Below, piece by piece: positions 1 to 64,000 of a stretch of DNA of 64,000 bases. The DNA comes from Changpingibacter yushuensis (GTDB lineage Bacteria; Actinomycetota; Actinomycetes; Actinomycetales; Actinomycetaceae). The notes under the pieces were generated by a model, which was given only the letters and a program-made list of their open reading frames with translations, made no database searches and was not told the origin of the DNA. The first letter of the stretch is position 1. Each line of letters opens with the position of its first letter. The position numbers and the translations under genes are program-made. Where the stretch lies: positions 2,232,001 to 2,296,000 of the forward strand of contig NZ_CP059492.1 in the NCBI RefSeq assembly GCF_014041995.1. Reading direction: 5' to 3'.

Positions 1-1553
1 TCGCCTGCTGCAAGGTTGTTCAGCACTACTGCTTCGCTACCCGGAGCTGCCGGGATGAGCCGTGCGCCCATCTTTGCCGTTCCGCCAGTTGCGTATGGGC
101 CGACGACGGAAACCGTGACCGTTCCGGCCAAGAAGCCCTTGCGTAGGCGCAAGAAGACAGTCCCGCACTCTTCTTCGGCTTCAAAGCCGACCGCGAGAAC
201 GTGCCCCGCATGCTCAAGCGCTTGGTAGGTTACACCCACGCCCGTGCCAGCAACCACTGAAGCCAGGAAGGAATCTTCCTCCTCAGAGCTTGCGCGAGTG
301 CGGAAATCGATGTCGTTCGTACCAAGAACTGTGCGAGCAAACTTCGAATAGGCGTATGCGTCTTCCATTGCCAAGCGGCCACCGGTCAAGACGCCAACGT
401 TCTTACCTGCAGCAGAAAGCCCACGAGCGGCAACATCGAGTGCATCGGGCCACGAGGTCGGTACCAGCGCACCTGATTCGTCCCGGACCAATGGTGTGGT
501 CAGCCGATCTGAGCCATTCTGCCAGCGGAAGGCGAATCGATCCTTGTCGGTGATCCACTCTTCATTGACCTCTGCATCCTCGCCGGAAAGCCTGCGAACG
601 ATTTCGCCACGGCGATGATCGATGCGAATAGCTGAACCTGAGGCGTCGTGCTCGGCCACACCGGCAACAGAAACAAGATCAAATGGGCGGGCCCGGAAGC
701 GGTACGAAGCACTCGTCAGCGCACCAACTGGGCAAATCTGAATAATGTTGCCAGAGAAGTAGGAAGCGAAGGGGCGCCCTGATGCATCCTCTTCGGAGGC
801 TTCAATGGGACCAGCGGAGAATCCCTCTGCTAGGCCGCTCTGGCCATATGGGCCAACGTACTGAGCCGGAACGTACTCAGGCGTGGCGCCCTCGTCGTCG
901 GAAAAGTTCAGAACCTGAGCATCGAAGTTGCCGACCTGCGAACCGTTCAGGCTATGGACGGCGTAACCTGGGGTGCCGCCGCCACGTCCCTGCAACTGAA
1001 TGAAGCGATCACCGGTGATCTGCGACTGGAAACGCGTGCAACGCTGGCACAAGATGCAGCGGTCGCGATCCAGAAGGATCTGTGATGAAATCTGAATTGG
1101 CTTCGGGAACGTACGCTTTACGTCGATGAACCGTGATGTAGCGCGCCCTTCCGTCATCGCCTGATTCTGCAAGGGGCATTCGCCGCCCTTATCGCACACC
1201 GGGCAGTCCATCGGATGGTTGATCAGCAGGAATTCCATGATTCCGTGCTGAGCCTTCTTCGAAACCTCGGAAGTGTGCTGCGTGTAGACCTCCATGCCAG
1301 GAGAAACAGCCTCTGCACACGAAGCCACAGGCTTCGGCATCGTCGCAAGGTTGCCGTCGCGGCCCGGACGGGCCACCTCTACCAAGCACTGGCGGCAAGC
1401 GCCGGCCGGCTTGAGCAGGGGGTGATCACAGAAGCGAGGAATGCGCACGCCAACTTGTTCAGCAGCGCGGATGATCATCGTTCCCTTGGGAACTGCCACA
1501 TCCTTGCCATCGATCTTGAGGTTAACGAGCTCGTCCGTTTCGGTTGTACTCAT
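1..1553 (-). CDS. nuoG: NADH-quinone oxidoreductase subunit G, N-terminal part (cut by window edge)
   Basis: Large peripheral-arm Fe-S subunit of complex I, carrying electrons from NuoE/F toward NuoI/B. About 517 residues are visible and the frame stays open to base 1, so the C-terminus lies outside. An N-terminal ferredoxin-like 2Fe-2S domain has Cys42, Cys53, Cys56 and Cys79. Next come the [18 protein letters not shown] segment (His/Cys-ligated cluster), the [10 protein letters not shown] segment, and the start of the molybdopterin-oxidoreductase-like domain. The ATG overlaps the nuoF stop in an ATGA, so the two genes are translationally coupled. It is the last visible gene of nuoA-G, and nuoH-N would be expected further left. 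Confidence 0.95.
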
Positions 1554-2878
1554 CGAACACCCACCTCACCAAATACAGTCGTCTTTTCGTAGGGGAACAA
1601 CTCGCGAGCCGGAGTCGTGTAGCCAGCTTCGAACTCTTCACGGAACAGTTCGATGCCGGACTTGATCGGAGTCGCGGCGGCGTCTCCGAGAGCGCAGAAT
1701 GAGCGCCCTTGGATGTTGTTAGCGATTTCGTACAGTAGATCCACGTCGCCTGGCTTGCCTTTGCCTGCCTCAAGGCGATGCATGATCTGACGCATCCAGA
1801 AAGTACCCTCACGGCACGGTGTGCACTTGCCACATGATTCGTGCTGATAGAAATCGGTCCACCGGGAAATAACCCGAACAACCGAAACCGTATCGTCGAA
1901 CATCATGAGTGCGCGTGTTGCGAGCATTGATCCTGCATCACGGACGCCACTGTAATCCAGCGGAACTTCAAGGTGAGCCGGCGTGAACAGCGGTGCGGAT
2001 GAGCCGCCCACAGCCCAGAACTTCAGTTCGTGACCGGTGCGAATTCCACCAGCGAGCTTGAGTAACTGGTCACCCGTGATTCCGATTGGAGCTTCGTACT
2101 GACCCGGGTGCTTCACGTGACCTGACATCGAGTAGATGACGTGACCCTTTGCTGATTGGGTTCCCATGGCACCGAACCAATCAGCACCATTGCGAACAAT
2201 GCCGGGCACAGAAGAAATGGTCTCAACATTGTTGATAACGGTTGGCCGTGCGTACAAGCCCTCTGCCGCGGGGAACGGCGGCTTCAAGCGTGGCTGACCT
2301 CGCCAACCTTCGAGAGAGTCAAGAAGCGCGGTTTCTTCACCGCAGATGTATGCGCCAGCGCCAGCATGAACGGTGATCTCGATATCCTGATCACCGTTCG
2401 GGCCAACGCCCTTTCCGATGAGTCCTGCTTCGCGGGCCTCACGGGCCGCGGCCAGCAAGCGGCGATATACATGGACAACTTCACCACGTAGGTAAACGAA
2501 ACCGTGGTGCCCGCCAACGGCCAGCAAGCAGATTGCCATGCCCTCGATGAGCGCATGCGGGTTGGCCATGAGCGCCGGGATGTCCTTGCAGGTACCCGGT
2601 TCGGACTCATCGGCGTTTACTACGAGGTAGCGCGGTCCACCATCCGGTGCAGGGAGGAATGACCACTTGAGACCAGTTGGGAAGCCAGCTCCGCCGCGCC
2701 CCACCAAACCGGAATCCTTGACAAGCTGAGTGAGCTCGCCTTCTCCAAAGGTCCACGCCTTGGCCAGACCTTCGTACCCGCCATGTGCGCGATACGTTTC
2801 AAGCGTCCAGGACTTCTCTTTGTCCCACATGTCTGAGATGACCGGCGCGAGAACGCCGGGGGCTGAAAACTCGGTCAC
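1550..2878 (-). CDS. nuoF: NADH-quinone oxidoreductase subunit F
   Basis: NADH-binding flavoprotein of complex I, 442 residues, which oxidises NADH through FMN and passes electrons to its own 4Fe-4S cluster (N3). The glycine-rich FMN/NAD site [15 protein letters not shown] lies at about residues 60-73. The cluster ligands are visible as Cys349, Cys352, Cys355 (SCGKCTPC) and Cys395. Length is normal for the family. The start overlaps the nuoE stop by four bases and the stop overlaps the nuoG start, so it sits in a tightly coupled operon. Confidence 0.97.
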
Positions 2879-3555
2879 TTAGACTGCCCTCCCTTTGCCA
2901 CTGGAGCGGTCCATTCGTTAGCTCGGGCCAACGTGATACCCGCCAGAGATGCGGTTCCTGCGCTAGGGCCCTCATCAACGTGGCCGTCTTCGAATCCAGC
3001 AAGAACTCGCTCAGTTTCCTTGAAGGTGTGCACCTTCTGAGCACCGCGCGTGGGATGGACATCCTTGCCGGCGCGCAGGTCATCAACCAACGCCGTGGCA
3101 CTCTCAGGTGTCTGGTTGTCAAAGAACTCCCAGTTCACCATGACCACAGGCGCGTAATCACAACCCGCATTACACTCAACAGCTTCGAGGGTGACCTTGC
3201 CATCCGCGGTGGTTTCGTCAGAGCCGACTCCGAGGTGTTCGGTCAAGGTTTCCCAAATGACGTCACCGCCCATAACTGCGCACAGAGCGTTCGTGCACAC
3301 ACCCACGTTGTACTCACCATTTGGATGGCGGCGATACTGCGAATAGAAGGTCGCAACAGCCGATACCTCAGCGCGGGTCAAGCCCAAGATATCCGCCACC
3401 AGCCCGATTCCGCGCGGAGAGACGAACGCCTCTTCAGACTGAACCAAGTGCAAGATTGGCATGATTGCCGATCGAGAATTCGGATAACGCGTAATGATTT
3501 GCGCAGCATCCGCGCGAAGCCTTTCTTCGACTTCAGGAGCAAACTTCTCTGCCAT
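2875..3555 (-). CDS. nuoE: NADH-quinone oxidoreductase subunit E
   Basis: Thioredoxin-like 2Fe-2S subunit of the NADH dehydrogenase module (cluster N1a), 226 residues. The four ligands are in the family spacing: Cys87 and Cys92 (CTNALC), then Cys128 and Cys132 (CNAGC). After about residue 160 there is a C-terminal tail rich in charged residues and alanine, longer than in the shortest family members, and its role is unknown. It shares one base with the nuoD stop and four with the nuoF start. Confidence 0.96.
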   Translation of the reverse strand: MAEKFAPEVEERLRADAAQIITRYPNSRSAIMPILHLVQSEEAFVSPRGIGLVADILGLTRAEVSAVATFYSQYRRHPNGEYNVGVCTNALCAVMGGDVIWETLTEHLGVGSDETTADGKVTLEAVECNAGCDYAPVVMVNWEFFDNQTPESATALVDDLRAGKDVHPTRGAQKVHTFKETERVLAGFEDGHVDEGPSAGTASLAGITLARANEWTAPVAKGGQSK

Positions 3556-4907
3556 CAGCGGTCCACACCTCCCATGACTGGATCGATAGATGCCAAGCAG
3601 ACGATGGCATCTGCGAGCAGGCCACCTTCTGCCATCATTGAAAGACCTTGAAGATTTCGGAAGCCTGGGTCAGAGACGTGAACACGATAGGGCCGCGTTC
3701 CTCCATCTGAAACCACGTGGACTCCAAGCACACCCTTGGCATGCTCGACCAGTTGGTACGCCTGACCGGCCGGAACACGGAAGCCTTCTGTCACTAGCTT
3801 GAAGTGATGAATCAGAGACTCCATCGATTCCGTCATGATCTCCTGCACGTGTTCAGCGCTGGTGCCCTGCCCATCCGTAGAGATCGAAAGGCTTGCTGGC
3901 CATGCGATGCGCTTGTCAGCAACCATGACCGGCTGACCCTCGGAAACATCCAAACGATCGAGCACCTGATACACGATACGTAGAGACTGGAAGCACTCTT
4001 CGAAGCGAACCATTGTGCGGTTGAGGGCGTCTGACTTGTCCCGCACGGGAACATCAAACGTGTAGTTCTCATATCCACAGTACGGCTGGGTCTTGCGCAA
4101 ATCCCATGGCAGACCTGCGGCCTTGAGACCCGGCCCTGTCTGGCCCAAAGCCATCAAAGAGGTCATTGACAGCACGCCGACGTCAGTAAAACGAGCCTTG
4201 AAGATCGGATTTTCGCCCACCACATCAATCATGTCGATGATCGCCTGACGAACATTTGGAAGGAGTTCGCGAATATAGTCAGTGGTTCCTGGGGTCAGAT
4301 CCTCGGCCACGCCGCCCGGGCGCACGAATTCGTTGTTCATGCGCAGGCCAGTAATGCGCTCGAAGATACGCAGAATATCCTCGCGGCCCTTGAACGCCAA
4401 GGTCATCATGGTGGTGGCACCAAGTTCGTTGAGCGCAGAGCCAACGGCTACCAGGTGTGATGCGATCCGGTTGAGCTCCATGAGGAGCACACGGATCTCG
4501 CTGGCTCGGGCCGGAATCTGATCCGTGATGCCCAGTGCCTTTTCAATCGCGAGGCAGTATCCGACTTCTTGGAAGAACGGAGCCACGTAATCCATACGAG
4601 TCACGAAAGCCACGCCCTGAGTCCAGGTGCGGAACTCCATGTTCTTTTCGATACCGGTGTGAAGGAAACCTGTGGCGCCCCGAACTTCACGGACGTATTC
4701 GCCGTCGAGTTCGAAGAGCAAGCGGTACACGCCGTGCGTTGACGGGTGGACCGGGCCAATGTTGACCACAATGCGTTCTTCGGCAAGCTTCTCAGCTTCG
4801 GATGCCAAATCGGACCAGTCGCCACCCATAGCAGTGAACGAAGGTAGGCCTTCCATGTCTGCTTCAGTCGCGCCGTTTGTGGCGTGGAAGTGCTCTGCAG
4901 TAGTCAT
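3555..4907 (-). CDS. nuoD: NADH-quinone oxidoreductase subunit D
   Basis: 49 kDa-type subunit of complex I, 450 residues, which with NuoB forms the quinone-reduction site. It is homologous to the NiFe hydrogenase large subunit. The recognisable core starts with NIGPVHPSTHGVYRLLFELDGE at about residue 50, and MEFRTWTQGVAFVTRMDYVAP follows. The C-terminus ends in the family-typical DPVMGGVDR, where the Asp and Arg are conserved. The quinone reduced here is presumably menaquinone, given the men genes at 6652-11972. Confidence 0.97.
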   Translation of the reverse strand: MTTAEHFHATNGATEADMEGLPSFTAMGGDWSDLASEAEKLAEERIVVNIGPVHPSTHGVYRLLFELDGEYVREVRGATGFLHTGIEKNMEFRTWTQGVAFVTRMDYVAPFFQEVGYCLAIEKALGITDQIPARASEIRVLLMELNRIASHLVAVGSALNELGATTMMTLAFKGREDILRIFERITGLRMNNEFVRPGGVAEDLTPGTTDYIRELLPNVRQAIIDMIDVVGENPIFKARFTDVGVLSMTSLMALGQTGPGLKAAGLPWDLRKTQPYCGYENYTFDVPVRDKSDALNRTMVRFEECFQSLRIVYQVLDRLDVSEGQPVMVADKRIAWPASLSISTDGQGTSAEHVQEIMTESMESLIHHFKLVTEGFRVPAGQAYQLVEHAKGVLGVHVVSDGGTRPYRVHVSDPGFRNLQGLSMMAEGGLLADAIVCLASIDPVMGGVDR

Positions 4908-5623
4908 CAGTTGTACTCCCTCCGAGTATCCGGCGGCGGAATGATGGCGCCCTTGTATTCAACCGGAATGCCACCCAGTGGGTAGTCCTTGCGCTGTGGA
5001 TGACCTACCCAATCGTCTGGCATCGCTGTGCGCGTGAGACCCGGATGCTCATCAAACACAATGCCCATGAGGTCCCACGCCTCACGCTCCGGCCAATCGT
5101 CAGCCGGATAAACCCCAACGATCGATGGGATGTGTGGATCCGAATCGGGGCACGTAACCTCGAGTGCGATCATTCGGTTGTGGGTGATGGAGAAGAACGG
5201 GAAGTACCCGTGCAGTTCGCGTCCCTTGTGGTTGGGGTAGTTCACAGCTGATACGCCCAAGCACATTTCGAATCGAAGGTCCTGATCATCGCGCAAGTAC
5301 TTTGCCACGCGGACCAGATGTTCCCGAGCGATGAAGATGACTAGCTGGCCGTTCTCCACAACCACTTTTTCGATCACAGAATCAACTGCAAGGCCATCGG
5401 CTTCGATGAGTTCGTTCAGAACGTCGACGACGTCGTCGAACCAACCTCCGTATGGACGGTTTGCGGGACGCGCCATGACTTCCGTGACTTCCAGACCGGA
5501 AAAACCGGTGGTGTCTCCCGATCCGCGCACACCCCACATTCCTTGAACGTGGCGGAGGAATTCGGGTGAGCGAAGGCCTCCTTCTGTGTTGGGCGTCAAC
5601 GCGCCCTCGGTGTTCTCACTCAC
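4907..5623 (-). CDS. nuoC: NADH-quinone oxidoreductase subunit C
   Basis: 30 kDa-type peripheral-arm subunit of complex I. The GTG at 5621-5623 is chosen because it overlaps the nuoB stop (GTGA) and begins the residues [12 protein letters not shown], giving 238 residues. The open frame runs further upstream but only across nuoB. The family core is clear: [20 protein letters not shown], then [30 protein letters not shown], and RKDYPLGG near the end. The first 40 or so residues are poorly conserved, as is common in actinobacteria. Confidence 0.94.
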
Positions 5624-6180
5624 GCAAGCAACCCCTTCATTTCGAGAATCGGTGTAGCTTCCAAGGCAGCGGCTTCGGCGGCGCGCGCAACTGCAGCACG
5701 GCGCTTCTTGGTGATCTTGTACGTGCTTTGGACCTGCTTGCGCAGTTCGAGAACTGCGTTGATGAGCATCTCCGGGCGCGGCGGGCAACCAGGCAGATAG
5801 ATGTCTACGGGCACGATGTGATCGGCACCCTGCACCACGGCGTAGTTGTTGAACATACCGCCTGATGATGCACACACACCCATCGAAATGACCCACTTGG
5901 GGTCGGCCATCTGGTCGTAGATGTCGCGAACCACTGGAGCCATCTTCTGGCTAACGCGGCCAGAAATGAGCATGAGGTCAGATTGGCGCGGCGAGGCGCG
6001 GAAGACCTCCATACCAAAGCGCGAAGAATCAAAGCGCGGCGTTCCAAAGGCCATCATTTCGATAGCGCAGCATGCCAGACCCATCGTCACAGGCCATTCC
6101 GAACGCGTCATTGACCAATTGGCGACGTCTTCGATCGTCGTCATCAGGATTCCTGACGAACCATCCGTTTCGTGTGCCAT
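5620..6180 (-). CDS. nuoB: NADH-quinone oxidoreductase subunit B
   Basis: Subunit carrying cluster N2, the last 4Fe-4S centre before quinone. The ATG at 6178-6180 is preceded by a clear GAGGAGG ribosome binding site; a longer in-frame start at 6222 overlaps nuoA and lacks that signal. This gives 186 residues. The ligand pattern is visible as the adjacent cysteines of [11 protein letters not shown], then [12 protein letters not shown], then PGCPPRPE. The last 25 residues form a basic, alanine-rich tail. Confidence 0.95.
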
Positions 6181-6191
6181 GTGGAGCCTCC

Positions 6192-6551
6192 TCAGTCCCA
6201 CTCGAGCCCACCGCGACGCCATTCATATACGAATGGAACCGTGATGAGGAAAATGAAGACGAGCATGGCGATCAGACCTGCAATGCCCAGCGATTTGAAA
6301 GTAACCGCCCAGGGGTACAGGAACACCACCTCGATATCGAAAATAATGAAGGTCATGGCGGTCAAGTAATACTTGACCGGAAAGCGGCCAGCGCCGCCAG
6401 CATTTGGAGTGGCCTCAACGCCGCATTCGTAGTTCTGAAGCTTGACCCGGTTGTACCGATTCGGGCTCAGAATCGCACTCAGCACCAAACCCGCGATCGC
6501 CACAAAGAATGCGGCGACGATCATGATCAGCAATGGAACATATGCATTCAT
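6192..6551 (-). CDS. nuoA: NADH-quinone oxidoreductase subunit A
   Basis: Small membrane subunit of complex I, 119 residues with three predicted membrane helices. The family signature [15 protein letters not shown] lies between helices 1 and 2, and [15 protein letters not shown] starts helix 2. A GGTGGAG ribosome binding site precedes the ATG. It is the first gene of the operon; the next gene upstream is the menJ-like reductase after about 100 bases. Confidence 0.95.
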
Positions 6552-6651
6552 CGGATCTCCACCTGTTTACTTACCTTCATTGTCAAAGTCATTCGGCGGC
6601 TTGGCACCTTGGCTGCGGTGCCCGGGCCGTCGTTCCTCATACTGTCACACT

Positions 6652-7926
6652 TCATGCTTTGGGCACCGCCCTGGCTACAGCCGCGATCAGGCGGTCCATC
6701 CAATCGCCATCCGTGCGGTCATAACAATCAGATAAAAGCTTCATGACGAGCCGCATGAGTGTTGGACGTGGCAGACCGTACTTCACACACAAGTGCATGA
6801 TTTCGGGCCTTTCGATGAGAGCCGCGAAGATCCTGCCCATCGAGTAGTAGCCGCCCAGCTCAGAGCTAAGGGCCTTCGGGTATTGCTTCAACGCAGCCTC
6901 TTGCGAGGTAACCGTTGGGCGAGCCAAGGCCTGACCCATAGCGTCGGCAGCAAAACGCCCGGATTGCAGTGCGTACGCAATGCCCTCACCGTTGAACGGG
7001 GAAACCATGCCTCCCGCATCTCCAACAAGAAGGAGTCCATCCTTGTAGTGTGGTTTGCGGTTGAAAGCCATCGGAAGTGCTGCGCCGCGAAGTGCGCCCA
7101 CTTGGTTTTCGGGAGTGAACTCCCATTCGGCTGGAACATTGTTCATCCAAGTCTTGAACATCTTCCTATAGTCCAGACCTGTGGGTTTGGCCGTTGATGA
7201 GAGCGAACCCAGCCCAACATTGACGATCCCGCCGCCGACGTCGAAGATCCATCCGTAACCGGGCATGAGATCGGACTTGCCTGGTTCGCCTTCCCACAGT
7301 TCAAGGTGGGACTCCATCATCGTGTCATTCGCGCGTGGAGAGCGGAAGTAGGTACGGTAAGCGACCCCCATTGGCCGCTTCATGTCCTTTTCCCTGCCGA
7401 TTGACGTGGCTAAACGTGCTGAAACGCCACCAGCATCTACCACGAAACGAGCCGAGTACTCGAGTTCCGTGGACTTGTCCGATGTGGGATGAGCCAGAAC
7501 TCCCACCACGCGCCCTGTCCGTTCGTCACGAATGGCAGATGCAACGGTGATGCCCTGTTCGAGGCGGGCGCCTGACGCAACAGCGCGCTGTATCAACACT
7601 TCGTCTAACTGAGTGCGTGGGCAAGCCAGCCCGTAGCTGGGCATAGATGCAAGTTCGGGCCATGGGACTTCGATGCAGTGGCCACCGCCGTAGGTTCGAA
7701 GTCCGTGGTTTGTGGCCCAACCTTGCGTACTGATCCCCATCCTGACGACCTCAGCGACTGCGCGCGGGGTCAGTCCGTCGCCGCAAATCTTGTCGCGAGG
7801 ATATTCGGCCTTCTCAAGGACAAGGACGTCAACTCCGGCTTGAGCCAAATAGTGTGCAGTGGAGGCACCTGCGGGTCCGCCACCCACAACAATTACGTCT
7901 GCGGTTTGCGCCACGCGGCCTCCCAT
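6652..7926 (-). CDS. Geranylgeranyl reductase family FAD protein, probable menaquinone reductase (MenJ-like)
   Basis: FAD-dependent oxidoreductase of the geranylgeranyl reductase family. The N-terminal dinucleotide fold is ADVIVVGGGPAGASTAHYLA, the second FAD motif is GLLLVGDAGGMVSPFNGEGI, and the central PYGYGW-type motif appears as MPGYGWIFDVG. In actinobacteria this family, encoded next to nuoA and ubiE/menG, saturates one isoprene of menaquinone (MenJ). The same role is inferred here from the men genes on both sides. The start is uncertain: ATG at 7926 (424 residues, AGGA six bases upstream), or GTG at 7914 behind GGGAGG. Confidence 0.85.
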   Translation of the reverse strand: MGGRVAQTADVIVVGGGPAGASTAHYLAQAGVDVLVLEKAEYPRDKICGDGLTPRAVAEVVRMGISTQGWATNHGLRTYGGGHCIEVPWPELASMPSYGLACPRTQLDEVLIQRAVASGARLEQGITVASAIRDERTGRVVGVLAHPTSDKSTELEYSARFVVDAGGVSARLATSIGREKDMKRPMGVAYRTYFRSPRANDTMMESHLELWEGEPGKSDLMPGYGWIFDVGGGIVNVGLGSLSSTAKPTGLDYRKMFKTWMNNVPAEWEFTPENQVGALRGAALPMAFNRKPHYKDGLLLVGDAGGMVSPFNGEGIAYALQSGRFAADAMGQALARPTVTSQEAALKQYPKALSSELGGYYSMGRIFAALIERPEIMHLCVKYGLPRPTLMRLVMKLLSDCYDRTDGDWMDRLIAAVARAVPKA

Positions 7927-8105
7927 CCAGCTTCCTGTGAACCATCGTCGAGCCCACACACCCGCTCTATCTTACTCGGTGGAATTGCGCCAGATGAACC
8001 AAAAGGTGCCGTCTTTAAGCAACGCTTTTCTCACCTAAATCCTTTTTGGACTAGATTCGTCGAAAGGTCGCGGATTGAGGAGCCACTGCCAGCCCATCTT
8101 GTCCA

Positions 8106-8804
8106 CTACTCGGGACGAGTCGCCCGATGAATAGCTACAATTCCGAGGTCAAGATTCCGGTACTCCACACCGCGCCAGCCCGCCTCCTGAATGCGGACGG
8201 CAAGTTCCTCCTGTGCAGGCCACGCACGGATGGATTCAGTGAGGTAACCGTAGGCGGCGTCGTCGGACGAAAAAACACGGCTGAATGCAGGCATCGCAAC
8301 ATCCAAGTAGAAGCTGTACAGCTTCCCAAACGGCTTCCATGTGGGACGCGAGAATTCGGCGACGACGAGGCGCCCGCCGGGTTTCGTGACGCGCAGCATC
8401 TCGCGAAGAGCCAAGTCTGGATCGTTGACGTTGCGCAAACCGTAGGAGATGGTGGCAACGTCGAAGGTCGCATCTTCAAACGGGAGATCCATCGCATCTC
8501 CCTGAACAAAGTTGAGTTCCGGGAAGCGCTTCTTGCCCTCCGCGATCATTCCCTCGGAGAAGTCGCAGGCAACCACTTCGGCGCCGCGAGCCGCATACGC
8601 GGCGGAAGACGTTCCGGTGCCAGCAGCTAGGTCAAGAACCTTCAAGCCGGGCCGCGCGCCGATCGCAACAGCCACCGCTTCACGCCACACCCGGACCTGG
8701 CCGAGAGTTGTGACGTCATTGGTGAGGTCATACTTGGCAGCGACCTCGTCAAACATGGTGGCGACTTCAGCTGGCTTCTTGGAGAGTGATGCACGAGAAC
8801 TCAT
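8106..8804 (-). CDS. menG: Demethylmenaquinone methyltransferase
   Basis: SAM-dependent C-methyltransferase (UbiE/MenG family), 232 residues, making menaquinone from demethylmenaquinone. SAM motif I is [12 protein letters not shown] at about residues 55-66. The family signature [17 protein letters not shown] lies near the N-terminus, and [24 protein letters not shown] follows. It diverges from menB, with about 80 bases between the two starts. Confidence 0.93.
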
Positions 8805-8871
8805 GGAGGCTATTCAACCACGCATTGCGCTGTGTGCCGCATCTGGCCAGCCACACGCCAGCATCACCGCC

Positions 8872-8877
8872 TAGAGT
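8872..8877 (+). promoter_or_regulatory. Putative -10 element for leaderless menB transcript
   Basis: TAGAGT lies seven bases before the menB ATG and there is no Shine-Dalgarno sequence. In actinobacteria a TAnnnT box at this distance commonly starts transcription at the A of the start codon. No clear -35 box is visible. This is inference from spacing only. Confidence 0.45.
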
Positions 8878-8884
8878 AGATTCC

Positions 8885-9844
8885 ATGACGAGCCCAACTT
8901 CCAACCTCCCACAAAAGGTCTCTGATCTGTTCGATCCGCAGCGCTGGCGCGAGATCCCTGGATTCGACTTTACGGACATCACCTATCACCGCGCCGTCAA
9001 GCGCACCACGGATTCACAAGGCACAGAAACCTTGACGGATCTACCCGTTGTGCGCATCGCCTTCGATCGGCCGGAAGTGCGCAACGCCTTCCGCCCCGAA
9101 ACAGTTGATGAGCTGTACCGCGCGTTGGACCATGCCCGGCTGACGGGCAGCGTAGGAAGTGTGATCCTGACCGGAAACGGGCCGTCACCCAAGGACGGTG
9201 GATGGGCTTTCTGTTCGGGCGGCGACCAGCGAGTTCGTGGAAAAGTCGGCTACCAATACTCCAAAGATGGGCATGTGGATCCGGCGCGGGCCGGGCGGCT
9301 CCACATTCTCGAAGTTCAGCGGCTCATTCGCTCAATGCCAAAGATCGTAATCGCTGCGATTCCAGGGTGGGCTACCGGCGGTGGCCATTCACTCGAAGTA
9401 GTGTGCGATCTGGCAGTGGCCTCGCGGGAACACGCTCGGTTCAAGCAGGTTGACGCCAATGTTGGCTCTTTCGACGCTGGCTACGGTTCGCAGCTTTTGG
9501 CGCGCCAAGTGGGAGACCGCCGAGCCCGTGAGATCTTCATGCTCGCCCGGGAGTATTCAGCAGAACAGGCGGAAGCGTGGGGTGCGATCAACGAGGCCGT
9601 CGCCCACGACGAGTTGGAGGAGAAGGCGCTGGAATACGCGCTGACCATTGCTACCAAGTCCCCTCAGGCCATACGAATGCTGAAGTTCTCTTTCAATGCG
9701 CTAGATGACGGCATTGGCGGAATGCAGGCTTTCGCCGGCGAAGCCACTCGGCTCGCCTACATGACCGATGAGGCTCGCGAGGGCCGCGACTCTTTCCTCG
9801 AACACCGCAGTCCCGACTGGTCCGCCTTCCCGTACTACGCCTGA
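8885..9844 (+). CDS. menB: 1,4-dihydroxy-2-naphthoyl-CoA synthase
   Basis: Crotonase-fold enzyme that closes the second naphthalene ring, converting o-succinylbenzoyl-CoA to DHNA-CoA; 319 residues. Family hallmarks: RPEVRNAFRPETVDEL, the oxyanion segment WAFCSGGDQRVRG, IPGWATGGGHSLEVVCDLAVAS, and the C-terminal TDEAREGRDSFLEHRSPDW. The ATG at 8885 follows the conserved N-terminal length; a longer frame to 8786 has no such support. Its stop overlaps the menE start in a TGATG. Confidence 0.96.
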   Translation: MTSPTSNLPQKVSDLFDPQRWREIPGFDFTDITYHRAVKRTTDSQGTETLTDLPVVRIAFDRPEVRNAFRPETVDELYRALDHARLTGSVGSVILTGNGPSPKDGGWAFCSGGDQRVRGKVGYQYSKDGHVDPARAGRLHILEVQRLIRSMPKIVIAAIPGWATGGGHSLEVVCDLAVASREHARFKQVDANVGSFDAGYGSQLLARQVGDRRAREIFMLAREYSAEQAEAWGAINEAVAHDELEEKALEYALTIATKSPQAIRMLKFSFNALDDGIGGMQAFAGEATRLAYMTDEAREGRDSFLEHRSPDWSAFPYYA

Positions 9845-11067
9845 TGACGGTTCACGACGACGAACGTCGCGGAAGTGATTCCGGCGGCCGGTCAGAAAGA
9901 AGAGCCAGTGGTGCTGGTGGAGGTGTTGGCGCACGGCGGCTTCGGATTCTGCGCGATGCGAGTGTGACCGAGGTGGCGCAGGCTACCCGTGACCTTCTCA
10001 AGGGAGGCGCGCCCATCTTCCTGCACGCAGGTGCGGGCGGCGAGGGGATCGCGCAGGAGATTGAGGATCTCGGTTTGCTTCCCGCGGAGGCTGCTCTGCT
10101 TCTGCGCACATCTGGCACCACCTCTGGCACGGGCAAAGTTGTGGTGTGCACGTTGAACTCACTGTTGGCCTCGGCCGGGGCCACCGAGCAAGCGCTCGGC
10201 GGCCCCGGCCGCTGGGTCACGTGCCTCTCCCCCGCGCATATCGCGGGCTTCCATACGGTGTTCCGCTCGGTTGTGGCCGGATTCGAGCCAATTGAGGCTG
10301 GCCACGGTTCGCCAGAGGACCTCGCCCACGCAGCGCTCTGTGCTGATGATGGCGAACGACTCTATCTCTCGCTTGTCCCCACACAACTTTTCCGCCTCCT
10401 TTCCTCGCCGCATGTGCCTGCGGCGCGCCGCTTCGACGGCATCTTGGTAGGAGGAGCAGCAACACCACCCGAGCTCCTGGAACGCGCCCGTTCTGCCGGA
10501 CTCGCTGTGTTCACCACATATGGAATGACGGAGACGTGTGGCGGCTGTGTATACAACGGAAAACCAATAGGAAACACCGACGTGAGCCTTTCGCCTTCCG
10601 GCAACATCTCAATCGCAGGCGATGTGGTTAGTTGGGGATACCTAGGCGACCAACCTTTTGAGGGACGATTCACAACAGAGGACATCGGCCGTATCGAAGA
10701 TGGCCGCCTCGTGGTGCTCGGGCGGGCCGACGACGCGATCACCACCGGTGGCATGACGGTCATGCCATCCATCATTGAAGCCGAGATCATGCGGCTTGGC
10801 TACGGGCAGTGCGTGGTGGTGGGGATTCCCGATCCGGAGTGGGGGGAAGCAGTGGTGGCTATCTGCGATGCCAGGCTCGCGACCCGAGAATCCGAGATCC
10901 GAGCAAGCCTTTCTGCGAAGCTTGACCGCTCATATGTTCCTCGGAAGTTCGTGCCGTTGCCTGCGCTGGGCTTTTCTGAGTTCCCACAGCGAGTCACGGG
11001 AAAGATCGACCGCGCACTACTTCGCCGCCATCTCATCAGGTTTGGGACCACGTCCCAAGAAACGTAA
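9844..11067 (+). CDS. menE: o-Succinylbenzoate--CoA ligase
   Basis: Acyl-adenylate-forming enzyme (ANL superfamily) that activates o-succinylbenzoate for MenB; 407 residues, at the short end of the family. Visible motifs: the phosphate loop LLRTSGTTSGTGKVVV, the adenine-binding FTTYGMTETCGGCVYNG, the hinge segment ILGRADD-like VVLGRADDAITTGGMTV, and the C-terminal lysine region RVTGKIDRALLRRHL. It overlaps menB by one base and is followed after 11 bases by menA. The first 35 residues are a Gly/Arg/Ser-rich stretch without clear homology. Confidence 0.93.
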   Translation: MTVHDDERRGSDSGGRSERRASGAGGGVGARRLRILRDASVTEVAQATRDLLKGGAPIFLHAGAGGEGIAQEIEDLGLLPAEAALLLRTSGTTSGTGKVVVCTLNSLLASAGATEQALGGPGRWVTCLSPAHIAGFHTVFRSVVAGFEPIEAGHGSPEDLAHAALCADDGERLYLSLVPTQLFRLLSSPHVPAARRFDGILVGGAATPPELLERARSAGLAVFTTYGMTETCGGCVYNGKPIGNTDVSLSPSGNISIAGDVVSWGYLGDQPFEGRFTTEDIGRIEDGRLVVLGRADDAITTGGMTVMPSIIEAEIMRLGYGQCVVVGIPDPEWGEAVVAICDARLATRESEIRASLSAKLDRSYVPRKFVPLPALGFSEFPQRVTGKIDRALLRRHLIRFGTTSQET

Positions 11068-11078
11068 GATCAGCAGTC

Positions 11079-11972
11079 GTGGCACATCTACAGGACTGGA
11101 TTGAAGGGGCGCGAATGCGTACCCTTCCGGCAAGCGTGGCCCCCGTACTTGCGGGCGCTGGCATAGCTGCATGGGCGGGGACCGGTTCTCTCCCCCGTAC
11201 ACTTCTGGCTGCCAGCGTGGCACTTCTTTTTCAGATCGGCGTCAACTTCTCCAACGATTACTCCGACGGAATTCGGGGTACCGACGACGTCCGGACAGGA
11301 CCACCACGCCTAACCGGAGGTGGAAAAGCGGCACCCCGCACTGTCAAGATCGCAGCACTAGCCTGTTTCGGTCTCGGTTGCTTGGCAGGCTTGGTTCTAG
11401 TTGCTTTGTCCGGTGCTTGGTGGCTGATCATTGCTGGCGCCGTAGCTGTGCTTGCTGCTTGGTACTACACCGGCGGAAAACACCCTTATGGCTACATGGG
11501 TCTTGGCGAACTGTTCGTCTTTGTGTTCTTTGGACTCATGGCCACAGCGGGTACAACCTACACACAAGGCCTTTCCGTTCCTTGGCAGGCATGGGTAGCT
11601 TCCACAACTATTGGGCTCATCGCGTGCGCACTGCTCATGGTCAACAACATCCGCGACATTCCCACCGATGTGCTCGCAGGAAAGCACACCCTTGCAGTTC
11701 GGTTGGGAGACAAAGCTGCTCGAGCTACGTACGACGCCATGATTCTGGTGCCGTTCGCCCTCTTGGGCTCATACGCCTCTACTCTTCTGCCCTGGTCATA
11801 TGCGTTCTTCTTGCCCGCATTCTGTATCGCAATCCAGTGCGTTATGCGCATTCATGGCCTTGGGGCGTTTGACAGGCACGAGGGGCGCGCACTTATCCCC
11901 GTGCTCCGCGATACGGGCTTCTTGGAGCTTGCTTTTGGTGCAGCACTGCTTCTCAGTTTCCTCGTGAGTTGA
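11079..11972 (+). CDS. menA: 1,4-dihydroxy-2-naphthoate polyprenyltransferase
   Basis: Integral membrane prenyltransferase of the UbiA family that attaches the isoprenoid tail to DHNA; 297 residues with about eight or nine hydrophobic helices. The first Asp-rich motif is NFSNDYSDGIRGTDD and the second is NNIRDIPTDVLAGKHTLAVRLGD. The start is a GTG 11 bases after the menE stop. It completes the plus-strand menB-menE-menA set; menF, menD, menC and menH are not in this window. Confidence 0.94.
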   Translation: MAHLQDWIEGARMRTLPASVAPVLAGAGIAAWAGTGSLPRTLLAASVALLFQIGVNFSNDYSDGIRGTDDVRTGPPRLTGGGKAAPRTVKIAALACFGLGCLAGLVLVALSGAWWLIIAGAVAVLAAWYYTGGKHPYGYMGLGELFVFVFFGLMATAGTTYTQGLSVPWQAWVASTTIGLIACALLMVNNIRDIPTDVLAGKHTLAVRLGDKAARATYDAMILVPFALLGSYASTLLPWSYAFFLPAFCIAIQCVMRIHGLGAFDRHEGRALIPVLRDTGFLELAFGAALLLSFLVS

Positions 11973-11988
11973 GGCTCGCTCCGTCACC

Positions 11989-12003
11989 ATCGCGAAGCGC
12001 GAT
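11989..12003 (+). terminator. Weak hairpin after menA
   Basis: ATCGCG and CGCGAT arms flank an AAG loop, 17 bases after the menA stop. There is no T-run, so termination is only a guess. Confidence 0.35.
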
Positions 12004-12069
12004 TCCTTCGTGAGGTAGTGCGTACTACGCGATGGGCTGACCGGGAACCCTGTAGCGGGCGAAGTCGAC

Positions 12070-12075
12070 TAGACT
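12070..12075 (+). promoter_or_regulatory. Putative -10 element for a leaderless transcript
   Basis: TAGACT is followed after six bases by the ATG of the PLDc_N gene, with no ribosome binding site. This matches the leaderless pattern seen at menB, radA and other genes in this window. Confidence 0.45.
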
Positions 12076-12081
12076 AATGAC

Positions 12082-12450
12082 ATGGCCAGAATCGCAATTA
12101 TTGTTCTCGCAGTAGCCCTTTGGATCTACGCGATCATTGACTGCGCGCGGACGAGCAAAGATATGATGCCCGGCCGCTTGGCCAAGTCAGTCTGGCTAGC
12201 CCTAACTATCGTGTTCCCAGTGGTGGGTTCACTGGTTTGGCTGTACTTCTCATTCCAGAATCGCCACCCGGAAGGCCTTGGTGAATCATTCATCAAGTTC
12301 CCTGGCAATCCCCCCAAGCCGTCGTCTGGCCCAGTTGCCCCAGATGATGACCCCGAATTCCTCGCCAAGCTGGAAGCCCAGCTTCGCTTTGAGGAATGGG
12401 AACGCCAGCAGCGCGGTGAAGGAGAAGACGGAGAGACTGCGCAACGATGA
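12082..12450 (+). CDS. PLD nuclease N-terminal (PLDc_N) domain membrane protein
   Basis: Small protein of 122 residues with two membrane helices (about 4-20 and 36-55), the second ending in the PLDc_N hallmark LVWLYFSFQN. A soluble acidic tail follows. Proteins with this lone domain are common in actinobacteria beside the men genes, but their function is not established. There is no catalytic HKD motif, so it is not a phospholipase by itself. Confidence 0.75.
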   Translation: MARIAIIVLAVALWIYAIIDCARTSKDMMPGRLAKSVWLALTIVFPVVGSLVWLYFSFQNRHPEGLGESFIKFPGNPPKPSSGPVAPDDDPEFLAKLEAQLRFEEWERQQRGEGEDGETAQR

Positions 12451-12483
12451 GACCAACTGGTCTTAGCGGTGCATCTGTTCCGT

Positions 12484-13155
12484 TCAGATTCCTTCGTTTT
12501 CCGCCGCTGCAGAGACACCCGGCGTAACGTCCTTTGCCGCAGCCAACAGGTGGTGGGCGGGCTCCGAATAGCCTACCGAGATGAGTTGGTGGCCAACGAA
12601 CGTCAATGAGGTGAGCGAACACAGCGCGCACTCACGTTTGAGCGGGTTATGTGCCAAGGGCTTACGCTCGAGGAATCGCCTCATCGTCCAGATGGGAAGC
12701 TGATGCGAGACCAAGACAGCCTCACCACCTTCCGCCAAGTCCAGCGCCTTGCGGATAACTCCTGAAAACCGCTCAACGATGTGCGTATACGGTTCGCCCC
12801 ACGACGGCTCAAACGGGTTGATATACCACGGCCAGAACTGTGGCTTAGCTAGGATCAAGCGATTCCGGTTGACGTTGATGCCCTCGAACTTGTTGCCTGC
12901 TTCGATGAGACCAGAGTCGGTAATGATCGGCATTCCACTCATTCGCGAGGTTGGCGCAGCGGTCTCCTGCGCCCGTTCCAAAGGCGAAGCGATGATTGCA
13001 CGGATGTCATGTCCCTCAAGGGAATCAGAAACGCTCTCAGCCATAAGGCGGCCCAGCTCAGTCAGATGAAACCCGCGTTGACGACCATAGAGTTCGCCGC
13101 TGGGATTGTCCACTTCTCCATGGCGCAACATATGGATAGTCGTCAACTCACTCAT
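12484..13155 (-). CDS. Histidine phosphatase family protein
   Basis: Phosphoglycerate-mutase-like histidine phosphatase, 223 residues. The phospho-acceptor motif is LRHGEVDNP at about residues 10-18. The GFHLTELGRLMAESV segment, the second Arg in ASPLERAQETA, and the catalytic His in VLVSHQLPIWTMRRFL are all present. The substrate cannot be read from sequence. It is convergent with the PLDc_N gene; a short AGACCA/TGGTCT hairpin lies at 12450-12463 between them. Confidence 0.85.
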   Translation of the reverse strand: MSELTTIHMLRHGEVDNPSGELYGRQRGFHLTELGRLMAESVSDSLEGHDIRAIIASPLERAQETAAPTSRMSGMPIITDSGLIEAGNKFEGINVNRNRLILAKPQFWPWYINPFEPSWGEPYTHIVERFSGVIRKALDLAEGGEAVLVSHQLPIWTMRRFLERKPLAHNPLKRECALCSLTSLTFVGHQLISVGYSEPAHHLLAAAKDVTPGVSAAAENEGI

Positions 13156-13230
13156 GAAATGCCTTCCGGTTGTGGGGTGATCAGGGAACAGCTGGGTTTG
13201 AGAATCGTATGGAACCAGAGAACTAACGTA

Positions 13231-13692
13231 CTAGAGGGCGACGTCGTCGTCGAAGAGCTTCGCACACAATGACCCAAGTTCGATCATCTGATCGTGCCCG
13301 AGCTTGTCTACCAGATGTTCCCGCACTGACCGGACGTGCGAAGGAGCCGCCTTGACTAGCGCCTGCCAGCCCGTCTCCGTGAGGTTGCAGTTGACGCCGC
13401 GTCTATCGTTTTCACACACTGTACGGCTGACGAAGCCGCGTTCCTCAAGGCGCCGCACCGTGTGTGTTAATCGGGAGCGCGAATGAACCAGATGGTCCGC
13501 CAGAGTGGACATCCGCATGCTTCGTTCAGGGGATTCAGAAAGCCTAGACAACACCTCATACTCGTGAAGCGAAAGATTATCTGAATCCAGAATGTCCTTG
13601 TTCAGAGCCTCGAATACCACGGCGACACCGCGCAGATACGTGCGCCAAGCAATCTGCTCGTCAGCAGCGAGCCACGGTGTATCTGTGCTCAC
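13231..13692 (-). CDS. MarR family transcriptional regulator
   Basis: Winged-helix regulator of about 153 residues. The recognition region is LHEYEVLSRLSESPERSMRM followed by STLADHLVHSRSRLTHTVRR, and the wing is RGFVSRTVCENDRRGVNCNLT with the family Asp-Arg-Arg. The start is ambiguous: ATG at 13698 lies too close to the GAGAGG ribosome binding site, so GTG at 13692 (nine bases downstream of it) is preferred. The ligand and targets are unknown, and no adjacent divergent gene points to one. Confidence 0.82.
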   Translation of the reverse strand: MSTDTPWLAADEQIAWRTYLRGVAVVFEALNKDILDSDNLSLHEYEVLSRLSESPERSMRMSTLADHLVHSRSRLTHTVRRLEERGFVSRTVCENDRRGVNCNLTETGWQALVKAAPSHVRSVREHLVDKLGHDQMIELGSLCAKLFDDDVAL

Positions 13693-13859
13693 GAACATTC
13701 ACCTCTCTGGTCGATGTGAGTAACGTCATTGTCAAATTCACGCCAATAGACCCAGCCGAACAGTTCAGCCCCCACAATCCTATACAAGACTATGCGCCCC
13801 AAACTTACCCGGGACTAGAGGCCCGCTGCCACGCAAACAGACGCAGCTGAATATGACGA

Positions 13860-13881
13860 AGGGCTCGGAAATCCGAGCCCT
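13860..13881 (-). terminator. Hairpin terminator after the bS22 gene
   Basis: AGGGCTCGG and CCGAGCCCT form a perfect nine-base-pair stem around an AAAT loop, starting six bases after the bS22 stop on the minus strand. The T-run is weak, as is usual in actinobacteria. Confidence 0.65.
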
Positions 13882-13886
13882 AGCCG

Positions 13887-13985
13887 TCACTTCTTGTTGC
13901 GACGCTGATGACGAGTCTTGCGAAGGAGCTTGCGATGCTTCTTCTTCGACATGCGCTTGCGACGCTTCTTAATAACGGAACCCAC
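13887..13985 (-). CDS. Ribosomal protein bS22 / AURKAIP1-COX24 domain micro-protein
   Basis: A 32-residue, extremely basic protein beginning MGSVIKKRRKRMSKKKHRKL and ending in a QRRNKK tail. It matches the actinobacterial bS22 family, which sits on the small ribosomal subunit near the decoding site (annotated AURKAIP1/COX24 domain). The start is a GTG with GGAGG upstream, and the stop is a TGA followed by a hairpin terminator. It is encoded next to the BldC-like regulator, the usual arrangement in actinobacteria. A short CAAGGT/ACCTTG inverted repeat lies upstream at 14010-14027. Confidence 0.9.
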   Translation of the reverse strand: MGSVIKKRRKRMSKKKHRKLLRKTRHQRRNKK

Positions 13986-14088
13986 GAGCAACCTCCGGAC
14001 GTAAAATCAAGGTCTTGTTACCTTGGCATAGAACAGTGAACATCCTACATTCTTCGCGGGTCCCGCGAGAACCTGCCGATGTGTGGGC

Positions 14089-14304
14089 TTATTCGCCCGC
14101 AGCTTGTGCCTCATCTGGATACTCAAAGGATCCAAGTAGCTCATCAACAGCGGGTTTCGGGACACGATACGAGTTTCCGACGCGGACAGCGGGCAGGTCA
14201 CCAGAGTGAACCATGCGGTATACCGTCATGCGGGAGACGCGAGTCAACTCGGCTACCTCGGCCACGGTGTAGAACTGCGGCGCTGAGCGCTGAGACTGTG
14301 CCAT
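14089..14304 (-). CDS. BldC-like MerR-type helix-turn-helix regulator
   Basis: Small DNA-binding protein of 71 residues with a single excisionase/MerR-like helix-turn-helix. The core is FYTVAEVAELTRVSRMTVYR followed by MVHSGDLPAVRVGNSYRV and a short acidic tail. It resembles Streptomyces BldC, which binds direct repeats cooperatively and represses differentiation. What it controls here is not known. A perfect 18-bp palindrome sits about 30 bases upstream of its start. Confidence 0.88.
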   Translation of the reverse strand: MAQSQRSAPQFYTVAEVAELTRVSRMTVYRMVHSGDLPAVRVGNSYRVPKPAVDELLGSFEYPDEAQAAGE

Positions 14305-14335
14305 CTATCCGTCCTGATTAAGCCAAAAAGCCACA

Positions 14336-14353
14336 GCCATTCAATTGAATGGC
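14336..14353. promoter_or_regulatory. Perfect 18-bp palindrome upstream of the BldC-like gene
   Basis: GCCATTCAATTGAATGGC is a perfect palindrome in the divergent region between the BldC-like gene and trkH. Its position, size and symmetry suit a dimeric regulator site; no binding protein is identified. Confidence 0.5.
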
Positions 14354-14460
14354 AACAAGGTTACGATACATGACTTTGCCTCGCTAGACACAAGACTATC
14401 CGTGGCAACACGCTAGTCTGGATTGTGGTGCCCATAGCACCAGATGTCAGGAGGCGTTGA

Positions 14461-15870
14461 GTGGCGCAAGAACATCCCATCGCCAAAGTGGAGGCGACCA
14501 CGCCGATGGCTATCGGCCTCTGGCAACGAGCACGCGATCGGACCGATCGAATCGCCCGCGATTCGCCGTCGCGCTTAGCCCTCGCGGTGTTCGCGATCAT
14601 CATTATTGTGTTCACCTCGCTCCTCCAATTGCCTATCGCAACATCGAGCGGCGACCGCGCACCGCTAGTCGATTCGTTCTTCACTGCCACATCAGCCGTA
14701 TGTGTCACTGGCCTCGTAACAGTGGATACCGCCACGTATTGGTCACCGATAGGTCAATTCTTCATCGCTATCGCGATGATGGTAGGCGGGCTCGGGGTCA
14801 TGACTCTTGCATCGATCTTGGGTATGGCAGTCTCCCGGCATATCGGACTGACGCGCCGATTCCTTGCGGCGGGAGAAACCCATTCAGGGTTAGGAGAAGT
14901 AGGTTCTCTGGTCCGCGCCGTGTTCGTGGTTTCCTTGTCCGTCCAATCCATCTTGTTTGTGGCGCTCACTCCCTTCTTCTTGAAGGAGGGAGAACCGCTC
15001 CTCAAGGCTGCGTGGCACTCCTTCTTCATGTCTGCCTCCATCTTCAACAACGGCGGATTTGTCATCATGCCTGAGGGTCTTGCTCCCCATGTGGGCGATT
15101 GGACTCTGACGCTGCCCATCATGCTGGGGACCATTGTGGGGGCCATCGGATTCCCCGTGATCCTCGACATCGCCCGCAACAAGAACCGCGCCGACAAATG
15201 GAATCTCACGACGAAAATCAGCTTGGTCACCTATCTGGTACTCCTCGTCGTCGGCGCCGTGGTTCTCTTTGTCTTTGAGTTCGGGAACAACGCAACTCTC
15301 GGATCGCTGTCTACGATTGACAAGGTCAACGCCGCGCTTACTCAATCGATCAGTTCACGCTCCTCTGGTTTGGCCACAATCAACATCGGTTCTATGGACG
15401 AATCCTCGTTGTTCGTCATGGACGCCCTCATGTTCATCGGCGGTGGATCCGCATCTGCTGCCGGCGGTATCAAGATCACCACGTTGGCGGTGTTGGTGCT
15501 GGCCATCATCGCCGAAGCGCGAGGCGATCGCGATACAGAGGCGTTCGGGCGCAGGGTCCCACCGGACGTGCTGCGTCTGGCTATCGCGGTAACTTTCCTG
15601 GGAGCAACAATGGTGGGCGCTGGCACTATCGCCCTGCTTCAGCTCACTAATCTGCCGCTTTCCGATGTGCTCTTTGAGGCGATCTCGGCGTTCGCTACGT
15701 GCGGCCTCTCCACTGGAATCACCCCTGACCTTCCCGCGAGCGCCAAGGTTATCCTCTCCGTTTTGATGTTTGCCGGACGCACCGGAACGATGTCGCTGGC
15801 TGCCGCGTTGGCGTTGCGCTCGCGTCGGCGAGTCATTCGGCTACCCGAGGAGCGCCCCACTGTGGGCTAA
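14461..15870 (+). CDS. TrkH/KtrB family potassium transporter, membrane subunit
   Basis: Potassium-uptake channel subunit of the SKT superfamily, 469 residues with four repeats of two helices around a pore loop. Filter-like glycine regions are visible at TSAVCVTGLVTVDT, IFNNGGFVIM, SSRSSGLATINIGSM and SAFATCGLSTGIT. The GTG start follows GTCAGGAGG. A basic N-terminal segment precedes the first helix. It is followed after 64 bases by the cytosolic TrkA-type partner, so the pair forms one uptake system. Confidence 0.92.
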   Translation: MAQEHPIAKVEATTPMAIGLWQRARDRTDRIARDSPSRLALAVFAIIIIVFTSLLQLPIATSSGDRAPLVDSFFTATSAVCVTGLVTVDTATYWSPIGQFFIAIAMMVGGLGVMTLASILGMAVSRHIGLTRRFLAAGETHSGLGEVGSLVRAVFVVSLSVQSILFVALTPFFLKEGEPLLKAAWHSFFMSASIFNNGGFVIMPEGLAPHVGDWTLTLPIMLGTIVGAIGFPVILDIARNKNRADKWNLTTKISLVTYLVLLVVGAVVLFVFEFGNNATLGSLSTIDKVNAALTQSISSRSSGLATINIGSMDESSLFVMDALMFIGGGSASAAGGIKITTLAVLVLAIIAEARGDRDTEAFGRRVPPDVLRLAIAVTFLGATMVGAGTIALLQLTNLPLSDVLFEAISAFATCGLSTGITPDLPASAKVILSVLMFAGRTGTMSLAAALALRSRRRVIRLPEERPTVG

Positions 15871-15934
15871 CAGCTGCTGAACCGCACCATCATGACACTC
15901 ATATCTCACTCTTTTCGCCATTAAGGTAGGACCC

Positions 15935-16594
15935 ATGGCTAAGCAAATCGACGACGGCGCCGTTCTAGTAGTTGGACTCGGACGGTTCGGTTCCGCGATC
16001 GCATCTACGCTGGACGACCTCGGCCGCGAGGTAATGGCAATCGAGAAGGATCCTGACGTCGCACAACGCTGGTCTCACCGATTCAGAATTGTCGAAGCCG
16101 ATGGCACAAATGTCGACGCGCTTGAGCAAGCCGGTGCACGCGAGTTTTCCGTGGCGGTGGTTGGGGTGGGAACCGCACTTGAGTCCTCTGTTCTGGTGAC
16201 AGCTAACCTAGTTGATCTGGGAATGAAGCAGATTTGGGCAAAGGCGATCTCGCGTTCCCATGGCCGAATCTTGCGGCGTATTGGTGCGGACCACGTTGTT
16301 TATCCGGAGTTCGACGCCGGTGCCCGAGTCGCGCACATGGTGACGGGAAAGATGCTCGACTACATCGAGATGGAAGATGGCTTCTCCATCATCAAGATGC
16401 ATCCTCCGCGGGATATCCAAGGCTTCACGATAGGTGAATCGAGGATTCGGGAGAGATTCGGTGTCACCATCATCGGTGTGAAGGCACCTGGCCAGCCGTT
16501 CGAATACACCACGCCCCAAACCAGGGTTGGGCCAGAGGACATCATCATCGTCTCTGGGGATTCGGAACTCTTGGAGAGCTTCGCGAACAGGTAA
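15935..16594 (+). CDS. TrkA/KtrA family potassium uptake regulator (RCK domains)
   Basis: Cytosolic gating ring subunit, 219 residues. The N-terminal RCK_N nucleotide-binding fold begins VLVVGLGRFGSAIASTLDDL with the acidic second-strand end AIEKD, followed by EADGTN. The C-terminal RCK_C half (about 140-219) contains RERFGVTIIGVKAPG and GPEDIIIVSGDSELL. It works with the TrkH-type protein upstream. A 48-bp tandem repeat starts on the base after its stop codon. Confidence 0.92.
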   Translation: MAKQIDDGAVLVVGLGRFGSAIASTLDDLGREVMAIEKDPDVAQRWSHRFRIVEADGTNVDALEQAGAREFSVAVVGVGTALESSVLVTANLVDLGMKQIWAKAISRSHGRILRRIGADHVVYPEFDAGARVAHMVTGKMLDYIEMEDGFSIIKMHPPRDIQGFTIGESRIRERFGVTIIGVKAPGQPFEYTTPQTRVGPEDIIIVSGDSELLESFANR

Positions 16595-16710
16595 GTGCAG
16601 CGCGTGGGTTCAACGTGGGTTTGGCGCGGGTCTAATACACGGGTGCAGTGCGTGGGTTCGGCGTGAGTTCGGCGCGGGTCTAATACACAGGTTCAGTGCG
16701 TGCGCGCAGT
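16595..16710. repeat. 48-bp tandem repeat starting right after the ktrA-type stop
   Basis: Two full copies (16595-16642, 16643-16690) and a partial third (16691-16710) share GTGCAG-GCGTGGGTTC, GGCGCGGGTCTAATACAC and neighbouring bases. The third copy decays into a TGCGTGCGCGCAG duplication. The tract occupies most of the gap before radA. Confidence 0.8.
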
Positions 16711-16759
16711 GCGTGCGCGCAACAGGGGGCGAGCCGGATTATGTGTCGGTGACGCACTC

Positions 16760-16765
16760 TATGCT
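16760..16765 (+). promoter_or_regulatory. Putative -10 element for leaderless radA transcript
   Basis: TATGCT is followed by six bases and the radA ATG, with no ribosome binding site between. Confidence 0.5.
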
Positions 16766-16771
16766 TGAGAT

Positions 16772-18148
16772 ATGAGTCCCAAGGCGCCTGCGATCACCTT
16801 CAGTTGCACAGAATGCGGATGGACCACCAGCAAGTGGGTGGGCCGCTGCCCGCAGTGCCAAGCGTGGGGAAGCCTTGAGGAAGGTGAAAGCCGGGCGCCA
16901 GTAGCACTTGCACCGCACAGTCCGGCCCAACCCATCACGGAGGTTTCAACCACAGCCTCACACAAGCGCCCCACTGGCGTAGATGAGCTAGATCGGGTGT
17001 TGGGCGGCGGGCTAGTTCCAGGTGCTGTGGTGCTGATGGCAGGTGAACCCGGGGTGGGCAAATCAACACTGCTGCTCGCCGTGGCTGCTCAGGCAGCAGA
17101 ACAAGCGCAAGAGTCCGGCCAGGCACCGGTTCTTTACGTGACCGGCGAGGAATCGGCATCGCAGGTGCGGCTGCGCGCCGAACGTATCGGGGCAATGCAT
17201 CCACACTTGCACCTGACTGCGGAATCGGATCTTTCCCGGGTCGTAGGCCATATCCAGCGAACCGATCCCAGCCTCGTTGTGATCGATTCTGTTCAGACCA
17301 TCGCGGATTCAACGGTTGACGGGATAGCGGGTGGAACGGCGCAGGTGCGCGCAGTGGCGGCGGCACTAGTCTCAGCTGCCAAGTCCCGCTCAGTACCCGT
17401 GCTATTGGTTGGCCACGTAACCAAGGATGGTTCGATTGCCGGCCCTCGCGTACTGGAACACCTCGTGGATGTTGTCTGCCAATTCGAAGGCGATCGGCAT
17501 TCCCCTCTGCGTATGGTCCGCGCAGTTAAGAACAGGTACGGGCCAACGGATGAAGTCGGCTGCTTTGAAATGGTTGATGCCGGGATCGTAGGGCTTCCGG
17601 ACCCCTCCGGCTTGTTCCTCTCTGCCCGGAACGTGACCGTTCCGGGCACCTGCGCCACTATGACACTTGAGGGCAGGCGTCCCATGCCCGTGGAAGTCCA
17701 AGGCCTCATCGTGCAGGCATCTGGTTCTCCCCATCGCACAACAAGCGGCGTTGATTCCTCCCGGGTGGCCATGACCGTGGCGGTGCTGCAGTCACGTTTG
17801 GGATTTGAACTGGATCGGAAGGACATCTTCGTCTCTACCGTGGGCGGTGCGCGCGCTCAGGAGCCTGCTTCGGATGCCGCGGTGGCGCTAGCCCTCGCCT
17901 CTGCGCAGTTGGACCTGCCGCTCGCCCCGGCCGTCATTGCGATCGGTGAGGTCTCCCTGACAGGCGAACTCCGCCCTGTCACAGGCTTACAGCAACGCCT
18001 CGCCGAAGCGCGCAGGCTCGGCTTTACCACAGCCATCGTTCCGCCACAGACCGAAGGCCTCAAGGTACCTGAGGGAATGGTGGTGCACCCCTGCAGCGAC
18101 ATCGTCACGGCGATGAAAGCCGTTCTGCCTTTGGACACGTTGAACTGA
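16772..18148 (+). CDS. radA: DNA repair protein RadA
   Basis: Branch-migration ATPase of recombinational repair, 458 residues, cytosolic. The N-terminal C4 zinc finger uses Cys12, Cys15, Cys26 and Cys29. Walker A is GEPGVGKST at 91-99, Walker B is LVVIDSVQT, the RadA-specific KNRYG motif is in VRAVKNRYGPTDE, and the C-terminal Lon-like domain includes GGARAQEPASDAAVALALAS. The start is the ATG six bases after a TATGCT box. The last codons are partly duplicated 61 bases downstream. Confidence 0.96.
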   Translation: MSPKAPAITFSCTECGWTTSKWVGRCPQCQAWGSLEEGESRAPVALAPHSPAQPITEVSTTASHKRPTGVDELDRVLGGGLVPGAVVLMAGEPGVGKSTLLLAVAAQAAEQAQESGQAPVLYVTGEESASQVRLRAERIGAMHPHLHLTAESDLSRVVGHIQRTDPSLVVIDSVQTIADSTVDGIAGGTAQVRAVAAALVSAAKSRSVPVLLVGHVTKDGSIAGPRVLEHLVDVVCQFEGDRHSPLRMVRAVKNRYGPTDEVGCFEMVDAGIVGLPDPSGLFLSARNVTVPGTCATMTLEGRRPMPVEVQGLIVQASGSPHRTTSGVDSSRVAMTVAVLQSRLGFELDRKDIFVSTVGGARAQEPASDAAVALALASAQLDLPLAPAVIAIGEVSLTGELRPVTGLQQRLAEARRLGFTTAIVPPQTEGLKVPEGMVVHPCSDIVTAMKAVLPLDTLN

Positions 18149-18211
18149 CTCGTTCACCGTTCAAAGTGTCCACCGGAACTCAGCGCTCCCCTTGGGAACG
18201 TTGAACTGACT
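18131..18211. repeat. Duplicated 20-bp radA 3' end
   Basis: The bases 18131-18150, which encode the last residues and stop of radA, recur at 18192-18211 with two changes, so the downstream copy again reads Leu-Gly-Thr-Leu-Asn-stop. A further inverted pair, TACCGG (18244-18249) and CCGGTA (18262-18267), follows. Confidence 0.7.
18133..18171 (+). terminator. Hairpin spanning the radA stop codon
   Basis: GGACAC-TTGAAC pairs with GTTCAA-GTGTCC with one mismatched position, leaving a 13-base loop that contains the TGA stop. It is likely to end or attenuate radA transcripts. No T-run follows. Confidence 0.5.
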
Positions 18212-18305
18212 GCTGCGGCAAAGTATCGGAGTACGTGAGCAAATACCGGATCACTCGAGTACCGGTAGGGCTAGCGGGTTCACGGCAACACCCAGATCTC
18301 ACACG

Positions 18306-19247
18306 TCAGTTGACGTGGAACGTGGTGGTTGCCGTGGCATCCGAATCATCAAAGGTCAGCGCGGCCTGGTATGTTCCTGCTTGCGATGGATTAGTTGCCG
18401 CGTCCACACACCCCGTGCCGATTCCACCATTCCACTGCACGGAGACAGTGGTTTCCATGTCCCTATCCAGAAGCCTCAAACTACTCTCGGATCCACTCTG
18501 GCAATCAGCAGTTGATGCCAGCGCCGCAGATCCAGACGTGACCCCGACCGTCATGTTCCCCCACCCAACATCGATGTAACACGGGTTTTGGGTAGATGTG
18601 TTATGGAGCGTGACGGTGAAGTTTGCAGCTCCACCGGCCACAACCGAATCAGTCACCGCAATTGCCACGTCGAGGTCAGATGACGTGCAGGCCACAGGGG
18701 TGTACTGCGAGGTAGGACTCACAACCGTGGCAGTACTTCGATCCTGCAGCTGCCCAATCACGAACTTGCCCACGAGGACCACACAAATGACTGCCACTAA
18801 GAGCCCCGCGGAGATCAATCCAATCTTGCGGCGGCGAGCCTTCACTGCACGGACTCTGCGTTCCTCAGCGCGCTTGAGCCGTGAGCCTTGCACCCTGTTG
18901 TCGGCCGCGGCGGCGCGAGTAGTAGACGTTGCGGCCCGCCGTTCTGGGCTCTTGCGGGGGCTACCAGCGGAGTCTTTCCTCACCTTGGCTGGCCTGCCGC
19001 TTCCACCATGCGCAGAATCCGTGCGCTTGACCCGCGGGTTACCTGCCGTCTGAGAGGTGCTACCAGCGTTCCGAGTGACCTTGCGCTGCGGTTGCTTCCG
19101 AGGCACCGTTCCAGTTGTTCCAACCTGGCCAGTCCCAGCAACCCGCTTTTCGGAAGCGCCGCCAGATTCTCTCTGTGCATCGGACGCTCTAGTGGGCTTC
19201 TTGGCAGTGCCGGGCCGATTCTTGGCGGGATCCTTGGACTCTCTCAC
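18306..19247 (-). CDS. Hypothetical membrane-anchored protein with basic N-terminus
   Basis: No family name can be given with confidence. The first 140 residues are Lys/Arg/Ser/Thr-rich and look disordered. One membrane helix (IGLISAGLLVAVICVVLVGK) follows at about residue 142. The extracellular part is Thr/Ser-rich and looks like an immunoglobulin-like beta domain (ACTSSDLDVAIAVTDSVV, then a TFHVN end) with paired cysteines. The topology is therefore inside-out with a secreted C-terminal domain. The start is GTG. It is convergent with radA. Confidence 0.65.
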   Translation of the reverse strand: MRESKDPAKNRPGTAKKPTRASDAQRESGGASEKRVAGTGQVGTTGTVPRKQPQRKVTRNAGSTSQTAGNPRVKRTDSAHGGSGRPAKVRKDSAGSPRKSPERRAATSTTRAAAADNRVQGSRLKRAEERRVRAVKARRRKIGLISAGLLVAVICVVLVGKFVIGQLQDRSTATVVSPTSQYTPVACTSSDLDVAIAVTDSVVAGGAANFTVTLHNTSTQNPCYIDVGWGNMTVGVTSGSAALASTADCQSGSESSLRLLDRDMETTVSVQWNGGIGTGCVDAATNPSQAGTYQAALTFDDSDATATTTFHVN

Positions 19248-19362
19248 GCGGTCACCGTACCATCTGGGATCGCACCACAGCTGAATACTCGCTTGAGCTG
19301 ATCTCCTGCTCTATTGCACTCCCTGGTGGCCTCACTCCCGAGCCGTGAGGCAGACTGTTGAG

Positions 19363-20220
19363 ATGCAGAATCTGCTCATGAGTTGGTACAACACCTCGGC
19401 CCGGCAACTTCCGTGGCGAGACCCAGGGACCGATCCGTGGGCCATTCTCGTGTGTGAGGTCATGAGTCAACAGACTCCCATTGCCCGGGTGTTGCCTGCT
19501 TGGGAGGAATGGATGGCACGGTGGCCCGATCCTACGGCACTCGCTGAGGCCTCCCCAGCACACGTCATAATCGCGTGGGGAACGCTTGGATATCCTCGCC
19601 GGGCGCTGCGACTACAGGAATGCGCTGGCGTCGTCGTCGAAAAATGGGACGGTACGCTTCCCCGGTCGCGAGAAGATCTTCTTTCGCTTCCCGGAATTGG
19701 GCCATACACAGCGGACGCCATCATCGCATTCGCCTACCGCGAGCGCACTACCGTGCTGGACGTGAACGTGCGCCGAGTGCTCGCACGAATCTACGGCGAA
19801 GCGGCACCACCTACGTCTCTCAAAGCGTGGGAAGTTGAAAGGGCCTCCCACCTCGTTCCGGACGACGGTGAGGCTGCCTCCCAGTGGAATGCGGCGATTA
19901 TGGAACTCGGGGCACTCATCTGCACTGCACGCAATCCACGCTGCGAACAGTGCCCAATCGCCCCGCACTGTGCGTGGCTAAAGTTAGGCAAGCCAGAGGC
20001 GGCAACCCCACGCAAAGTGCAGGCATTCGAGGGCACCCATCGCCAGGCTCGGGGAAAGGTGATGCGAGTTCTGCGAACAGCGCATGCGCCCATCGGCGTG
20101 GAGGAACTGCGCGAGCGTTCCGGCCTACCCGAAGTGCGCTTCGAACCTGCCTTAACAACTCTCCTAGCTGACGGCCTCGCAGCCGCAACGCCAGGCGGAA
20201 TCCAATTGCCCATAGAATGA
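19363..20220 (+). CDS. mutY: A/G-specific adenine glycosylase
   Basis: Base-excision repair enzyme removing adenine opposite 8-oxoguanine, 285 residues. The catalytic Glu lies in CEVMSQQTP, the helix-hairpin-helix is LPGIGPYTADAI, the catalytic Asp is in VLDVNVRRVLARI, and the 4Fe-4S loop is CTARNPRCEQCPIAPHC. It lacks most of the C-terminal NUDIX-like domain of E. coli MutY, as actinobacterial forms often do; a winged-helix-like tail takes its place. ATG at 19363 is preferred over a GTG six codons upstream because it aligns with the family start. Confidence 0.92.
   Translation: MQNLLMSWYNTSARQLPWRDPGTDPWAILVCEVMSQQTPIARVLPAWEEWMARWPDPTALAEASPAHVIIAWGTLGYPRRALRLQECAGVVVEKWDGTLPRSREDLLSLPGIGPYTADAIIAFAYRERTTVLDVNVRRVLARIYGEAAPPTSLKAWEVERASHLVPDDGEAASQWNAAIMELGALICTARNPRCEQCPIAPHCAWLKLGKPEAATPRKVQAFEGTHRQARGKVMRVLRTAHAPIGVEELRERSGLPEVRFEPALTTLLADGLAAATPGGIQLPIE
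20213..20218 (+). promoter_or_regulatory. Putative -10 element for a leaderless transcript
   Basis: TAGAAT overlaps the mutY stop codon and is followed after six bases by the ATG at 20225. No ribosome binding site is present. Confidence 0.45.
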
Positions 20221-20224
20221 AGCC

Positions 20225-20644
20225 ATGAATCCAACACTCCAGATGCAACGACTTGCACGCATGGGTATTGCGATGGCTCTCGGTGCGCTCGCACTTGGGG
20301 TTCTGGGAACCCTCATGGTGTGGATGGATGGCACCGGAACGTTCAGTGGACTTGCCATCATCTTGCTGGTCCCCGGCGTGCTCCTACTGGTGAGCGCTGG
20401 TTACCTCATCTTCTGTGCACTGCGATCTGATCCGCGCACGTGGGTTCCCACCTACACCCGCGTGTCGCAGGTACTCACCTTGACGGCAATTGTCTCTGGT
20501 GTGGCCGTTATTGTGGCTGCCATCCTCATCAACGGGGACGCTTCCGCACTACAGACAGTTCTGGTGGCAATCGTTGGCCTACAAGGGCCAATCGCCACGT
20601 ACATGATCAGCACGCACGTGGCGGAGATAGCTTCGAAAGAATGA
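20225..20644 (+). CDS. Hypothetical small membrane protein
   Basis: 139 residues with about four hydrophobic helices (roughly 12-32, 40-60, 76-98 and 108-128) and short loops. No recognisable domain, and no catalytic or ligand-binding motif. It starts four bases after the mutY stop and may have its own leaderless promoter inside the mutY 3' end. Confidence 0.6.
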   Translation: MNPTLQMQRLARMGIAMALGALALGVLGTLMVWMDGTGTFSGLAIILLVPGVLLLVSAGYLIFCALRSDPRTWVPTYTRVSQVLTLTAIVSGVAVIVAAILINGDASALQTVLVAIVGLQGPIATYMISTHVAEIASKE

Positions 20645-20709
20645 GGGGCAAAGCCACCCGCGTCAACCTCTCCATCCCCCACGCGGCAACCTCTCAATAC
20701 TCCAACGGC

Positions 20710-21210
20710 CTAATAGAGTTCCTTCAACATTCGCGTGTTTCCGAGCGTGTTCGGCTTGACCTTAGCGAGGTCCAGGAATTCGGCGACGCCGTCGTCGTGC
20801 GAACGAAGAAGCTCCTGATAGACGTCGGTTCCAACGGGAGTTCCCTCAATAACGCGGAATCCGTGACGCGTGAAGAAATCAACCTCGAAGGTCAGGCAGA
20901 AGAGCCTCTTGAGGCCCATCTCGCGCGCGCGGGCCTCAAGCCGCGTAAGAAGTTGGTGGCCCACACCCGTCCCGAGCACCTCACCCGAAACAGCCAGAGT
21001 CCGCACCTCAGCGATGTCATCCCACAAGACGTGAAGAGCGCCGCACCCCACCAGCCGATCTCCATCAGCTGCCACAGTGAACTCTTGGACGTCCTCAAAG
21101 TAACTGATGAGTTCCTTGGAAATGAGGATGCGCCGAGCAGCGTAGGGTTCTATGAGCGAAGCGAGGTTACGAACATCAGATGGTTTTGCCGGTCGAAGCT
21201 GAATGGTCAC
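20710..21210 (-). CDS. argA: Amino-acid N-acetyltransferase, GNAT family (actinobacterial ArgA type)
   Basis: GNAT enzyme of 166 residues resembling the short N-acetylglutamate synthase of mycobacteria (Rv2747 type). It has the family segments VGCGALHVLWDDIAEVRTLA, the acetyl-CoA loop GTGVGHQLL, LTFEVDFFTRHGF and the C-terminal GVAEFLDLAKVKPNTLGNTRM. The probable reaction is glutamate acetylation, the first arginine step. It overlaps the end of the SorC-type regulator gene by four bases, so the two are likely co-transcribed although functionally unrelated. Confidence 0.8.
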   Translation of the reverse strand: MTIQLRPAKPSDVRNLASLIEPYAARRILISKELISYFEDVQEFTVAADGDRLVGCGALHVLWDDIAEVRTLAVSGEVLGTGVGHQLLTRLEARAREMGLKRLFCLTFEVDFFTRHGFRVIEGTPVGTDVYQELLRSHDDGVAEFLDLAKVKPNTLGNTRMLKELY

Positions 21211-22211
21211 TGACCTATTCCAGCACCTGACTCAGAAGCACGCCACTGGCGTTCACTTTCTTCAAGGGTGCGCGCGGCGCATTCGTCGTCAATGATGAGA
21301 TCGGTGACGGCTCCAGAGTTCAACACCCCAATAAGCGCGGGTACCTTGGCAGTACCAGCAACCACACACACGCGGCGTGGAATCTTCTTGAGTTCGTCAG
21401 GTGTTGGGCCAGAAGCGCGAGAGTTGATCTCTATGTCTGCATAACTTCCATCCGAGCGAACAAGTACGGTACAGCAATCGCCCACCACGCCGTCCTTGCG
21501 CAGCTGCAAGACTTCCTCGTTGCTCAGGTATCCGGAAGCATACACATGAGATGCCACTGGCGAGGCAAATGCGCCCACGCCGAACACTGCCACGTCGACG
21601 CTTCGCCCGACCTCGCGCACTGCCGAAATCGAGCGTTCGCGCCACAAGGCGGCACGCGTGGTTGCGTAATCAAAGAACGCAGGAACGGGGAAGTTCATGA
21701 CTTTGGCATCGTAGGCTCGCGAGAAGTTCCCCAACAGCTCTCCGACAAACGGAATCCCCGTTGTGGCGGGGTTTGCGGCGCCATTAAGTTGCACCACCGT
21801 GGACCGCTCTAGGTGCTTGGGAACTAACCTCTCTGAGACTGCGGAAAGCGTGGTTCCCCAAGCGACACCAATCGTTGTTCCATCTGTCACGAGTTCGGAA
21901 ACCATCGCCCCAGCCATGGCCGCCACCCGCTCCAAACGTCTGAGTTCGCTGGTTGGATTAGTCACGGGAACGATGGTGATGTTGATCCCGTACATGGCCC
22001 CCAGCCGCGACGCCGTCGTCGCCGCCGGTTCTTGCGGAGCGTGCAAGGTGATACGGACAAGACCCTCCTCACGAGCTGAGGCGACCAATCGCGAAACTGT
22101 GGAGCGAGACAACCCCATCCTGTTCGCAATAGCCTCCATGGTTTGGTCTTCCATGTAGTACAAAAGGGCTGCTTCGTACGCCAATCGGCGCCGTTCTGAA
22201 CTATCCACCAC
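21207..22211 (-). CDS. SorC/DeoR-type sugar-binding transcriptional regulator
   Basis: About 334 residues. An N-terminal helix-turn-helix (AYEAALLYYMEDQTMEAIAN then RMGLSRSTVSRLVASAREEG) is followed by the sugar-phosphate-binding SorC domain, with GTTIGVAWGTTLSAVSE, VVQLNGAA and AVFGVGAFAS. It is divergent from glpA, so control of the glycerol genes by a phosphorylated ligand is the likely role. Several GTG starts are possible; 22211 is chosen because it keeps a short lead to the helix-turn-helix and leaves the tandem TGCACGTA motif in the intergenic region. Confidence 0.85.
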   Translation of the reverse strand: MVDSSERRRLAYEAALLYYMEDQTMEAIANRMGLSRSTVSRLVASAREEGLVRITLHAPQEPAATTASRLGAMYGINITIVPVTNPTSELRRLERVAAMAGAMVSELVTDGTTIGVAWGTTLSAVSERLVPKHLERSTVVQLNGAANPATTGIPFVGELLGNFSRAYDAKVMNFPVPAFFDYATTRAALWRERSISAVREVGRSVDVAVFGVGAFASPVASHVYASGYLSNEEVLQLRKDGVVGDCCTVLVRSDGSYADIEINSRASGPTPDELKKIPRRVCVVAGTAKVPALIGVLNSGAVTDLIIDDECAARTLEESERQWRASESGAGIGQ

Positions 22212-22245
22212 ACATCCAATCTTGCACACTTTCCCATCAGTGTAG

Positions 22246-22261
22246 TGCACGTATGCACGTA
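22246..22261. promoter_or_regulatory. Tandem TGCACGTA motif, candidate operator of the SorC-type regulator
   Basis: TGCACGTATGCACGTA is two exact head-to-tail copies in the regulator-glpA divergent region, about 48 bases before the glpA start. A further TTTGCTCATG follows. Placement fits an operator, but no experiment or comparison supports it yet. Confidence 0.45.
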
Positions 22262-22295
22262 TTTGCTCATGTCAACGTTAGCCTCACCACACGTT

Positions 22296-22301
22296 TACAG
22301 T
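22296..22301 (+). promoter_or_regulatory. Putative -10 element for leaderless glpA transcript
   Basis: TACAGT is seven bases before the glpA GTG. The AAGGA in between abuts the start codon and is too close to act as a ribosome binding site. Confidence 0.45.
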
Positions 22302-22308
22302 TAAGGAC

Positions 22309-23937
22309 GTGTCAGCAACGAAGCTCAACTGCGATGTGGTCGTCATAGGTGGCGGTGCAACCGGCGTAGGCATCCTCCGCGATGCCGCAATGCGCGGTTT
22401 CTCAACCATGCTTGTCGAACGCGTCGATCTTGGTCAAGGAACAACAGGCCGTTACCACGGGCTGCTCCACTCCGGTGGGCGCTACGTCGTATCCGACCCT
22501 CACTCAGCGACGGAATGCGCGGAAGAAAACGCCATCCTCACGAGGATTCACCCCGATGCGGTAGAAACCACCGGAGGTCTTTTTGTTGCGCTTGAGGGCG
22601 ACGACGAAGAGTACCCGGAACGGTTCGTGAAGGGCGCAGCCGAAACCGGCGTCCCCACATCGGAGATCTCCATTCGTGAAGCACTGCGCCGCGAACCACG
22701 TCTGAATCCGCGCAGCACCCGCGCCTTTGAGGTACTCGATGGCACGGTAGACGGATGGCGCATGGTGTGGGGTGCGGCAGACAACGCTGTGGAACACGGT
22801 GGCCGCGTCCTCACCTATCACCGCGTCACAGACATCGAAGTCACCGACGGCCACGTTACCGGCGTGGTGTGCTATTCCGAGAAGACCGGCGAATCCGTTC
22901 ACATCGAATGCCAGTTCGTGGTGAACGCCGCTGGTCCGTGGGCAGGTCATATTGCCGCCATGGCAGGTGAGCATGACGTCCATGTAGTCCCCGGCCGCGG
23001 CATCATGATCGCCATGAACCACCGCCTGGTAAACAGCGTGATCAACCGATGCGTATACCCCGCCGACGGCGACATCATCGTCCCCGTTCACACTGTCTCG
23101 ATTATCGGCACCACAGATGTTAAGGCCACTGATCCCGACCATCTCGACATCGAGCAGAACGAAGTTCAAAAGATGTTCGACGCCGGTGAAGCACTCCTTC
23201 CCGGTTTCCGAGACGCCCGCGCTCTGCATGTGTGGGCAGGCGCCCGCCCGCTTCTCCAGGACAAGCGGGTGAGCGCCGACGATACCCGCCATATGTCACG
23301 CAACATGAGCGTGGTCAAACATGACGTACAGGGCCTCATCACTGTGGCCGGTGGCAAGCTCACCACATACCGCTTAATGGCCTCACGCGTTGTTGACGCC
23401 ATCTGCGAGGAGCTAGGAGAGGTTCGCGAGTGCCACACCGCCGACGAACCCGTGGCCACCGGCCACACATACGTGGTCACCCATCGGTTCGCCGAAGTGG
23501 AGCAGATGAAGAAGTCACACCACGGAAATCCGGATCCCGATCCAATCGTCTGTGAATGTGAACTTGTCACAAAGTCGATGATTACGGAGTTGTTGGAGAA
23601 ACAACCCACAGCAACCTTCGACGATCTGCGCCGCCAGCTGCGCATCGGAATGGGCCCCTGCCAAGGGGGCTTCTGCGCCTCGCGCACCGCGGGCATTGCC
23701 CACGAACAGGGCCACTGGAGCGCCGCACAGAGCACGGAGCTTCTCAGGCTGTTCATGAAGAACCGCTGGGGCGGCTTGTACCCAATCCTGCATGGTGCAC
23801 AGGCCCGCGAAGCTGCCCTTGACGAGTGGATCTACAAGGGCACACTCGACCTTGAAGATTTGCCTGTTACAGAGCTTCCTTTGGGGTCTGAACTTGCCTC
23901 TGCCACTCGTTTCCCGGCCGAAGGAGGCCAAGCATGA
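22309..23937 (+). CDS. glpA: Anaerobic-type glycerol-3-phosphate dehydrogenase subunit A
   Basis: FAD subunit that oxidises glycerol-3-phosphate to dihydroxyacetone phosphate, 542 residues. The FAD motif is CDVVVIGGGATGVGILRDAA at about 8-27, RYHGLLHSGGRYVV follows, and the C-terminal FAD segment is GLITVAGGKLTTYRLMA. After about residue 405 a BFD-like 2Fe-2S domain carries CECELV and GMGPCQGGFC. The start is GTG. Its stop overlaps the glpB start by four bases. Electrons pass via GlpB and GlpC to menaquinone. Confidence 0.95.
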   Translation: MSATKLNCDVVVIGGGATGVGILRDAAMRGFSTMLVERVDLGQGTTGRYHGLLHSGGRYVVSDPHSATECAEENAILTRIHPDAVETTGGLFVALEGDDEEYPERFVKGAAETGVPTSEISIREALRREPRLNPRSTRAFEVLDGTVDGWRMVWGAADNAVEHGGRVLTYHRVTDIEVTDGHVTGVVCYSEKTGESVHIECQFVVNAAGPWAGHIAAMAGEHDVHVVPGRGIMIAMNHRLVNSVINRCVYPADGDIIVPVHTVSIIGTTDVKATDPDHLDIEQNEVQKMFDAGEALLPGFRDARALHVWAGARPLLQDKRVSADDTRHMSRNMSVVKHDVQGLITVAGGKLTTYRLMASRVVDAICEELGEVRECHTADEPVATGHTYVVTHRFAEVEQMKKSHHGNPDPDPIVCECELVTKSMITELLEKQPTATFDDLRRQLRIGMGPCQGGFCASRTAGIAHEQGHWSAAQSTELLRLFMKNRWGGLYPILHGAQAREAALDEWIYKGTLDLEDLPVTELPLGSELASATRFPAEGGQA

Positions 23938-25109
23938 GAACCGTCATTATCGGTGCCGGCATCTCAGGATTGACCGCAGCGCTCATGGCAAAGGAAGCTG
24001 GCGCAGACGTCACGGTCATCACGGTGGGTTTTGGTGGGCTGCAGCTTGGCCAAGGAACCCTTGATATCTTCGACGCGCCCGAACCTCTCAACGCTATTGC
24101 AGCGCTTCCGGAGAACCATCCTTACCGGACCATTACGCCTGAATCGATCAACGAAGGTGTATCAGCCTTTAGAAAGATCGTTCCCCTAGATGGCAGCGTG
24201 GAGGAATCCACCGTGTTCCCAACAGCACTGGGATCACTGCGCCGCACTGGCCTTTACCCCCACTCCATGGCGGCCGGGCGCATTGAAGACGGCGCTTCTT
24301 ACCTTCTGGTGGGATTCAGCGGACTCAAGGATTTCTATCCCGCATTGGCAGCAGAAAACCTGGCCAATCAGGGCGTTAACGCTCGTTCTCACACCGTGAC
24401 GTTGACTGCACAGGGAGATACCGCGCTCGCGTTCTCACGCTCATTGGCTCTGCCTGGAGCTGCTGAAGATCTGGGGAGAGCGCTTGCTCAGGCGGCGCGC
24501 GAGGGCGAACGCATCGGTATTCCAGCGGTCGTCCACGAAGCAGACTTTGAGCGCATTCAGCAGGCCGCTGGCCACCCGGTGTTTCAGATTCCGCTGCCAC
24601 CACCGTCCATTCCAGGATTGGAAATGAACGAGCTGGCACGCCAAGCGTGCGCAGAGGCTCGGATTCGGATGCATCTGAACTCGAAGGCTGTTGGATTCAC
24701 CGCTGCTGATGGAAGAATCAGCGCAGTCAAGGTCCAAGTGGCTGGCTCTGTGAAGGTCATTCCAGCAGACCATGTGGTCTACGCAGGAGGTGGCATCGAA
24801 TCGGGAGCAATCCTTCTTGATTCCCATCGAGTTCTATCTGAAACAGTCTTTGGCTTACCTGTGTTCGCTGAAGAGGAGATCCTCAATGGCGATTATTGGG
24901 GCAGCCAGCAACCGCTCTTCGCCGCGGGCCTGAAGGTTGACTCTGCGATGCGGCCAGTGGACACAGAGGGCAAACCTGTCTTTGAGAATCTACATGCAGT
25001 AGGTGGGCTACTTTCCGGCGCGCAGCGCGCCCACGAGAAGTCCGGCGAAGGCATTGCGCTCGGCAGCGCCGCGCAAGCAATTAACGCAATTCTCAGGAGT
25101 GATTCATGA
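23934..25109 (+). CDS. glpB: Anaerobic-type glycerol-3-phosphate dehydrogenase subunit B
   Basis: Second flavoprotein of the GlpABC complex, 391 residues. The N-terminal dinucleotide fold is TVIIGAGISGLTAALMAKEAG, DHVVYAGGGIESGAI lies near 285, and the C-terminal FAD-binding GGLLSGAQRAHEKSGEGIAL is followed by GSAAQAIN. It overlaps glpA and glpC by four bases each (ATGA type), so the three are translationally coupled. Confidence 0.93.
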   Translation: MRTVIIGAGISGLTAALMAKEAGADVTVITVGFGGLQLGQGTLDIFDAPEPLNAIAALPENHPYRTITPESINEGVSAFRKIVPLDGSVEESTVFPTALGSLRRTGLYPHSMAAGRIEDGASYLLVGFSGLKDFYPALAAENLANQGVNARSHTVTLTAQGDTALAFSRSLALPGAAEDLGRALAQAAREGERIGIPAVVHEADFERIQQAAGHPVFQIPLPPPSIPGLEMNELARQACAEARIRMHLNSKAVGFTAADGRISAVKVQVAGSVKVIPADHVVYAGGGIESGAILLDSHRVLSETVFGLPVFAEEEILNGDYWGSQQPLFAAGLKVDSAMRPVDTEGKPVFENLHAVGGLLSGAQRAHEKSGEGIALGSAAQAINAILRSDS

Positions 25110-26371
25110 GCATCGAATTTGCCAAGGCTTCCATGGCAAGGGCGAGTCTCGACCAGTGCGTGAAGTGTACGATCTGCGAGACGCAATGCCCAGTTGCCGC
25201 AGTGACCCCCTTGTTCCCTGGACCGAAGTATGTTGGTCCGCAGGCAGAGCGATTCCGCAACGGAGAATCGGTTGACTACTCAATGGACTACTGTTCGGGC
25301 TGCGGCATCTGCACCACAGTATGCCCACAAGGCGTGAAGATTGCCGAGATCAACGGCCAAGCTCGTGCAGTTATGAAGGCTGATAACATGCCGGTGCGTG
25401 ACCGCCTCATGACCCAGACCGAACTCGAAGGCCGCGTTATGACCCCCGTGGCGCCCGTAGCCAACTGGGCGCTCGGCCAGAAGCCGATCCGGAAGGTCAT
25501 ACAGGCCGTCGTAGGTGTTCACGAAGACGCCCCCATGCCAAAGGCTAACTCCCAGAGCTTCCAAGGCTGGTTCAAGCGTCGCAAGGAACACATCAAAGCG
25601 ATAGGCCCGAGCCGGGGCTCCATCGTCTTCTTCCACGGTTGCGCGGGTGGCTACTTCGAAGTGGAAACCTCAAAAGCAACCGTCGAAGTGCTCGAGTATC
25701 TGGGCTACGATGTGATCGTTCCAAAGCAAGGTTGCTGTGGACTGGCTCAGCAGTCAAATGGCCTGTTTGACGGCGCAGAGAAGTTAGTTGTCAAGCTGGC
25801 GAACCAACTGAGAAGCGCAGGCAAACAGCTTACGATTGTATCGTCCTCAGGTTCATGCGCAGGTATGATACGACATGAGGCACACGAGATCATGGGGGTC
25901 GATGACCCGGCCCTTCTGGATGTCGCTGCACGAACTGTCGAGACATCGGAGTTCATGGTCGAACTCATTCACAATGGTGAGTTCCCCATTGAGGCACTCC
26001 GGCCGATGAATCTCTCTATCCCATATCACCAGCCCTGTCAGGTGAAGTCCCAAGGCATTGGCAAGCCAGCTATTGAGCTCATGGAGTCAATTCCTGGCGT
26101 CACCGTAACCGAATCAGGCCAAGCCTGCTGCGGCATCGCTGGAACCTATGGTCTCAAGAAAGAAAAGTATGCGATCGCTCAGAAGGTGGGGCAACCACTC
26201 TTCGACATGATCAAAGACACCAATCCGAACCTTGCGGCATGCGAAACGGAGACCTGCCGGTGGCAGATCCGCAAGGGTTCAGGAGCTGAAGTCATTCATC
26301 CGATTCAGCTCATCCATGCTGCGCTTGGTCTGGCCAAAGACGGCCAGCTAAGCACATTGGCTTCGGCCTAA
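25106..26371 (+). CDS. glpC: Anaerobic-type glycerol-3-phosphate dehydrogenase subunit C
   Basis: Fe-S membrane-anchor subunit passing electrons to quinone, 421 residues. Two 4Fe-4S motifs are visible: Cys18, Cys21, Cys24, Cys28 and Cys63, Cys66, Cys69, Cys73. Two CCG domains follow, with FFHGCAGGYFE..QGCCGLA and PYHQPCQ..ACCGIAGT. The last 120 residues match the heterodisulfide-reductase-like fold. It completes the glpABC unit. Confidence 0.94.
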   Translation: MSIEFAKASMARASLDQCVKCTICETQCPVAAVTPLFPGPKYVGPQAERFRNGESVDYSMDYCSGCGICTTVCPQGVKIAEINGQARAVMKADNMPVRDRLMTQTELEGRVMTPVAPVANWALGQKPIRKVIQAVVGVHEDAPMPKANSQSFQGWFKRRKEHIKAIGPSRGSIVFFHGCAGGYFEVETSKATVEVLEYLGYDVIVPKQGCCGLAQQSNGLFDGAEKLVVKLANQLRSAGKQLTIVSSSGSCAGMIRHEAHEIMGVDDPALLDVAARTVETSEFMVELIHNGEFPIEALRPMNLSIPYHQPCQVKSQGIGKPAIELMESIPGVTVTESGQACCGIAGTYGLKKEKYAIAQKVGQPLFDMIKDTNPNLAACETETCRWQIRKGSGAEVIHPIQLIHAALGLAKDGQLSTLASA

Positions 26372-26383
26372 ATCCGCAGGTCA

Positions 26384-26410
26384 TCCCCTCGACGACGTTG
26401 TTGAAGGGGT
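26384..26410 (+). terminator. Imperfect hairpin between glpC and glpF
   Basis: CCCCTCGACGACG and GTTGTTGAAGGGG can fold with a mismatch-containing stem. It may attenuate or protect the glpC 3' end; there is no T-run. Confidence 0.3.
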
Positions 26411-26458
26411 GAACTGCACCTCTATATCCCAACACCCCTAATCCAATAAGGACGGAAC

Positions 26459-27196
26459 ATGGACACTCCCACAATGGGCCAGATATTCCTCTCCGAGTTC
26501 ACCGGAACAGCACTGCTGATCCTGCTCGGTGCTGGCGTATGTGCAACGGTCAACCTCAACAAGTCAAAGGGTAAGGGCGGCGGCTGGCTGCTCATCAACT
26601 TTGGGTGGGGCCTGGCCGTGTTCGTTGGCGTTTACGCCGCGTGGCGCACAGGCGGCCACCTCAATCCCGCAGTTACGATAGCTCAGGTCATTGCTGGTAA
26701 TGACCTAGCGACCGGCGTACCTGCCACAGTGGGCAACGTAGCCGTGTATATCGTGGCTCAGCTCATAGGTGCCATCGTTGGCGCCATCCTCGCATGGGTT
26801 GCTTTCAAGAAGCAGTTTGATGAGACAGAAGACCCAGCAGCCATTCTTGGCACCTTCTCAACCGGTCCTTCGGTTCGTTCATACGGATGGAACGTCGCAA
26901 CTGAGGCCATCGGTACCTTCGTGCTGATCGCGTTTGTTCTTGTCTCAGGCAACAGCCCAACAGAGATCGGACCGCTGGCAGTCGCACTGGTCATCGTCGC
27001 GATCGGCGCCTCGCTCGGTGGGCCTACCGGATACGCCATCAACCCAGCTCGTGATCTCGGACCACGCATTGCGCATGCCATCCTGCCAATCCCTCACAAG
27101 GGCTCCTCTGATTGGAGCTACTCATGGGTTCCCGTGGTTGGCCCACTCATCGGCGCAGCAATCGCCGCGCTCATCATTCCTCCGATGATCGGCTAA
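26459..27196 (+). CDS. glpF: MIP family glycerol facilitator
   Basis: Aquaglyceroporin, 245 residues with six membrane helices. The two pore-forming boxes are HLNPAV (Asn at about residue 69) and INPARDLGPR (near 198). The Asp directly after NPAR is the usual mark of glycerol-conducting rather than water-specific channels. A weak GGAC-type ribosome binding site precedes the ATG. It lies between glpC and glpK, so it supplies glycerol to the kinase. Confidence 0.94.
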   Translation: MDTPTMGQIFLSEFTGTALLILLGAGVCATVNLNKSKGKGGGWLLINFGWGLAVFVGVYAAWRTGGHLNPAVTIAQVIAGNDLATGVPATVGNVAVYIVAQLIGAIVGAILAWVAFKKQFDETEDPAAILGTFSTGPSVRSYGWNVATEAIGTFVLIAFVLVSGNSPTEIGPLAVALVIVAIGASLGGPTGYAINPARDLGPRIAHAILPIPHKGSSDWSYSWVPVVGPLIGAAIAALIIPPMIG

Positions 27197-27260
27197 TCGG
27201 AATCATCGCAAAGCGACGGAACTCTGAAACCCCTCATCACAACGAAAGGATCAGTCGACA

Positions 27261-28784
27261 ATGGCTGAAAAGAAGTACGTTCTGGCAATCGACCAAGGGA
27301 CGACGTCGTCCCGCACCATCCTCTTTGATCACACCGGACACTCAGTAGCATCGGGTCAGCTCGAACACGAGCAGATCTTCCCGCACGCTGGCTGGGTTGA
27401 GCACAACGCGGTTGAGATCTGGGACAACGTGCGCCAGACCGTTGGCATCGCGCTCTCCCAAGCCCAGTCCAACCATCACGAAGTTGTTGCCGTTGGTATT
27501 ACCAACCAGCGTGAGACCACCATCATTTGGGATCGTACAACCGGTGAGCCCGTCTACAACGCCATCGTCTGGCAGGACACGCGTTCGCAGGACATCGTGG
27601 ACCGTTTGGCGGCCGACGGCGGACCCGACAAGTTCCGTCCGATTGTTGGCGAGACTCTCTCCACCTACGCATCACTCACGAAGATCATGTGGATTCTGGA
27701 GAATGTGCCAGGAGTTCGCGAGCGCGCCGAACGCGGCGAGCTCGCATTCGGTAACCCGGATTCGTGGCTTATCTGGAACATGACGGGTGGTGTGGACGGT
27801 GGCCTTCATATCACCGACGTGACAAATGCTTCGCGCACCATGCTCATGGATCTGCAAACGCTTCAGTGGCGCGAGGACATCTGCGAGATCGCGGGTATCC
27901 CTATGTCACTGCTCCCAGAGATCAAGTCCTCTTCTGAGGTCTATGGGTACGGCCGTGAGTCGGGCCTGCTTCCGGGTGTCCCGATTGCCGGAGACCTCGG
28001 CGATCAGCAGGCTGCCACCTTTGGCCAGGCATGCTTCCAACCTGGAATGGCCAAGAACACCTACGGCACTGGCTGCTTCATGCTGATGAACACCGGCGAA
28101 AACGCGCAGATGTCTGAGAACGGCCTGATCACTACGGTGTGCTACAAGATTGGCGATCAGCCAACCAAGTACGCACTCGAAGGTTCTATTGCCGTGACCG
28201 GATCGCTCATCCAGTGGCTGCGTGACAACCTGGAGATTGTGGCAACTTCCCCCGACGTGGAGTCTCTTGCAGCAAGCGTGGATGACAATGGCGGCGTGTA
28301 CTTCGTCCCAGCGTTCTCCGGTCTTTTCGCACCACACTGGCGTGGCGACGCTCGTGGAGCAATCGTGGGTATGACTCGGTACAACACGAAGGCACACATT
28401 GCTCGCGCAGCTCTCGAGGCAACCGCGTTCCAGACTCGTGAGGTTCTCGATGCAATGGAAGCCGATTCGGGCGTCCAGCTTGAAGAGCTGCGTGTGGACG
28501 GTGGCATGACTGCCAACAACCTCCTTATGCAGTTCCAGGCAGACATCTTGGATACCGAAGTGGTGCTGCCCGTCGTGGCAGAGACCACAGCGTTGGGTGC
28601 GGCATACGCCGCAGGCATCGCAGTCGGATTCTGGGACGGTGAACAGGACGTTACAAACAACTGGGCGGAAGCCAAGCGCTGGTCGCCCAACATGGATGCT
28701 GACGAGCGCGATCGCCAGCTGCGCCAGTGGAAGAAGGCCGTTACTAAGACCCTTGACTGGGTTGATGAGGATGTGACGCTGTAG
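27261..28784 (+). CDS. glpK: Glycerol kinase
   Basis: FGGY-family kinase phosphorylating glycerol with ATP, 507 residues, the usual length. The N-terminal phosphate loop is LAIDQGTTSSRTILFD at about 8-23. The IGITNQRETTIIWD motif, GDLGDQQAATFGQ and the C-terminal LRVDGGMTANNLLMQFQAD are all present. An AACGAAAGGA ribosome binding site precedes the ATG. A strong hairpin follows about 50 bases after the stop, closing the glycerol unit. Confidence 0.97.
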   Translation: MAEKKYVLAIDQGTTSSRTILFDHTGHSVASGQLEHEQIFPHAGWVEHNAVEIWDNVRQTVGIALSQAQSNHHEVVAVGITNQRETTIIWDRTTGEPVYNAIVWQDTRSQDIVDRLAADGGPDKFRPIVGETLSTYASLTKIMWILENVPGVRERAERGELAFGNPDSWLIWNMTGGVDGGLHITDVTNASRTMLMDLQTLQWREDICEIAGIPMSLLPEIKSSSEVYGYGRESGLLPGVPIAGDLGDQQAATFGQACFQPGMAKNTYGTGCFMLMNTGENAQMSENGLITTVCYKIGDQPTKYALEGSIAVTGSLIQWLRDNLEIVATSPDVESLAASVDDNGGVYFVPAFSGLFAPHWRGDARGAIVGMTRYNTKAHIARAALEATAFQTREVLDAMEADSGVQLEELRVDGGMTANNLLMQFQADILDTEVVLPVVAETTALGAAYAAGIAVGFWDGEQDVTNNWAEAKRWSPNMDADERDRQLRQWKKAVTKTLDWVDEDVTL

Positions 28785-28834
28785 ACACATTGGGTTGCTG
28801 AGCTTTTACGCGCAGCATTTCTTGCATATCTCAT

Positions 28835-28872
28835 AAGGCTACCCTTGGTGCTATCGTGCCAAGGGTAGCCTT
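28835..28872 (+). terminator. Strong hairpin terminator after glpK
   Basis: AAGGCTACCCTTGG and CCAAGGGTAGCCTT form a perfect 14-base-pair stem around a 10-base loop. Downstream bases are TTGTGC, a minimal T-tract. It separates the glycerol and lactate units. Confidence 0.85.
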
Positions 28873-28891
28873 GTGCTAGGACGAAGGGCCG

Positions 28892-28917
28892 TTGTTTGAT
28901 CCGTTCGGAACAAACAA
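28892..28917. promoter_or_regulatory. 26-bp near-perfect palindrome upstream of the lactate permease
   Basis: TTGTTTGATCCG (28892-28903) and CGGAACAAACAA (28906-28917) are inverted copies with one mismatch, separated by TT. It lies about 100 bases before the permease ATG, where an operator would be expected. Confidence 0.55.
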
Positions 28918-29014
28918 TTCACCACGTCTCGGTGGGGGCTCGTTTTCCCAACACCAACCCTTCGCGCCATCGTCCGGCTTGCCCGTGATCGATCTCCAAA
29001 GGAGGAGAAGCGAT

Positions 29015-30688
29015 ATGGCAACTGCTGCTGCCTTTATTCCGTCAACGACGACGGTCGGTTCTAGTCTCGTGCTCACTGCGTTACTGGCTCTTGTTCCGCT
29101 CATTTTGTTCTTTGTGCTTCTGGGCGTGTTCCGCGTTCCCACTCACTGGTGCGCGCTGAGCTCACTCGCCGCCGCCCTTGTGGTCGCCATCTTTGGTTTC
29201 AAGATGCCCGCCCATTTGGCGTTGCTTTCCGGAACCCAAGGAATTGCTTTCGGGCTCTTCCCCATCCTCTATATCGTCATCATGGCCGTGTGGCTGTACA
29301 ACCTCACCGAACGCTCCGGGCGCTCAGAGGATGTTCGCGCTGTGTTTGCCATGGTCGGCAAAGGAGACAAGCGGATCCAGGTACTGCTCATAGGTTTCTG
29401 TTTCTGCGGACTTCTGGAAGGGCTCGCGGGTTTTGGAGCACCTGTTGCGATCGCCTGCGCCATGCTCCTTGCCATTGGTATTCCACCCATCAAGGCCGCT
29501 CTGGCGACCATGGTGGGCAACGCCCTCAACGTTGGGTTCGGAGCCATGGCGATTCCTGTCACCACGGCGGGCCAGCTTGGCGGCGTAGATGCCAACCTCG
29601 TGGCTGGCACGATGGGCCGCATTACGCCATTCTTCCTCGTGTGGATTCCCGTGGTTCTTCTGGCCATTGTCGACGGCGCCCGCGGCGTGCGTCAGGCGTG
29701 GCCTGCGGCCATTGTGGCCGGCTTCGGCATGGCGTTCGGCCATGTCATCGGTTCCACCTTCTTGCCCTATCAGCTCACCGCGGTGTTCGCCTCGTTGATT
29801 TCCTTCGTGTTGCTCGCCATTCTTCTCAACTTTTGGCGGCCTGCTACTCCCGAAGAGCAGCATTCAGTTGCCAATTCTTCCGGCATGACCGCTTCCCGAG
29901 TCACGCTCGGACTCTTGCCCTACTGGCTTGTTGTAGTCATCTTCGGCATCGCGAAGCTGTGGACCCTCGGAATTGATATCCCGGCCTGGCTTTCTTCCAC
30001 GGACATCAAGATTCACTGGCCCGGTTTGGACGGAAATCTTGCCTCCGTCGCGGCGGACGGAACAGTCACCGCATCCACCTCCACGATCTTCAACTTCCAG
30101 TGGCTTTCCTCACCCGGAACGATGTTGCTCATAACGGGACTCATCGTTTCGGTAGCCTACGGGACGACGTCGTCGGGAGGGCGATTCGCCTTCTCTTTCG
30201 CTCGTGGAATCCGTACTTTGATTAAGACGGCATACGATCTGCGAATCACCATCCTCACGATCTGCTCGATCATGGCCCTTGCCTACGTTATGAACTTCTC
30301 TGGCCAGACCGTTGCTATTGGCACATGGCTCGCCGCCACTGGCGCAGCCTTCGCATTCCTTGCTCCCGTGCTCGGTTGGATTGGAACTGCGGTTACCGGA
30401 TCGGCCACCTCAGCAGCAGCACTGTTTGCAAACCTGCAGGCAGTGGCAGCCGGCCAGGCCCACCTCAGCCCGCAGCTTCTGCTCGCCGCAAATGAGATTG
30501 GCGGCGGAATCGGCAAGATCATCAGCCCGCAGAACCTCGCGATTGCTGCTTCAGCAATCAAGGAACCCGGCTCCGAATCAACCCTGTTGCGCAAGGCCCT
30601 TCCATATTCTGTGATGTTGGTAGTGATACTCGGCATCATCGTATTCCTCGCCTCGCGCGGAGTACTCGGCTTCATCATTGTTTCTTAA
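29015..30688 (+). CDS. lctP: L-lactate permease
   Basis: LctP-family secondary transporter for lactate (and possibly glycolate), 557 residues with about 12-14 membrane helices. The family stretch CFCGLLEGLAGFGAPVAIAC and the later SPQNLAIAASAIKEPGSESTL are recognisable. ATG at 29015 is chosen because AAAGGAGGAG lies just upstream; the frame is open further up but that part is hydrophilic and unlike the family. It leads the lut genes, with 14 bases to lutA. Confidence 0.93.
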   Translation: MATAAAFIPSTTTVGSSLVLTALLALVPLILFFVLLGVFRVPTHWCALSSLAAALVVAIFGFKMPAHLALLSGTQGIAFGLFPILYIVIMAVWLYNLTERSGRSEDVRAVFAMVGKGDKRIQVLLIGFCFCGLLEGLAGFGAPVAIACAMLLAIGIPPIKAALATMVGNALNVGFGAMAIPVTTAGQLGGVDANLVAGTMGRITPFFLVWIPVVLLAIVDGARGVRQAWPAAIVAGFGMAFGHVIGSTFLPYQLTAVFASLISFVLLAILLNFWRPATPEEQHSVANSSGMTASRVTLGLLPYWLVVVIFGIAKLWTLGIDIPAWLSSTDIKIHWPGLDGNLASVAADGTVTASTSTIFNFQWLSSPGTMLLITGLIVSVAYGTTSSGGRFAFSFARGIRTLIKTAYDLRITILTICSIMALAYVMNFSGQTVAIGTWLAATGAAFAFLAPVLGWIGTAVTGSATSAAALFANLQAVAAGQAHLSPQLLLAANEIGGGIGKIISPQNLAIAASAIKEPGSESTLLRKALPYSVMLVVILGIIVFLASRGVLGFIIVS

Positions 30689-30702
30689 GAAAGGAGACAC
30701 CG

Positions 30703-31488
30703 TTGAGAATCGCACTATTTGCCACATGTATCTCCGACGTCATGTTCCCGCAGGCGGCGGAGGCAACTGTGCACCTCTTGGAGAGGCTGGGCCACGAAGT
30801 GGTCTTCCCCGAGGATCAAGGGTGCTGCGGTCAGATGCACACGAACACCGGGTATTACCCTGAGGCGATGCCGCTGATCCGCAATCACGTGAAGACGTTT
30901 GCGCCCGTTCTGGACGGCGAATGGGATGCCATTGTGGTTCCGTCGGGTTCCTGCACTGGCTCCCTGCGCCATCAGGCAGAACTGGTTGCACGTGATCAGG
31001 GTGAGGAGCAAGTTGCCGCCTACGCCGCTGAACTCGCGAAGAAGACCTACGATCTTCCTGAACTCCTCGTCAATGTGCTTGGACTCGAAGATGTTGGCGC
31101 ATATTTCCCACATCGCGTCACCTATCACACCACGTGCCATTCTCTGCGCATTGCACGCATAGGCGATACACCTATCCGGCTGCTCAACCATGTAGACGGG
31201 CTGGATTTCGTTCCGCTGCCGGAGGCTGACGTCTGCTGCGGGTTCGGCGGAACGTTCTCGCTGAAGAATCCTGAGACTTCTGCAGCGATGCTTTCAGACA
31301 AGATGGCCAACATTGTCTCAACCGGGGCAGAAATAGTGGTCGCGGGCGACTACTCGTGCCTCATGAACATCGGTGGTGGACTTAGCCGGACCCGCTCCGG
31401 AGTCCGTTCCATGCACCTCGCGGAAGTCCTTGCCGGAACCAAGGAAGAACCGTGGACCGCCCCCGCAACCACAACGAAGGTTGGATAA
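30703..31488 (+). CDS. lutA: Lactate utilization protein A (Fe-S oxidoreductase, CCG domains)
   Basis: Component of the LutABC (LldEFG) L-lactate dehydrogenase complex, 261 residues. Two cysteine-rich CCG domains are visible: FATCISDVMFP..DQGCCGQMH and TYHTTCHSLR..DVCCGFGGTFS. The start is a rare TTG, supported by AAAGGAGA seven bases before it and by the conserved MRIALFATC beginning. It is followed after two bases by lutB. Confidence 0.93.
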   Translation: MRIALFATCISDVMFPQAAEATVHLLERLGHEVVFPEDQGCCGQMHTNTGYYPEAMPLIRNHVKTFAPVLDGEWDAIVVPSGSCTGSLRHQAELVARDQGEEQVAAYAAELAKKTYDLPELLVNVLGLEDVGAYFPHRVTYHTTCHSLRIARIGDTPIRLLNHVDGLDFVPLPEADVCCGFGGTFSLKNPETSAAMLSDKMANIVSTGAEIVVAGDYSCLMNIGGGLSRTRSGVRSMHLAEVLAGTKEEPWTAPATTTKVG

Positions 31489-31490
31489 TC

Positions 31491-33038
31491 ATGACTTCCA
31501 CCATTGAGAATCTCGCCAAGAAGCTAAAGATTAGGGATTGGGCCGAAAAGGATATCGAAGCCTCTGAACTGGGTTGGTACCCCGGTCACGAGCAACCCGA
31601 AGATCCACTCCGGTGGGGGCAAAGATTCCCCGACGGAGCGAAGGAGACCCTTCAGAACACCCAAATGCGGCGCAACCTTGGTTACGCTACGGACAAGATC
31701 CGGACAAAGCGCAACACTCGCGTAGATGAGATGCCCGATTGGGAGGCCCTGCGCGAGGCCGGTTCCAACATCAAGCGCAACACTGTGGCGCGATGGCCTG
31801 AACTCCTCGAGCAGTTCGAAGCGAACGTGACCGCCCGTGGAGGCATCGTTCACTGGGCGCGTGACGCCAAGGAAGCAAACGAAATCGCGTACTCCATCAT
31901 CAAGCAGAAGCAGGTCGACGAGGTAGTCAAGGTTAAGTCCATGGCCACCCAGGAGATCAACTTGAACGAGTACCTTTCCGAGCGCGGTGTTCAAGCGTGG
32001 GAGACCGACCTCGCGGAGATGATCGTCCAACTGGCTGATGACATGCCTTCCCACATTGTGGTTCCAGCGATTCATCGCAACCGAGCCGAGGTCAAGGCAA
32101 TCTTTGAGGCACGCATGGGCGATGCTCCAGAGAACATGGGCAACGAGCCTCGCGAACTTGCGATGGCAGCTCGCGCCCATCTGCGAAAGAAGTTCCTTTC
32201 AGCTAAGGTGGCAATTTCCGGTGCCAATATGGGCATCGCAGAATCTGGGACGCTCGCGATCTTTGAGTCGGAAGGCAACGGCCGCATGTGCCTGACTCTT
32301 CCGGAGACTCTCATCACCATCATGGGCATTGAGAAACTTGTTCCCAGCTATGAGGACATCGAGGTGTTCAGCCAGCTCCTGCCGCGTTCTGCAACGGGAG
32401 AGCGCATGAATCCCTACACCTCGTTCTGGACTGGTGTGACGCCAGGAGACGGTCCTCAGGAGTTCCACCTCATCCTCATGGACAACGGCCGTACGGACGT
32501 GCTTGCCGATCCTGTAGGGCGCGAGACACTCAAGTGCATTCGTTGCGGCGCTTGCATGAACATCTGCCCCGTGTACCGCCACGTGGGCGGGCACGCGTAC
32601 AACTCGGTCTACCCTGGCCCGATCGGTGCCATCCTCACGCCACAGCTTCTCGGTTCGTTTGACCACAACGATCCGGCATCCACACTTCCCTTCGCGTCTT
32701 CGCTGTGTGGTGCGTGCTACGACGCCTGCCCGGTCAAGATCGATATCCCAACGATCCTCGTGCACCTTCGCCATCGATACACCGAGGCGAACCGCGGCGG
32801 AGTTCCCAGCATCTGGGACGTGGGCATGGGCGCCACCTCCAAGATCATGGGTAAGGGAAAAGCTATGGAGGTTGCTGGTAAGGCGCTGCACCCAGCTCGA
32901 GTGATTGGCGGACCCCGCCGCCGAATTGGCCATATTCCGCTTCCACTCGCCAAGGACTGGACGTTCGTTCGTGACGTTCCGGCTCCTCCGGCGCAGAGTT
33001 TCCGGGAATGGTGGAACGATCGTGAAGGAGAGAAGTGA
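31491..33038 (+). CDS. lutB: Lactate utilization protein B (Fe-S)
   Basis: Iron-sulfur subunit of LutABC, 515 residues. An N-terminal LUD domain includes AKVAISGANMGIAESGTLAI and ESEGNGRMCLTLPE. Two 4Fe-4S motifs follow: CIRCGACMNICPVYRH and CGACYDACPVKIDIP. ATG at 31491 starts the conserved MTSTIENLAKK beginning; the longer frame overlaps lutA. Its stop overlaps the lutC start. Confidence 0.94.
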   Translation: MTSTIENLAKKLKIRDWAEKDIEASELGWYPGHEQPEDPLRWGQRFPDGAKETLQNTQMRRNLGYATDKIRTKRNTRVDEMPDWEALREAGSNIKRNTVARWPELLEQFEANVTARGGIVHWARDAKEANEIAYSIIKQKQVDEVVKVKSMATQEINLNEYLSERGVQAWETDLAEMIVQLADDMPSHIVVPAIHRNRAEVKAIFEARMGDAPENMGNEPRELAMAARAHLRKKFLSAKVAISGANMGIAESGTLAIFESEGNGRMCLTLPETLITIMGIEKLVPSYEDIEVFSQLLPRSATGERMNPYTSFWTGVTPGDGPQEFHLILMDNGRTDVLADPVGRETLKCIRCGACMNICPVYRHVGGHAYNSVYPGPIGAILTPQLLGSFDHNDPASTLPFASSLCGACYDACPVKIDIPTILVHLRHRYTEANRGGVPSIWDVGMGATSKIMGKGKAMEVAGKALHPARVIGGPRRRIGHIPLPLAKDWTFVRDVPAPPAQSFREWWNDREGEK

Positions 33039-33664
33039 TGGCTACTTCCGCAAAGGATGAGATTCTGCGGCGTATCCGGGCCGCTGGACCAATCGAAGTT
33101 CCTGCGATACCCCGCGAGTACCGCAAGAGCGCTGAGGGTGACGTAGTTGAAGAGATGGAGCAAGCTCTTATCGATTACACTGCCACCGTGTTCCACTCCA
33201 CTGAGGACGGAATCCCTGATGCCATCGATGCGGCTCTGCAGGATCAGGCATCCGTGGTAGTTCCGGCGGGCCTTCCTGAATCATGGAAGGAAGCTGCGGG
33301 GCGCGGACGCGAACTGCGCATAGATGAACCAGCACTCTCCAAGGGCGAACTGGATTCCACCAATGCTGTTGTCACAGGTTCACGCGTAGCCGTTTCCTTG
33401 TCAGGAACGATCATGTTGGACGGCTCACCTGATCAAGGGCGCCGCGCGATCACGTTGGTACCTGATACTCACGTCATTGTGCTTCGCGCGAAGGATATCA
33501 AGGCCACCGTTCCAGAAGCAGTTGCGATCTTGGGTGAGAACCCCACTGCGCCAACTACGTGGATTGCCGGTCCATCTGCCACCTCGGACATCGAATTGGT
33601 CCGGGTAGATGGTGTACACGGTCCACGCACGTTGCGCGTTATCATCGTTAGTGATGAGTCTTGA
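33038..33664 (+). CDS. lutC: Lactate utilization protein C
   Basis: LUD-domain subunit of LutABC, 208 residues, without Fe-S ligands. The core is SGTIMLDGSPDQGRRAITLV, then PDTHVIVL and the terminal GPSATSDIELVRVDGVHGP. A GTG immediately before the ATG is an alternative start. It overlaps lutB by one base, and its last 11 bases overlap the start of the SMP-30 gene. Confidence 0.92.
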   Translation: MATSAKDEILRRIRAAGPIEVPAIPREYRKSAEGDVVEEMEQALIDYTATVFHSTEDGIPDAIDAALQDQASVVVPAGLPESWKEAAGRGRELRIDEPALSKGELDSTNAVVTGSRVAVSLSGTIMLDGSPDQGRRAITLVPDTHVIVLRAKDIKATVPEAVAILGENPTAPTTWIAGPSATSDIELVRVDGVHGPRTLRVIIVSDES

Positions 33665-34490
33665 ACAAATAACTGATGAAGTCGCCTTCCATGGCGAAGG
33701 CCCCGTGTGGCACGAGTCGTGGGGAGGGCTTCGGTGGGTAGATATGCTCGCCGGTGCACTCCTCACGCTCGGATCTGACGGGGCTGTGTCCCGTCTAGAG
33801 GTCGGATCGAGGATCGCGGCATTTGTGCGTCCGCGCACGAGTGGCGGTTACGTAGTGGGTGTGGAGCGCGGGATTGCGCTATCCGATTCACCGTTCGGCA
33901 TTCCCGTACACAGTGAACCCCTGTGGTCTGACCCGAACGTTCGAATGAATGAGTGTGGAATTGACCCTCAGGGCCGCCTCTACGCCGGAGGGATGCCATA
34001 TGACAAGACCCCCGGGGGCGCCAAACTGTTCCGCATTGCGGGCCAGCAGATAGATGTGATTGAAGAGCACGTCACCACATCCAATGGCATCGAGTTCACC
34101 GCCGATGGCTTGCTCGCCTATTACAATGACACAGGCACAAAGCAAACCGATGTGTACGACGTCGACGCCGCCGGCAACCTTTCCAACCGACGTTTGTTCC
34201 ACAAGGGTGACGGCGGCAGCCCAGATGGCCTTGCTGTGGATTCAGAGGGCAATGTGTGGTGCGCAATCAACAGACTTGGACTTGTTCGCCTCTACTCCCC
34301 GCAAGCAGAAATCCTCGGTCAGTGGAAACTCCCCTGCCCTGGTGTCACTGCCGTGACGCTTGGCGGCGCAGACGGCAAGGACGTCTTCGTCACTACGTCC
34401 AAGGAGAATGCTGATGTTGCTGGCTCGGGTGCAGTGTTCCATATGCGCGCTGAGGTAGCTGGCCAGCCCACAAAGCTCTACGCGTACTGA
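33654..34490 (+). CDS. SMP-30/gluconolactonase family protein
   Basis: Six-bladed beta-propeller hydrolase, 278 residues, which in characterised relatives opens sugar lactones using a divalent metal. Metal and active-site positions are recognisable: Glu in FHGEGPVWH, RMNECGIDPQGRLYAGGM, TTSNGIEFTADG and GSPDGLAVDSEGNVWCA. ATG at 33654 is chosen because MSLEQITDEV starts the family fold; it overlaps lutC by 11 bases, implying coupling. The substrate is unknown, and its place after lutABC is unexpected for a sugar lactonase. Confidence 0.85.
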   Translation: MSLEQITDEVAFHGEGPVWHESWGGLRWVDMLAGALLTLGSDGAVSRLEVGSRIAAFVRPRTSGGYVVGVERGIALSDSPFGIPVHSEPLWSDPNVRMNECGIDPQGRLYAGGMPYDKTPGGAKLFRIAGQQIDVIEEHVTTSNGIEFTADGLLAYYNDTGTKQTDVYDVDAAGNLSNRRLFHKGDGGSPDGLAVDSEGNVWCAINRLGLVRLYSPQAEILGQWKLPCPGVTAVTLGGADGKDVFVTTSKENADVAGSGAVFHMRAEVAGQPTKLYAY

Positions 34491-34497
34491 GCTGCGC

Positions 34498-35127
34498 GTG
34501 GACCCGCTTTTCGACATCAATCCTGCCGAGCGCCAGCCACTCGCCAAAGTTGTGGTGGTTGCTGGCCCTTCAGGCACCGGAAAAACTCGCTTCACCACCC
34601 GATCGGGTTTGCCCGTTATTTCGCTCGATGAGTTCTACTTCGAGGGCACCCACCCGGGCATGCCCCAACGCCACGGGATGGTGGACTGGGATTCGCCTCT
34701 CACGTGGAATCGAGAGGGAGCGCTGTCCGCTCTCGTGCGGTTGTGCACGGAGGGGCACACTGAGGTTCCTATCTACGATATTCCAACAAACTCGCGCACC
34801 GGCGTCCGCGACGTCGAGTTGGACGGCGCAAGAATTGTCCTCGTGGAAGGTATCTTCGCACCGGAAATTGTGCGTGACGTGCGCGGCGAGGGCATTTTGG
34901 CAGACGCCATTTGTCTGAAGCGCCCACGCGCTCAGACCTTCTGGTTCCGTCTGGCTCGCGATTTGGATGAGGGGCGCAAACCTCCGATCAACCTCATACG
35001 TCGCGGAATCTCTCATTTCTTTGCAGAGCCCGATACGTACCGGCGGATAGAAGCGAACGGTTGTCGAATTGTCACATGGGAGGAAGCCCACGAGACCCTG
35101 ACCAACCTTTTGGCTCGCGCACGGTAG
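34498..35127 (+). CDS. Uridine-kinase-like P-loop ATPase
   Basis: Small nucleotide or sugar kinase-like protein, 209 residues. Walker A is VVVAGPSGTGKTRF at about residues 20-33. LDEFYFEGTHPGMPQ and DWDSPLTWN resemble the substrate region of uridine kinases, and LVEGIFAPEIV the Walker B strand. The start is GTG, seven bases after the lactonase stop. Which substrate it phosphorylates cannot be told; the pairing with a lactonase would suit a sugar-acid pathway, but that is inference. Confidence 0.75.
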   Translation: MDPLFDINPAERQPLAKVVVVAGPSGTGKTRFTTRSGLPVISLDEFYFEGTHPGMPQRHGMVDWDSPLTWNREGALSALVRLCTEGHTEVPIYDIPTNSRTGVRDVELDGARIVLVEGIFAPEIVRDVRGEGILADAICLKRPRAQTFWFRLARDLDEGRKPPINLIRRGISHFFAEPDTYRRIEANGCRIVTWEEAHETLTNLLARAR

Positions 35128-35166
35128 GCAGGCACTAGGCGGCATACCATCGCTTCGCCACGCCAA

Positions 35167-35208
35167 ACGAACGGCACTTGCGACCAGACGAACGCCACGT
35201 GAGACGAG
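35167..35208. repeat. Two degenerate 21-bp direct repeats
   Basis: ACGAACGGCACTTGCGACCA at 35167 and ACGAACGCCACGTGAGACGA at 35188 share most positions. They lie between the kinase gene and the lysS terminator. Confidence 0.5.
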
Positions 35209-35209
35209 A

Positions 35210-35238
35210 TTGAGGGCGGTTCTTGGAACCGCCCTCAA
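35210..35238 (-). terminator. Strong hairpin terminator after lysS
   Basis: TTGAGGGCGGTTC and GAACCGCCCTCAA form a perfect 13-base-pair stem around a three-base loop, four bases beyond the lysS stop on the minus strand. It also serves the convergent kinase gene from the other side. Confidence 0.85.
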
Positions 35239-35242
35239 CAAC

Positions 35243-36769
35243 TCACTTGCCTTGTGGCTTGATGAATGGGAACGTGATCGTCTCGCGGATTCCAAGACCA
35301 GTCATAGCCGTCAACAAACGATCAATACCCATGCCCATTCCACCCGTTGGTGGGAAGCCTTGCTCCATCGCCTCAATGAACTCCTCATCAAGCTGCATGG
35401 CCTCAGGATCACCATTTGCTGCCTCAAGGGATTGAGCCACCAGGCGTTCGCGTTGGATCACCGGATCAGCCAGTTCTGAGTAAGCAGTTCCCAGCTCCAT
35501 GCCACGCACGTAGAGATCCCACTTCTCAGTCAAACCAGGCTTGCTGCGGTGAGGGCGCGTCAACGGGGAGGTGTCCTCTGGGAAATCACGAACGAAAGTC
35601 GGAGCCCACAGCTTGCTGCCCACCAACTCCTCAAAGATTTCCTCCACGATCTTCCCGTTAACCCAGAATGGCGCCACTGCGATATCGTGCGCTTCGGCAA
35701 GCGCCTCCAGGCGTTCGCGCGAGGTCTCAACAGTTACTTCTTCGCCCACAGCTTCCGAGACAGAATCGTAGAGATCGATCGCAGCCCACTGGCCGCCCAG
35801 ATCGTATTCCTGCCCATCTGCCAAAGTCACCGTAGTGGTACCCAAGGTATCGAGGCACGCCTGTTGTATGAGGCTCTGAGTCAGCTCCGCCATCGTGTCA
35901 TACGTGCCATATGCCTGATAGGCCTCGAGCGCCGTGAACTCAGGGGAATGCGTGGAATCTGCGCCTTCATTGCGGAAGTTGCGGTTGATCTCAAAGACTC
36001 GATCAACGCCGCCAACCACGGCGCGCTTGAGATGGAGTTCAGTTGCGATACGCAAATAGAGATCTTCATCGTAAGCATTGATGTGAGTCTTGAAAGGGCG
36101 CGCCGCAGCGCCGCCGTGCATGACCTGAAGCATCGGTGTCTCAAGCTCAATGTAGCTGCGCGAATCAAAGTTGGCCCGCAACGACTTCATGACTCCAGCG
36201 CGCAACCGAACCATGTCACGTGCAGCCGGACGCATGATGAGGTCAAGGTGACGCAAACGTACCCGGGCCTCTTCGGACAAGGAGACCTCGTTGCCATCAG
36301 CGTTCTTGTATACCTTTGGAAGCGGACGAATTGCCTTCGAAGCAATTTGCCACGAGGTTGCGAAGATGGAGAGTTCGCCTCGCTTGGAGGCGCCTACGTA
36401 ACCTTCAACAAACAAGTGGTCGCCGAGGTCGGCGTCGGACTTGTAGCGAGCCAGCGCATCTTCACCAACGTTTGCGAGTGAGAGAATGATCTGGATGCGA
36501 GTGCCCGCGCCGTCCTGAATGGTTGCGAAGCAGATCTTTCCGCCGGTGCGTGAGAGCATGATGCGGCCTGCGATGCCAACGCGTTCGTCAACGAGCTCAG
36601 CACCGGGCTCAATGCCCTCGAACTTCTCACGAACTTCCGCAATGGTGGCAGTCACCGGCAACTCTGCCGGGTATGGCTCAATGCCCGCGTCAAGCATCTT
36701 CTGGCGCTTGGCCAGACGCACCTGAATCTGTTCGGGAGTATCGTCTGCGGAAGTTACGTTATCAGTCAC
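35243..36769 (-). CDS. lysS: Lysine--tRNA ligase (class II)
   Basis: Cytosolic class II aminoacyl-tRNA synthetase, 508 residues. The OB-fold anticodon domain fills the first 180 residues (IAGRIMLSRTGGKICFATIQ). Class II motif 2 is VFEINRNFRNEGADSTHSPE and motif 3 is GMGIDRLLTAMTG. Substrate-site elements TPMLQVMHGGAAARPFKTH and YLRIATELHLK match LysS. It is the last gene of the panC-panD-lysS set, 200 bases after panD. Confidence 0.97.
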   Translation of the reverse strand: MTDNVTSADDTPEQIQVRLAKRQKMLDAGIEPYPAELPVTATIAEVREKFEGIEPGAELVDERVGIAGRIMLSRTGGKICFATIQDGAGTRIQIILSLANVGEDALARYKSDADLGDHLFVEGYVGASKRGELSIFATSWQIASKAIRPLPKVYKNADGNEVSLSEEARVRLRHLDLIMRPAARDMVRLRAGVMKSLRANFDSRSYIELETPMLQVMHGGAAARPFKTHINAYDEDLYLRIATELHLKRAVVGGVDRVFEINRNFRNEGADSTHSPEFTALEAYQAYGTYDTMAELTQSLIQQACLDTLGTTTVTLADGQEYDLGGQWAAIDLYDSVSEAVGEEVTVETSRERLEALAEAHDIAVAPFWVNGKIVEEIFEELVGSKLWAPTFVRDFPEDTSPLTRPHRSKPGLTEKWDLYVRGMELGTAYSELADPVIQRERLVAQSLEAANGDPEAMQLDEEFIEAMEQGFPPTGGMGMGIDRLLTAMTGLGIRETITFPFIKPQGK

Positions 36770-36895
36770 CCCACAAGCCTAACGGTGTTTCACGGCGTTC
36801 CAAAAAAGAAATGGCGTGACATTCGCCCATAACCCGGCGAAAAAGGTCAGAGAAAAGGTGCGCACAGGTGTGCTGTGCGCGCCCACAGGCTCAGC

Positions 36896-36991
36896 GATTG
36901 GTCGCCCGCTCGCAGTAGGGACTATTCACCTGCTCGAGACGGCGATTGTTCGCCGGCTCAAGACAGTGACTATTCGCCTGCTCGGAAGCTG
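36896..36991. repeat. 24-bp tandem repeat, four copies, across the panD stop codon
   Basis: Exact period of 24: copies at 36896, 36920, 36944 and 36968, each reading GA-T-TTCGCC-GCTC-AGA with substitutions. The last copy contains the final codons and stop of panD. Read on the plus strand the tract encodes an eight-residue repeat of the type DYSPARDG, but that plus frame has no other sign of being a gene. Confidence 0.85.
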
Positions 36992-37428
36992 GAGAACGTG
37001 GTTCCGGAAGACATGAGATCAGGGGAATCGGGAACCTGTCCGGGTTCGTTCGAACTCTCGAGGATGTGGTTGTGTTCATCCACAAACACGACGTGGGGTT
37101 CATAGGTTCTCGCCGTCAGTTCATCAAGCATTGAGTACGTGATGAGAATGGCGATGTCACCTTGGCTGATGAGGTGGGCGGCTGCACCATTAATGTTAAT
37201 GATGCCCGAACCGCGTTCACCCGGGATAGTGTACGTGGTTAGGCGCGCACCATTCGTCACGTCGACGATGTCCACTTCTTGACCGGCAAGAATGTCAGCC
37301 GCGTCAAGAAGGTCGGCATCAACCGTCACTGATCCAACATAGTTGAGATCAGCCCCGGTTACCGTGACGCGGTGGATCTTTCCGGTCATCATGCGGCGAA
37401 GCCGCGCTGCCGAGTAATTGTCACTCAT
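36970..37428 (-). CDS. panD: Aspartate 1-decarboxylase
   Basis: Pyruvoyl enzyme making beta-alanine for pantothenate, 152 residues. The self-cleavage site is Gly32-Ser33 in [28 protein letters not shown] and [10 protein letters not shown] follow. A 12-residue N-terminal extension precedes the usual MMTGKIHRV start, so an internal Met start is possible. After about residue 125 a non-conserved tail runs into the 24-bp repeat, which encodes the terminal FRAGE. Its start overlaps the panC stop. Confidence 0.94.
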
Positions 37429-38266
37429 GGAAAAGCACCTCCATGTTGTCGATGAGTCGCGTGGACCCGACCCACGCGGCAGTTACGAGCAAGCCGCGTG
37501 TTGCCGCGGTTCCGGATTCTATCTCTCCAAAGGTTTCGGGATCCACAAGTGAGAGGTAATCGAGTGTGACACCCGGAGCTTGCTCCAGGTGCCGCTGGAC
37601 GAGTGCGCGCACCGAATCTGGCGCACCCCCACGGGCGGCCGCATCGCGCCCCACAATGAGGGCTTGGCTGATCGCCAATGCTTCGATTCGTTCTTCATCG
37701 TTGAGATAGGCATTTCGCGAGGACAACGCCAGCCCGGACTCCTCGCGTTTGATCGGGACTGACCGAATCTCAACCGGTATGTCCAGATCGGCAACCAGTG
37801 TTCGGATGAGAGCCAGTTGCTGGGCATCCTTCTGTCCGAAGAAAGCCACATCCGGGTGCACGAGGTTGAGGACCTTGTTAACTACCTGCAAAACCCCGGC
37901 GAAGTGTGTTGGCCGCGTCTTTCCTTCGTAAAGAGCTGCGACCGGACCCGGATTAATCCGCACGAGCGGTTCACGCGGATACAGCTCCTCGGCCGCAGGC
38001 GCGAACACAACCTCCACACCTACCGTGCCAAGCAATGCCATGTCTGCTTCAAGGTCGCGTGGGTAGGCCTCATAATCCTCGCCCGGGCCAAACTGAAGTG
38101 GATTGACAAAAATCGAAACAACAACGTTCTGGGCGCTCGCGCGCGCCGCACGTACCAAGGACAGGTGGCCCTCATGGAGCGCACCCATCGTCATGACCAG
38201 CGCTACGGAGCCCTCAAGCTCTCCCAACGCCTTCCGGAGTTCCTCTTTGGTCTGCGTCAACTTCAC
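37421..38266 (-). CDS. panC: Pantothenate synthetase
   Basis: ATP-dependent ligase joining pantoate and beta-alanine, 281 residues. The nucleotide-binding motif is [17 protein letters not shown], then [49 protein letters not shown] and the KMSKS-like [12 protein letters not shown]. It overlaps panD by eight bases. With panD this gives the beta-alanine and condensation steps of coenzyme A precursor synthesis; panB is not in the window. Confidence 0.96.
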
Positions 38267-38371
38267 ATCTCAAGCCTACCGTCCGGTAACTTGTTGGCCT
38301 AGGCGGTGGGCACCCCCGGAGGTGTTCAACTAGTCACTGACCGAGGATTCGCTTAGGTACCAACGATCTGG

Positions 38372-39313
38372 TCATTGCTTGAGTACTGCGAGGATCGCTT
38401 CTGCCTGTTCCGGGCGCAGAATCCTGCGTTCTTGTGCCCGCTGGGCAGTTGCCGTTGCAAGTGCGCGGTACACGGGCGGCACGTCCCCATATTCCCCTGT
38501 GGCCGCGAGCGCATCGATCGCAGCAGCGTGCTCCGCCACCGTCCCCACATCACCGCGCACCACAGGCCCTGTGAGCAACGCTTCTCCCGATCGCAACGCT
38601 CCGTCGAGCGATGCCTCGAGAAGCGGCGCTAGGTAAGCACCCGAATCCTCGACACCCACAGCTTCAAGCATCCGCATTGCCTCGACAACAAGAGTGACAA
38701 GATGGTTGGCTCCGTGAGACAAAGCCGCGTGGTACAGACCGCGATCTTCTTCGCCGACGACGACGGGATGCCCACCTAGTTCCGTCACCAACGCTTGACC
38801 AATAGGGAGCAGCATTGCCGGGCCGGTGACAGCGAAGGGGCAGCCGACGAGCCGCGCTACGTCTAGCGACGTACCCGTGAACGTCATCGCCGGATGGATG
38901 GCCAAGGTGAGCGCACCGGATTTTGCTGCGGGCGCCAGAATGGATGTGCCGCGGCTGCCGGCCACGTGAATGACGAGTTGACCGGGCCGCCACAGTCCTA
39001 GCTTGGCGGCTCCGTCCGCAAGGCCAGCGATTTCGTCGTCGGGAATGGCAATGAGAACGAGGTCTGAGTTCTCAATTATCTGCTGCACAGGCATCGCCGG
39101 GATGCCGGGGAGCATAGTTTCGAGGCGGTCGCGACTGGCCTCGGAGGAGGCATACGCTCCCGTGATGGTGTGGCCAGCGGCGCGCAGGCCAGATCCCAGT
39201 GCCGCACCTACTCTGCCAGCGGAGATGATTCCGATGCGGAGCCTACCCGCACGGTGAGGCACCATGCGTTCGCCAGATGCGGCTGTGCGACCTTGGTTCA
39301 GGTTCTCAGACAT
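38372..39313 (-). CDS. DUF2520 Rossmann-fold protein
   Basis: 313 residues. N-terminal Rossmann fold (LRIGIISAGRVGAALGSGLRAAGH), LVLIAIPDDEIAGLADG, and a C-terminal DUF2520 helical domain with LYHAALSHGANHLVTLVVEA. The family resembles ketopantoate reductases and NADP-dependent dehydrogenases and is often beside panC, so a role in pantothenate synthesis has been suspected but is not established. ATG at 39313 follows a TACAGT box by seven bases and may be leaderless; a longer frame to 39412 has no support. Confidence 0.82.
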   Translation of the reverse strand: MSENLNQGRTAASGERMVPHRAGRLRIGIISAGRVGAALGSGLRAAGHTITGAYASSEASRDRLETMLPGIPAMPVQQIIENSDLVLIAIPDDEIAGLADGAAKLGLWRPGQLVIHVAGSRGTSILAPAAKSGALTLAIHPAMTFTGTSLDVARLVGCPFAVTGPAMLLPIGQALVTELGGHPVVVGEEDRGLYHAALSHGANHLVTLVVEAMRMLEAVGVEDSGAYLAPLLEASLDGALRSGEALLTGPVVRGDVGTVAEHAAAIDALAATGEYGDVPPVYRALATATAQRAQERRILRPEQAEAILAVLKQ

Positions 39314-39320
39314 AAGTTCA

Positions 39321-39326
39321 ACTGTA
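39321..39326 (-). promoter_or_regulatory. Putative -10 element for leaderless DUF2520 gene
   Basis: On the minus strand TACAGT is followed by seven bases and the ATG at 39313. No ribosome binding site is visible. Confidence 0.45.
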
Positions 39327-39418
39327 GTCGGAGCAGCGAATCCCACCGGCTGGCCACGGGAATCCGAGCAAGGAGCCGCACACTCCCTGTCACCGAAACC
39401 GATGAGCCGCACACCCGA

Positions 39419-39931
39419 TCAGGCAGCGAGCGGAAGGTGGCTCGTGATGGCTTCCATAACCTCAGGAGAATCGGGCTTGGTTGTTGGCGCGAATCGGTAG
39501 AGGTGATCATCAGGCGTTAGCACAAACTTCTCAAAGTTCCATTTGATGGGTCCGCGCATGGCGGGGCCTTCGGCCAAGTCTTTCAGCGCCTTGTACATGG
39601 GGGCCGCATGAGATCCGTTCACCCTAATCTTGTCCATGATCGGGAACGTGACACCCCACGTCACCGAGCAGTACTCAAGGATCTCTTCCATTGAACCTGG
39701 TTCCTGACCAAGAAACTGGTTGCAGGGGAATCCTATGATCTGAAGGCCCTTGTCCCCGTAGGTCTTCTGGAGGTCCTCAAGTTGCTCATACTGCGGCGCG
39801 AGGCCACACTTGGAGGCCACATTTACTATGAGCACCACCTGATCCGCGAGCGCGGAGAGATCGGTCTCCTCGCCCTTCGAATTACGAAAGGTGATGTTTC
39901 TGATGTCCGCAATCTGAGAGGCGTTTTCCAT
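39419..39931 (-). CDS. Glutathione peroxidase family protein
   Basis: Thiol peroxidase of the GPX family, 170 residues. The catalytic tetrad is visible: the peroxidatic Cys in NVASKCGLAPQY, the Gln of GFPCNQFLGQEPG, and Trp/Asn in WNFEKFVL. The Cys of FPCNQF may act as resolving residue, as in thioredoxin-dependent members. Actinobacteria mostly use mycothiol and thioredoxin, so glutathione is an unlikely partner. Confidence 0.9.
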   Translation of the reverse strand: MENASQIADIRNITFRNSKGEETDLSALADQVVLIVNVASKCGLAPQYEQLEDLQKTYGDKGLQIIGFPCNQFLGQEPGSMEEILEYCSVTWGVTFPIMDKIRVNGSHAAPMYKALKDLAEGPAMRGPIKWNFEKFVLTPDDHLYRFAPTTKPDSPEVMEAITSHLPLAA

Positions 39932-40006
39932 GGCTCCAACCTACCAACCGAGCGTTCCTTCCAAAAGGTGTGGAGTGAGGCAACTGGGGCCACTGTTTCA
40001 CTATGT

Positions 40007-41503
40007 TCAGTGAACGCCCACCCTCAGGCGCCACGCTTCGATACTCTCGCGATCGGCCGCCGCCCGGCGTACCTTGCCCGCCACGCTCTCATTTCCAATG
40101 AGCCGAACGGCATCATCTAGCCGAAGGTGCGATTGGATTGGAATAACAGCCACATTCACCATACAAAAGCGCAAGGAAGCCAGCTCTAGGTGCCTCTCCA
40201 ACGGCCCCTGACTCAGCGCTAAGGACTGGTAGTGATCGTGCAACACGAACTTCGTGCTGCGCCTCCAGAAGCCGCTCCACCGCAACACTGCGACTGTGCG
40301 GGTCAACGCAATTGCGTTGGAGCGCCACCCCACAGGATCGAGCCACTTGCTCTGTTCGGGTGCCGGCGTGAAGGCCACCGATCCTCCAGAACCAGCGAAG
40401 GCCTCCTCAAGGAATGCTTGGGCGTCATCCACACCCAAGTCCGGCAGAATGACCCACAGCATCCGCTCGACCTCTTCGCGCGTGCCCACCGGAATAACGA
40501 GCGCGTCGGCGTCGTCGTTCACTTCGCCTGTGGCCAACGTCAAAACACTCAGGCGCCACCATCCCAATCGGCGCCACATCCGAGGTTGGTTGATCTCGAT
40601 CGCGTGCACTCGGCCCGGAGCGACAGTCTGAGCGAAGGTAGAGACCAGACCCGAGCGAATCCGCACACCGTTGGAGGCCAAGAAGACCTTCGTTCCCCAC
40701 GTCTTCGCAAGCTTCTTGATGGAGCTCCATGCGCTGCCAAGCACTACGAACAGGAACGGAATCCATGCGAATCCATCCAGCACAAGGCCCACCAGCAACG
40801 TTCCAGCCAATGAGAAGATTCCCGCAATTCCTGAAACGGAGTAGAGCGTTGTGAGCACTAACCGGCGCGTTTCCAAGGCGTAGATAGGAAACTCCTGCGC
40901 GGTGACGGCAGAACCCTTGGTCCAGTCTCCGAACTCTGGATCCTTTCCAAGCCGCGCCGCGGCGGATGCCTCCATGATGACCTGGCGCAGCGCTTCACAA
41001 TGCTTCATCGTGAGCAGACCGAGTTCGACGTCGTCCGTTCCGGCAGCGCCACTCTCCACTGCCACGCTGCCTTGGTTGAGTACCCGAGCAACGAGGTTTT
41101 GGCTGATATCGACGCTCTGAACCCGATCCCAGCGCACATGAACATGCTGTTTGATGAAAACTCCGGACTGAAGGTGAATACCGTCTGGAACGAGGGCAAA
41201 CCTCTTGAAGCGCCACGTAATCGCAGAAAACACCGTGACAATCAGGACGAACGCCGCCACTGCCGCCAGAATGATGAGAATGAACGAACTGATACCCGAA
41301 ACGGAATCCCGTAGCTCATCTATGCCGTCGTTCTCTAGGATCTGCTTTGCTCCATAGAACACAGCCAAGCCCAGAAAACCCACTAGTTTGAGGGCATCAC
41401 CCAGAACCGTTGCCTTTGTGAAGCGATGCCACTGAGTATCAGGCACGGCACTGTGCGGCGCATCCGACTGATCCAACTGGGCGGGATCCGATTCGAGGCT
41501 CAC
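40007..41503 (-). CDS. Bacterial PH domain membrane protein (YdbT type)
   Basis: 498 residues with paired membrane helices at about 27-48, 65-85 and around 225-265. Repeated bacterial PH (bPH2) modules carry the signature IHLQSGVFIKQHVHVRWDRV, with VQSVDISQNLVARVLNQGSV, and a second copy FLASNGVRIRSGLVSTFAQT with VAPGRVHAIEINQPRMWRRL. The function of this family is unknown. It overlaps the smaller PH protein upstream by four bases, a standard pairing. Confidence 0.85.
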   Translation of the reverse strand: MSLESDPAQLDQSDAPHSAVPDTQWHRFTKATVLGDALKLVGFLGLAVFYGAKQILENDGIDELRDSVSGISSFILIILAAVAAFVLIVTVFSAITWRFKRFALVPDGIHLQSGVFIKQHVHVRWDRVQSVDISQNLVARVLNQGSVAVESGAAGTDDVELGLLTMKHCEALRQVIMEASAAARLGKDPEFGDWTKGSAVTAQEFPIYALETRRLVLTTLYSVSGIAGIFSLAGTLLVGLVLDGFAWIPFLFVVLGSAWSSIKKLAKTWGTKVFLASNGVRIRSGLVSTFAQTVAPGRVHAIEINQPRMWRRLGWWRLSVLTLATGEVNDDADALVIPVGTREEVERMLWVILPDLGVDDAQAFLEEAFAGSGGSVAFTPAPEQSKWLDPVGWRSNAIALTRTVAVLRWSGFWRRSTKFVLHDHYQSLALSQGPLERHLELASLRFCMVNVAVIPIQSHLRLDDAVRLIGNESVAGKVRRAAADRESIEAWRLRVGVH

Positions 41504-41988
41504 AGGCCCTCCATCTCCGCAGTGCCGAGTGCTGTGAGCTTGGTACGCAAACGCTCCGCCTCGGCTTGAGGAACTCCGGGAATTACGCCGTTAGTGCCTG
41601 CCGCTGCTGTAACGAGCGTTACAGATGCCAATCCGTACCGTTTAAGAAGTGGGCCGGAAGATACCGTCACCTGCTGCATACGGCCATATGGAATAACCTC
41701 CAAAGCTCGGAACATAATGCCACGGCAAAGTACCAACTCTTCCTCAAGTTCTGCGTACCCCATCGCGCGCACGCGCCTCCATACGAGCACCACGTACCAG
41801 AGCCACAACCCCACAACCACAACGATTCCGAGGGCCGCCCACCGGAAGGATTCCCACGTCAGAATGGTGACTACCACAGCAGCGACCAGCGCTGGTACGC
41901 CCAGAAAGAACGAGGATATGAGTTTGACTCGTGCAAATGCGGGGTCAACCGGTTTGAACGTTAGGCCAGGAGCCAAGGGGGTGAACAT
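41500..41988 (-). CDS. Bacterial PH domain protein (YdbS type)
   Basis: 162 residues: two membrane helices near the N-terminus (about 24-45 and 50-70), then one bPH2 domain with ELEEELVLCRGIMFRALEVI and PYGRMQQVTVSSGPLLKRYG. It is co-transcribed with the larger PH protein and lies downstream of the folate genes, a common actinobacterial arrangement with no known functional link. Confidence 0.85.
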   Translation of the reverse strand: MFTPLAPGLTFKPVDPAFARVKLISSFFLGVPALVAAVVVTILTWESFRWAALGIVVVVGLWLWYVVLVWRRVRAMGYAELEEELVLCRGIMFRALEVIPYGRMQQVTVSSGPLLKRYGLASVTLVTAAAGTNGVIPGVPQAEAERLRTKLTALGTAEMEGL

Positions 41989-41997
41989 GTCCCCAAG

Positions 41998-42537
41998 CTA
42001 TCCACCGAGCGGAAAGTTCTCAAGTTGTTTGCTCGGTTTACCTCGAACAGCGGTGCCCGGATGGGGCTCACGTGGAATCGGATCGGTGCCACCGCCGTCG
42101 TCGTCGCCACTCACATTGCACCACGACTCAACGAGGTACCCAACAAGAGCAAGGACTGCCGAAGCTACCGCGGCGGCGGCTGCGGCACGAACGTGAGCCG
42201 TGACGTAGTCTGAGCTTCCCGACCGGTTGTAAAGCACAGCCAGAATTGCGAACGCACCAAACAGAAGAGATCCGCCGCGAGAACCTGATTGTGCCAATAC
42301 GGCCACACGTGCAGCTGCAAGAGGGCCAATACGGGCTGGCTGCCGTTTTCGAATCCGGCGAACCTGCCAGCCACCCCAAAAAATGAACGCCGCTACCAGA
42401 AGGATCAGTATGCTCGTGGCCAGCGGGATAGGAAACGGTGCAGAGCCATCGCGCAGTACGAACACTCCCACGAGGGTTCCTAGGCACACACCCAAACCGA
42501 TCCAGCCAAGTATCAGCCACCACGGCGTCCTGTGCAT
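41998..42537 (-). CDS. DUF3180 membrane protein
   Basis: 179 residues with four membrane helices and an acidic Gly/Asp/Pro-rich tail. The N-terminal PWWLILGWIGLGVCLGTLVG and the central RIGPLAAARVAVLAQSGSRG match the DUF3180 family, which in actinobacteria is nearly always next to folK. Function unknown. It starts on the last base of the folBK gene, so the two are coupled. Confidence 0.85.
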   Translation of the reverse strand: MHRTPWWLILGWIGLGVCLGTLVGVFVLRDGSAPFPIPLATSILILLVAAFIFWGGWQVRRIRKRQPARIGPLAAARVAVLAQSGSRGGSLLFGAFAILAVLYNRSGSSDYVTAHVRAAAAAAVASAVLALVGYLVESWCNVSGDDDGGGTDPIPREPHPGTAVRGKPSKQLENFPLGG

Positions 42538-43391
42538 CAGAGAGACTTCCCTGACCGCACCAGATCGTCAATCAGATCCGATATTGGGCGGCCCAGCAAA
42601 GTGGCATCTGGTTCGATCTGATGCCACGGCACCAGCACGAAGAGCCGTTCCGCTGCACGCGGATGTGGCAGCAGCAAATGCGAATAGGTGGAAGTAATGC
42701 CTTCCACGTCAATGATGTCGATGTCGAGCAGCCGGGCGCCCCAGCGTTCGTGGCGGACCCTTCCGCCACGAACCTCGATTCGTTCCAGCGCGGCAAGCAG
42801 GTCCAGCGGCGCCAGTGCGGTATCGATGCACATCACCGCATTAAGGTAATCGGCTTGGGGTGCCTGCCCCTCTGCGAGCACGGGAGCGGTTCGCAGGAAG
42901 CTAGAGACCGCAACCACATTTACGTCCAACAGCCGAATCTGCCCGATTGCCCACTCGAGCGAACCCTGTGTATCTCCCAAATTGGCGCCTAAGGCCAGCA
43001 CGACGTGGCGCAGCCCGGCTTGCGAGTCCTTCAACGGTCCGTCCCGATGAATGCGCACCTGTGCGTCTGAGAACGGCAGCGGAACCGGCGCTTTCGGCTT
43101 ATGAAGCGTGACTGTCACGGAGAGCGCCCCGCGTGCCAACACCTTATCCGCGATGTGCGAAGCAAGCGTTTCGATGAGGTTCACCGATTCGCCAGTGATG
43201 ACCTGCACCGCGTCGTTCGCAACGTCCGAGTACGAGATCGTTTGGGCGACGTCGTCGGAAATCGCAGCTTGGCGCGTATCTACCTCAACCTCAATGTCCG
43301 CCACAAAAGGTTGAAGGTAGGTGCGCTCTTCGGGGAGAACGCCGTGGCAACCGTCGGCCGTAACGCCGAAGATGGAAACCACATCGCTCAT
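42537..43391 (-). CDS. folBK: Fused dihydroneopterin aldolase / HPPK
   Basis: Bifunctional folate enzyme of 284 residues. Residues 1-118 are FolB: GVTADGCHGVLPEERTYLQP, the catalytic Lys in TVTLHKPKAPVPLPF. Residues 128-284 are FolK: HVVLALGANLGDTQGSLEWA, the substrate segment GGRVRHERWGARLLDIDIID and LLLPHPRAAERLFVLVPW. It catalyses two consecutive steps between FolE and FolP products. Four-base overlap with folP. Confidence 0.94.
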   Translation of the reverse strand: MSDVVSIFGVTADGCHGVLPEERTYLQPFVADIEVEVDTRQAAISDDVAQTISYSDVANDAVQVITGESVNLIETLASHIADKVLARGALSVTVTLHKPKAPVPLPFSDAQVRIHRDGPLKDSQAGLRHVVLALGANLGDTQGSLEWAIGQIRLLDVNVVAVSSFLRTAPVLAEGQAPQADYLNAVMCIDTALAPLDLLAALERIEVRGGRVRHERWGARLLDIDIIDVEGITSTYSHLLLPHPRAAERLFVLVPWHQIEPDATLLGRPISDLIDDLVRSGKSL

Positions 43392-44254
43392 TTCGAGCCA
43401 CCTTTCGGCACCCAGCTGGGCGTGGGCATGCCCGCGTGGCGCAGGTGCTGCGCCGCGAGCACGGCGGCATGGGATGCTGCGACCTCATGCACGCGCACGG
43501 CCCACACGCCACGAAGAGCAAAGTAGCTGGTCATGGCGGCAGTGAGATCGTCCCTATCAGCGGGTTGCGGGCCCGGCGCCATTCCCGCTAGGAAATGCTT
43601 GCGCGAGACTCCGATGAGGATCGGCATGCCCAGTGCTTCAATGTCCTCGAAATGGGCGGCAAGATCCCAGTTCTGCTCGCCGTTCTTGGCAAATCCGAAA
43701 CCCGGATCGATGATGATGTTGCTGCGGGCGACACCGAGTGTCACGGCCCTATCTATGGATTCCTGTAGCTCCGCAGAAACCTCCCCTGAGACGTTTGCGT
43801 AGCGTGCGCGCGAGTTCATCTCACTAGGAGTACCGCGAGTGTGTTGCAAGATGTACGGGCAGCCGAGGGCGGAAACAGTTGAAAACATGGCCGGATCACC
43901 TGCACCACCTGTCACATCGTTGACGATTGCCGCGCCAGCCTCCACAGCCCGGCGCGCAGTCTCCGCGTGGTAGGTATCCACTGAGATCGGCGTGGCAGTT
44001 TGGGCCAGAGCCTTGATCACGGCGCCAACGCGGTCCCACTCCTCATCGGCAGTCAGGGGTCTGGCACCCGGCCGGGACGACTCGCCTCCAACATCAATAA
44101 TGTCGGCGCCCTGCTCGATGAGGCGATGGCCGTGAGCGATGGCCGTATCGGTATTGACCCACCTGCCGCCGTCGGAAAACGAATCGGGCGTGATGTTGAG
44201 AATGCCCATCACCAGAGTTCGGTCAAGATGTCGAAGAACACGAGGGACTGCCAT
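43388..44254 (-). CDS. folP: Dihydropteroate synthase
   Basis: Joins pterin pyrophosphate with p-aminobenzoate, 288 residues; the sulfonamide target. Motifs: MGILNITPDSFSDGGRW, DIIDVGGESSRPGA, PISVDTYHAETARRAV, IVNDVTGGAGDP, IIIDPGFGFAKNGEQNW, and the C-terminal VRVHEV-type AVRVHEVAASHAAV. It lies 10 bases after folE and overlaps folBK. Confidence 0.96.
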   Translation of the reverse strand: MAVPRVLRHLDRTLVMGILNITPDSFSDGGRWVNTDTAIAHGHRLIEQGADIIDVGGESSRPGARPLTADEEWDRVGAVIKALAQTATPISVDTYHAETARRAVEAGAAIVNDVTGGAGDPAMFSTVSALGCPYILQHTRGTPSEMNSRARYANVSGEVSAELQESIDRAVTLGVARSNIIIDPGFGFAKNGEQNWDLAAHFEDIEALGMPILIGVSRKHFLAGMAPGPQPADRDDLTAAMTSYFALRGVWAVRVHEVAASHAAVLAAQHLRHAGMPTPSWVPKGGSK

Positions 44255-44264
44255 GATCGTTCCT

Positions 44265-44855
44265 TTACGAGTTAATGAGGCTCATGACCTCTGCACGAGT
44301 TGCATGGTTGTGCATGCTGCCGCGAACAGCGGACGTCACAGTGGACGCCCCGGGCTTACGCACCCCGCGCATAGACATGCACAGGTGTTCGGCCTTCATC
44401 ACCACGATGACACCGCGGGCACCAAGCGCTTCCATGAGGCCATCTGCTACCTGCGAGGTCAGACGCTCCTGAATCTGTGGGCGGCGGGCATAACCATCCA
44501 CCAGCCGAGCCAACTTCGAAAGACCTGTCACCCGCCCGTCCTCGCTGGGAATGTAGGCCACGTGGGCCACTCCATGAAACGGCAGCAGGTGATGCTCACA
44601 CATGGAATACAGCGGGATGTCCTTGACCAGAACAAGCTCCTGATGCCCAATATCGAAGGTCTTGCTCAGGACCTCGAGAGGATCCTCATGGAGGCCCGCA
44701 AACATCTCGCGATAGGCGCGGGCCATGCGATCGGGGGTCTCCCGGAGGCCGTCACGATCGGGATCTTCACCAACTGCCACCAGAAGATCGCGGACGGCTG
44801 TGCGCACGCCCTCTTCATCGTAGGGGCGCGCGGAAAGATCCGGTCTGTCAGTCAT
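44265..44855 (-). CDS. folE: GTP cyclohydrolase I
   Basis: First folate enzyme, 196 residues. The zinc ligands are in [19 protein letters not shown] and in the later [16 protein letters not shown] at 44855 is chosen because GAGGAGG lies just upstream and [17 protein letters not shown] fits the family start; it overlaps the ftsH stop by eight bases. The longer open frame to 45140 lies wholly within ftsH. Confidence 0.95.
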
Positions 44856-46956
44856 TGAATGCCTCCTCGGCATCACTATCGGAGCCGTGCGCAGCCTCGG
44901 CCGGGCTAGCAGGCAAGGGAATGGGCGGAATTGTTGATGCTGGCAAGTTGGCAGCAAGATGCCAAGCTGGGCGCTCGGGTGCCTTTCGAACGTTGGAGAA
45001 AATGTGCTGAAGTTCGTTTTCGAGGATCGTCTCAGTTTCCAAGAGCCGCGCTGCCAAGGTATCAAGTACATCCCGATTCTCGACGACGATCTTCCACGCC
45101 TCCGCGAAGGCCTCGTCCAGGAGTATGCGTACCTCGGCATCCACAGTTCCGCTCAGCGCGTCTGAGTGCCTGAGCCCGCTGCTTCCTCCGCCACGTCCCG
45201 TCATCGGGTCCGAATCAGAATCAGAGAGGCGTACCGCGCCGATCTTGGCACTCATACCGTACTCAGTGACCATCGTCCGGGCCGTTTCTGTGGCCTTTTG
45301 AATGTCATTTGATGCACCAGCGCTCGGATCGCCAAACACGGCCTCCTCGGCCGCGCGCCCGCCCATGGCGTATGTCAGTTGATCCAAAAGCTCGTTGCGT
45401 GAGACGGAGTAGCGGTCTTCAGTTGGCATGACCATCGTGTATCCAAGTGCCCGCCCGCGCGGCAGGATTGTCACCTTGGTAACCGGATCAGAGTGGTGCA
45501 GCGCGGCAGCCGCGAGCGCATGACCTCCCTCGTGATACGCGGTCATGCGCCTATCTTCGGCGTTCATGACGCGCGATTGCTTCTGCGGGCCCGCGAGCAC
45601 TCGGTCGATTGCCTCATCCACTTCGTGTTCGCCGATGGTCTCCAACCCATTACGAGCGGCAAGGAGCGCCGCTTCGTTCAGGATGTTCTGGAGATCGGCA
45701 CCTGTGAAACCGGGAGTTCGGCGTGCAACAGAAAGTAGGCTAACCTCTTCGGCCAATGGCTTCCCCTTGGCGTGGACCTTCAAGATAGCCTCGCGGCCAG
45801 GCAGATCCGGCGCATCCACAGAAACTTGGCGATCGAAGCGTCCGGGGCGCAGCAGCGCCGGGTCGAGTACGTCTGGTCTGTTAGTTGCAGCGATAAGGAT
45901 GACGTTGGTGCGATCATCGAAGCCGTCGAGTTCTACCAGGAGCTGGTTGAGCGTCTGCTCGCGCTCATCGTTTCCACCACCGATTCCCACGCCGCGGCCA
46001 CGGCCCACAGCATCGATCTCATCCACAAAGACGATGGCTGGTGAGTTCTGCTTTGCCTGTTCGAACAGCTTGCGCACGCGGGAGGCGCCAACGCCCACAT
46101 ACATCTCCACAAACTCGGAGGCAGATATCGAGTAGAACGGGACGCCTGCTTCGCCAGCCACGGCGCGCGCCAACAGAGTCTTGCCAGTCCCGGGCGGGCC
46201 ATACAAGAGCACTCCGCGGGGGATGCGAGCGCCGAGTGCGTGGAAGCGTTCCGGTGAGGTCAGGAACTGCGTGATCTCCTGCAGCTCCTCGACGGCCTCA
46301 ACCTCCCCCGCCACATCGTCAAACGTGACGTCGGGGCGGTCACCCTCCAGACTGCGGTCGCGCAGGCGAGTGAAGCCCCCGGGGCCGCCCTGCATTCGAG
46401 GTAGGAAGAAGATAAAGAAAGCGATGATGATGAGCATCGGAATCGCCATGACAAGGATGGAATCCCATACTGAGGCTTGCGGCACCAGCGAGTTATATCC
46501 TTGCGCAGGATTAGCATCAGCAACGAGATCTGCTACCTGCTGCGCCTGGGCTTCAACGTACTGGAACTGAACCTTCTCACCAGCGTCATGAAGCTCTCCC
46601 GAATCGTCCATCGACTTGGTCGGTGTGGTGAGCCAAAGCCGAACTCGTTGCGTGCCCTCAGTTATTTCCGCACGCTTGATTGTGGAGCCCTGAAGGAGTT
46701 CGATGCCTTCCGAAGTACGAATGGTCGTGAAACGATCCGCGGATGTCAGAGCCCACGTCACAAGAGTGGCCGCTAGGACCACAACGGCAATCACCCATGC
46801 GATCAACCGCCATCGTGACTTCTTGCCATTCTTCGGCTCGCCACTCTTTCCACCCTTCGCAGGGGGATTGTCATCAGGTGCCGAAGGCTCCTGTCCATCG
46901 GCCGGCTGGATCTGCGCCGGTTCAACGGGCGTCGTATCGCTCGATTCGAGGCTCAT
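44848..46956 (-). CDS. ftsH: ATP-dependent zinc metalloprotease FtsH
   Basis: Membrane-bound AAA+ protease, 702 residues. A hydrophilic acidic N-terminus precedes helix 1 (about 50-70); an extracytoplasmic domain and helix 2 (about 166-185) follow. Walker A is GPPGTGKT at 253-260, Walker [12 protein letters not shown] near 308-318, the second region of homology is [19 protein letters not shown], and the protease site is HEGGH at 475-479. The last 60 residues are variable. It sits in the order hpt - ftsH - folE. Confidence 0.97.
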
Positions 46957-47511
46957 TCACCCTCCATAGACGTGCGGTGCGAGCGTACCGATGCAGTCGA
47001 GATTCCTGTACCTCTCCGCGTAGTCGAGCCCGTAGCCCACTAAGAATTCATTGGGGAGATCGAACCCCACATAATCCACGTCGAGCTTGACCTTTGCGGC
47101 GTCCGGCTTACGCAGGAGCGTCACGATCTTGACGGAGTTGGGCCCGCGGGATTCGAGGTTTGCCTTCAGCCAAGAAAGAGTCAGACCCGAATCGATGATG
47201 TCTTCCACAATGATGACGTCGCGACCCACAAGGTCAGTATCCAAATCCTTGAGGATGCGCACCACTCCGGAAGACTTCGTGCCTGATCCGTAGGAGGAAA
47301 CAGCCATCCAATCCATCTGAATTGGGCTGCGCATCTTCAGCGCAAGATTGGCCATCACCATAGCCGCACCACGTAAAACACCAACGAGTAGAGGCTCCTT
47401 ACCCTCGTACTCGCCATCAATTTGAGCAGCAAGTTCCGTTAGCCGAGAATCGATCTGCTCTGCGGTGATAAGTACTTGGTCAAGGTCGTCGTTGAGGTCA
47501 CGAGCTTCCAT
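46957..47511 (-). CDS. hpt: Hypoxanthine phosphoribosyltransferase
   Basis: Purine salvage enzyme, 184 residues. The PRPP-binding motif is VIIVEDIIDSGLTLSWL, preceded by LLVGVLRGAAMVMANLA and MDWMAVSSYG; the C-terminal DLPNEFLVGYGLDYAERYRN is typical. ATG at 47511 has AAGGAAGGA upstream; the frame open to 47565 runs into tilS. Its stop abuts the ftsH start. Confidence 0.96.
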   Translation of the reverse strand: MEARDLNDDLDQVLITAEQIDSRLTELAAQIDGEYEGKEPLLVGVLRGAAMVMANLALKMRSPIQMDWMAVSSYGSGTKSSGVVRILKDLDTDLVGRDVIIVEDIIDSGLTLSWLKANLESRGPNSVKIVTLLRKPDAAKVKLDVDYVGFDLPNEFLVGYGLDYAERYRNLDCIGTLAPHVYGG

Positions 47512-47528
47512 GGTTGTCCTTCCTTGGG

Positions 47529-48578
47529 TTAATGGTTCAAGCCTACGCTGCCAAACACGATGCACCCGGATTGTTGCGCCACTCGGATCCCTGGCAGGTC
47601 CACTCCGCGCCCACCGCCCGGCCCTGTAATCAGCTCATCAATGTGATCGATATGCCATCCAGTCAACTCACCAGACCGAGCCCCCGCATCCAGAGCCAAG
47701 TGCCGGATCACGCGAGTGCGCACCGCCACCGGAAGCTCTCTCAGCTTCGCAATCGAAGGACGCTCCCCCAGAACCTCTCGCTCACGCCCAGCCCACGCTT
47801 CCAATGCGTCGTCGTCGGCCTGAAGAAGATGCGCTGTGCGGGCGAGCGCTTGGACTACCCCGGAACCCACGGCCCTCTCTAGTGCGGGCAGCGCTTCGTG
47901 ACGAATGGCTGCGCGGCGAAGAAGTGCGCCATCTGCAGCGCGCCATTCAGAGTCTGGAGCGTTGGTGGGATCCTCCACCCACGGCGTGGACGTGGAGCGC
48001 AAGGCAGCACGTAATTCTTCGCGACGCATGTTCAAGAATGGGCGCAACGCCATGACATCGGAGAACTCGGGCAATGGGCCCACCGCACGCATTCCGCTGA
48101 TCGATCGCGCCCCCGATCCGCGTCCTAATCCGAGCAGTACCGTCTCAGCTTGGTCATCAGCAGTGTGCCCCAGCAGAACAGCCACTTTTGCGCCATCGCG
48201 TGTGAACTGGCGGGCGGTATCTGCCAACGCAGCGTATCGGGCAGATCGCGCGCCGCCCTCTGGGCCGGCCGAAATGGTGGGGGCAGACACATCAACATGG
48301 ACGGCAACCGCAGGATCCGCCCCGGCCACTTCCATGAGCGCACGAACGTGTTCGGCCTCATCTGCGGACTCGCTGCGCAACCCATGGTCCACCGTCACCG
48401 TTGCCACCAACAGGCCAGCGTGCCGGGCAACGAAGAGTGCCGCATGCGCCAACGCCATCGAGTCCGATCCACCCGATACGGCCACAACGAGGCGATCACC
48501 AGGCCCCAATCCCGCGCGGTCAAGGGCATCCTTTACTGCATTGCGTGCCGCAGCGACGGCCTTGTGGGGTCCGCTCAC
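47529..48578 (-). CDS. tilS: tRNA(Ile)-lysidine synthase
   Basis: Modifies C34 of the tRNA(Ile) CAU anticodon, 349 residues. The PP-loop is VVAVSGGSDSMALAHAALF at about 28-46. LLGHTADDQAETVLLGLGRG and MRAVGPL..RPFLNMRREELRA follow. It lacks the long C-terminal tRNA-binding domains of E. coli TilS, which is normal in actinobacteria. It is encoded 17 bases before hpt. Confidence 0.93.
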   Translation of the reverse strand: MSGPHKAVAAARNAVKDALDRAGLGPGDRLVVAVSGGSDSMALAHAALFVARHAGLLVATVTVDHGLRSESADEAEHVRALMEVAGADPAVAVHVDVSAPTISAGPEGGARSARYAALADTARQFTRDGAKVAVLLGHTADDQAETVLLGLGRGSGARSISGMRAVGPLPEFSDVMALRPFLNMRREELRAALRSTSTPWVEDPTNAPDSEWRAADGALLRRAAIRHEALPALERAVGSGVVQALARTAHLLQADDDALEAWAGREREVLGERPSIAKLRELPVAVRTRVIRHLALDAGARSGELTGWHIDHIDELITGPGGGRGVDLPGIRVAQQSGCIVFGSVGLNH

Positions 48579-48587
48579 TGGTTCTCC

Positions 48588-49517
48588 TCACCTCATTCGA
48601 TTGATCCACGCCTGTGGCGCTGCGATCTCCTCTAGGGAAGGCGCATTGAGCGGAGATTCCCACACTGCGTTGAGGCCGTCATACCCCACGGCTTTCACAA
48701 CTTCCGCCACAAAGGTAGCCCCCGATGAGTACTGGCTCAACTTCGCCTGAAGCCCCATCGAACGGTTGATGGCGCGTTTGAGAGCTCCACCCGAGCTACG
48801 GCGCTGGCCGATCGCCGCAATGAGCCGGTTCTTGCCGGGCATTTGCGCAATGGGTACCGCATTCATGACGTGTTCGGCGTGCCCTTCCAAGAGGCTCATC
48901 ACAGCAGAAACCTCACCGCCCGCGCCATCTGTGAGCACAATCTGCTCGCCGTCCCGCTGTGCCTGAAGCAAGCTACGGGCGCGCGAGACGATGAATCCTT
49001 CGAGCCAAGGAGCGGCCGCGAACTGGGCGGCATGGGTGAGTTCGTGCACACTGACCCAGAGCGCCAAGTCACGGCGGTCCAAACCATATGTGCGTTGGAA
49101 GGCAAGTATGTTAGGCGCAACCAACAGGAGGCGCCCGCGGCCCCCGTCGGTCGATTCGCCGCCGAACGGCAAGAACTGGCCAAGTGTTGACCTAGCCATC
49201 ACGGCCAACGAGGCGCCCAGCCCCGTGGAGAGCGCGGCCGCCTCGAGCCAATTCTGTTCGCTTACTCCACCGAACAGGTCCTCAAACGAGTCTGCAACCA
49301 CCTTCGACCAACTCTGCCGGGAGACCACGAGCACAGGAACGTCAAGGTTTGCCGCCGAATCAAGGTGCGCTATATCGCTGACAATGTGGGGAGCTCGCAA
49401 GGCTTGGGCGTGCAGTTGCGCAACCACCCCGTGGCCCGTTCGCTGGTCGATAGAGGGTCCAGGACCTGCCAGAAATGCCGATACCCGCCCTGTCAGATCG
49501 GAATTGATGAGCGCCAT
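48588..49517 (-). CDS. Zinc-dependent metalloprotease family protein (DUF2342 / F420-associated type)
   Basis: 309 residues; the zincin signature HELTHAAQF lies near residue 155, with the third-ligand-type Glu in MSLLEGHAEHVMNAV. The family is annotated as a coenzyme F420 biosynthesis-associated or uncharacterised zinc protease, always beside tilS and dacB in actinobacteria. No F420 genes are in the window, so that name should not be taken as function. The ATG at 49517 follows a TACGGT box by six bases (possible leaderless start). Confidence 0.8.
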   Translation of the reverse strand: MALINSDLTGRVSAFLAGPGPSIDQRTGHGVVAQLHAQALRAPHIVSDIAHLDSAANLDVPVLVVSRQSWSKVVADSFEDLFGGVSEQNWLEAAALSTGLGASLAVMARSTLGQFLPFGGESTDGGRGRLLLVAPNILAFQRTYGLDRRDLALWVSVHELTHAAQFAAAPWLEGFIVSRARSLLQAQRDGEQIVLTDGAGGEVSAVMSLLEGHAEHVMNAVPIAQMPGKNRLIAAIGQRRSSGGALKRAINRSMGLQAKLSQYSSGATFVAEVVKAVGYDGLNAVWESPLNAPSLEEIAAPQAWINRMR

Positions 49518-49523
49518 GGCTCT

Positions 49524-49529
49524 ACCGTA
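49524..49529 (-). promoter_or_regulatory. Putative -10 element for leaderless metalloprotease gene
   Basis: Minus-strand TACGGT, six bases before the ATG at 49517, no ribosome binding site. Confidence 0.45.
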
Positions 49530-49600
49530 GCCGCCGATTGCGGCCCGGGCACACATTGATGCGCTGACGGCGCATTTCGCTGCGGCGCATTCGAAGGGCT

Positions 49601-50965
49601 TTACAGACCTGCCACAGTGGTGAGGAGTTCGTCCATCACCGGGCGCACCAAGCCAGTTGTTCCTTCCTCGATGCCATCCACGAGGATCGAGAAGGTCAGG
49701 AGGCGGCCGTTGGCGGTCAGGAGATAACCGGAGAGTGCATTGGCGGTCACGAGTGTGCCCGTTTTCGCGTGCACCTTACCCGCGATGACCGTTCCGATCG
49801 AGCGATCCGAAAGCGTGCCGTTCAGACCCATCACCGGAACTCCAGAGGCGATCGCTTCAAGGTTGCAGCCGTCGCACGTGTAGAGGTTGTCAAAAACCTG
49901 CACGAGAATCGTAGTGGTGAGCTTGTTGGAAATCGAGAGTCCAGAGTTGTCAACGAGGCTGACACCCGCGACGTCGTAACCCAAATCGGCCAAAGAAGCT
50001 ACAGTTTGTGCCCCCGCACTCTCGAATGTTCCCTCACCACCTGTGGCGATCGAGGCAAGGTGCCCAAGCACATCTGCAGTTGTGTTGTCCGAATCAGTCA
50101 ACATGAAGTCCACCAGTTCGCGAACGCTGGCACTGTGCACGGAGGCAAGTTCGCTCGCGTCCGACGGCGACGTGGCTCTCCCGTCCAGAGTGGCCGAGAT
50201 ACCCAGGTCCACCAGCGCATCCACGAGCGCCTGACCCGCCTGCAGATCGGGATTGGAGGTGTACTGATTGTTGGCGTTGCGCGACTGCATGATAGCCAAT
50301 GGCCGCATTTCCATGATGTAGCCGGTATCTACTCCCGTAACTTCAGAGCTGTACAGCGATCCAGAAAAGAGCGACGAGTCCACGGCAACCGAGACTTCCG
50401 AGACGCCCTGTTCAGATAGCTTGGCTGCCGTAGCTTCTGCCAAATCGCCTATGCCGGCCCGTCCCTTAATCGCGGTCTCATCGCCCGCGCCCGAAGCGAG
50501 CAGGGTATCCCCGCCACCCACCAGATACAGGGTGGATCCGGAGAGGGTGGTTGTGGTCGGGAACGTGGTGGCTGGGCCCAGTTTCTCAAGTGCGACGACG
50601 GCGGTTGCAAGCTTCGTGTTAGAGGCCGGGGTACGAGCCACATCGGCATTCGAAGATCCCAGCACATCACCTGTTGCCGTATCCACAAACTCGATGGAGG
50701 AACCGCCAGTCACTTGATCGTCAGCCTGAAAGGCTTCAATGGCACTCTGGACGGCCGCCGCATCGGGAATCTGCGCATCTGAATCGAACTCCGGGAGAAT
50801 GGCCTGGGTTTCGCTCCGCGCTTGCACAGTTGGGTAAGCTTCCGCCGTGGCCACAATGGGCCGCGTTGTGAGGACACCCGGGGTAAGATCGAATGCATCC
50901 GCAAGGAGGTAGATTCCACCGAGCGCTAGTATCGCCGAGATGGCCACCTGTGTTCGTCGTTTCAC
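49601..50965 (-). CDS. dacB: D-alanyl-D-alanine carboxypeptidase, PBP4 family
   Basis: Class C penicillin-binding protein, 454 residues, secreted or membrane-tethered by an N-terminal hydrophobic segment ([19 protein letters not shown]). Active-site motifs: the SxxK is Ser-Asn-Thr-Lys in [20 protein letters not shown], the SxN is in [13 protein letters not shown], and the KTG is in [16 protein letters not shown]. The start GTG at 50965 places the signal segment at the N-terminus; the longer frame overlaps ppa. Divergent from ppa. Confidence 0.92.
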
Positions 50966-51041
50966 AGAACCAAGTTTCGCATGCTTGCCCGGTAGATCAA
51001 GCCTCGGCGACGCCGTGACCCATCGAGAAGGAGAAACCCAC

Positions 51042-51548
51042 ATGATGGAGTTCGATGTCACCATCGAGATTCCCAAGGGCAATCGCAACAAGTACGAAGT
51101 CGATCACGAGACGGGCAGGATCCGGCTCGACCGCATGCTTTTTACATCAACTCGCTACCCTGACGACTACGGCTTCATTGATAACACCCTCGGTGAGGAC
51201 GGCGATCCTCTCGATGCGCTCGTTCTTCTCGAGGAGCCAACGTTCCCTGGCTGCGTGATCAAGTGCCGAGCGCTCGGTATGTTCCGCATGCGCGACGAAC
51301 ATGGCGGCGACGACAAGGTGCTGTGTGTTCCCGCTGGGGATCAGCGCGCCTCGTGGCGTACGGAGATCGAAGATGTCTCCGAGTTCCACCGTCTGGAGAT
51401 CCAGCACTTTTTCGAGGTGTACAAGGATCTTGAACCAGGCAAGTCTGTGGAAGGTGCTCATTGGGTGGGACGTCTGGATGCTGAGGAAGAGATCCGCAAC
51501 TCCTACCAACGCCTCATTGATCACGAAGGTGAGAAGCAGCAGCACTGA
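51042..51548 (+). CDS. ppa: Inorganic pyrophosphatase
   Basis: Soluble family I pyrophosphatase, 168 residues. The signature [28 protein letters not shown] contains the metal-binding Asp residues around [20 protein letters not shown] and the terminal [13 protein letters not shown] are also typical. ATG at 51042 (or 51045) follows AGAAGGAGAA. A large hairpin follows 35 bases after the stop. Confidence 0.97.
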
Positions 51549-51583
51549 TCTGTGCACAACTGCCGGCCGAAAAGCCAAAACTC

Positions 51584-51640
51584 AACTGCTCCTTGGAAGT
51601 CAGTACTGGCAAATTCAGTACTGACTTCCAAGGAGCAGTT
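51584..51640 (+). terminator. Perfect 24-bp hairpin between ppa and the NlpC/P60 gene
   Basis: Bases 51584-51607 and 51617-51640 are exact inverted copies (24 pairs, from AACTGCTCC to GGAGCAGTT) around a nine-base loop. It lies between two convergent genes and has short T-runs on both sides, so it can serve both as a bidirectional terminator. Confidence 0.8.
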
Positions 51641-51820
51641 TTGTGCAGCCACGCAGATCAAGAGCCGATAATGAGTGCGTGATTGGCGTGGCTCGATTCT
51701 GATGACGTGTTCGCGCTAGTTCCACGTGGGCGCGCACAGGCGCCACCGACCTTGTCGAAGCAACGACCTCAGGGCACGCAGGTGCTCTCTTTCCACGAGG
51801 TCCAATCAGTCGAATGGGCA

Positions 51821-51877
51821 GATCACTCAGATACGCGGATCATTCAGATACGCGAATCACCTAAACACGCGAATCAC
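51821..51877. repeat. 17-bp tandem repeat across the stop of the NlpC/P60 gene
   Basis: Copies at 51821, 51838 and 51855 plus six bases of a fourth; the first two are GATCACTCAGATACGCG and GATCATTCAGATACGCG. The third carries the final Val-Phe-Arg codons and TGA of the gene (stop at 51857-51859). Confidence 0.85.
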
Positions 51878-53236
51878 AATTGGGTTTGATCCCACCCAGC
51901 TGTCCTTACCCACGCGGGTTCCCCAGCTTTCGTTCCAGGCTCCCACGTTTTGGCCGTTACCAATACTGATAGCTACGTGACCCGGCCAGTACAGGATGTC
52001 TCCCGGCTGAACGTTGGCGTAAGAGACCCTTGTGCCAACCGATAGGACCGATGTGGTGTAGCCACCAATGCTCACACCAAACTGCTTGTAGACATAGCGT
52101 ACAAAGCCAATGCAGTCCCACCCGGAGGGCGTGGTCCCCGCCCACACGTACGGCACTCCAACGTAGCCCATCGCAAAGTTCACAATGGCCTTGCCGGTTG
52201 CTGAACCCGAACTCGTGCCACCAGAAGGTTGTGTGGTGGTGGTAGCCGTTGGAGTCGGAGCAGCCGTTGCCTTGGGAGTGGTAGCGGCTGGACTAGGCGT
52301 TGTGGCTGCAGGTTTTGGAGTTGTGGCTGCAGGTTTTGGAGTTGTAGCTGATGAACTCGGCGCAGGAGCTTTTGTTGTTGTGGTTGTCGAGGGTTGCGTT
52401 GCCGCAGGAGTGCTAGGCGAGTTTGGCGTATCCCGGGTCGCTTCTTTCTCAGCTGCTTGAACAATCTTTTCTTGCTCAACTTTGGCTTCAGCCTTGGCGG
52501 AAGCTTCCTTCTGCTCCTGCAACTGAGTCTCAATGGCCTCAGTGGTCCCCTTTTGAACAGCGAGCTGTGCGATGAGGTCTGACCGTTGGCTTGCGATACC
52601 GGCAGCCTGAGAATCCACATCGCTCTTTGCTGAGGTCACAGCATCTTCGGCTGACTGGGCCGCATCTGCAGCTTTCTGCTGTGCGGCGGTCTTCTTCTCT
52701 GCCTCTGCTTGCATTGTATCGGCCACAGATTGTAGGGCTTCATACTGCTGCACTGCCTTGTTGGCATCCTCACCAACAAGTCCATAAGCGCGCGCCCGGT
52801 TGTTTGCATCTTGGAGAGAATCAGCGCCCAAGAGATATGCCGCCCCAGAGATTGAACCAGCGCCGTCTCGGTACATCGCGGTGGAGATGCGCCCCAGTTC
52901 GTCCTTAGCTGCATCGGCTTTGGCGGCGGCTTGTTCGGCTGCTTCGTGCGCCGCAGCGGCGTCGCCAATCGCATCGGTGAGTGAACGCTGGGCTGCGATC
53001 GACGCGGCCTGTGCCTGAGCAACCTTGGTGCCGAGTTCATTGCTCTGCGCTGCAAGCTGAGCCAAGCTGACTTCGAGACCTGCAATCGATTGGCTTGTTT
53101 GGGATTGCGCGGTCTTTGCCTCGTTGAGTTGGTCCTCGCTGGCATCGTCAGCGAAGGCCGGAGTCGCGAAAACGCCAGCGGTCAGTGCTGAAACTGCAAG
53201 GGCTGCCACCCAACGCCGAATACTCTGATGTGCCAC
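51857..53236 (-). CDS. Secreted NlpC/P60 peptidoglycan hydrolase with coiled coil
   Basis: Cell-wall endopeptidase, 459 residues. Signal peptide RRWVAALAVSALTAGVFATPAFA with cleavage before DD. Residues about 30-250 are an Ala/Gln/Lys-rich coiled coil. A Thr/Pro/Ala linker with repeats of the form TTPKPAA follows at about 280-345. The C-terminal NlpC/P60 domain has the catalytic Cys in SGWDCIGFVRYVYKQFGV and His in PGHVAISIGNGQ. GTG at 53236 is chosen as it starts directly before the signal peptide with GGAGAG upstream. Confidence 0.9.
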   Translation of the reverse strand: MAHQSIRRWVAALAVSALTAGVFATPAFADDASEDQLNEAKTAQSQTSQSIAGLEVSLAQLAAQSNELGTKVAQAQAASIAAQRSLTDAIGDAAAAHEAAEQAAAKADAAKDELGRISTAMYRDGAGSISGAAYLLGADSLQDANNRARAYGLVGEDANKAVQQYEALQSVADTMQAEAEKKTAAQQKAADAAQSAEDAVTSAKSDVDSQAAGIASQRSDLIAQLAVQKGTTEAIETQLQEQKEASAKAEAKVEQEKIVQAAEKEATRDTPNSPSTPAATQPSTTTTTKAPAPSSSATTPKPAATTPKPAATTPSPAATTPKATAAPTPTATTTTQPSGGTSSGSATGKAIVNFAMGYVGVPYVWAGTTPSGWDCIGFVRYVYKQFGVSIGGYTTSVLSVGTRVSYANVQPGDILYWPGHVAISIGNGQNVGAWNESWGTRVGKDSWVGSNPIVIRVFR

Positions 53237-53350
53237 TATCTCTCCGTCTGCTACAAACCTGGCAATGGCGGCTTGGTGAAGCCTCCCCATGTACAACGTG
53301 CAATTACGAACTTATAACAAATGGACACAAATTGGAACACCGTTCACAAC

Positions 53351-53367
53351 TGTTATCACGATTAACA
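53351..53367. promoter_or_regulatory. Inverted repeat upstream of the NlpC/P60 gene
   Basis: TGTTATCACGATTAACA has five-base inverted ends (TGTTA, TAACA) and lies in an AT-rich stretch about 115 bases before the NlpC/P60 start. Other TGTGA- and TTAAC-like words are nearby. A TATAAG box on the minus strand lies between it and the gene. Candidate operator only. Confidence 0.35.
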
Positions 53368-53534
53368 CCCATCACAAAGTTAACAATCGCCTCATATGGC
53401 GCATTGTCATCGCGTTACAATCCGAGCATTTTCTCACCATCCCAACAGATACGCGCACCAGTTCCCTGACTGCGCACATAGCTCGTAACAATGCCACTGA
53501 CCGATGCCGTCATTCACCCGCGTTCACGTGAGTA

Positions 53535-53592
53535 CTCGAGACTCCCGTCCTTGAGGCTCCCGCCCTCGAAGCCCCATCCTCGAGGCCCTTAC
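53535..53592. repeat. Degenerate 15/14-bp tandem repeat
   Basis: Four units of CTCGAGACTCCCGTC type at 53535, 53550, 53565 and 53579 (15, 15, 14 and 14 bases). It lies in the 590-base gap between the divergent NlpC/P60 and metY genes. Confidence 0.65.
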
Positions 53593-53599
53593 AGCCGAA

Positions 53600-53616
53600 G
53601 TCTCGACTTGTGAGAC
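53600..53616. promoter_or_regulatory. GTCTC/GAGAC inverted repeat upstream of the metY promoter
   Basis: GTCTC and GAGAC flank a seven-base spacer, about 15 bases before the candidate -35 box. It vaguely resembles the sulfur-regulator McbR-type TAGAC/GTCTA site but with different arms. Candidate operator. Confidence 0.35.
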
Positions 53617-53630
53617 AAAACGATCGGGAC

Positions 53631-53661
53631 TTGACTCATCACCAAGTTCGGAAGCTAAGCT
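53631..53661 (+). promoter_or_regulatory. Candidate metYX promoter
   Basis: TTGACT (53631-53636) and TAAGCT (53656-53661) are separated by 19 bases, slightly long. Transcription would begin near 53668, at the ATG of a tiny ORF and directly before the structured leader. Confidence 0.5.
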
Positions 53662-53667
53662 CTAGCC

Positions 53668-53691
53668 ATGTTCTTGCGAATGCCCAACTAG
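53668..53691 (+). CDS. Possible leaderless leader peptide MFLRMPN
   Basis: ATG-TTC-TTG-CGA-ATG-CCC-AAC-TAG begins six bases after TAAGCT. If translated it makes a seven-residue peptide with two Met codons ahead of methionine genes. It covers the 5' strand of the leader's closing stem, so ribosomes on it would change leader folding. Very short; translation is unproven. Confidence 0.35.
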   Translation: MFLRMPN

Positions 53692-53821
53692 CGCACCCCG
53701 TCCGCCCGGACGTGAGTCGTGCGCTTCCAGCCCTATGAACCACAAGAATTGTGCGCGGGCTGGTTGGGACGCTAAATGAGCATAGGCGTGTCCGCCGCCC
53801 GCTCCCCCATGTAAGAGGAGC
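53671..53821 (+). ncRNA. Structured metY leader, candidate riboswitch or attenuator
   Basis: Complementary segments fold into a three-way junction: P1 CCCAAC (53683-53688) with GTTGGG (53763-53768); P2 GCGCAC (53691) with GTGCGC (53719), topped by CGTCCG/CGGACG (53699-53712); P3 CCAGCCC (53727) with GGGCTGG (53757), topped by CACAA/TTGTG (53741-53753). TTCTTG (53671) with CAAGAA (53743) is an alternative pairing. Downstream, GCTCC (53801) can mask the ribosome binding site in GGAGC (53817), and GCGGGC (53755) can pair with GCCCGC (53797) instead. No known SAM, TPP or T-box consensus was recognised. Pairings are seen; switching is inference. Confidence 0.5.
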
Positions 53822-53826
53822 AAAGA

Positions 53827-55131
53827 ATGACTACCAACACCTGGGGTTTCGATACCCTTCAGATCCATGCAGGCCACACCCCAGATTCCGATTTCGGGGC
53901 ACGTGCACTGCCGATTTACCAAACAACGTCCTACGTCTTTAAGGATGCGGAGCAAGCCGCCGGCCGATTCGCACTGACGGACGCCGGCCCGATCTACACC
54001 CGGCTCACCAATCCCACCTCGGGCGCAATCGAGGATCGCATTGCCGCCCTTGAGGGTGGCGCAGCGGGCCTCCTGCTCGCCTCAGGCGAAGCCGCCGAGT
54101 TCTACACCCTAGTCAACCTCGCCCAAGCAGGCCACAATATTGTCGCCTCGCCGTCGCTATATGGCGGCACGTACAACCTATTGAAGACAACTCTCAAGCA
54201 GTTCGGCATCGAAACCCGCTTTGTGGAAGATCCCGACGATCCCGAGAACTGGCGTGCTCTTGTAGATGAGAACACCCGCGCCCTGTACGGCGAATCCATT
54301 CCCAACCCAAAGGGCGACATCCTTGACCTCGAGGCCCTAGCCGACATCGCGCACGCCAACGGCATTCCGCTGGTCGTAGATAACACCGTAGGCACCCCAT
54401 ACACGGTTCGCCCACTCGAATGGGGAGCAGACATCGTGGTGGAATCGGCCACGAAGTTCCTAGGCGGTCACGGAACCTCAATTGCGGGCGTCGTCGTGGA
54501 AAAGGGCGATTTCAACTGGGACAACGGGAAGTTCCCCCTGCTCTCCGAACCGGACGAAAGCTACAACGGACTCGCATTCTCGCGCATCGGACCTGGCGCG
54601 TTCGTTACCCGCATCCGCGCCACGTTGCTGCGCGATACGGGCGCCGTTATCTCGCCATTCAACGCGTTCCTCGTAGGCTTGGGAGTAGAGACGCTTTCGC
54701 TGCGGATGGAGCGGCATCTCACCAACGCCAAGGCCGTAGCGGAGTTCCTCGACAAGCACCCCGGCGTAGCTCACGTCCAATACTCGGGTCTGGTTTCCTC
54801 GCCGTACTACGAACTGGCACAGAAGTACACGCCGAAGGGAGCAGGCTCCGTGTTCACCTTCAACCTTGACGGTGGGCGCGACGCCGGCATCGCCTTCATT
54901 GATGCTCTCCAGCTGTTCTCCAACCTCGCGAACATCGGCGATGCGAAGTCGTTGGCTATTCACCCGGCTTCGACCACCCATTCTCAGATGGACGACGACG
55001 AACTCGCAGCCAGCGGTATTGACGCCGGCACGATCCGTTTGTCGGTTGGGATCGAAGACATCAAGGATATCGTCGCCGATCTCGAGCGCGGCCTCGCAGC
55101 GGCAGCCAACGTCACGCGGGCAGCGGCCTGA
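53827..55131 (+). CDS. metY: O-acetylhomoserine sulfhydrylase
   Basis: PLP enzyme making homocysteine from O-acetylhomoserine and sulfide, 434 residues. The Cys/Met-metabolism PLP motif has the lysine in VVESATKFLGGHGTSIAGVV. YQTTSYVFKDAEQAAGRFAL, the TRLTNPTSGAIEDRIAALEG segment and the C-terminal HPASTTHSQMDDDELAASGI match the MetY group. AGAGGAG lies seven bases upstream of the ATG. metX follows after three bases. Confidence 0.96.
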   Translation: MTTNTWGFDTLQIHAGHTPDSDFGARALPIYQTTSYVFKDAEQAAGRFALTDAGPIYTRLTNPTSGAIEDRIAALEGGAAGLLLASGEAAEFYTLVNLAQAGHNIVASPSLYGGTYNLLKTTLKQFGIETRFVEDPDDPENWRALVDENTRALYGESIPNPKGDILDLEALADIAHANGIPLVVDNTVGTPYTVRPLEWGADIVVESATKFLGGHGTSIAGVVVEKGDFNWDNGKFPLLSEPDESYNGLAFSRIGPGAFVTRIRATLLRDTGAVISPFNAFLVGLGVETLSLRMERHLTNAKAVAEFLDKHPGVAHVQYSGLVSSPYYELAQKYTPKGAGSVFTFNLDGGRDAGIAFIDALQLFSNLANIGDAKSLAIHPASTTHSQMDDDELAASGIDAGTIRLSVGIEDIKDIVADLERGLAAAANVTRAAA

Positions 55132-55134
55132 GTC

Positions 55135-56412
55135 ATGACTGATTGTGAGATCCCCAAGTTTCTCGTAGGGCACGCTCCTCTGGACCGTGTGACTGACGCA
55201 GAGCCGATCGGCGACTTTGACACCGGGTACCGCCCAGCGCCCACGCCGCATCTGCCCGCCTCCGGCGCATGGTTCGAAGGCGACGATCCCGGTGAGCGTC
55301 AGTTCCTTGGCCTCGGCGGAATCGAGCTCGAGCTGGGCGGGCGCCTACCTGACGTCCGCATGGCCTATGAGACTTGGGGAACTCTCAATTCAGACGCCTC
55401 GAATGCCATCCTGCTCTGCCACGCGCTAACCGGTGACTCCCATGCGGCGAGCAGCTCCAACCAAGGCGGCTGGTGGGCGGATATCGTGGGGCCCGGAAAG
55501 GCTCTGGACACCACCACACACTTCGTCGTGTGTCCGAATGTTCTGGGCGGGTGTCAGGGCACAACCGGACCTTCCTCCACTGCGCCGGACGGCAGGCCGT
55601 GGGGATCGCGCTTCCCTGAGGTGACGATGCGCGACATGGTTAATGCAGAGGCCAAGCTGGCTGATCTTCTGGGCATCCAGAAATGGGCACTTATCGCCGG
55701 CGCATCGTTCGGTGGGAACCTCGTCATGGAGTGGGCAGCATCCTACCCTGAGCGAACGGGCGCGATCGCCGTCCTGGTCTCCGGCCCCGCGAGCACGGCA
55801 GAACAGATTGCATACGCACACTTCCAGAAGGAAGCGATTCTCCACGATCCCAAGTGGCGCGGCGGCGACTATTACGACGCCCGAGATGATCAAGGACCCA
55901 CCGAAGGTCTAGGCCTTGCCCGGAAGATTGCCCACATGAGTTATCGGTGTGCACCCGAACTGGACACCCGATTCGCCCGCACTCCGCAGGATGGTGAGGA
56001 TCCCCTTCACGGCGGTCGCTACGCGGTGGAAAGCTACCTCGACTACCACGCCTACAAGCTCGCAGCCCGCTTTGATGCCAACTCGTATCTGGTCATCACC
56101 CAGGCCTTCATGACCCATGACATTGGCCGCGGCCGCGGCGGGGTTGAGAGCGTTCTGCCCACGCTCACCATGCCGGCCCTCGTTGCCGAAGTAGATTCGG
56201 ACAGACTCTTCTATCCGGCTTCAATGCGCGAACTCGCCGATGCCCTGCCAGGTTGTAAAGGCATCGCGACTGTCCATTCCCGTCATGGCCACGACGGCTT
56301 CCTCATTGAGAATGACCAAGTGACCCACATCCTCACCCATTTCCTCCGCGGTCTAGGAGGCGCCGCGGCGCACCTACCCGAAGACTTCACCCGGTCTGTT
56401 TCCCACCCGTAA
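55135..56412 (+). CDS. metX: Homoserine O-acetyltransferase
   Basis: Alpha/beta-hydrolase-fold acyltransferase producing O-acetylhomoserine for MetY, 425 residues. The nucleophile Ser is in IAGASFGGNLVMEWA, the early NAILLCHALTGDSHAAS and NVLGGCQGTTGPSS are family-typical, and the catalytic His is in HSRHGHDGFLIEND. The first 45 residues are an N-terminal extension. Co-transcribed with metY, giving the direct sulfhydrylation route to methionine. Confidence 0.95.
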   Translation: MTDCEIPKFLVGHAPLDRVTDAEPIGDFDTGYRPAPTPHLPASGAWFEGDDPGERQFLGLGGIELELGGRLPDVRMAYETWGTLNSDASNAILLCHALTGDSHAASSSNQGGWWADIVGPGKALDTTTHFVVCPNVLGGCQGTTGPSSTAPDGRPWGSRFPEVTMRDMVNAEAKLADLLGIQKWALIAGASFGGNLVMEWAASYPERTGAIAVLVSGPASTAEQIAYAHFQKEAILHDPKWRGGDYYDARDDQGPTEGLGLARKIAHMSYRCAPELDTRFARTPQDGEDPLHGGRYAVESYLDYHAYKLAARFDANSYLVITQAFMTHDIGRGRGGVESVLPTLTMPALVAEVDSDRLFYPASMRELADALPGCKGIATVHSRHGHDGFLIENDQVTHILTHFLRGLGGAAAHLPEDFTRSVSHP

Positions 56413-56448
56413 ACCCGCAACACCCGCCTTGGGTGGCACGATAGATAT

Positions 56449-57483
56449 ATGACTGAGTGGCAAGAGGACATGTTGGGTCCGGACTACCAGTGCGTCGTCG
56501 TCGACCTTGAACCCGACGACGAAGGCCCGGTAGTTACGACTATTGTTAGGCACGCGCCTATATCCACACGCGACCGCTCAACGCGGCCTGCCTTCGCATT
56601 TCTCGCCATCCACGGCTGGAATGACTACTTCTATCAGACGCAACTCGCCGAATCCATCACTGGTGCCGGCGGCGCCTTCTTCGCACTTGACCTGCGCAAA
56701 TACGGGCGCAGCCACCGCGAATGGCAGACATTTGGATTCTCGGACAACCTCGACATGTACGACGACGACATCCATGCCGCCACCGATGTGATCGTCCAAG
56801 AATTCGGCACCGATATTCCGCTCGTGTTGTATGGCCACTCCACAGGTGGCCTCATTGCCACTTTGTGGGCAGATCGCCATCCAGGTGCCCTTGCTGGGCT
56901 CATCCTGAACTCGCCGTGGCTGGAACTGCAAGCGAACACCGCCTTCCGCCAACTCAGTGCACCGATTCTTGACCGGATCTCCCGGCTGGCACCGAAGTCG
57001 GTTATCCCTATCTCGGATAACGGTTTCTATCAGAAGGTCCTGACGGCGGGCTTCTCGGAGGGGGAACGTGCAGTCCCTGGGGCGCCCGATGGCACCACTG
57101 ATCCGTTCTGGACAACTGGCTGGCAGCCAGATCCGCGGTTCCGGACCATGCCGTCACCCTCTATGCGAGTGGCGTGGTTGTCGGCTATCTTGGCAGGTCA
57201 GGCACGCGTGGCAGCGGGTCTTGATATCACGTGCCCCATCCTTGTGCTCACATCCAACCGATCGGTGGCACGCCCCACGTGGTCTGAGGATTATCGCGCG
57301 GGTGATGGCGTGTTGGACGTCCAACAGATCTGGAAACGAATACCAGGACTCGGATCATGCGTCACCCTGTGCAAGCTCACAGACGCCATCCACGACGTCA
57401 CACTTTCACGCGAGAGTGTTCGCCGTGAAGCATTTCGCATCATCAATCGGTTCGTATATGCGAGTGTATTACAGCTCGCCTAG
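56449..57483 (+). CDS. Alpha/beta hydrolase (serine aminopeptidase S33 type)
   Basis: 344 residues. The nucleophile elbow is LVLYGHSTGGLIATLWADRH, after AIHGWNDYFYQTQLAESI and FALDLRKYGRSHREW. The fold matches monoacylglycerol-lipase-like hydrolases, and the catalytic His is probably in LTDAIHDVTLSRE. The substrate is unknown. It begins 36 bases after metX, possibly as part of that operon. Its last 15 bases overlap, tail to tail, the end of the minus-strand gene that follows. Confidence 0.85.
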   Translation: MTEWQEDMLGPDYQCVVVDLEPDDEGPVVTTIVRHAPISTRDRSTRPAFAFLAIHGWNDYFYQTQLAESITGAGGAFFALDLRKYGRSHREWQTFGFSDNLDMYDDDIHAATDVIVQEFGTDIPLVLYGHSTGGLIATLWADRHPGALAGLILNSPWLELQANTAFRQLSAPILDRISRLAPKSVIPISDNGFYQKVLTAGFSEGERAVPGAPDGTTDPFWTTGWQPDPRFRTMPSPSMRVAWLSAILAGQARVAAGLDITCPILVLTSNRSVARPTWSEDYRAGDGVLDVQQIWKRIPGLGSCVTLCKLTDAIHDVTLSRESVRREAFRIINRFVYASVLQLA

Positions 57484-58962
57484 CATCTGACCAGACGTAG
57501 TCTTCCACACCTTCCAGCCATCGACATCTGAGAGCCCTGAGACTGCCCTAGCTGCCATGGTTGGATCCGTAAACACCGCTCCGTTGGAAAGCATGAGCGT
57601 ACCCCAGCCCGTCACCTCCGCACGGAACTCGATACCGCGACGGCGCTGGTGCCAGACGACGACGAATGGCGCGCGGCACCTGCGAGCAATCTCGAGAAGA
57701 CGATCACTGCTGGAACGTGCTTGAAACTCAGCTGCCTCTTCCACTGCGTCACTTGAGGTCCTAGCCGCGGTGGATTCCGAGATGAAGCTCGGTGCTGGCG
57801 AATCATCGCTGTGCCGTGGCGCGGATCCTTCCCACAGTCTTTGTTCAAGGCGGCGGCGGGCCAGTAGAGACTGCTCATACAAAGTGGTAGGGCGCTGTGA
57901 GCCCGCCTGATCACGAATGGGCGCAGGTGCGTACGGGTGGTGAGATGAAGCTGGAGACGGAGATGGAGCTGGAGACGGCACGGGATCTGGCTCAGGCGCA
58001 GGCGACAGGCGTCCTGGCTCAATGATGGCCGTCGCGGGATCTGCTTGGGCTCCACCCTCCGGGACAGGAGTCTGACCACGCAGGGAATCAAGGAATCTGT
58101 GCGCTCGCCGCCGCTGCCTCGGCGCATCTTCCACGGCAACGGGCGCAGCGGGCAACGCGGGCTCAGCGGCCGGTTCCTCCGGCGAGTATGCCGACGGTGC
58201 GGAATCTGCCGAGACACTGGTTGGCACGCGCGCGGTGAGGGGCGGATCGGCTGGAGGATCGAGCTCCACAGCGGCTTCCACGTTCTGGGAAGCAACAGGC
58301 TCAAACATCGTTGGAGGCTCAGCAGCCCCAGCAGCGGATGGAGCCTCTACAGGTTCAGCACTTGCCTCAAGAACAGTGCGCCCACCCGTCGCACTACCCA
58401 GCCATCCAAAAGCAGAACCGTGCGGCTTGACCTCTTCGAGCGAAACCAATATCTGATTGCCATCATGAATGGATGCTTGAGACACGTTAAGCCCAGCTCC
58501 AGAAAGCGCTTGGACTGCGGGCATAACGGCGGCGTCGATAGAAAGAACGATGAGGAAGAGCCGCGGGCCGGGAGCAGGATGCGGTTCGCAGGTATTGAGG
58601 AAGGTCTGCCAATTGCTTGGGAACGATCTAGCGCCCGGACCATACATGCGTGCTAGGCCCTGCCTGCTGATTTCCCCGTGGCGACCAGCGCGGGCGAGTG
58701 CCGAAAGGAGTTCCTCATTATTGAGAAGCTCAAGCACTTCGATCGTGGTGATCTGGCCGGATGGGTCAAGAGCAATGAGCGATTCGCGAGCCTCACCAGC
58801 ACTCATTTCCGACTGCCACGCGATCGGAAAGAGGGGAACGTCGAGGATATCTATGACCCGTTCTCTGATCGCGGCTATGGATTTTTCAGCGAGTTGGGTA
58901 CCAGCCAGATCGATGAACCGGGCAGGAATGAGATGCCCATCCTCCAAGGCGAAAACCGCCAT
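57469..58962 (-). CDS. Unidentified protein with Pro/Ala-rich centre
   Basis: Not recognised as a named family. 497 residues. The N-terminal domain (1-180) is compact: MAVFALEDGHLIPARFIDLA, SLIALDPSGQITTIEVLELL, HGEISRQGLARMYGPGARSF and RLFLIVLSIDAAVMPAVQAL. The Asp...Ile-Glu-Val hairpin recalls PD-(D/E)XK nucleases but the catalytic Lys is absent. Residues about 190-380 are Pro/Ala/Ser-rich and disordered. The last 95 residues form a second small domain (RCRAPFVVVWHQRRRGIEFR then AEVTGWGTLMLSNGAVFTDP). No signal peptide. A GGGGAG site precedes the ATG. Confidence 0.7.
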   Translation of the reverse strand: MAVFALEDGHLIPARFIDLAGTQLAEKSIAAIRERVIDILDVPLFPIAWQSEMSAGEARESLIALDPSGQITTIEVLELLNNEELLSALARAGRHGEISRQGLARMYGPGARSFPSNWQTFLNTCEPHPAPGPRLFLIVLSIDAAVMPAVQALSGAGLNVSQASIHDGNQILVSLEEVKPHGSAFGWLGSATGGRTVLEASAEPVEAPSAAGAAEPPTMFEPVASQNVEAAVELDPPADPPLTARVPTSVSADSAPSAYSPEEPAAEPALPAAPVAVEDAPRQRRRAHRFLDSLRGQTPVPEGGAQADPATAIIEPGRLSPAPEPDPVPSPAPSPSPASSHHPYAPAPIRDQAGSQRPTTLYEQSLLARRRLEQRLWEGSAPRHSDDSPAPSFISESTAARTSSDAVEEAAEFQARSSSDRLLEIARRCRAPFVVVWHQRRRGIEFRAEVTGWGTLMLSNGAVFTDPTMAARAVSGLSDVDGWKVWKTTSGQMLGEL

Positions 58963-59115
58963 CTAAGCACTCCCCTCACATGTGCAGATCCACCCCGCCC
59001 ACACACAACAATCCTTGACCCAGACTAGTCGAAAATTCGGGAACGTTTGACGCATGGCCACGAAGCTTCCGCACTTTGCCGCACATTACCGCTATGCGTA
59101 GTTGCTTACACTCAG

Positions 59116-62016
59116 CTATTTCCCAGCTTGGCGAGGGGTTTGGGTGCCGTCGCGCAGCAACTGCGCCAGATGCACCCCACGCGCGCCCGCAAACTGCTCA
59201 GCTTGCGTGCGGCACGAGAATCCATCCGCAAGGAACACTGCATCCGGACTCGCATGCTCGAGCGCCGGAACTAGATGTTGCTTGGCAATCTTCTCTGAAA
59301 TGTCAAAGTGCCCTTGCTCCATGCCAAAGTTTCCCGCCAACCCACAGCACCCCGAAATCTTGGTAACGGTGGCCCCAGCCCTGCGCAACAGTTGTTCATC
59401 CGCATTCCAGCCCATGACGGAGTAATGGTGGCAATGAGGTTGTGCCACGATTTCCACGCCGCTAAGGTCGGGCAGCTCGAAATCCTCGCTGGGCCCAATG
59501 GGAGCCGGAGCGGTCAGAAGCTCGGCCAACGTGAACGTCATGCGTGAAACGAGTTGGGACCGCGGATCCTCCGGCAGCAAATCCAGTACGTCCGAACGGA
59601 GCACGGCCGTACACGACGGTTCGACTCCCACGATAGGAATACCGGAGGCCGCGTATGGAGCAAGTGCCTGCAGTAACGCAGTGAGGTTCTTCTTTGCTTG
59701 GGTTAGCTGACCTGTGGAGATGGACGTCAGACCGCAGCATAAACCGGATTCGGGCAGCAGCACCGTGTATCCAGCCCGCTGGAGAACCTCCACCTCGGCG
59801 AGTGCTCCTCGCGAATCCAAGGTCTCCGAGAAAGAATCGGCCCACAGGACCACGTATCGCTTCCCCAACAGGTCCTTCGAGAGGCCATGCACCGTGGGAT
59901 CAGCGACGTCGTCGGCCCTCATCTCACGAACCCGATCCGAACGTGAGAAACGCTTCGTGGAAAAGGACGGCATGTCACGGCGTGGATCAATCCCAGCTAA
60001 CCTGAATGCCAGCTTGCGTATGGGAGCTAGCGACATGACCGCGTTTGCGATGGAGGCAATCACGGGGGCAACGGTAACGAGCCCGGCCAGCAGTGGAAGG
60101 TTGCCCAACGTGTAGTGAGTGCGGGGGCGGAGCTTGCCTTTGTAGGCTCGATAGAGGACTTCACTGCGATACCGGGCTACATCGATCCCTGTTGGGCAAT
60201 CGCGCGAGCAGGCCTTGCAAGAGAGGCACAAATCTAGCGACTCCAGAAGCTCGGGTGCATCCCAACCGTGCACAAGCTGGCCATTCGCCACTTCCTGAAG
60301 GACGCGGGCACGTCCTCGGGTCACATCCTTTTCATCCTTGGTTGCCGAATATGACGGGCACATGAAGAAGCCCGAACCAAACCGGTCTGCCCGGCAATTG
60401 CCCACACCGGTGCAGCGGTGGACGGCTCGCGAGAAGTCGCCACCATCTTCCTCGAAATGGAATCCGCCTCCATAGGCGATCACTTTGGCTGCTGGGCGGC
60501 GCAAATGGGCGTCCACCACATCAGGGTTCACTAACACGCCAGGGTTGAGCAGGTTGGCTGGATCAAAGACGGCCTTCACTTTGCCAAACACGTCAATGAT
60601 CTTCTCGGAGTACATCCGTCCCAGCAGCTCGGAGCGGGCGCGGCCATCTCCGTGTTCGCCTGAGAGCGAGCCGCCGTACTGCGCCACGAGATCAGCGCCT
60701 TGCTCCATGAAGGAGCGGAACGTCCCCGTACCATTCTCATCTTCAATCGGGAAGTCGATGCGTACGTGCACGCAACCATCGCCAAAATGCCCATACATGA
60801 GGCCATCTAGCCCAAGCTTGTCCATGAGTTCGCGCAGAGCCCGCACGTATGAGCCGAGTTCTTCTGGCGGTACCGCGGAATCCTCCCAGCCGGGCCAAGC
60901 TGCCCTCCCGTCAGGTGTTCGCCCGCCAAGTCCTGCTCCGTCGGCGCGGATCCGCCATAGTTCGGTAGCCTCTGGGCCTGCCTCACAGATACGAAATGCT
61001 GTGGTATTCGCAGCGTGGGCCAGCGCTTCGGCACGCGCCATGACCTCTTCTGGGAGTTCACCTTCGCGAGCCCCCACTTCGATGAACAACCACCCTCCAC
61101 CCGGCGGTAAGTCCGGCACCGATCCTTTGGCCCGCCGCACCACATCGACGAGCTGGGCATCGATGCCTTCAACCGCTAACGGATCGAACGTAAGGAGGGC
61201 GGGGACGTCGTCGGCCGCGGCGGGCATGTCTGGGTATCCCAACACCACCAATGCCGGGCTTGCTGCGATTGGAACGAGTGAGAGAACGGCCTCGGTGACA
61301 ACCACCAACGTGCCTTCGCTCCCCACAAGGAATTTTGCGAGGTCTACGCCGTTTTCAGGAAGCAAGTGTTCCAAGGAATAGCCCGAAACCTGCCTTTTGA
61401 AGCGCCCCATTTCCGTGCGAATTGCGGCGAGGTTTTCATCGACGATCTCTGAGAGGCCAGCCACTTGGCTACTACCTTGATGTGCGACAATCTGAGTGCC
61501 GTCGGCCAAGAAAGCGGTGAGTTCCTCAACGTTGTCAGCAGTACGGCCGTACGCAACGGCGTGTGGGCCGCACGCGTTGTTTCCGATCATGCCTCCAAAG
61601 GTGGCTCTGTTCTGGGTGGAGGGATCCGGCCCGAAGCGTAGGCCGAACTGGCCCGCAACCTTCTGGAGGTCGGCCATAATGACGCCCGGCTGCACGCGAG
61701 CAGTGCGTGCCTGTGGGTCCACTTCGATGATTGTGTTCATGTACCGGGAGAAGTCCAGCACGATTCCCGGGCCCACCGCGTTTCCGGCGCACGAGGTTCC
61801 TGCTCCTCGGCTGGTCACAGGAACCTTCGTGGCGCGCGAAACTTCAAGTACGGCTTCAACGTCTGCCGCATCCAATGGAGCGACGACGACGCGCGGTGGG
61901 ATCCGATAGTTGGAGGCATCCGTTGAGTATTCGGCGCGCCTGCGCGCCGATGAGTCGACATCGCCGCGAACCTTCTCCCGCAACAGTGAAAGCAGATCGT
62001 CCTCACGCGTTTCCAT
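59116..62016 (-). CDS. FAD-binding and Fe-S dehydrogenase (D-2-hydroxyacid / YdiJ-like)
   Basis: 966 residues. The FAD_binding_4 domain contains VPVTSRGAGTSCAGNAVGPG and NRATFGGMIGNNACGPHAVA. The FAD-oxidase C domain includes LMYGHFGDGCVHVRIDFP and GGSLSGEHGDGRARSELLG. Fe-S ligands are in CTGVGNCRADRFGSGFFMCP and CLSCKACSRDCPTGIDV. C-terminal CCG domains have ESGLCCGLTS and ISGCCGLAGNFGM. Relatives oxidise D-lactate or D-2-hydroxyglutarate; the substrate is not certain. ATG at 62016 has GGGAGGT upstream. Confidence 0.88.
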   Translation of the reverse strand: METREDDLLSLLREKVRGDVDSSARRRAEYSTDASNYRIPPRVVVAPLDAADVEAVLEVSRATKVPVTSRGAGTSCAGNAVGPGIVLDFSRYMNTIIEVDPQARTARVQPGVIMADLQKVAGQFGLRFGPDPSTQNRATFGGMIGNNACGPHAVAYGRTADNVEELTAFLADGTQIVAHQGSSQVAGLSEIVDENLAAIRTEMGRFKRQVSGYSLEHLLPENGVDLAKFLVGSEGTLVVVTEAVLSLVPIAASPALVVLGYPDMPAAADDVPALLTFDPLAVEGIDAQLVDVVRRAKGSVPDLPPGGGWLFIEVGAREGELPEEVMARAEALAHAANTTAFRICEAGPEATELWRIRADGAGLGGRTPDGRAAWPGWEDSAVPPEELGSYVRALRELMDKLGLDGLMYGHFGDGCVHVRIDFPIEDENGTGTFRSFMEQGADLVAQYGGSLSGEHGDGRARSELLGRMYSEKIIDVFGKVKAVFDPANLLNPGVLVNPDVVDAHLRRPAAKVIAYGGGFHFEEDGGDFSRAVHRCTGVGNCRADRFGSGFFMCPSYSATKDEKDVTRGRARVLQEVANGQLVHGWDAPELLESLDLCLSCKACSRDCPTGIDVARYRSEVLYRAYKGKLRPRTHYTLGNLPLLAGLVTVAPVIASIANAVMSLAPIRKLAFRLAGIDPRRDMPSFSTKRFSRSDRVREMRADDVADPTVHGLSKDLLGKRYVVLWADSFSETLDSRGALAEVEVLQRAGYTVLLPESGLCCGLTSISTGQLTQAKKNLTALLQALAPYAASGIPIVGVEPSCTAVLRSDVLDLLPEDPRSQLVSRMTFTLAELLTAPAPIGPSEDFELPDLSGVEIVAQPHCHHYSVMGWNADEQLLRRAGATVTKISGCCGLAGNFGMEQGHFDISEKIAKQHLVPALEHASPDAVFLADGFSCRTQAEQFAGARGVHLAQLLRDGTQTPRQAGK

Positions 62017-62195
62017 TGAGACCTCCCGGATGGTGTGACCCTCATTCTGCCGTGTGGATGATCTCAGATGCGCGGACCATTTGGCTGGCGGACACAATAC
62101 CCGGACATAGATTAGGTTCTTGCCATCAACGCTGCAGACGGCGCGGTTGAAGCGCGGCGGGCTGCTGGTGGGAGCGATCAAACATGCGGCTGGCG

Positions 62196-62250
62196 CCCAG
62201 CAAGGCAGCTAGGACCCAGCAAGGCAGCTAAGACCCTGCAAGGCTAGCTA
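62196..62250. repeat. 19-bp tandem repeat ending at the FeoC-like stop codon
   Basis: CCCAGCAAGGCAGCTAGGA at 62196 and CCCAGCAAGGCAGCTAAGA at 62215, then a diverged copy at 62234 that includes the complement of the TAG stop of the FeoC-like gene (62248-62250). Confidence 0.85.
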
Positions 62251-62529
62251 CTTCCTGCCTAACCCAACGGTCAACGGGCAACCCGCACAATGAATCCGAG
62301 CCTCAACGCTCAGGTCATCCGAGGGAGTGCTACACGCACCCAGCCCAGAGGTACACAGGGTTGTCGCTTCAGTCAGTAGGCCTAAACGCCCGTAGTGGTC
62401 CAACATTGTCCGCACGAACACCTCGGACGTCTGGCAACTAACTGCCACAGAATGCACGGTCCCTCCCGCCCGGAGTGCATCAAGCACCCGGGCGGTGAGG
62501 GATTGGTGAACGGGAGTTTGCACACTCAC
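62248..62529 (-). CDS. FeoC-like small winged-helix protein with C-terminal cysteines
   Basis: 93 residues from a GTG that overlaps the feoB stop (GTGA). A winged-helix-like half (SLTARVLDALRAGGTVHSVA then VSCQTSEVFVRTMLDHYGRL) is followed by a tail with five cysteines: TLCTSGLGACS and IHCAGCPL. FeoC proteins are small, sit after feoB and often carry such cysteines, possibly binding an Fe-S cluster. Identification rests on position, size and cysteines rather than on strong similarity. Confidence 0.65.
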   Translation of the reverse strand: MSVQTPVHQSLTARVLDALRAGGTVHSVAVSCQTSEVFVRTMLDHYGRLGLLTEATTLCTSGLGACSTPSDDLSVEARIHCAGCPLTVGLGRK

Positions 62530-64000
62530 AAGAAGAGCTTTCCAATTTGGAATACACCAACGGCCAGCAACCACGCCACAGCCAATTGCGCGATGACCGC
62601 TATCGTGGTGAAGCGTCCGCCAATCAGCTTAGCTTGCTCCGCCACGGTTGCCATGCATGGCGTATAGCTGAGAACAAACACGAGGAACGCAAGGGCCGCC
62701 AGTGCCTCATATCCTTCGCCAGCGGAGGTGCTCAGTGAGGTCCGCAGGAGCTGCGGCAGCTTTCCCAAGTTATCGCCGTTATCCTCGGCATCACCAGCAG
62801 CCTCTGAGTCAAGGTTGAAGGACGTTACGATTGAGGAAACCACGGTCTCCTTTGCAACGAACCCGGTCATGAGTGCACCGGTCATGTGCCACTCACCAAA
62901 GCCTGTGGGAGCGAAGACGGGCTCGAGCACCTGTGCTGTTGCACCGTAGAGCGAATCCTCCATGGCCAGCTCCTGGTCGGCGAACGAATGATCCGAATTG
63001 ACGGGAATCGCCGCCATCAGCCACACCACCATCGTCATGATGACGATGATCTTGCCTGCGCCGGTCACAAAGGTCCACGCGCGCCCCCACGTCAGCTTTG
63101 CCATTACGGCGAGGCGGGGAACTTGGTAGGCGGGGAGCACCAGCATGAGCGGTGCCGCTACCTCATCCTTCGTGATGAAGAACTTGAGGATCCACGCACC
63201 TCCAACAATCAAGAGGATCGAAGTCACGTACATGGCAAACACAACTGTGCCGGCATTGCCAGCAAAGAAGATCTTGCCAATCATGAGGTAGATCGTCAGG
63301 CGCGCAGCACAAGAGGTGTACGGCGTAATCAACGCTGTTACAAGGCGTTGCTTAGCCGAAGGAACAGATCTGGCTGCAGCGAGCGACGGAACATTGCAAC
63401 CAAAGCCGATGATGAGAGGCAGGATAACGCGGCCATCCAGGCCGATCTTGCGCATGAGGCGATCGCCTAGAAAAGCCACGCGCGCCATGTAGCCCGAATC
63501 CTCAAGAATCGAAAGGGCCGCGTAAATAACGAACATGAGCGGGAAGAAGCTGGCCACCACTCCTAGGCCCGTCGCTAGGCCGTTAACCAGCAAAGACTCC
63601 ACCCAGGTGCCGTCGAGATTCGCAACACCCAACAGCCAGATGATGCCATTGGCCAGCGAGAACGCCCCCGCATCAGTAGATGAGAAGACGCCGTCAAACC
63701 AATCCTGAATCGGGCCGACCCACGAACCAGCCATCTGGAAGAGCAGCCACAACAGTGTGAAGAACACTCCGGTTCCGAGCACAGGGTTGAGGAGGAAGCG
63801 ATCCACTTTGTCCGAACGCGAGAGGAAATCTGGCTCAGACTGGCGCGTGTTGCAGGCCCGTTCGACCTCGTCGACCCAACTGAACAAGACCGCCGCGCGG
63901 TCCATCTCAAGCTCGCTTGACCGCTCAACTGGGCCAGCTGGTGCGGCTACGGGAGCCTCGCCTTCGCCAGAACAGCACGTATCCTCACCACCACAACAAC
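62526..64000 (-). CDS. feoB: Ferrous iron transporter FeoB, C-terminal membrane part (cut by window edge)
   Basis: About 491 residues are visible, with the start outside. After a Cys-rich linker (CCGGEDTCCSGEGE near the right edge) come the FeoB membrane region with VDRFLLNPVLGTGVFFTLLW, and the Gate motif GFGCNVPSLAAARSVPSAKQ. A second Gate-like segment is MTGALMTGFVAKETVVSSIV. The GTPase domain is not in view. It imports Fe(II) across the cytoplasmic membrane. The stop overlaps the FeoC-like gene. Confidence 0.93.
   Translation of the reverse strand, partial: CCGGEDTCCSGEGEAPVAAPAGPVERSSELEMDRAAVLFSWVDEVERACNTRQSEPDFLSRSDKVDRFLLNPVLGTGVFFTLLWLLFQMAGSWVGPIQDWFDGVFSSTDAGAFSLANGIIWLLGVANLDGTWVESLLVNGLATGLGVVASFFPLMFVIYAALSILEDSGYMARVAFLGDRLMRKIGLDGRVILPLIIGFGCNVPSLAAARSVPSAKQRLVTALITPYTSCAARLTIYLMIGKIFFAGNAGTVVFAMYVTSILLIVGGAWILKFFITKDEVAAPLMLVLPAYQVPRLAVMAKLTWGRAWTFVTGAGKIIVIMTMVVWLMAAIPVNSDHSFADQELAMEDSLYGATAQVLEPVFAPTGFGEWHMTGALMTGFVAKETVVSSIVTSFNLDSEAAGDAEDNGDNLGKLPQLLRTSLSTSAGEGYEALAALAFLVFVLSYTPCMATVAEQAKLIGGRFTTIAVIAQLAVAWLLAVGVFQIGKLFL

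Follow-up and report, generated by a model that had tools for sequence, protein, structure and literature searches.

Classical ribosome-mediated attenuators, such as those of trp and his, work by competition between the pairings 1:2, 2:3 and 3:4 of their leader RNAs. For methionine genes, control by leader peptides has hardly been described. In a literature search in which subscription papers were mostly out of reach, the sole methionine leader peptide found was metL of Streptomyces lividans, which precedes a transporter operon, and no leader peptide of metY was found. As far as the accessible part of the report goes, metL is a leaderless, methionine-dependent leader peptide before metNIQ (PMC8079986). 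For Actinobacteria, the accessible part of a second study presents structures for the tryptophan, cysteine and leucine pathways together with ileS T-boxes, and none for other amino-acid pathways (PMC1262725). The cysteine genes of Mycobacterium smegmatis are subject to attenuation at the level of translation, according to the accessible part of a paper that points to Canestrari 2020 (PMC13236596).

Here we analyse the leader of metY-metX in a stretch of 64,000 nucleotides from Changpingibacter yushuensis (the window). It contains a short upstream ORF (uORF) with an Arg-Met dicodon, and similar ORFs (Arg-Met leaders) precede metY in relatives. Like this leader, metL is actinobacterial; in the accessible text it is reported as leaderless, its methionine dependence is its authors' assignment, and it ends in CRRMCAF (complete peptides are written up to the stop codon throughout). 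In contrast to the seven-residue ORF of the window before metY-metX, metL has 29 residues and belongs to a transporter operon, and its authors found no typical terminator (PMC8079986). The leader peptides of mycobacterial cys operons, as given in the accessible part of PMC1262725, likewise are short uORFs before sulfur amino-acid genes, but they contain runs of Cys codons, whereas the Arg-Met leaders have Arg-Met, often a single internal AUG, and a constant CGA. Varibaculum-type leaders resemble trp and his in the competition of 1:2, 2:3 and 3:4. Unlike trp and his, Arg-Met leaders use Met and have a promoter spacing suggestive of leaderless translation; the last helix of the window's leader is predicted to mask the Shine-Dalgarno (SD) sequence, and terminator scans found no intrinsic terminator with a U-run in this leader. 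We regard the metY leader as a genuine regulatory element whose best interpretation is attenuation by a leader peptide in response to methionine.

Results

The features of the locus are the following:

53631-53636, + strand: -35-like TTGACT, 19 nt upstream of the -10-like element (sequence reading)
53656-53661, + strand: -10-like TAAGCT, 6 nt 5' of the uORF start codon
53668-53691, + strand: short ORF MFLRMPN, probable leaderless leader peptide
53677-53682, + strand: dicodon CGA-AUG, at which the ribosome is proposed to stall (P site, CGA; A site, AUG); CGA is constant across leaders
53683-53688, + strand: CCCAAC, 5' arm of P1 (strand 1), pairs with GTTGGG at 53763-53768
53691-53724, + strand: P2 hairpin, begins at the final base of the uORF stop codon (predicted fold and swap test)
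53727-53763, + strand: P3 hairpin (predicted fold and swap test)
53755-53772, + strand: strand 2, GCGGGCTGGTTGGGACGC, made up of the 3' arms of P3 and P1; can pair with strand 3 instead
53786-53805, + strand: strand 3, GCGTGTCCGCCGCCCGCTCC, partner of strand 2 or, via GCTCC, of the metY ribosome site (swap test)
53816-53821, + strand: strand 4, AGGAGC, metY Shine-Dalgarno sequence (sequence reading; 3:4 swap test)
53827-55131, + strand: metY, O-acetylhomoserine sulfhydrylase family (TIGR01326, 627 bits, cut-off 495)
55135-56412, + strand: metX, homoserine O-acetyltransferase (NF001209, 424 bits, cut-off 331)

A preliminary description of this region had placed a riboswitch-like leader from 53668 onwards, and this base is the first base of the uORF, which had been overlooked. 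Its codons ATG TTC TTG CGA ATG CCC AAC TAG encode the seven residues MFLRMPN. Since the ATG follows TAAGCT by 6 nt, the uORF is probably leaderless, and judged from this promoter spacing transcription probably begins on the A of the leader ATG or close to it. TTGAC occurs 18-19 nt 5' of the -10 element in the leaders of several relatives; a sigma-70 scan with 16-18 nt spacing reported no promoter at the window's leader. The 5' arm of P1 sits within the last two sense codons of the uORF.

The six complementary pairs and the three-way junction described before are present where they had been placed, and the junction is the structure of minimum free energy (ViennaRNA). P2 is formed by GCGCAC (53691-53696) and GTGCGC (53719-53724) with CGTCCG/CGGACG above, P3 by CCAGCCC (53727-53733) and GGGCTGG (53757-53763) with CACAA/TTGTG above. 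Further downstream, GCTCC (53801-53805) is complementary to GGAGC (53817-53821), and GCGGGC (53755-53760) to GCCCGC (53797-53802). Folding energy was set aside as proof of a leader structure, being only mildly unusual for 93 nt (z -2.21, 6 of 200 shuffles as good) and less so for 166 nt (z -1.14, 28 of 200). A search of 53000-54500 against Rfam 15 up to E 10 returned two matches, both outside the leader and far under the gathering score; the leader itself had none and so fits no known Rfam class.

Relatives of MetY were found by protein search in 174 of 213 genomes of the family (E 1e-100 or better) and in 176 of 198 genomes of the order (E 1e-130 or better), and 80 named GTDB loci were added. 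For some of the genomes carrying MetY we read the region upstream of the gene, with the metY start chosen by script, and deduplication on the last 150 bases left 168 distinct upstream regions. This set was fetched by MetY protein without the CGAATG motif, whereas a set of 171 includes loci fetched by the CGAATG pattern. A strict pattern (TAnnnT, 5-8 nt, ATG or GTG, any of the six Arg codons followed by ATG, stop) was present in 79 of the 168 upstream regions: 58/70 from the family, 9/26 from the order and 12/72 from GTDB contigs, relatives sharing ancestry so that these counts are non-independent events. The Arg codon was CGA in all 79. TAnnnT and start codon are separated by 7 nt in 48 and by 6 nt in 31 of these leaders, the gap between ATG and stop amounts to two codons in 75, and the stop codons are TGA (54), TAG (22) and TAA (3).

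When the frame was left free, 80 loci had a promoter-spaced ATG at most 33 nt before CGAATG, and all 80 were in frame, at distances of 6, 9, 12, 15, 18 and 24. The third codon after the ATG was a stop in 72 of them and in none in the other two frames. CGTATG, CGCATG and CGGATG did not occur at the promoter-spaced position in any of the 168 upstream regions. Within metY of ten relatives, 6 of 186 Arg codons are CGA. In the set of 171, pattern-fetched loci included, 88 upstream regions matched, compared to 7 of 8550 shuffles. Frame, varying length and three types of stop codon thus point to a short ORF that is read as such upstream of a biosynthetic gene; an internal AUG, coding for the amino acid that the operon serves to make, is present in the window's leader as in the 79 strict ones. 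The suggestion of a methionine-related signal, made before the uORF was noticed, agrees well with this codon in front of methionine genes.

By a looser definition, 65 of the 70 family upstream regions have an Arg-Met uORF (absent from L109, L111, L118, L137 and L139). Named carriers are Flaviflexus, Actinotignum, an Arcanobacterium MAG, Georgenia, Demequina, Cellulomonas, Actinotalea, Isoptericola and Varibaculum, as well as Promicromonospora with a peptide ending in RMCCH. A DNA search of 59 genomes returned relatives of the leader amid many chance matches; eight of these leaders, the window's own included, end in R-M-P/S-N. A pattern search of the 213 family genomes gave 45 matches, some being coding sequence without a stop, and the form ending in RMCR had one match each in 4 of 15 genomes searched, at coordinates fitting metY.

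Conservation of the pairings, which is better evidence than folding energy, was assessed by a swap test, which compares the pairing of arms from the same leader with that of swapped arms in 5000 permutations over 14 related leaders, near-copies (L038, L041, L042, L051) and divergent members of the clade (such as L031, L048, L049 and L061) being left out. No permutation was as good for P2 or for P3 (0/5000 each), whereas P1 was not significant (481/5000, n=14). The mutually exclusive pairings were supported on both sides: 2:3 (GCGGGC with GCCCGC) reached 3/5000 and 3:4 (GCTCC with the SD) 26/5000, with 13 leaders each. The proposal of a conserved regulatory RNA upstream of metY-metX, with alternative downstream structures, is borne out in related leaders for P2, P3, 2:3 and 3:4, and masking of the metY ribosome site is a plausible output. 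In the copy at L067 (see below) GCGAGC:GCTCGC replaces GCGGGC:GCCCGC, a compensatory change on both sides of 2:3.

Equilibrium folding supports a switch only partly. If the uORF was blocked, as by a ribosome stalled at AUG, the value for the 2:3 core of the window rose from 0.02 to 0.36; among 13 leaders it rose by more than 0.1 in four and fell by more than 0.1 in three. Accessibility of the SD is nearly flat at equilibrium and is therefore not counted as support: its mean over 88 leaders is 0.26 free and 0.32 stalled, with an increase above 0.1 in 19 and a decrease in 4, and the window's own values are 0.22 and 0.23. A helix beginning at the stop codon is better than shuffles (at most 5/100) in 34 of 75 leaders; the value for the window is 55/100.

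Other genera build different RNA structures around the constant CGA-AUG, with intrinsic terminators in some and a hairpin on the metY ribosome site in the clade of the window. Varibaculum-type leaders have a stop-codon hairpin (CUGAC:GUCAG), an antiterminator (e.g. UGCACG:CGUGCAG) and a terminator (e.g. GCCGUGCA..UGCACGGC with a U-run) in competition. A simple terminator scan overlooked these terminators owing to its loop limit. In a scan of 44 chosen leaders, 8 reached the energy threshold of -16 kcal/mol or better, as did 3 of 200 shuffles. Compact stems with a U-run (-16 to -21 kcal/mol) were found in L125, L128, L129, L131, L133 and L237, while L110 and L138 reached the threshold with larger, less convincing folds. 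The terminator leaders represent four genera (g12, g19, g27, g34) and the named Varibaculum, L133 and L237 being nearly identical.

We folded these RNAs in full and cut before the 3' arm of the terminator; L135 was added by hand to both sets; the cut set also received L121 and L123, neither of which had yielded a terminator. With a stalled ribosome the antiterminator had a probability of 0.80-1.00 in all eight cut RNAs, and with a ribosome at the stop codon it stayed at 0.06 or below in seven of eight (L135, 0.76). The free cut RNAs preferred the stop-codon hairpin in three cases and the antiterminator in five. When the full terminator was present, stalling favoured the antiterminator in L131 only, out of six. 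Since full-length folds rarely favour the antiterminator, the timing of steps during transcription would have to be decisive, as it is in classical attenuators.

SAM-IV (RF00634) occupies the same place upstream of metY in other lineages. It was found above the gathering score just upstream of the gene in 11 of 13 metY loci without an Arg-Met uORF (not in L242 and L201), the 13 being a non-random choice made after viewing leaders by eye. The carriers are loci of Mycobacteriaceae, Knoellia, Terrabacter, Rothia, Nocardia, Blastococcus and Nanopelagicales. In contrast, the Arg-Met leaders scanned gave no match to RF00634 or any other Rfam model at gathering scores (16 loci and seven further loci). 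By a text proxy, the 168 upstream regions divide into 91 with an Arg-Met uORF only (loose definition), 40 with SAM-IV only, 34 with neither and 3 with both. Of these three, L192 looks like chance, and L210 and L226 contain Cys-containing ORFs with CGA-ATG; these two may be intermediates.

Short ORFs with Cys codons follow SAM-IV upstream of metY in L186 (MRASLRPLTRCCCR), L181 (MCMCP), L199 (MCCCR...), L210 (MRCCCRMKRG) and L226 (MSCCRRMLLR). Judged from their order on the DNA, these five are possible tandems of a riboswitch and a leader peptide.

Copies of the leader also precede other methionine genes. Arcanobacterium-like genomes have one before a separate metX in L047 (family search) and in L063 (by looking at the sequence), and in L062, likewise Arcanobacterium-like, a copy whose uORF lacks a clear -10 precedes metF and then metE; the family matches of these two genes (E 1e-63 and 1e-91) are under the curated cut-offs, and metE is cut by the end of the locus. 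In L067 (G211, genus g7 like L009) the copy lies before a MetE-like gene named from sequence only. At 27 metF loci, one being the window's own and the others from relatives, no promoter-linked Arg-Met uORF was found; at the metF locus L264 there is an ORF MCGSIRARMCS without a -10. A plasmid search gave no match, and among 11 matches of CGAATGN6TAG (the TAG form) in the genome of the window only that of metY is leader-like by eye.

Among five metN loci, an Arg-Met uORF occurs in L316 only. This locus of Streptomyces sp. TP-A0874 encodes the metL-like peptide MTATSSAISATGATTTPGACRMCRMCDR, in which the last Arg-Met is CGA-ATG and the first CGC-ATG.

Discussion

The metY leader probably functions as a ribosome-mediated attenuator that senses charged Met-tRNA, and we hold this with good confidence. 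A ribosome would translate MFLRMPN on the leader and, when Met-tRNA is scarce, would stall, its P site on CGA and its A site empty over AUG. By the usual toeprint geometry, its leading edge would then stand at the end of the stop codon; therefore P1 would be blocked and P2 would still be able to form. The freed strand 2, GCGGGCTGGTTGGGACGC, would pair around GCCCGC of strand 3 (the GCCCGCTCC segment), and this 2:3 pairing would break the GCTCC:GGAGC hairpin and open the metY ribosome site (ON). With plentiful methionine the ribosome would terminate and leave, P1-P2-P3 would form (1:2), and GCTCC would mask the site (3:4, OFF). In Varibaculum-type leaders the same kind of uORF would act ahead of an antiterminator and an intrinsic terminator.

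Against an attenuator speaks that many leaders have one elongator AUG only, as do the in-frame UGA in the uORF of L009 and the loss of the Met codon in L157 and L159 (see below). In a his-leader assay decoding of CGA was slower than that of CGU and CGC, as given in the accessible part of that report (PMC4046918). We infer that a slow CGA sensitises the AUG that follows it; the constant, poorly decoded CGA would then make a single AUG sensitive enough as a sensor.

An alternative is an arrest peptide. In TnaC the ribosome is blocked at the stop codon with tryptophan, and a nascent peptide ending in RM-x-x could together with a small molecule block the ribosome of the metY leader in a similar manner. 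The constant R-M, separated from the stop by two codons in 75 of the 79 leaders, would fit, but the two final residues are highly variable (C/P/S/F/R/H, then R/N/S/T/I/K/Y/H/C), the N-terminus is of variable length, and a rule on the peptide leaves the sole use of CGA unexplained. We consider such an arrest unlikely.

It is quite unlikely, too, that the signal read by the uORF is cysteine, or the two sulfur amino acids together, instead of methionine alone. This idea draws on a Cys codon next to Met in 44 of the 75 two-codon leaders, on the Cys codons beside CGA-ATG in the ORFs that follow SAM-IV in L210 and L226, and on the Cys-run leader peptides known from mycobacteria (PMC1262725, in its accessible part). 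However, the peptide of the window has no Cys, in many related leaders Met is followed by P, S, F, L, R or H, and Arg-Met, which the search required and all 79 accordingly share, occurred with CGA only.

The preliminary description had favoured a ligand-binding aptamer, i.e. a riboswitch formed by the P1-P2-P3 junction and responding to SAM, methionine or homocysteine. The junction is stable, its pairings are mutually exclusive, and SAM-IV stands at the same place before many other metY genes. Yet neither the window's leader nor the Arg-Met leaders scanned match an Rfam model, and no loop or junction base beyond the uORF and the pairing arms looked constant when 24 leaders, some near-identical, were inspected by eye. 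Between species, P2 and P3 differ in length, in their loops and in sequence; P3 may be a short hairpin or contain a long insertion. Other genera combine the uORF with different structures. The constant part is the reading frame, and an aptamer is very improbable. That CGAATG is a protein-binding site in DNA or RNA near the transcription start, with the ORF incidental, would account for six constant bases but hardly for 80 of 80 loci in frame at six different distances with a stop as third codon in that frame only (72 against 0), and we give it practically no weight.

For the attenuator, the predicted trigger is thus most likely a ribosome on the uORF and not a metabolite bound to the RNA. In a broader model, which seems possible rather than probable, the leader would be a single-codon attenuator: a constant slow CGA in the P site makes decoding of AUG hypersensitive to Met-tRNA, the fixed distance sets the edge of the stalled ribosome at the stop codon, and lineages rebuild the switch as SD masking or as a terminator, the leader taking the place of SAM-IV at metY in several actinobacterial families. 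If this holds, one and the same gene is controlled by a SAM riboswitch in some of the related lineages and by a ribosome-based methionine sensor in others, and the constant CGA offers a natural and well-sampled test of how one slow codon sets the sensitivity of an attenuator. The locus also advises caution, as a good-looking RNA junction upstream of a metabolic gene may frame a tiny ORF.

Some individual leaders are worth recording. In L009 and L078 (G009) an in-frame UGA right before ATG-CGA-ATG breaks the leader ORF, and the remaining leader seems intact. Upstream of metY, L231 and L244, which gave no Rfam match, share GTGGC[C/G]AGCCAGATGTGT ahead of the ORFs MCRGADRRMPSAA and MCMPCDAFVRMPGCP, both with CGA-ATG. 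L157 and L159, likewise upstream of metY, encode MDRRAPR, in which GCG takes the place of the Met codon and both CGA and its distance to the stop are kept.
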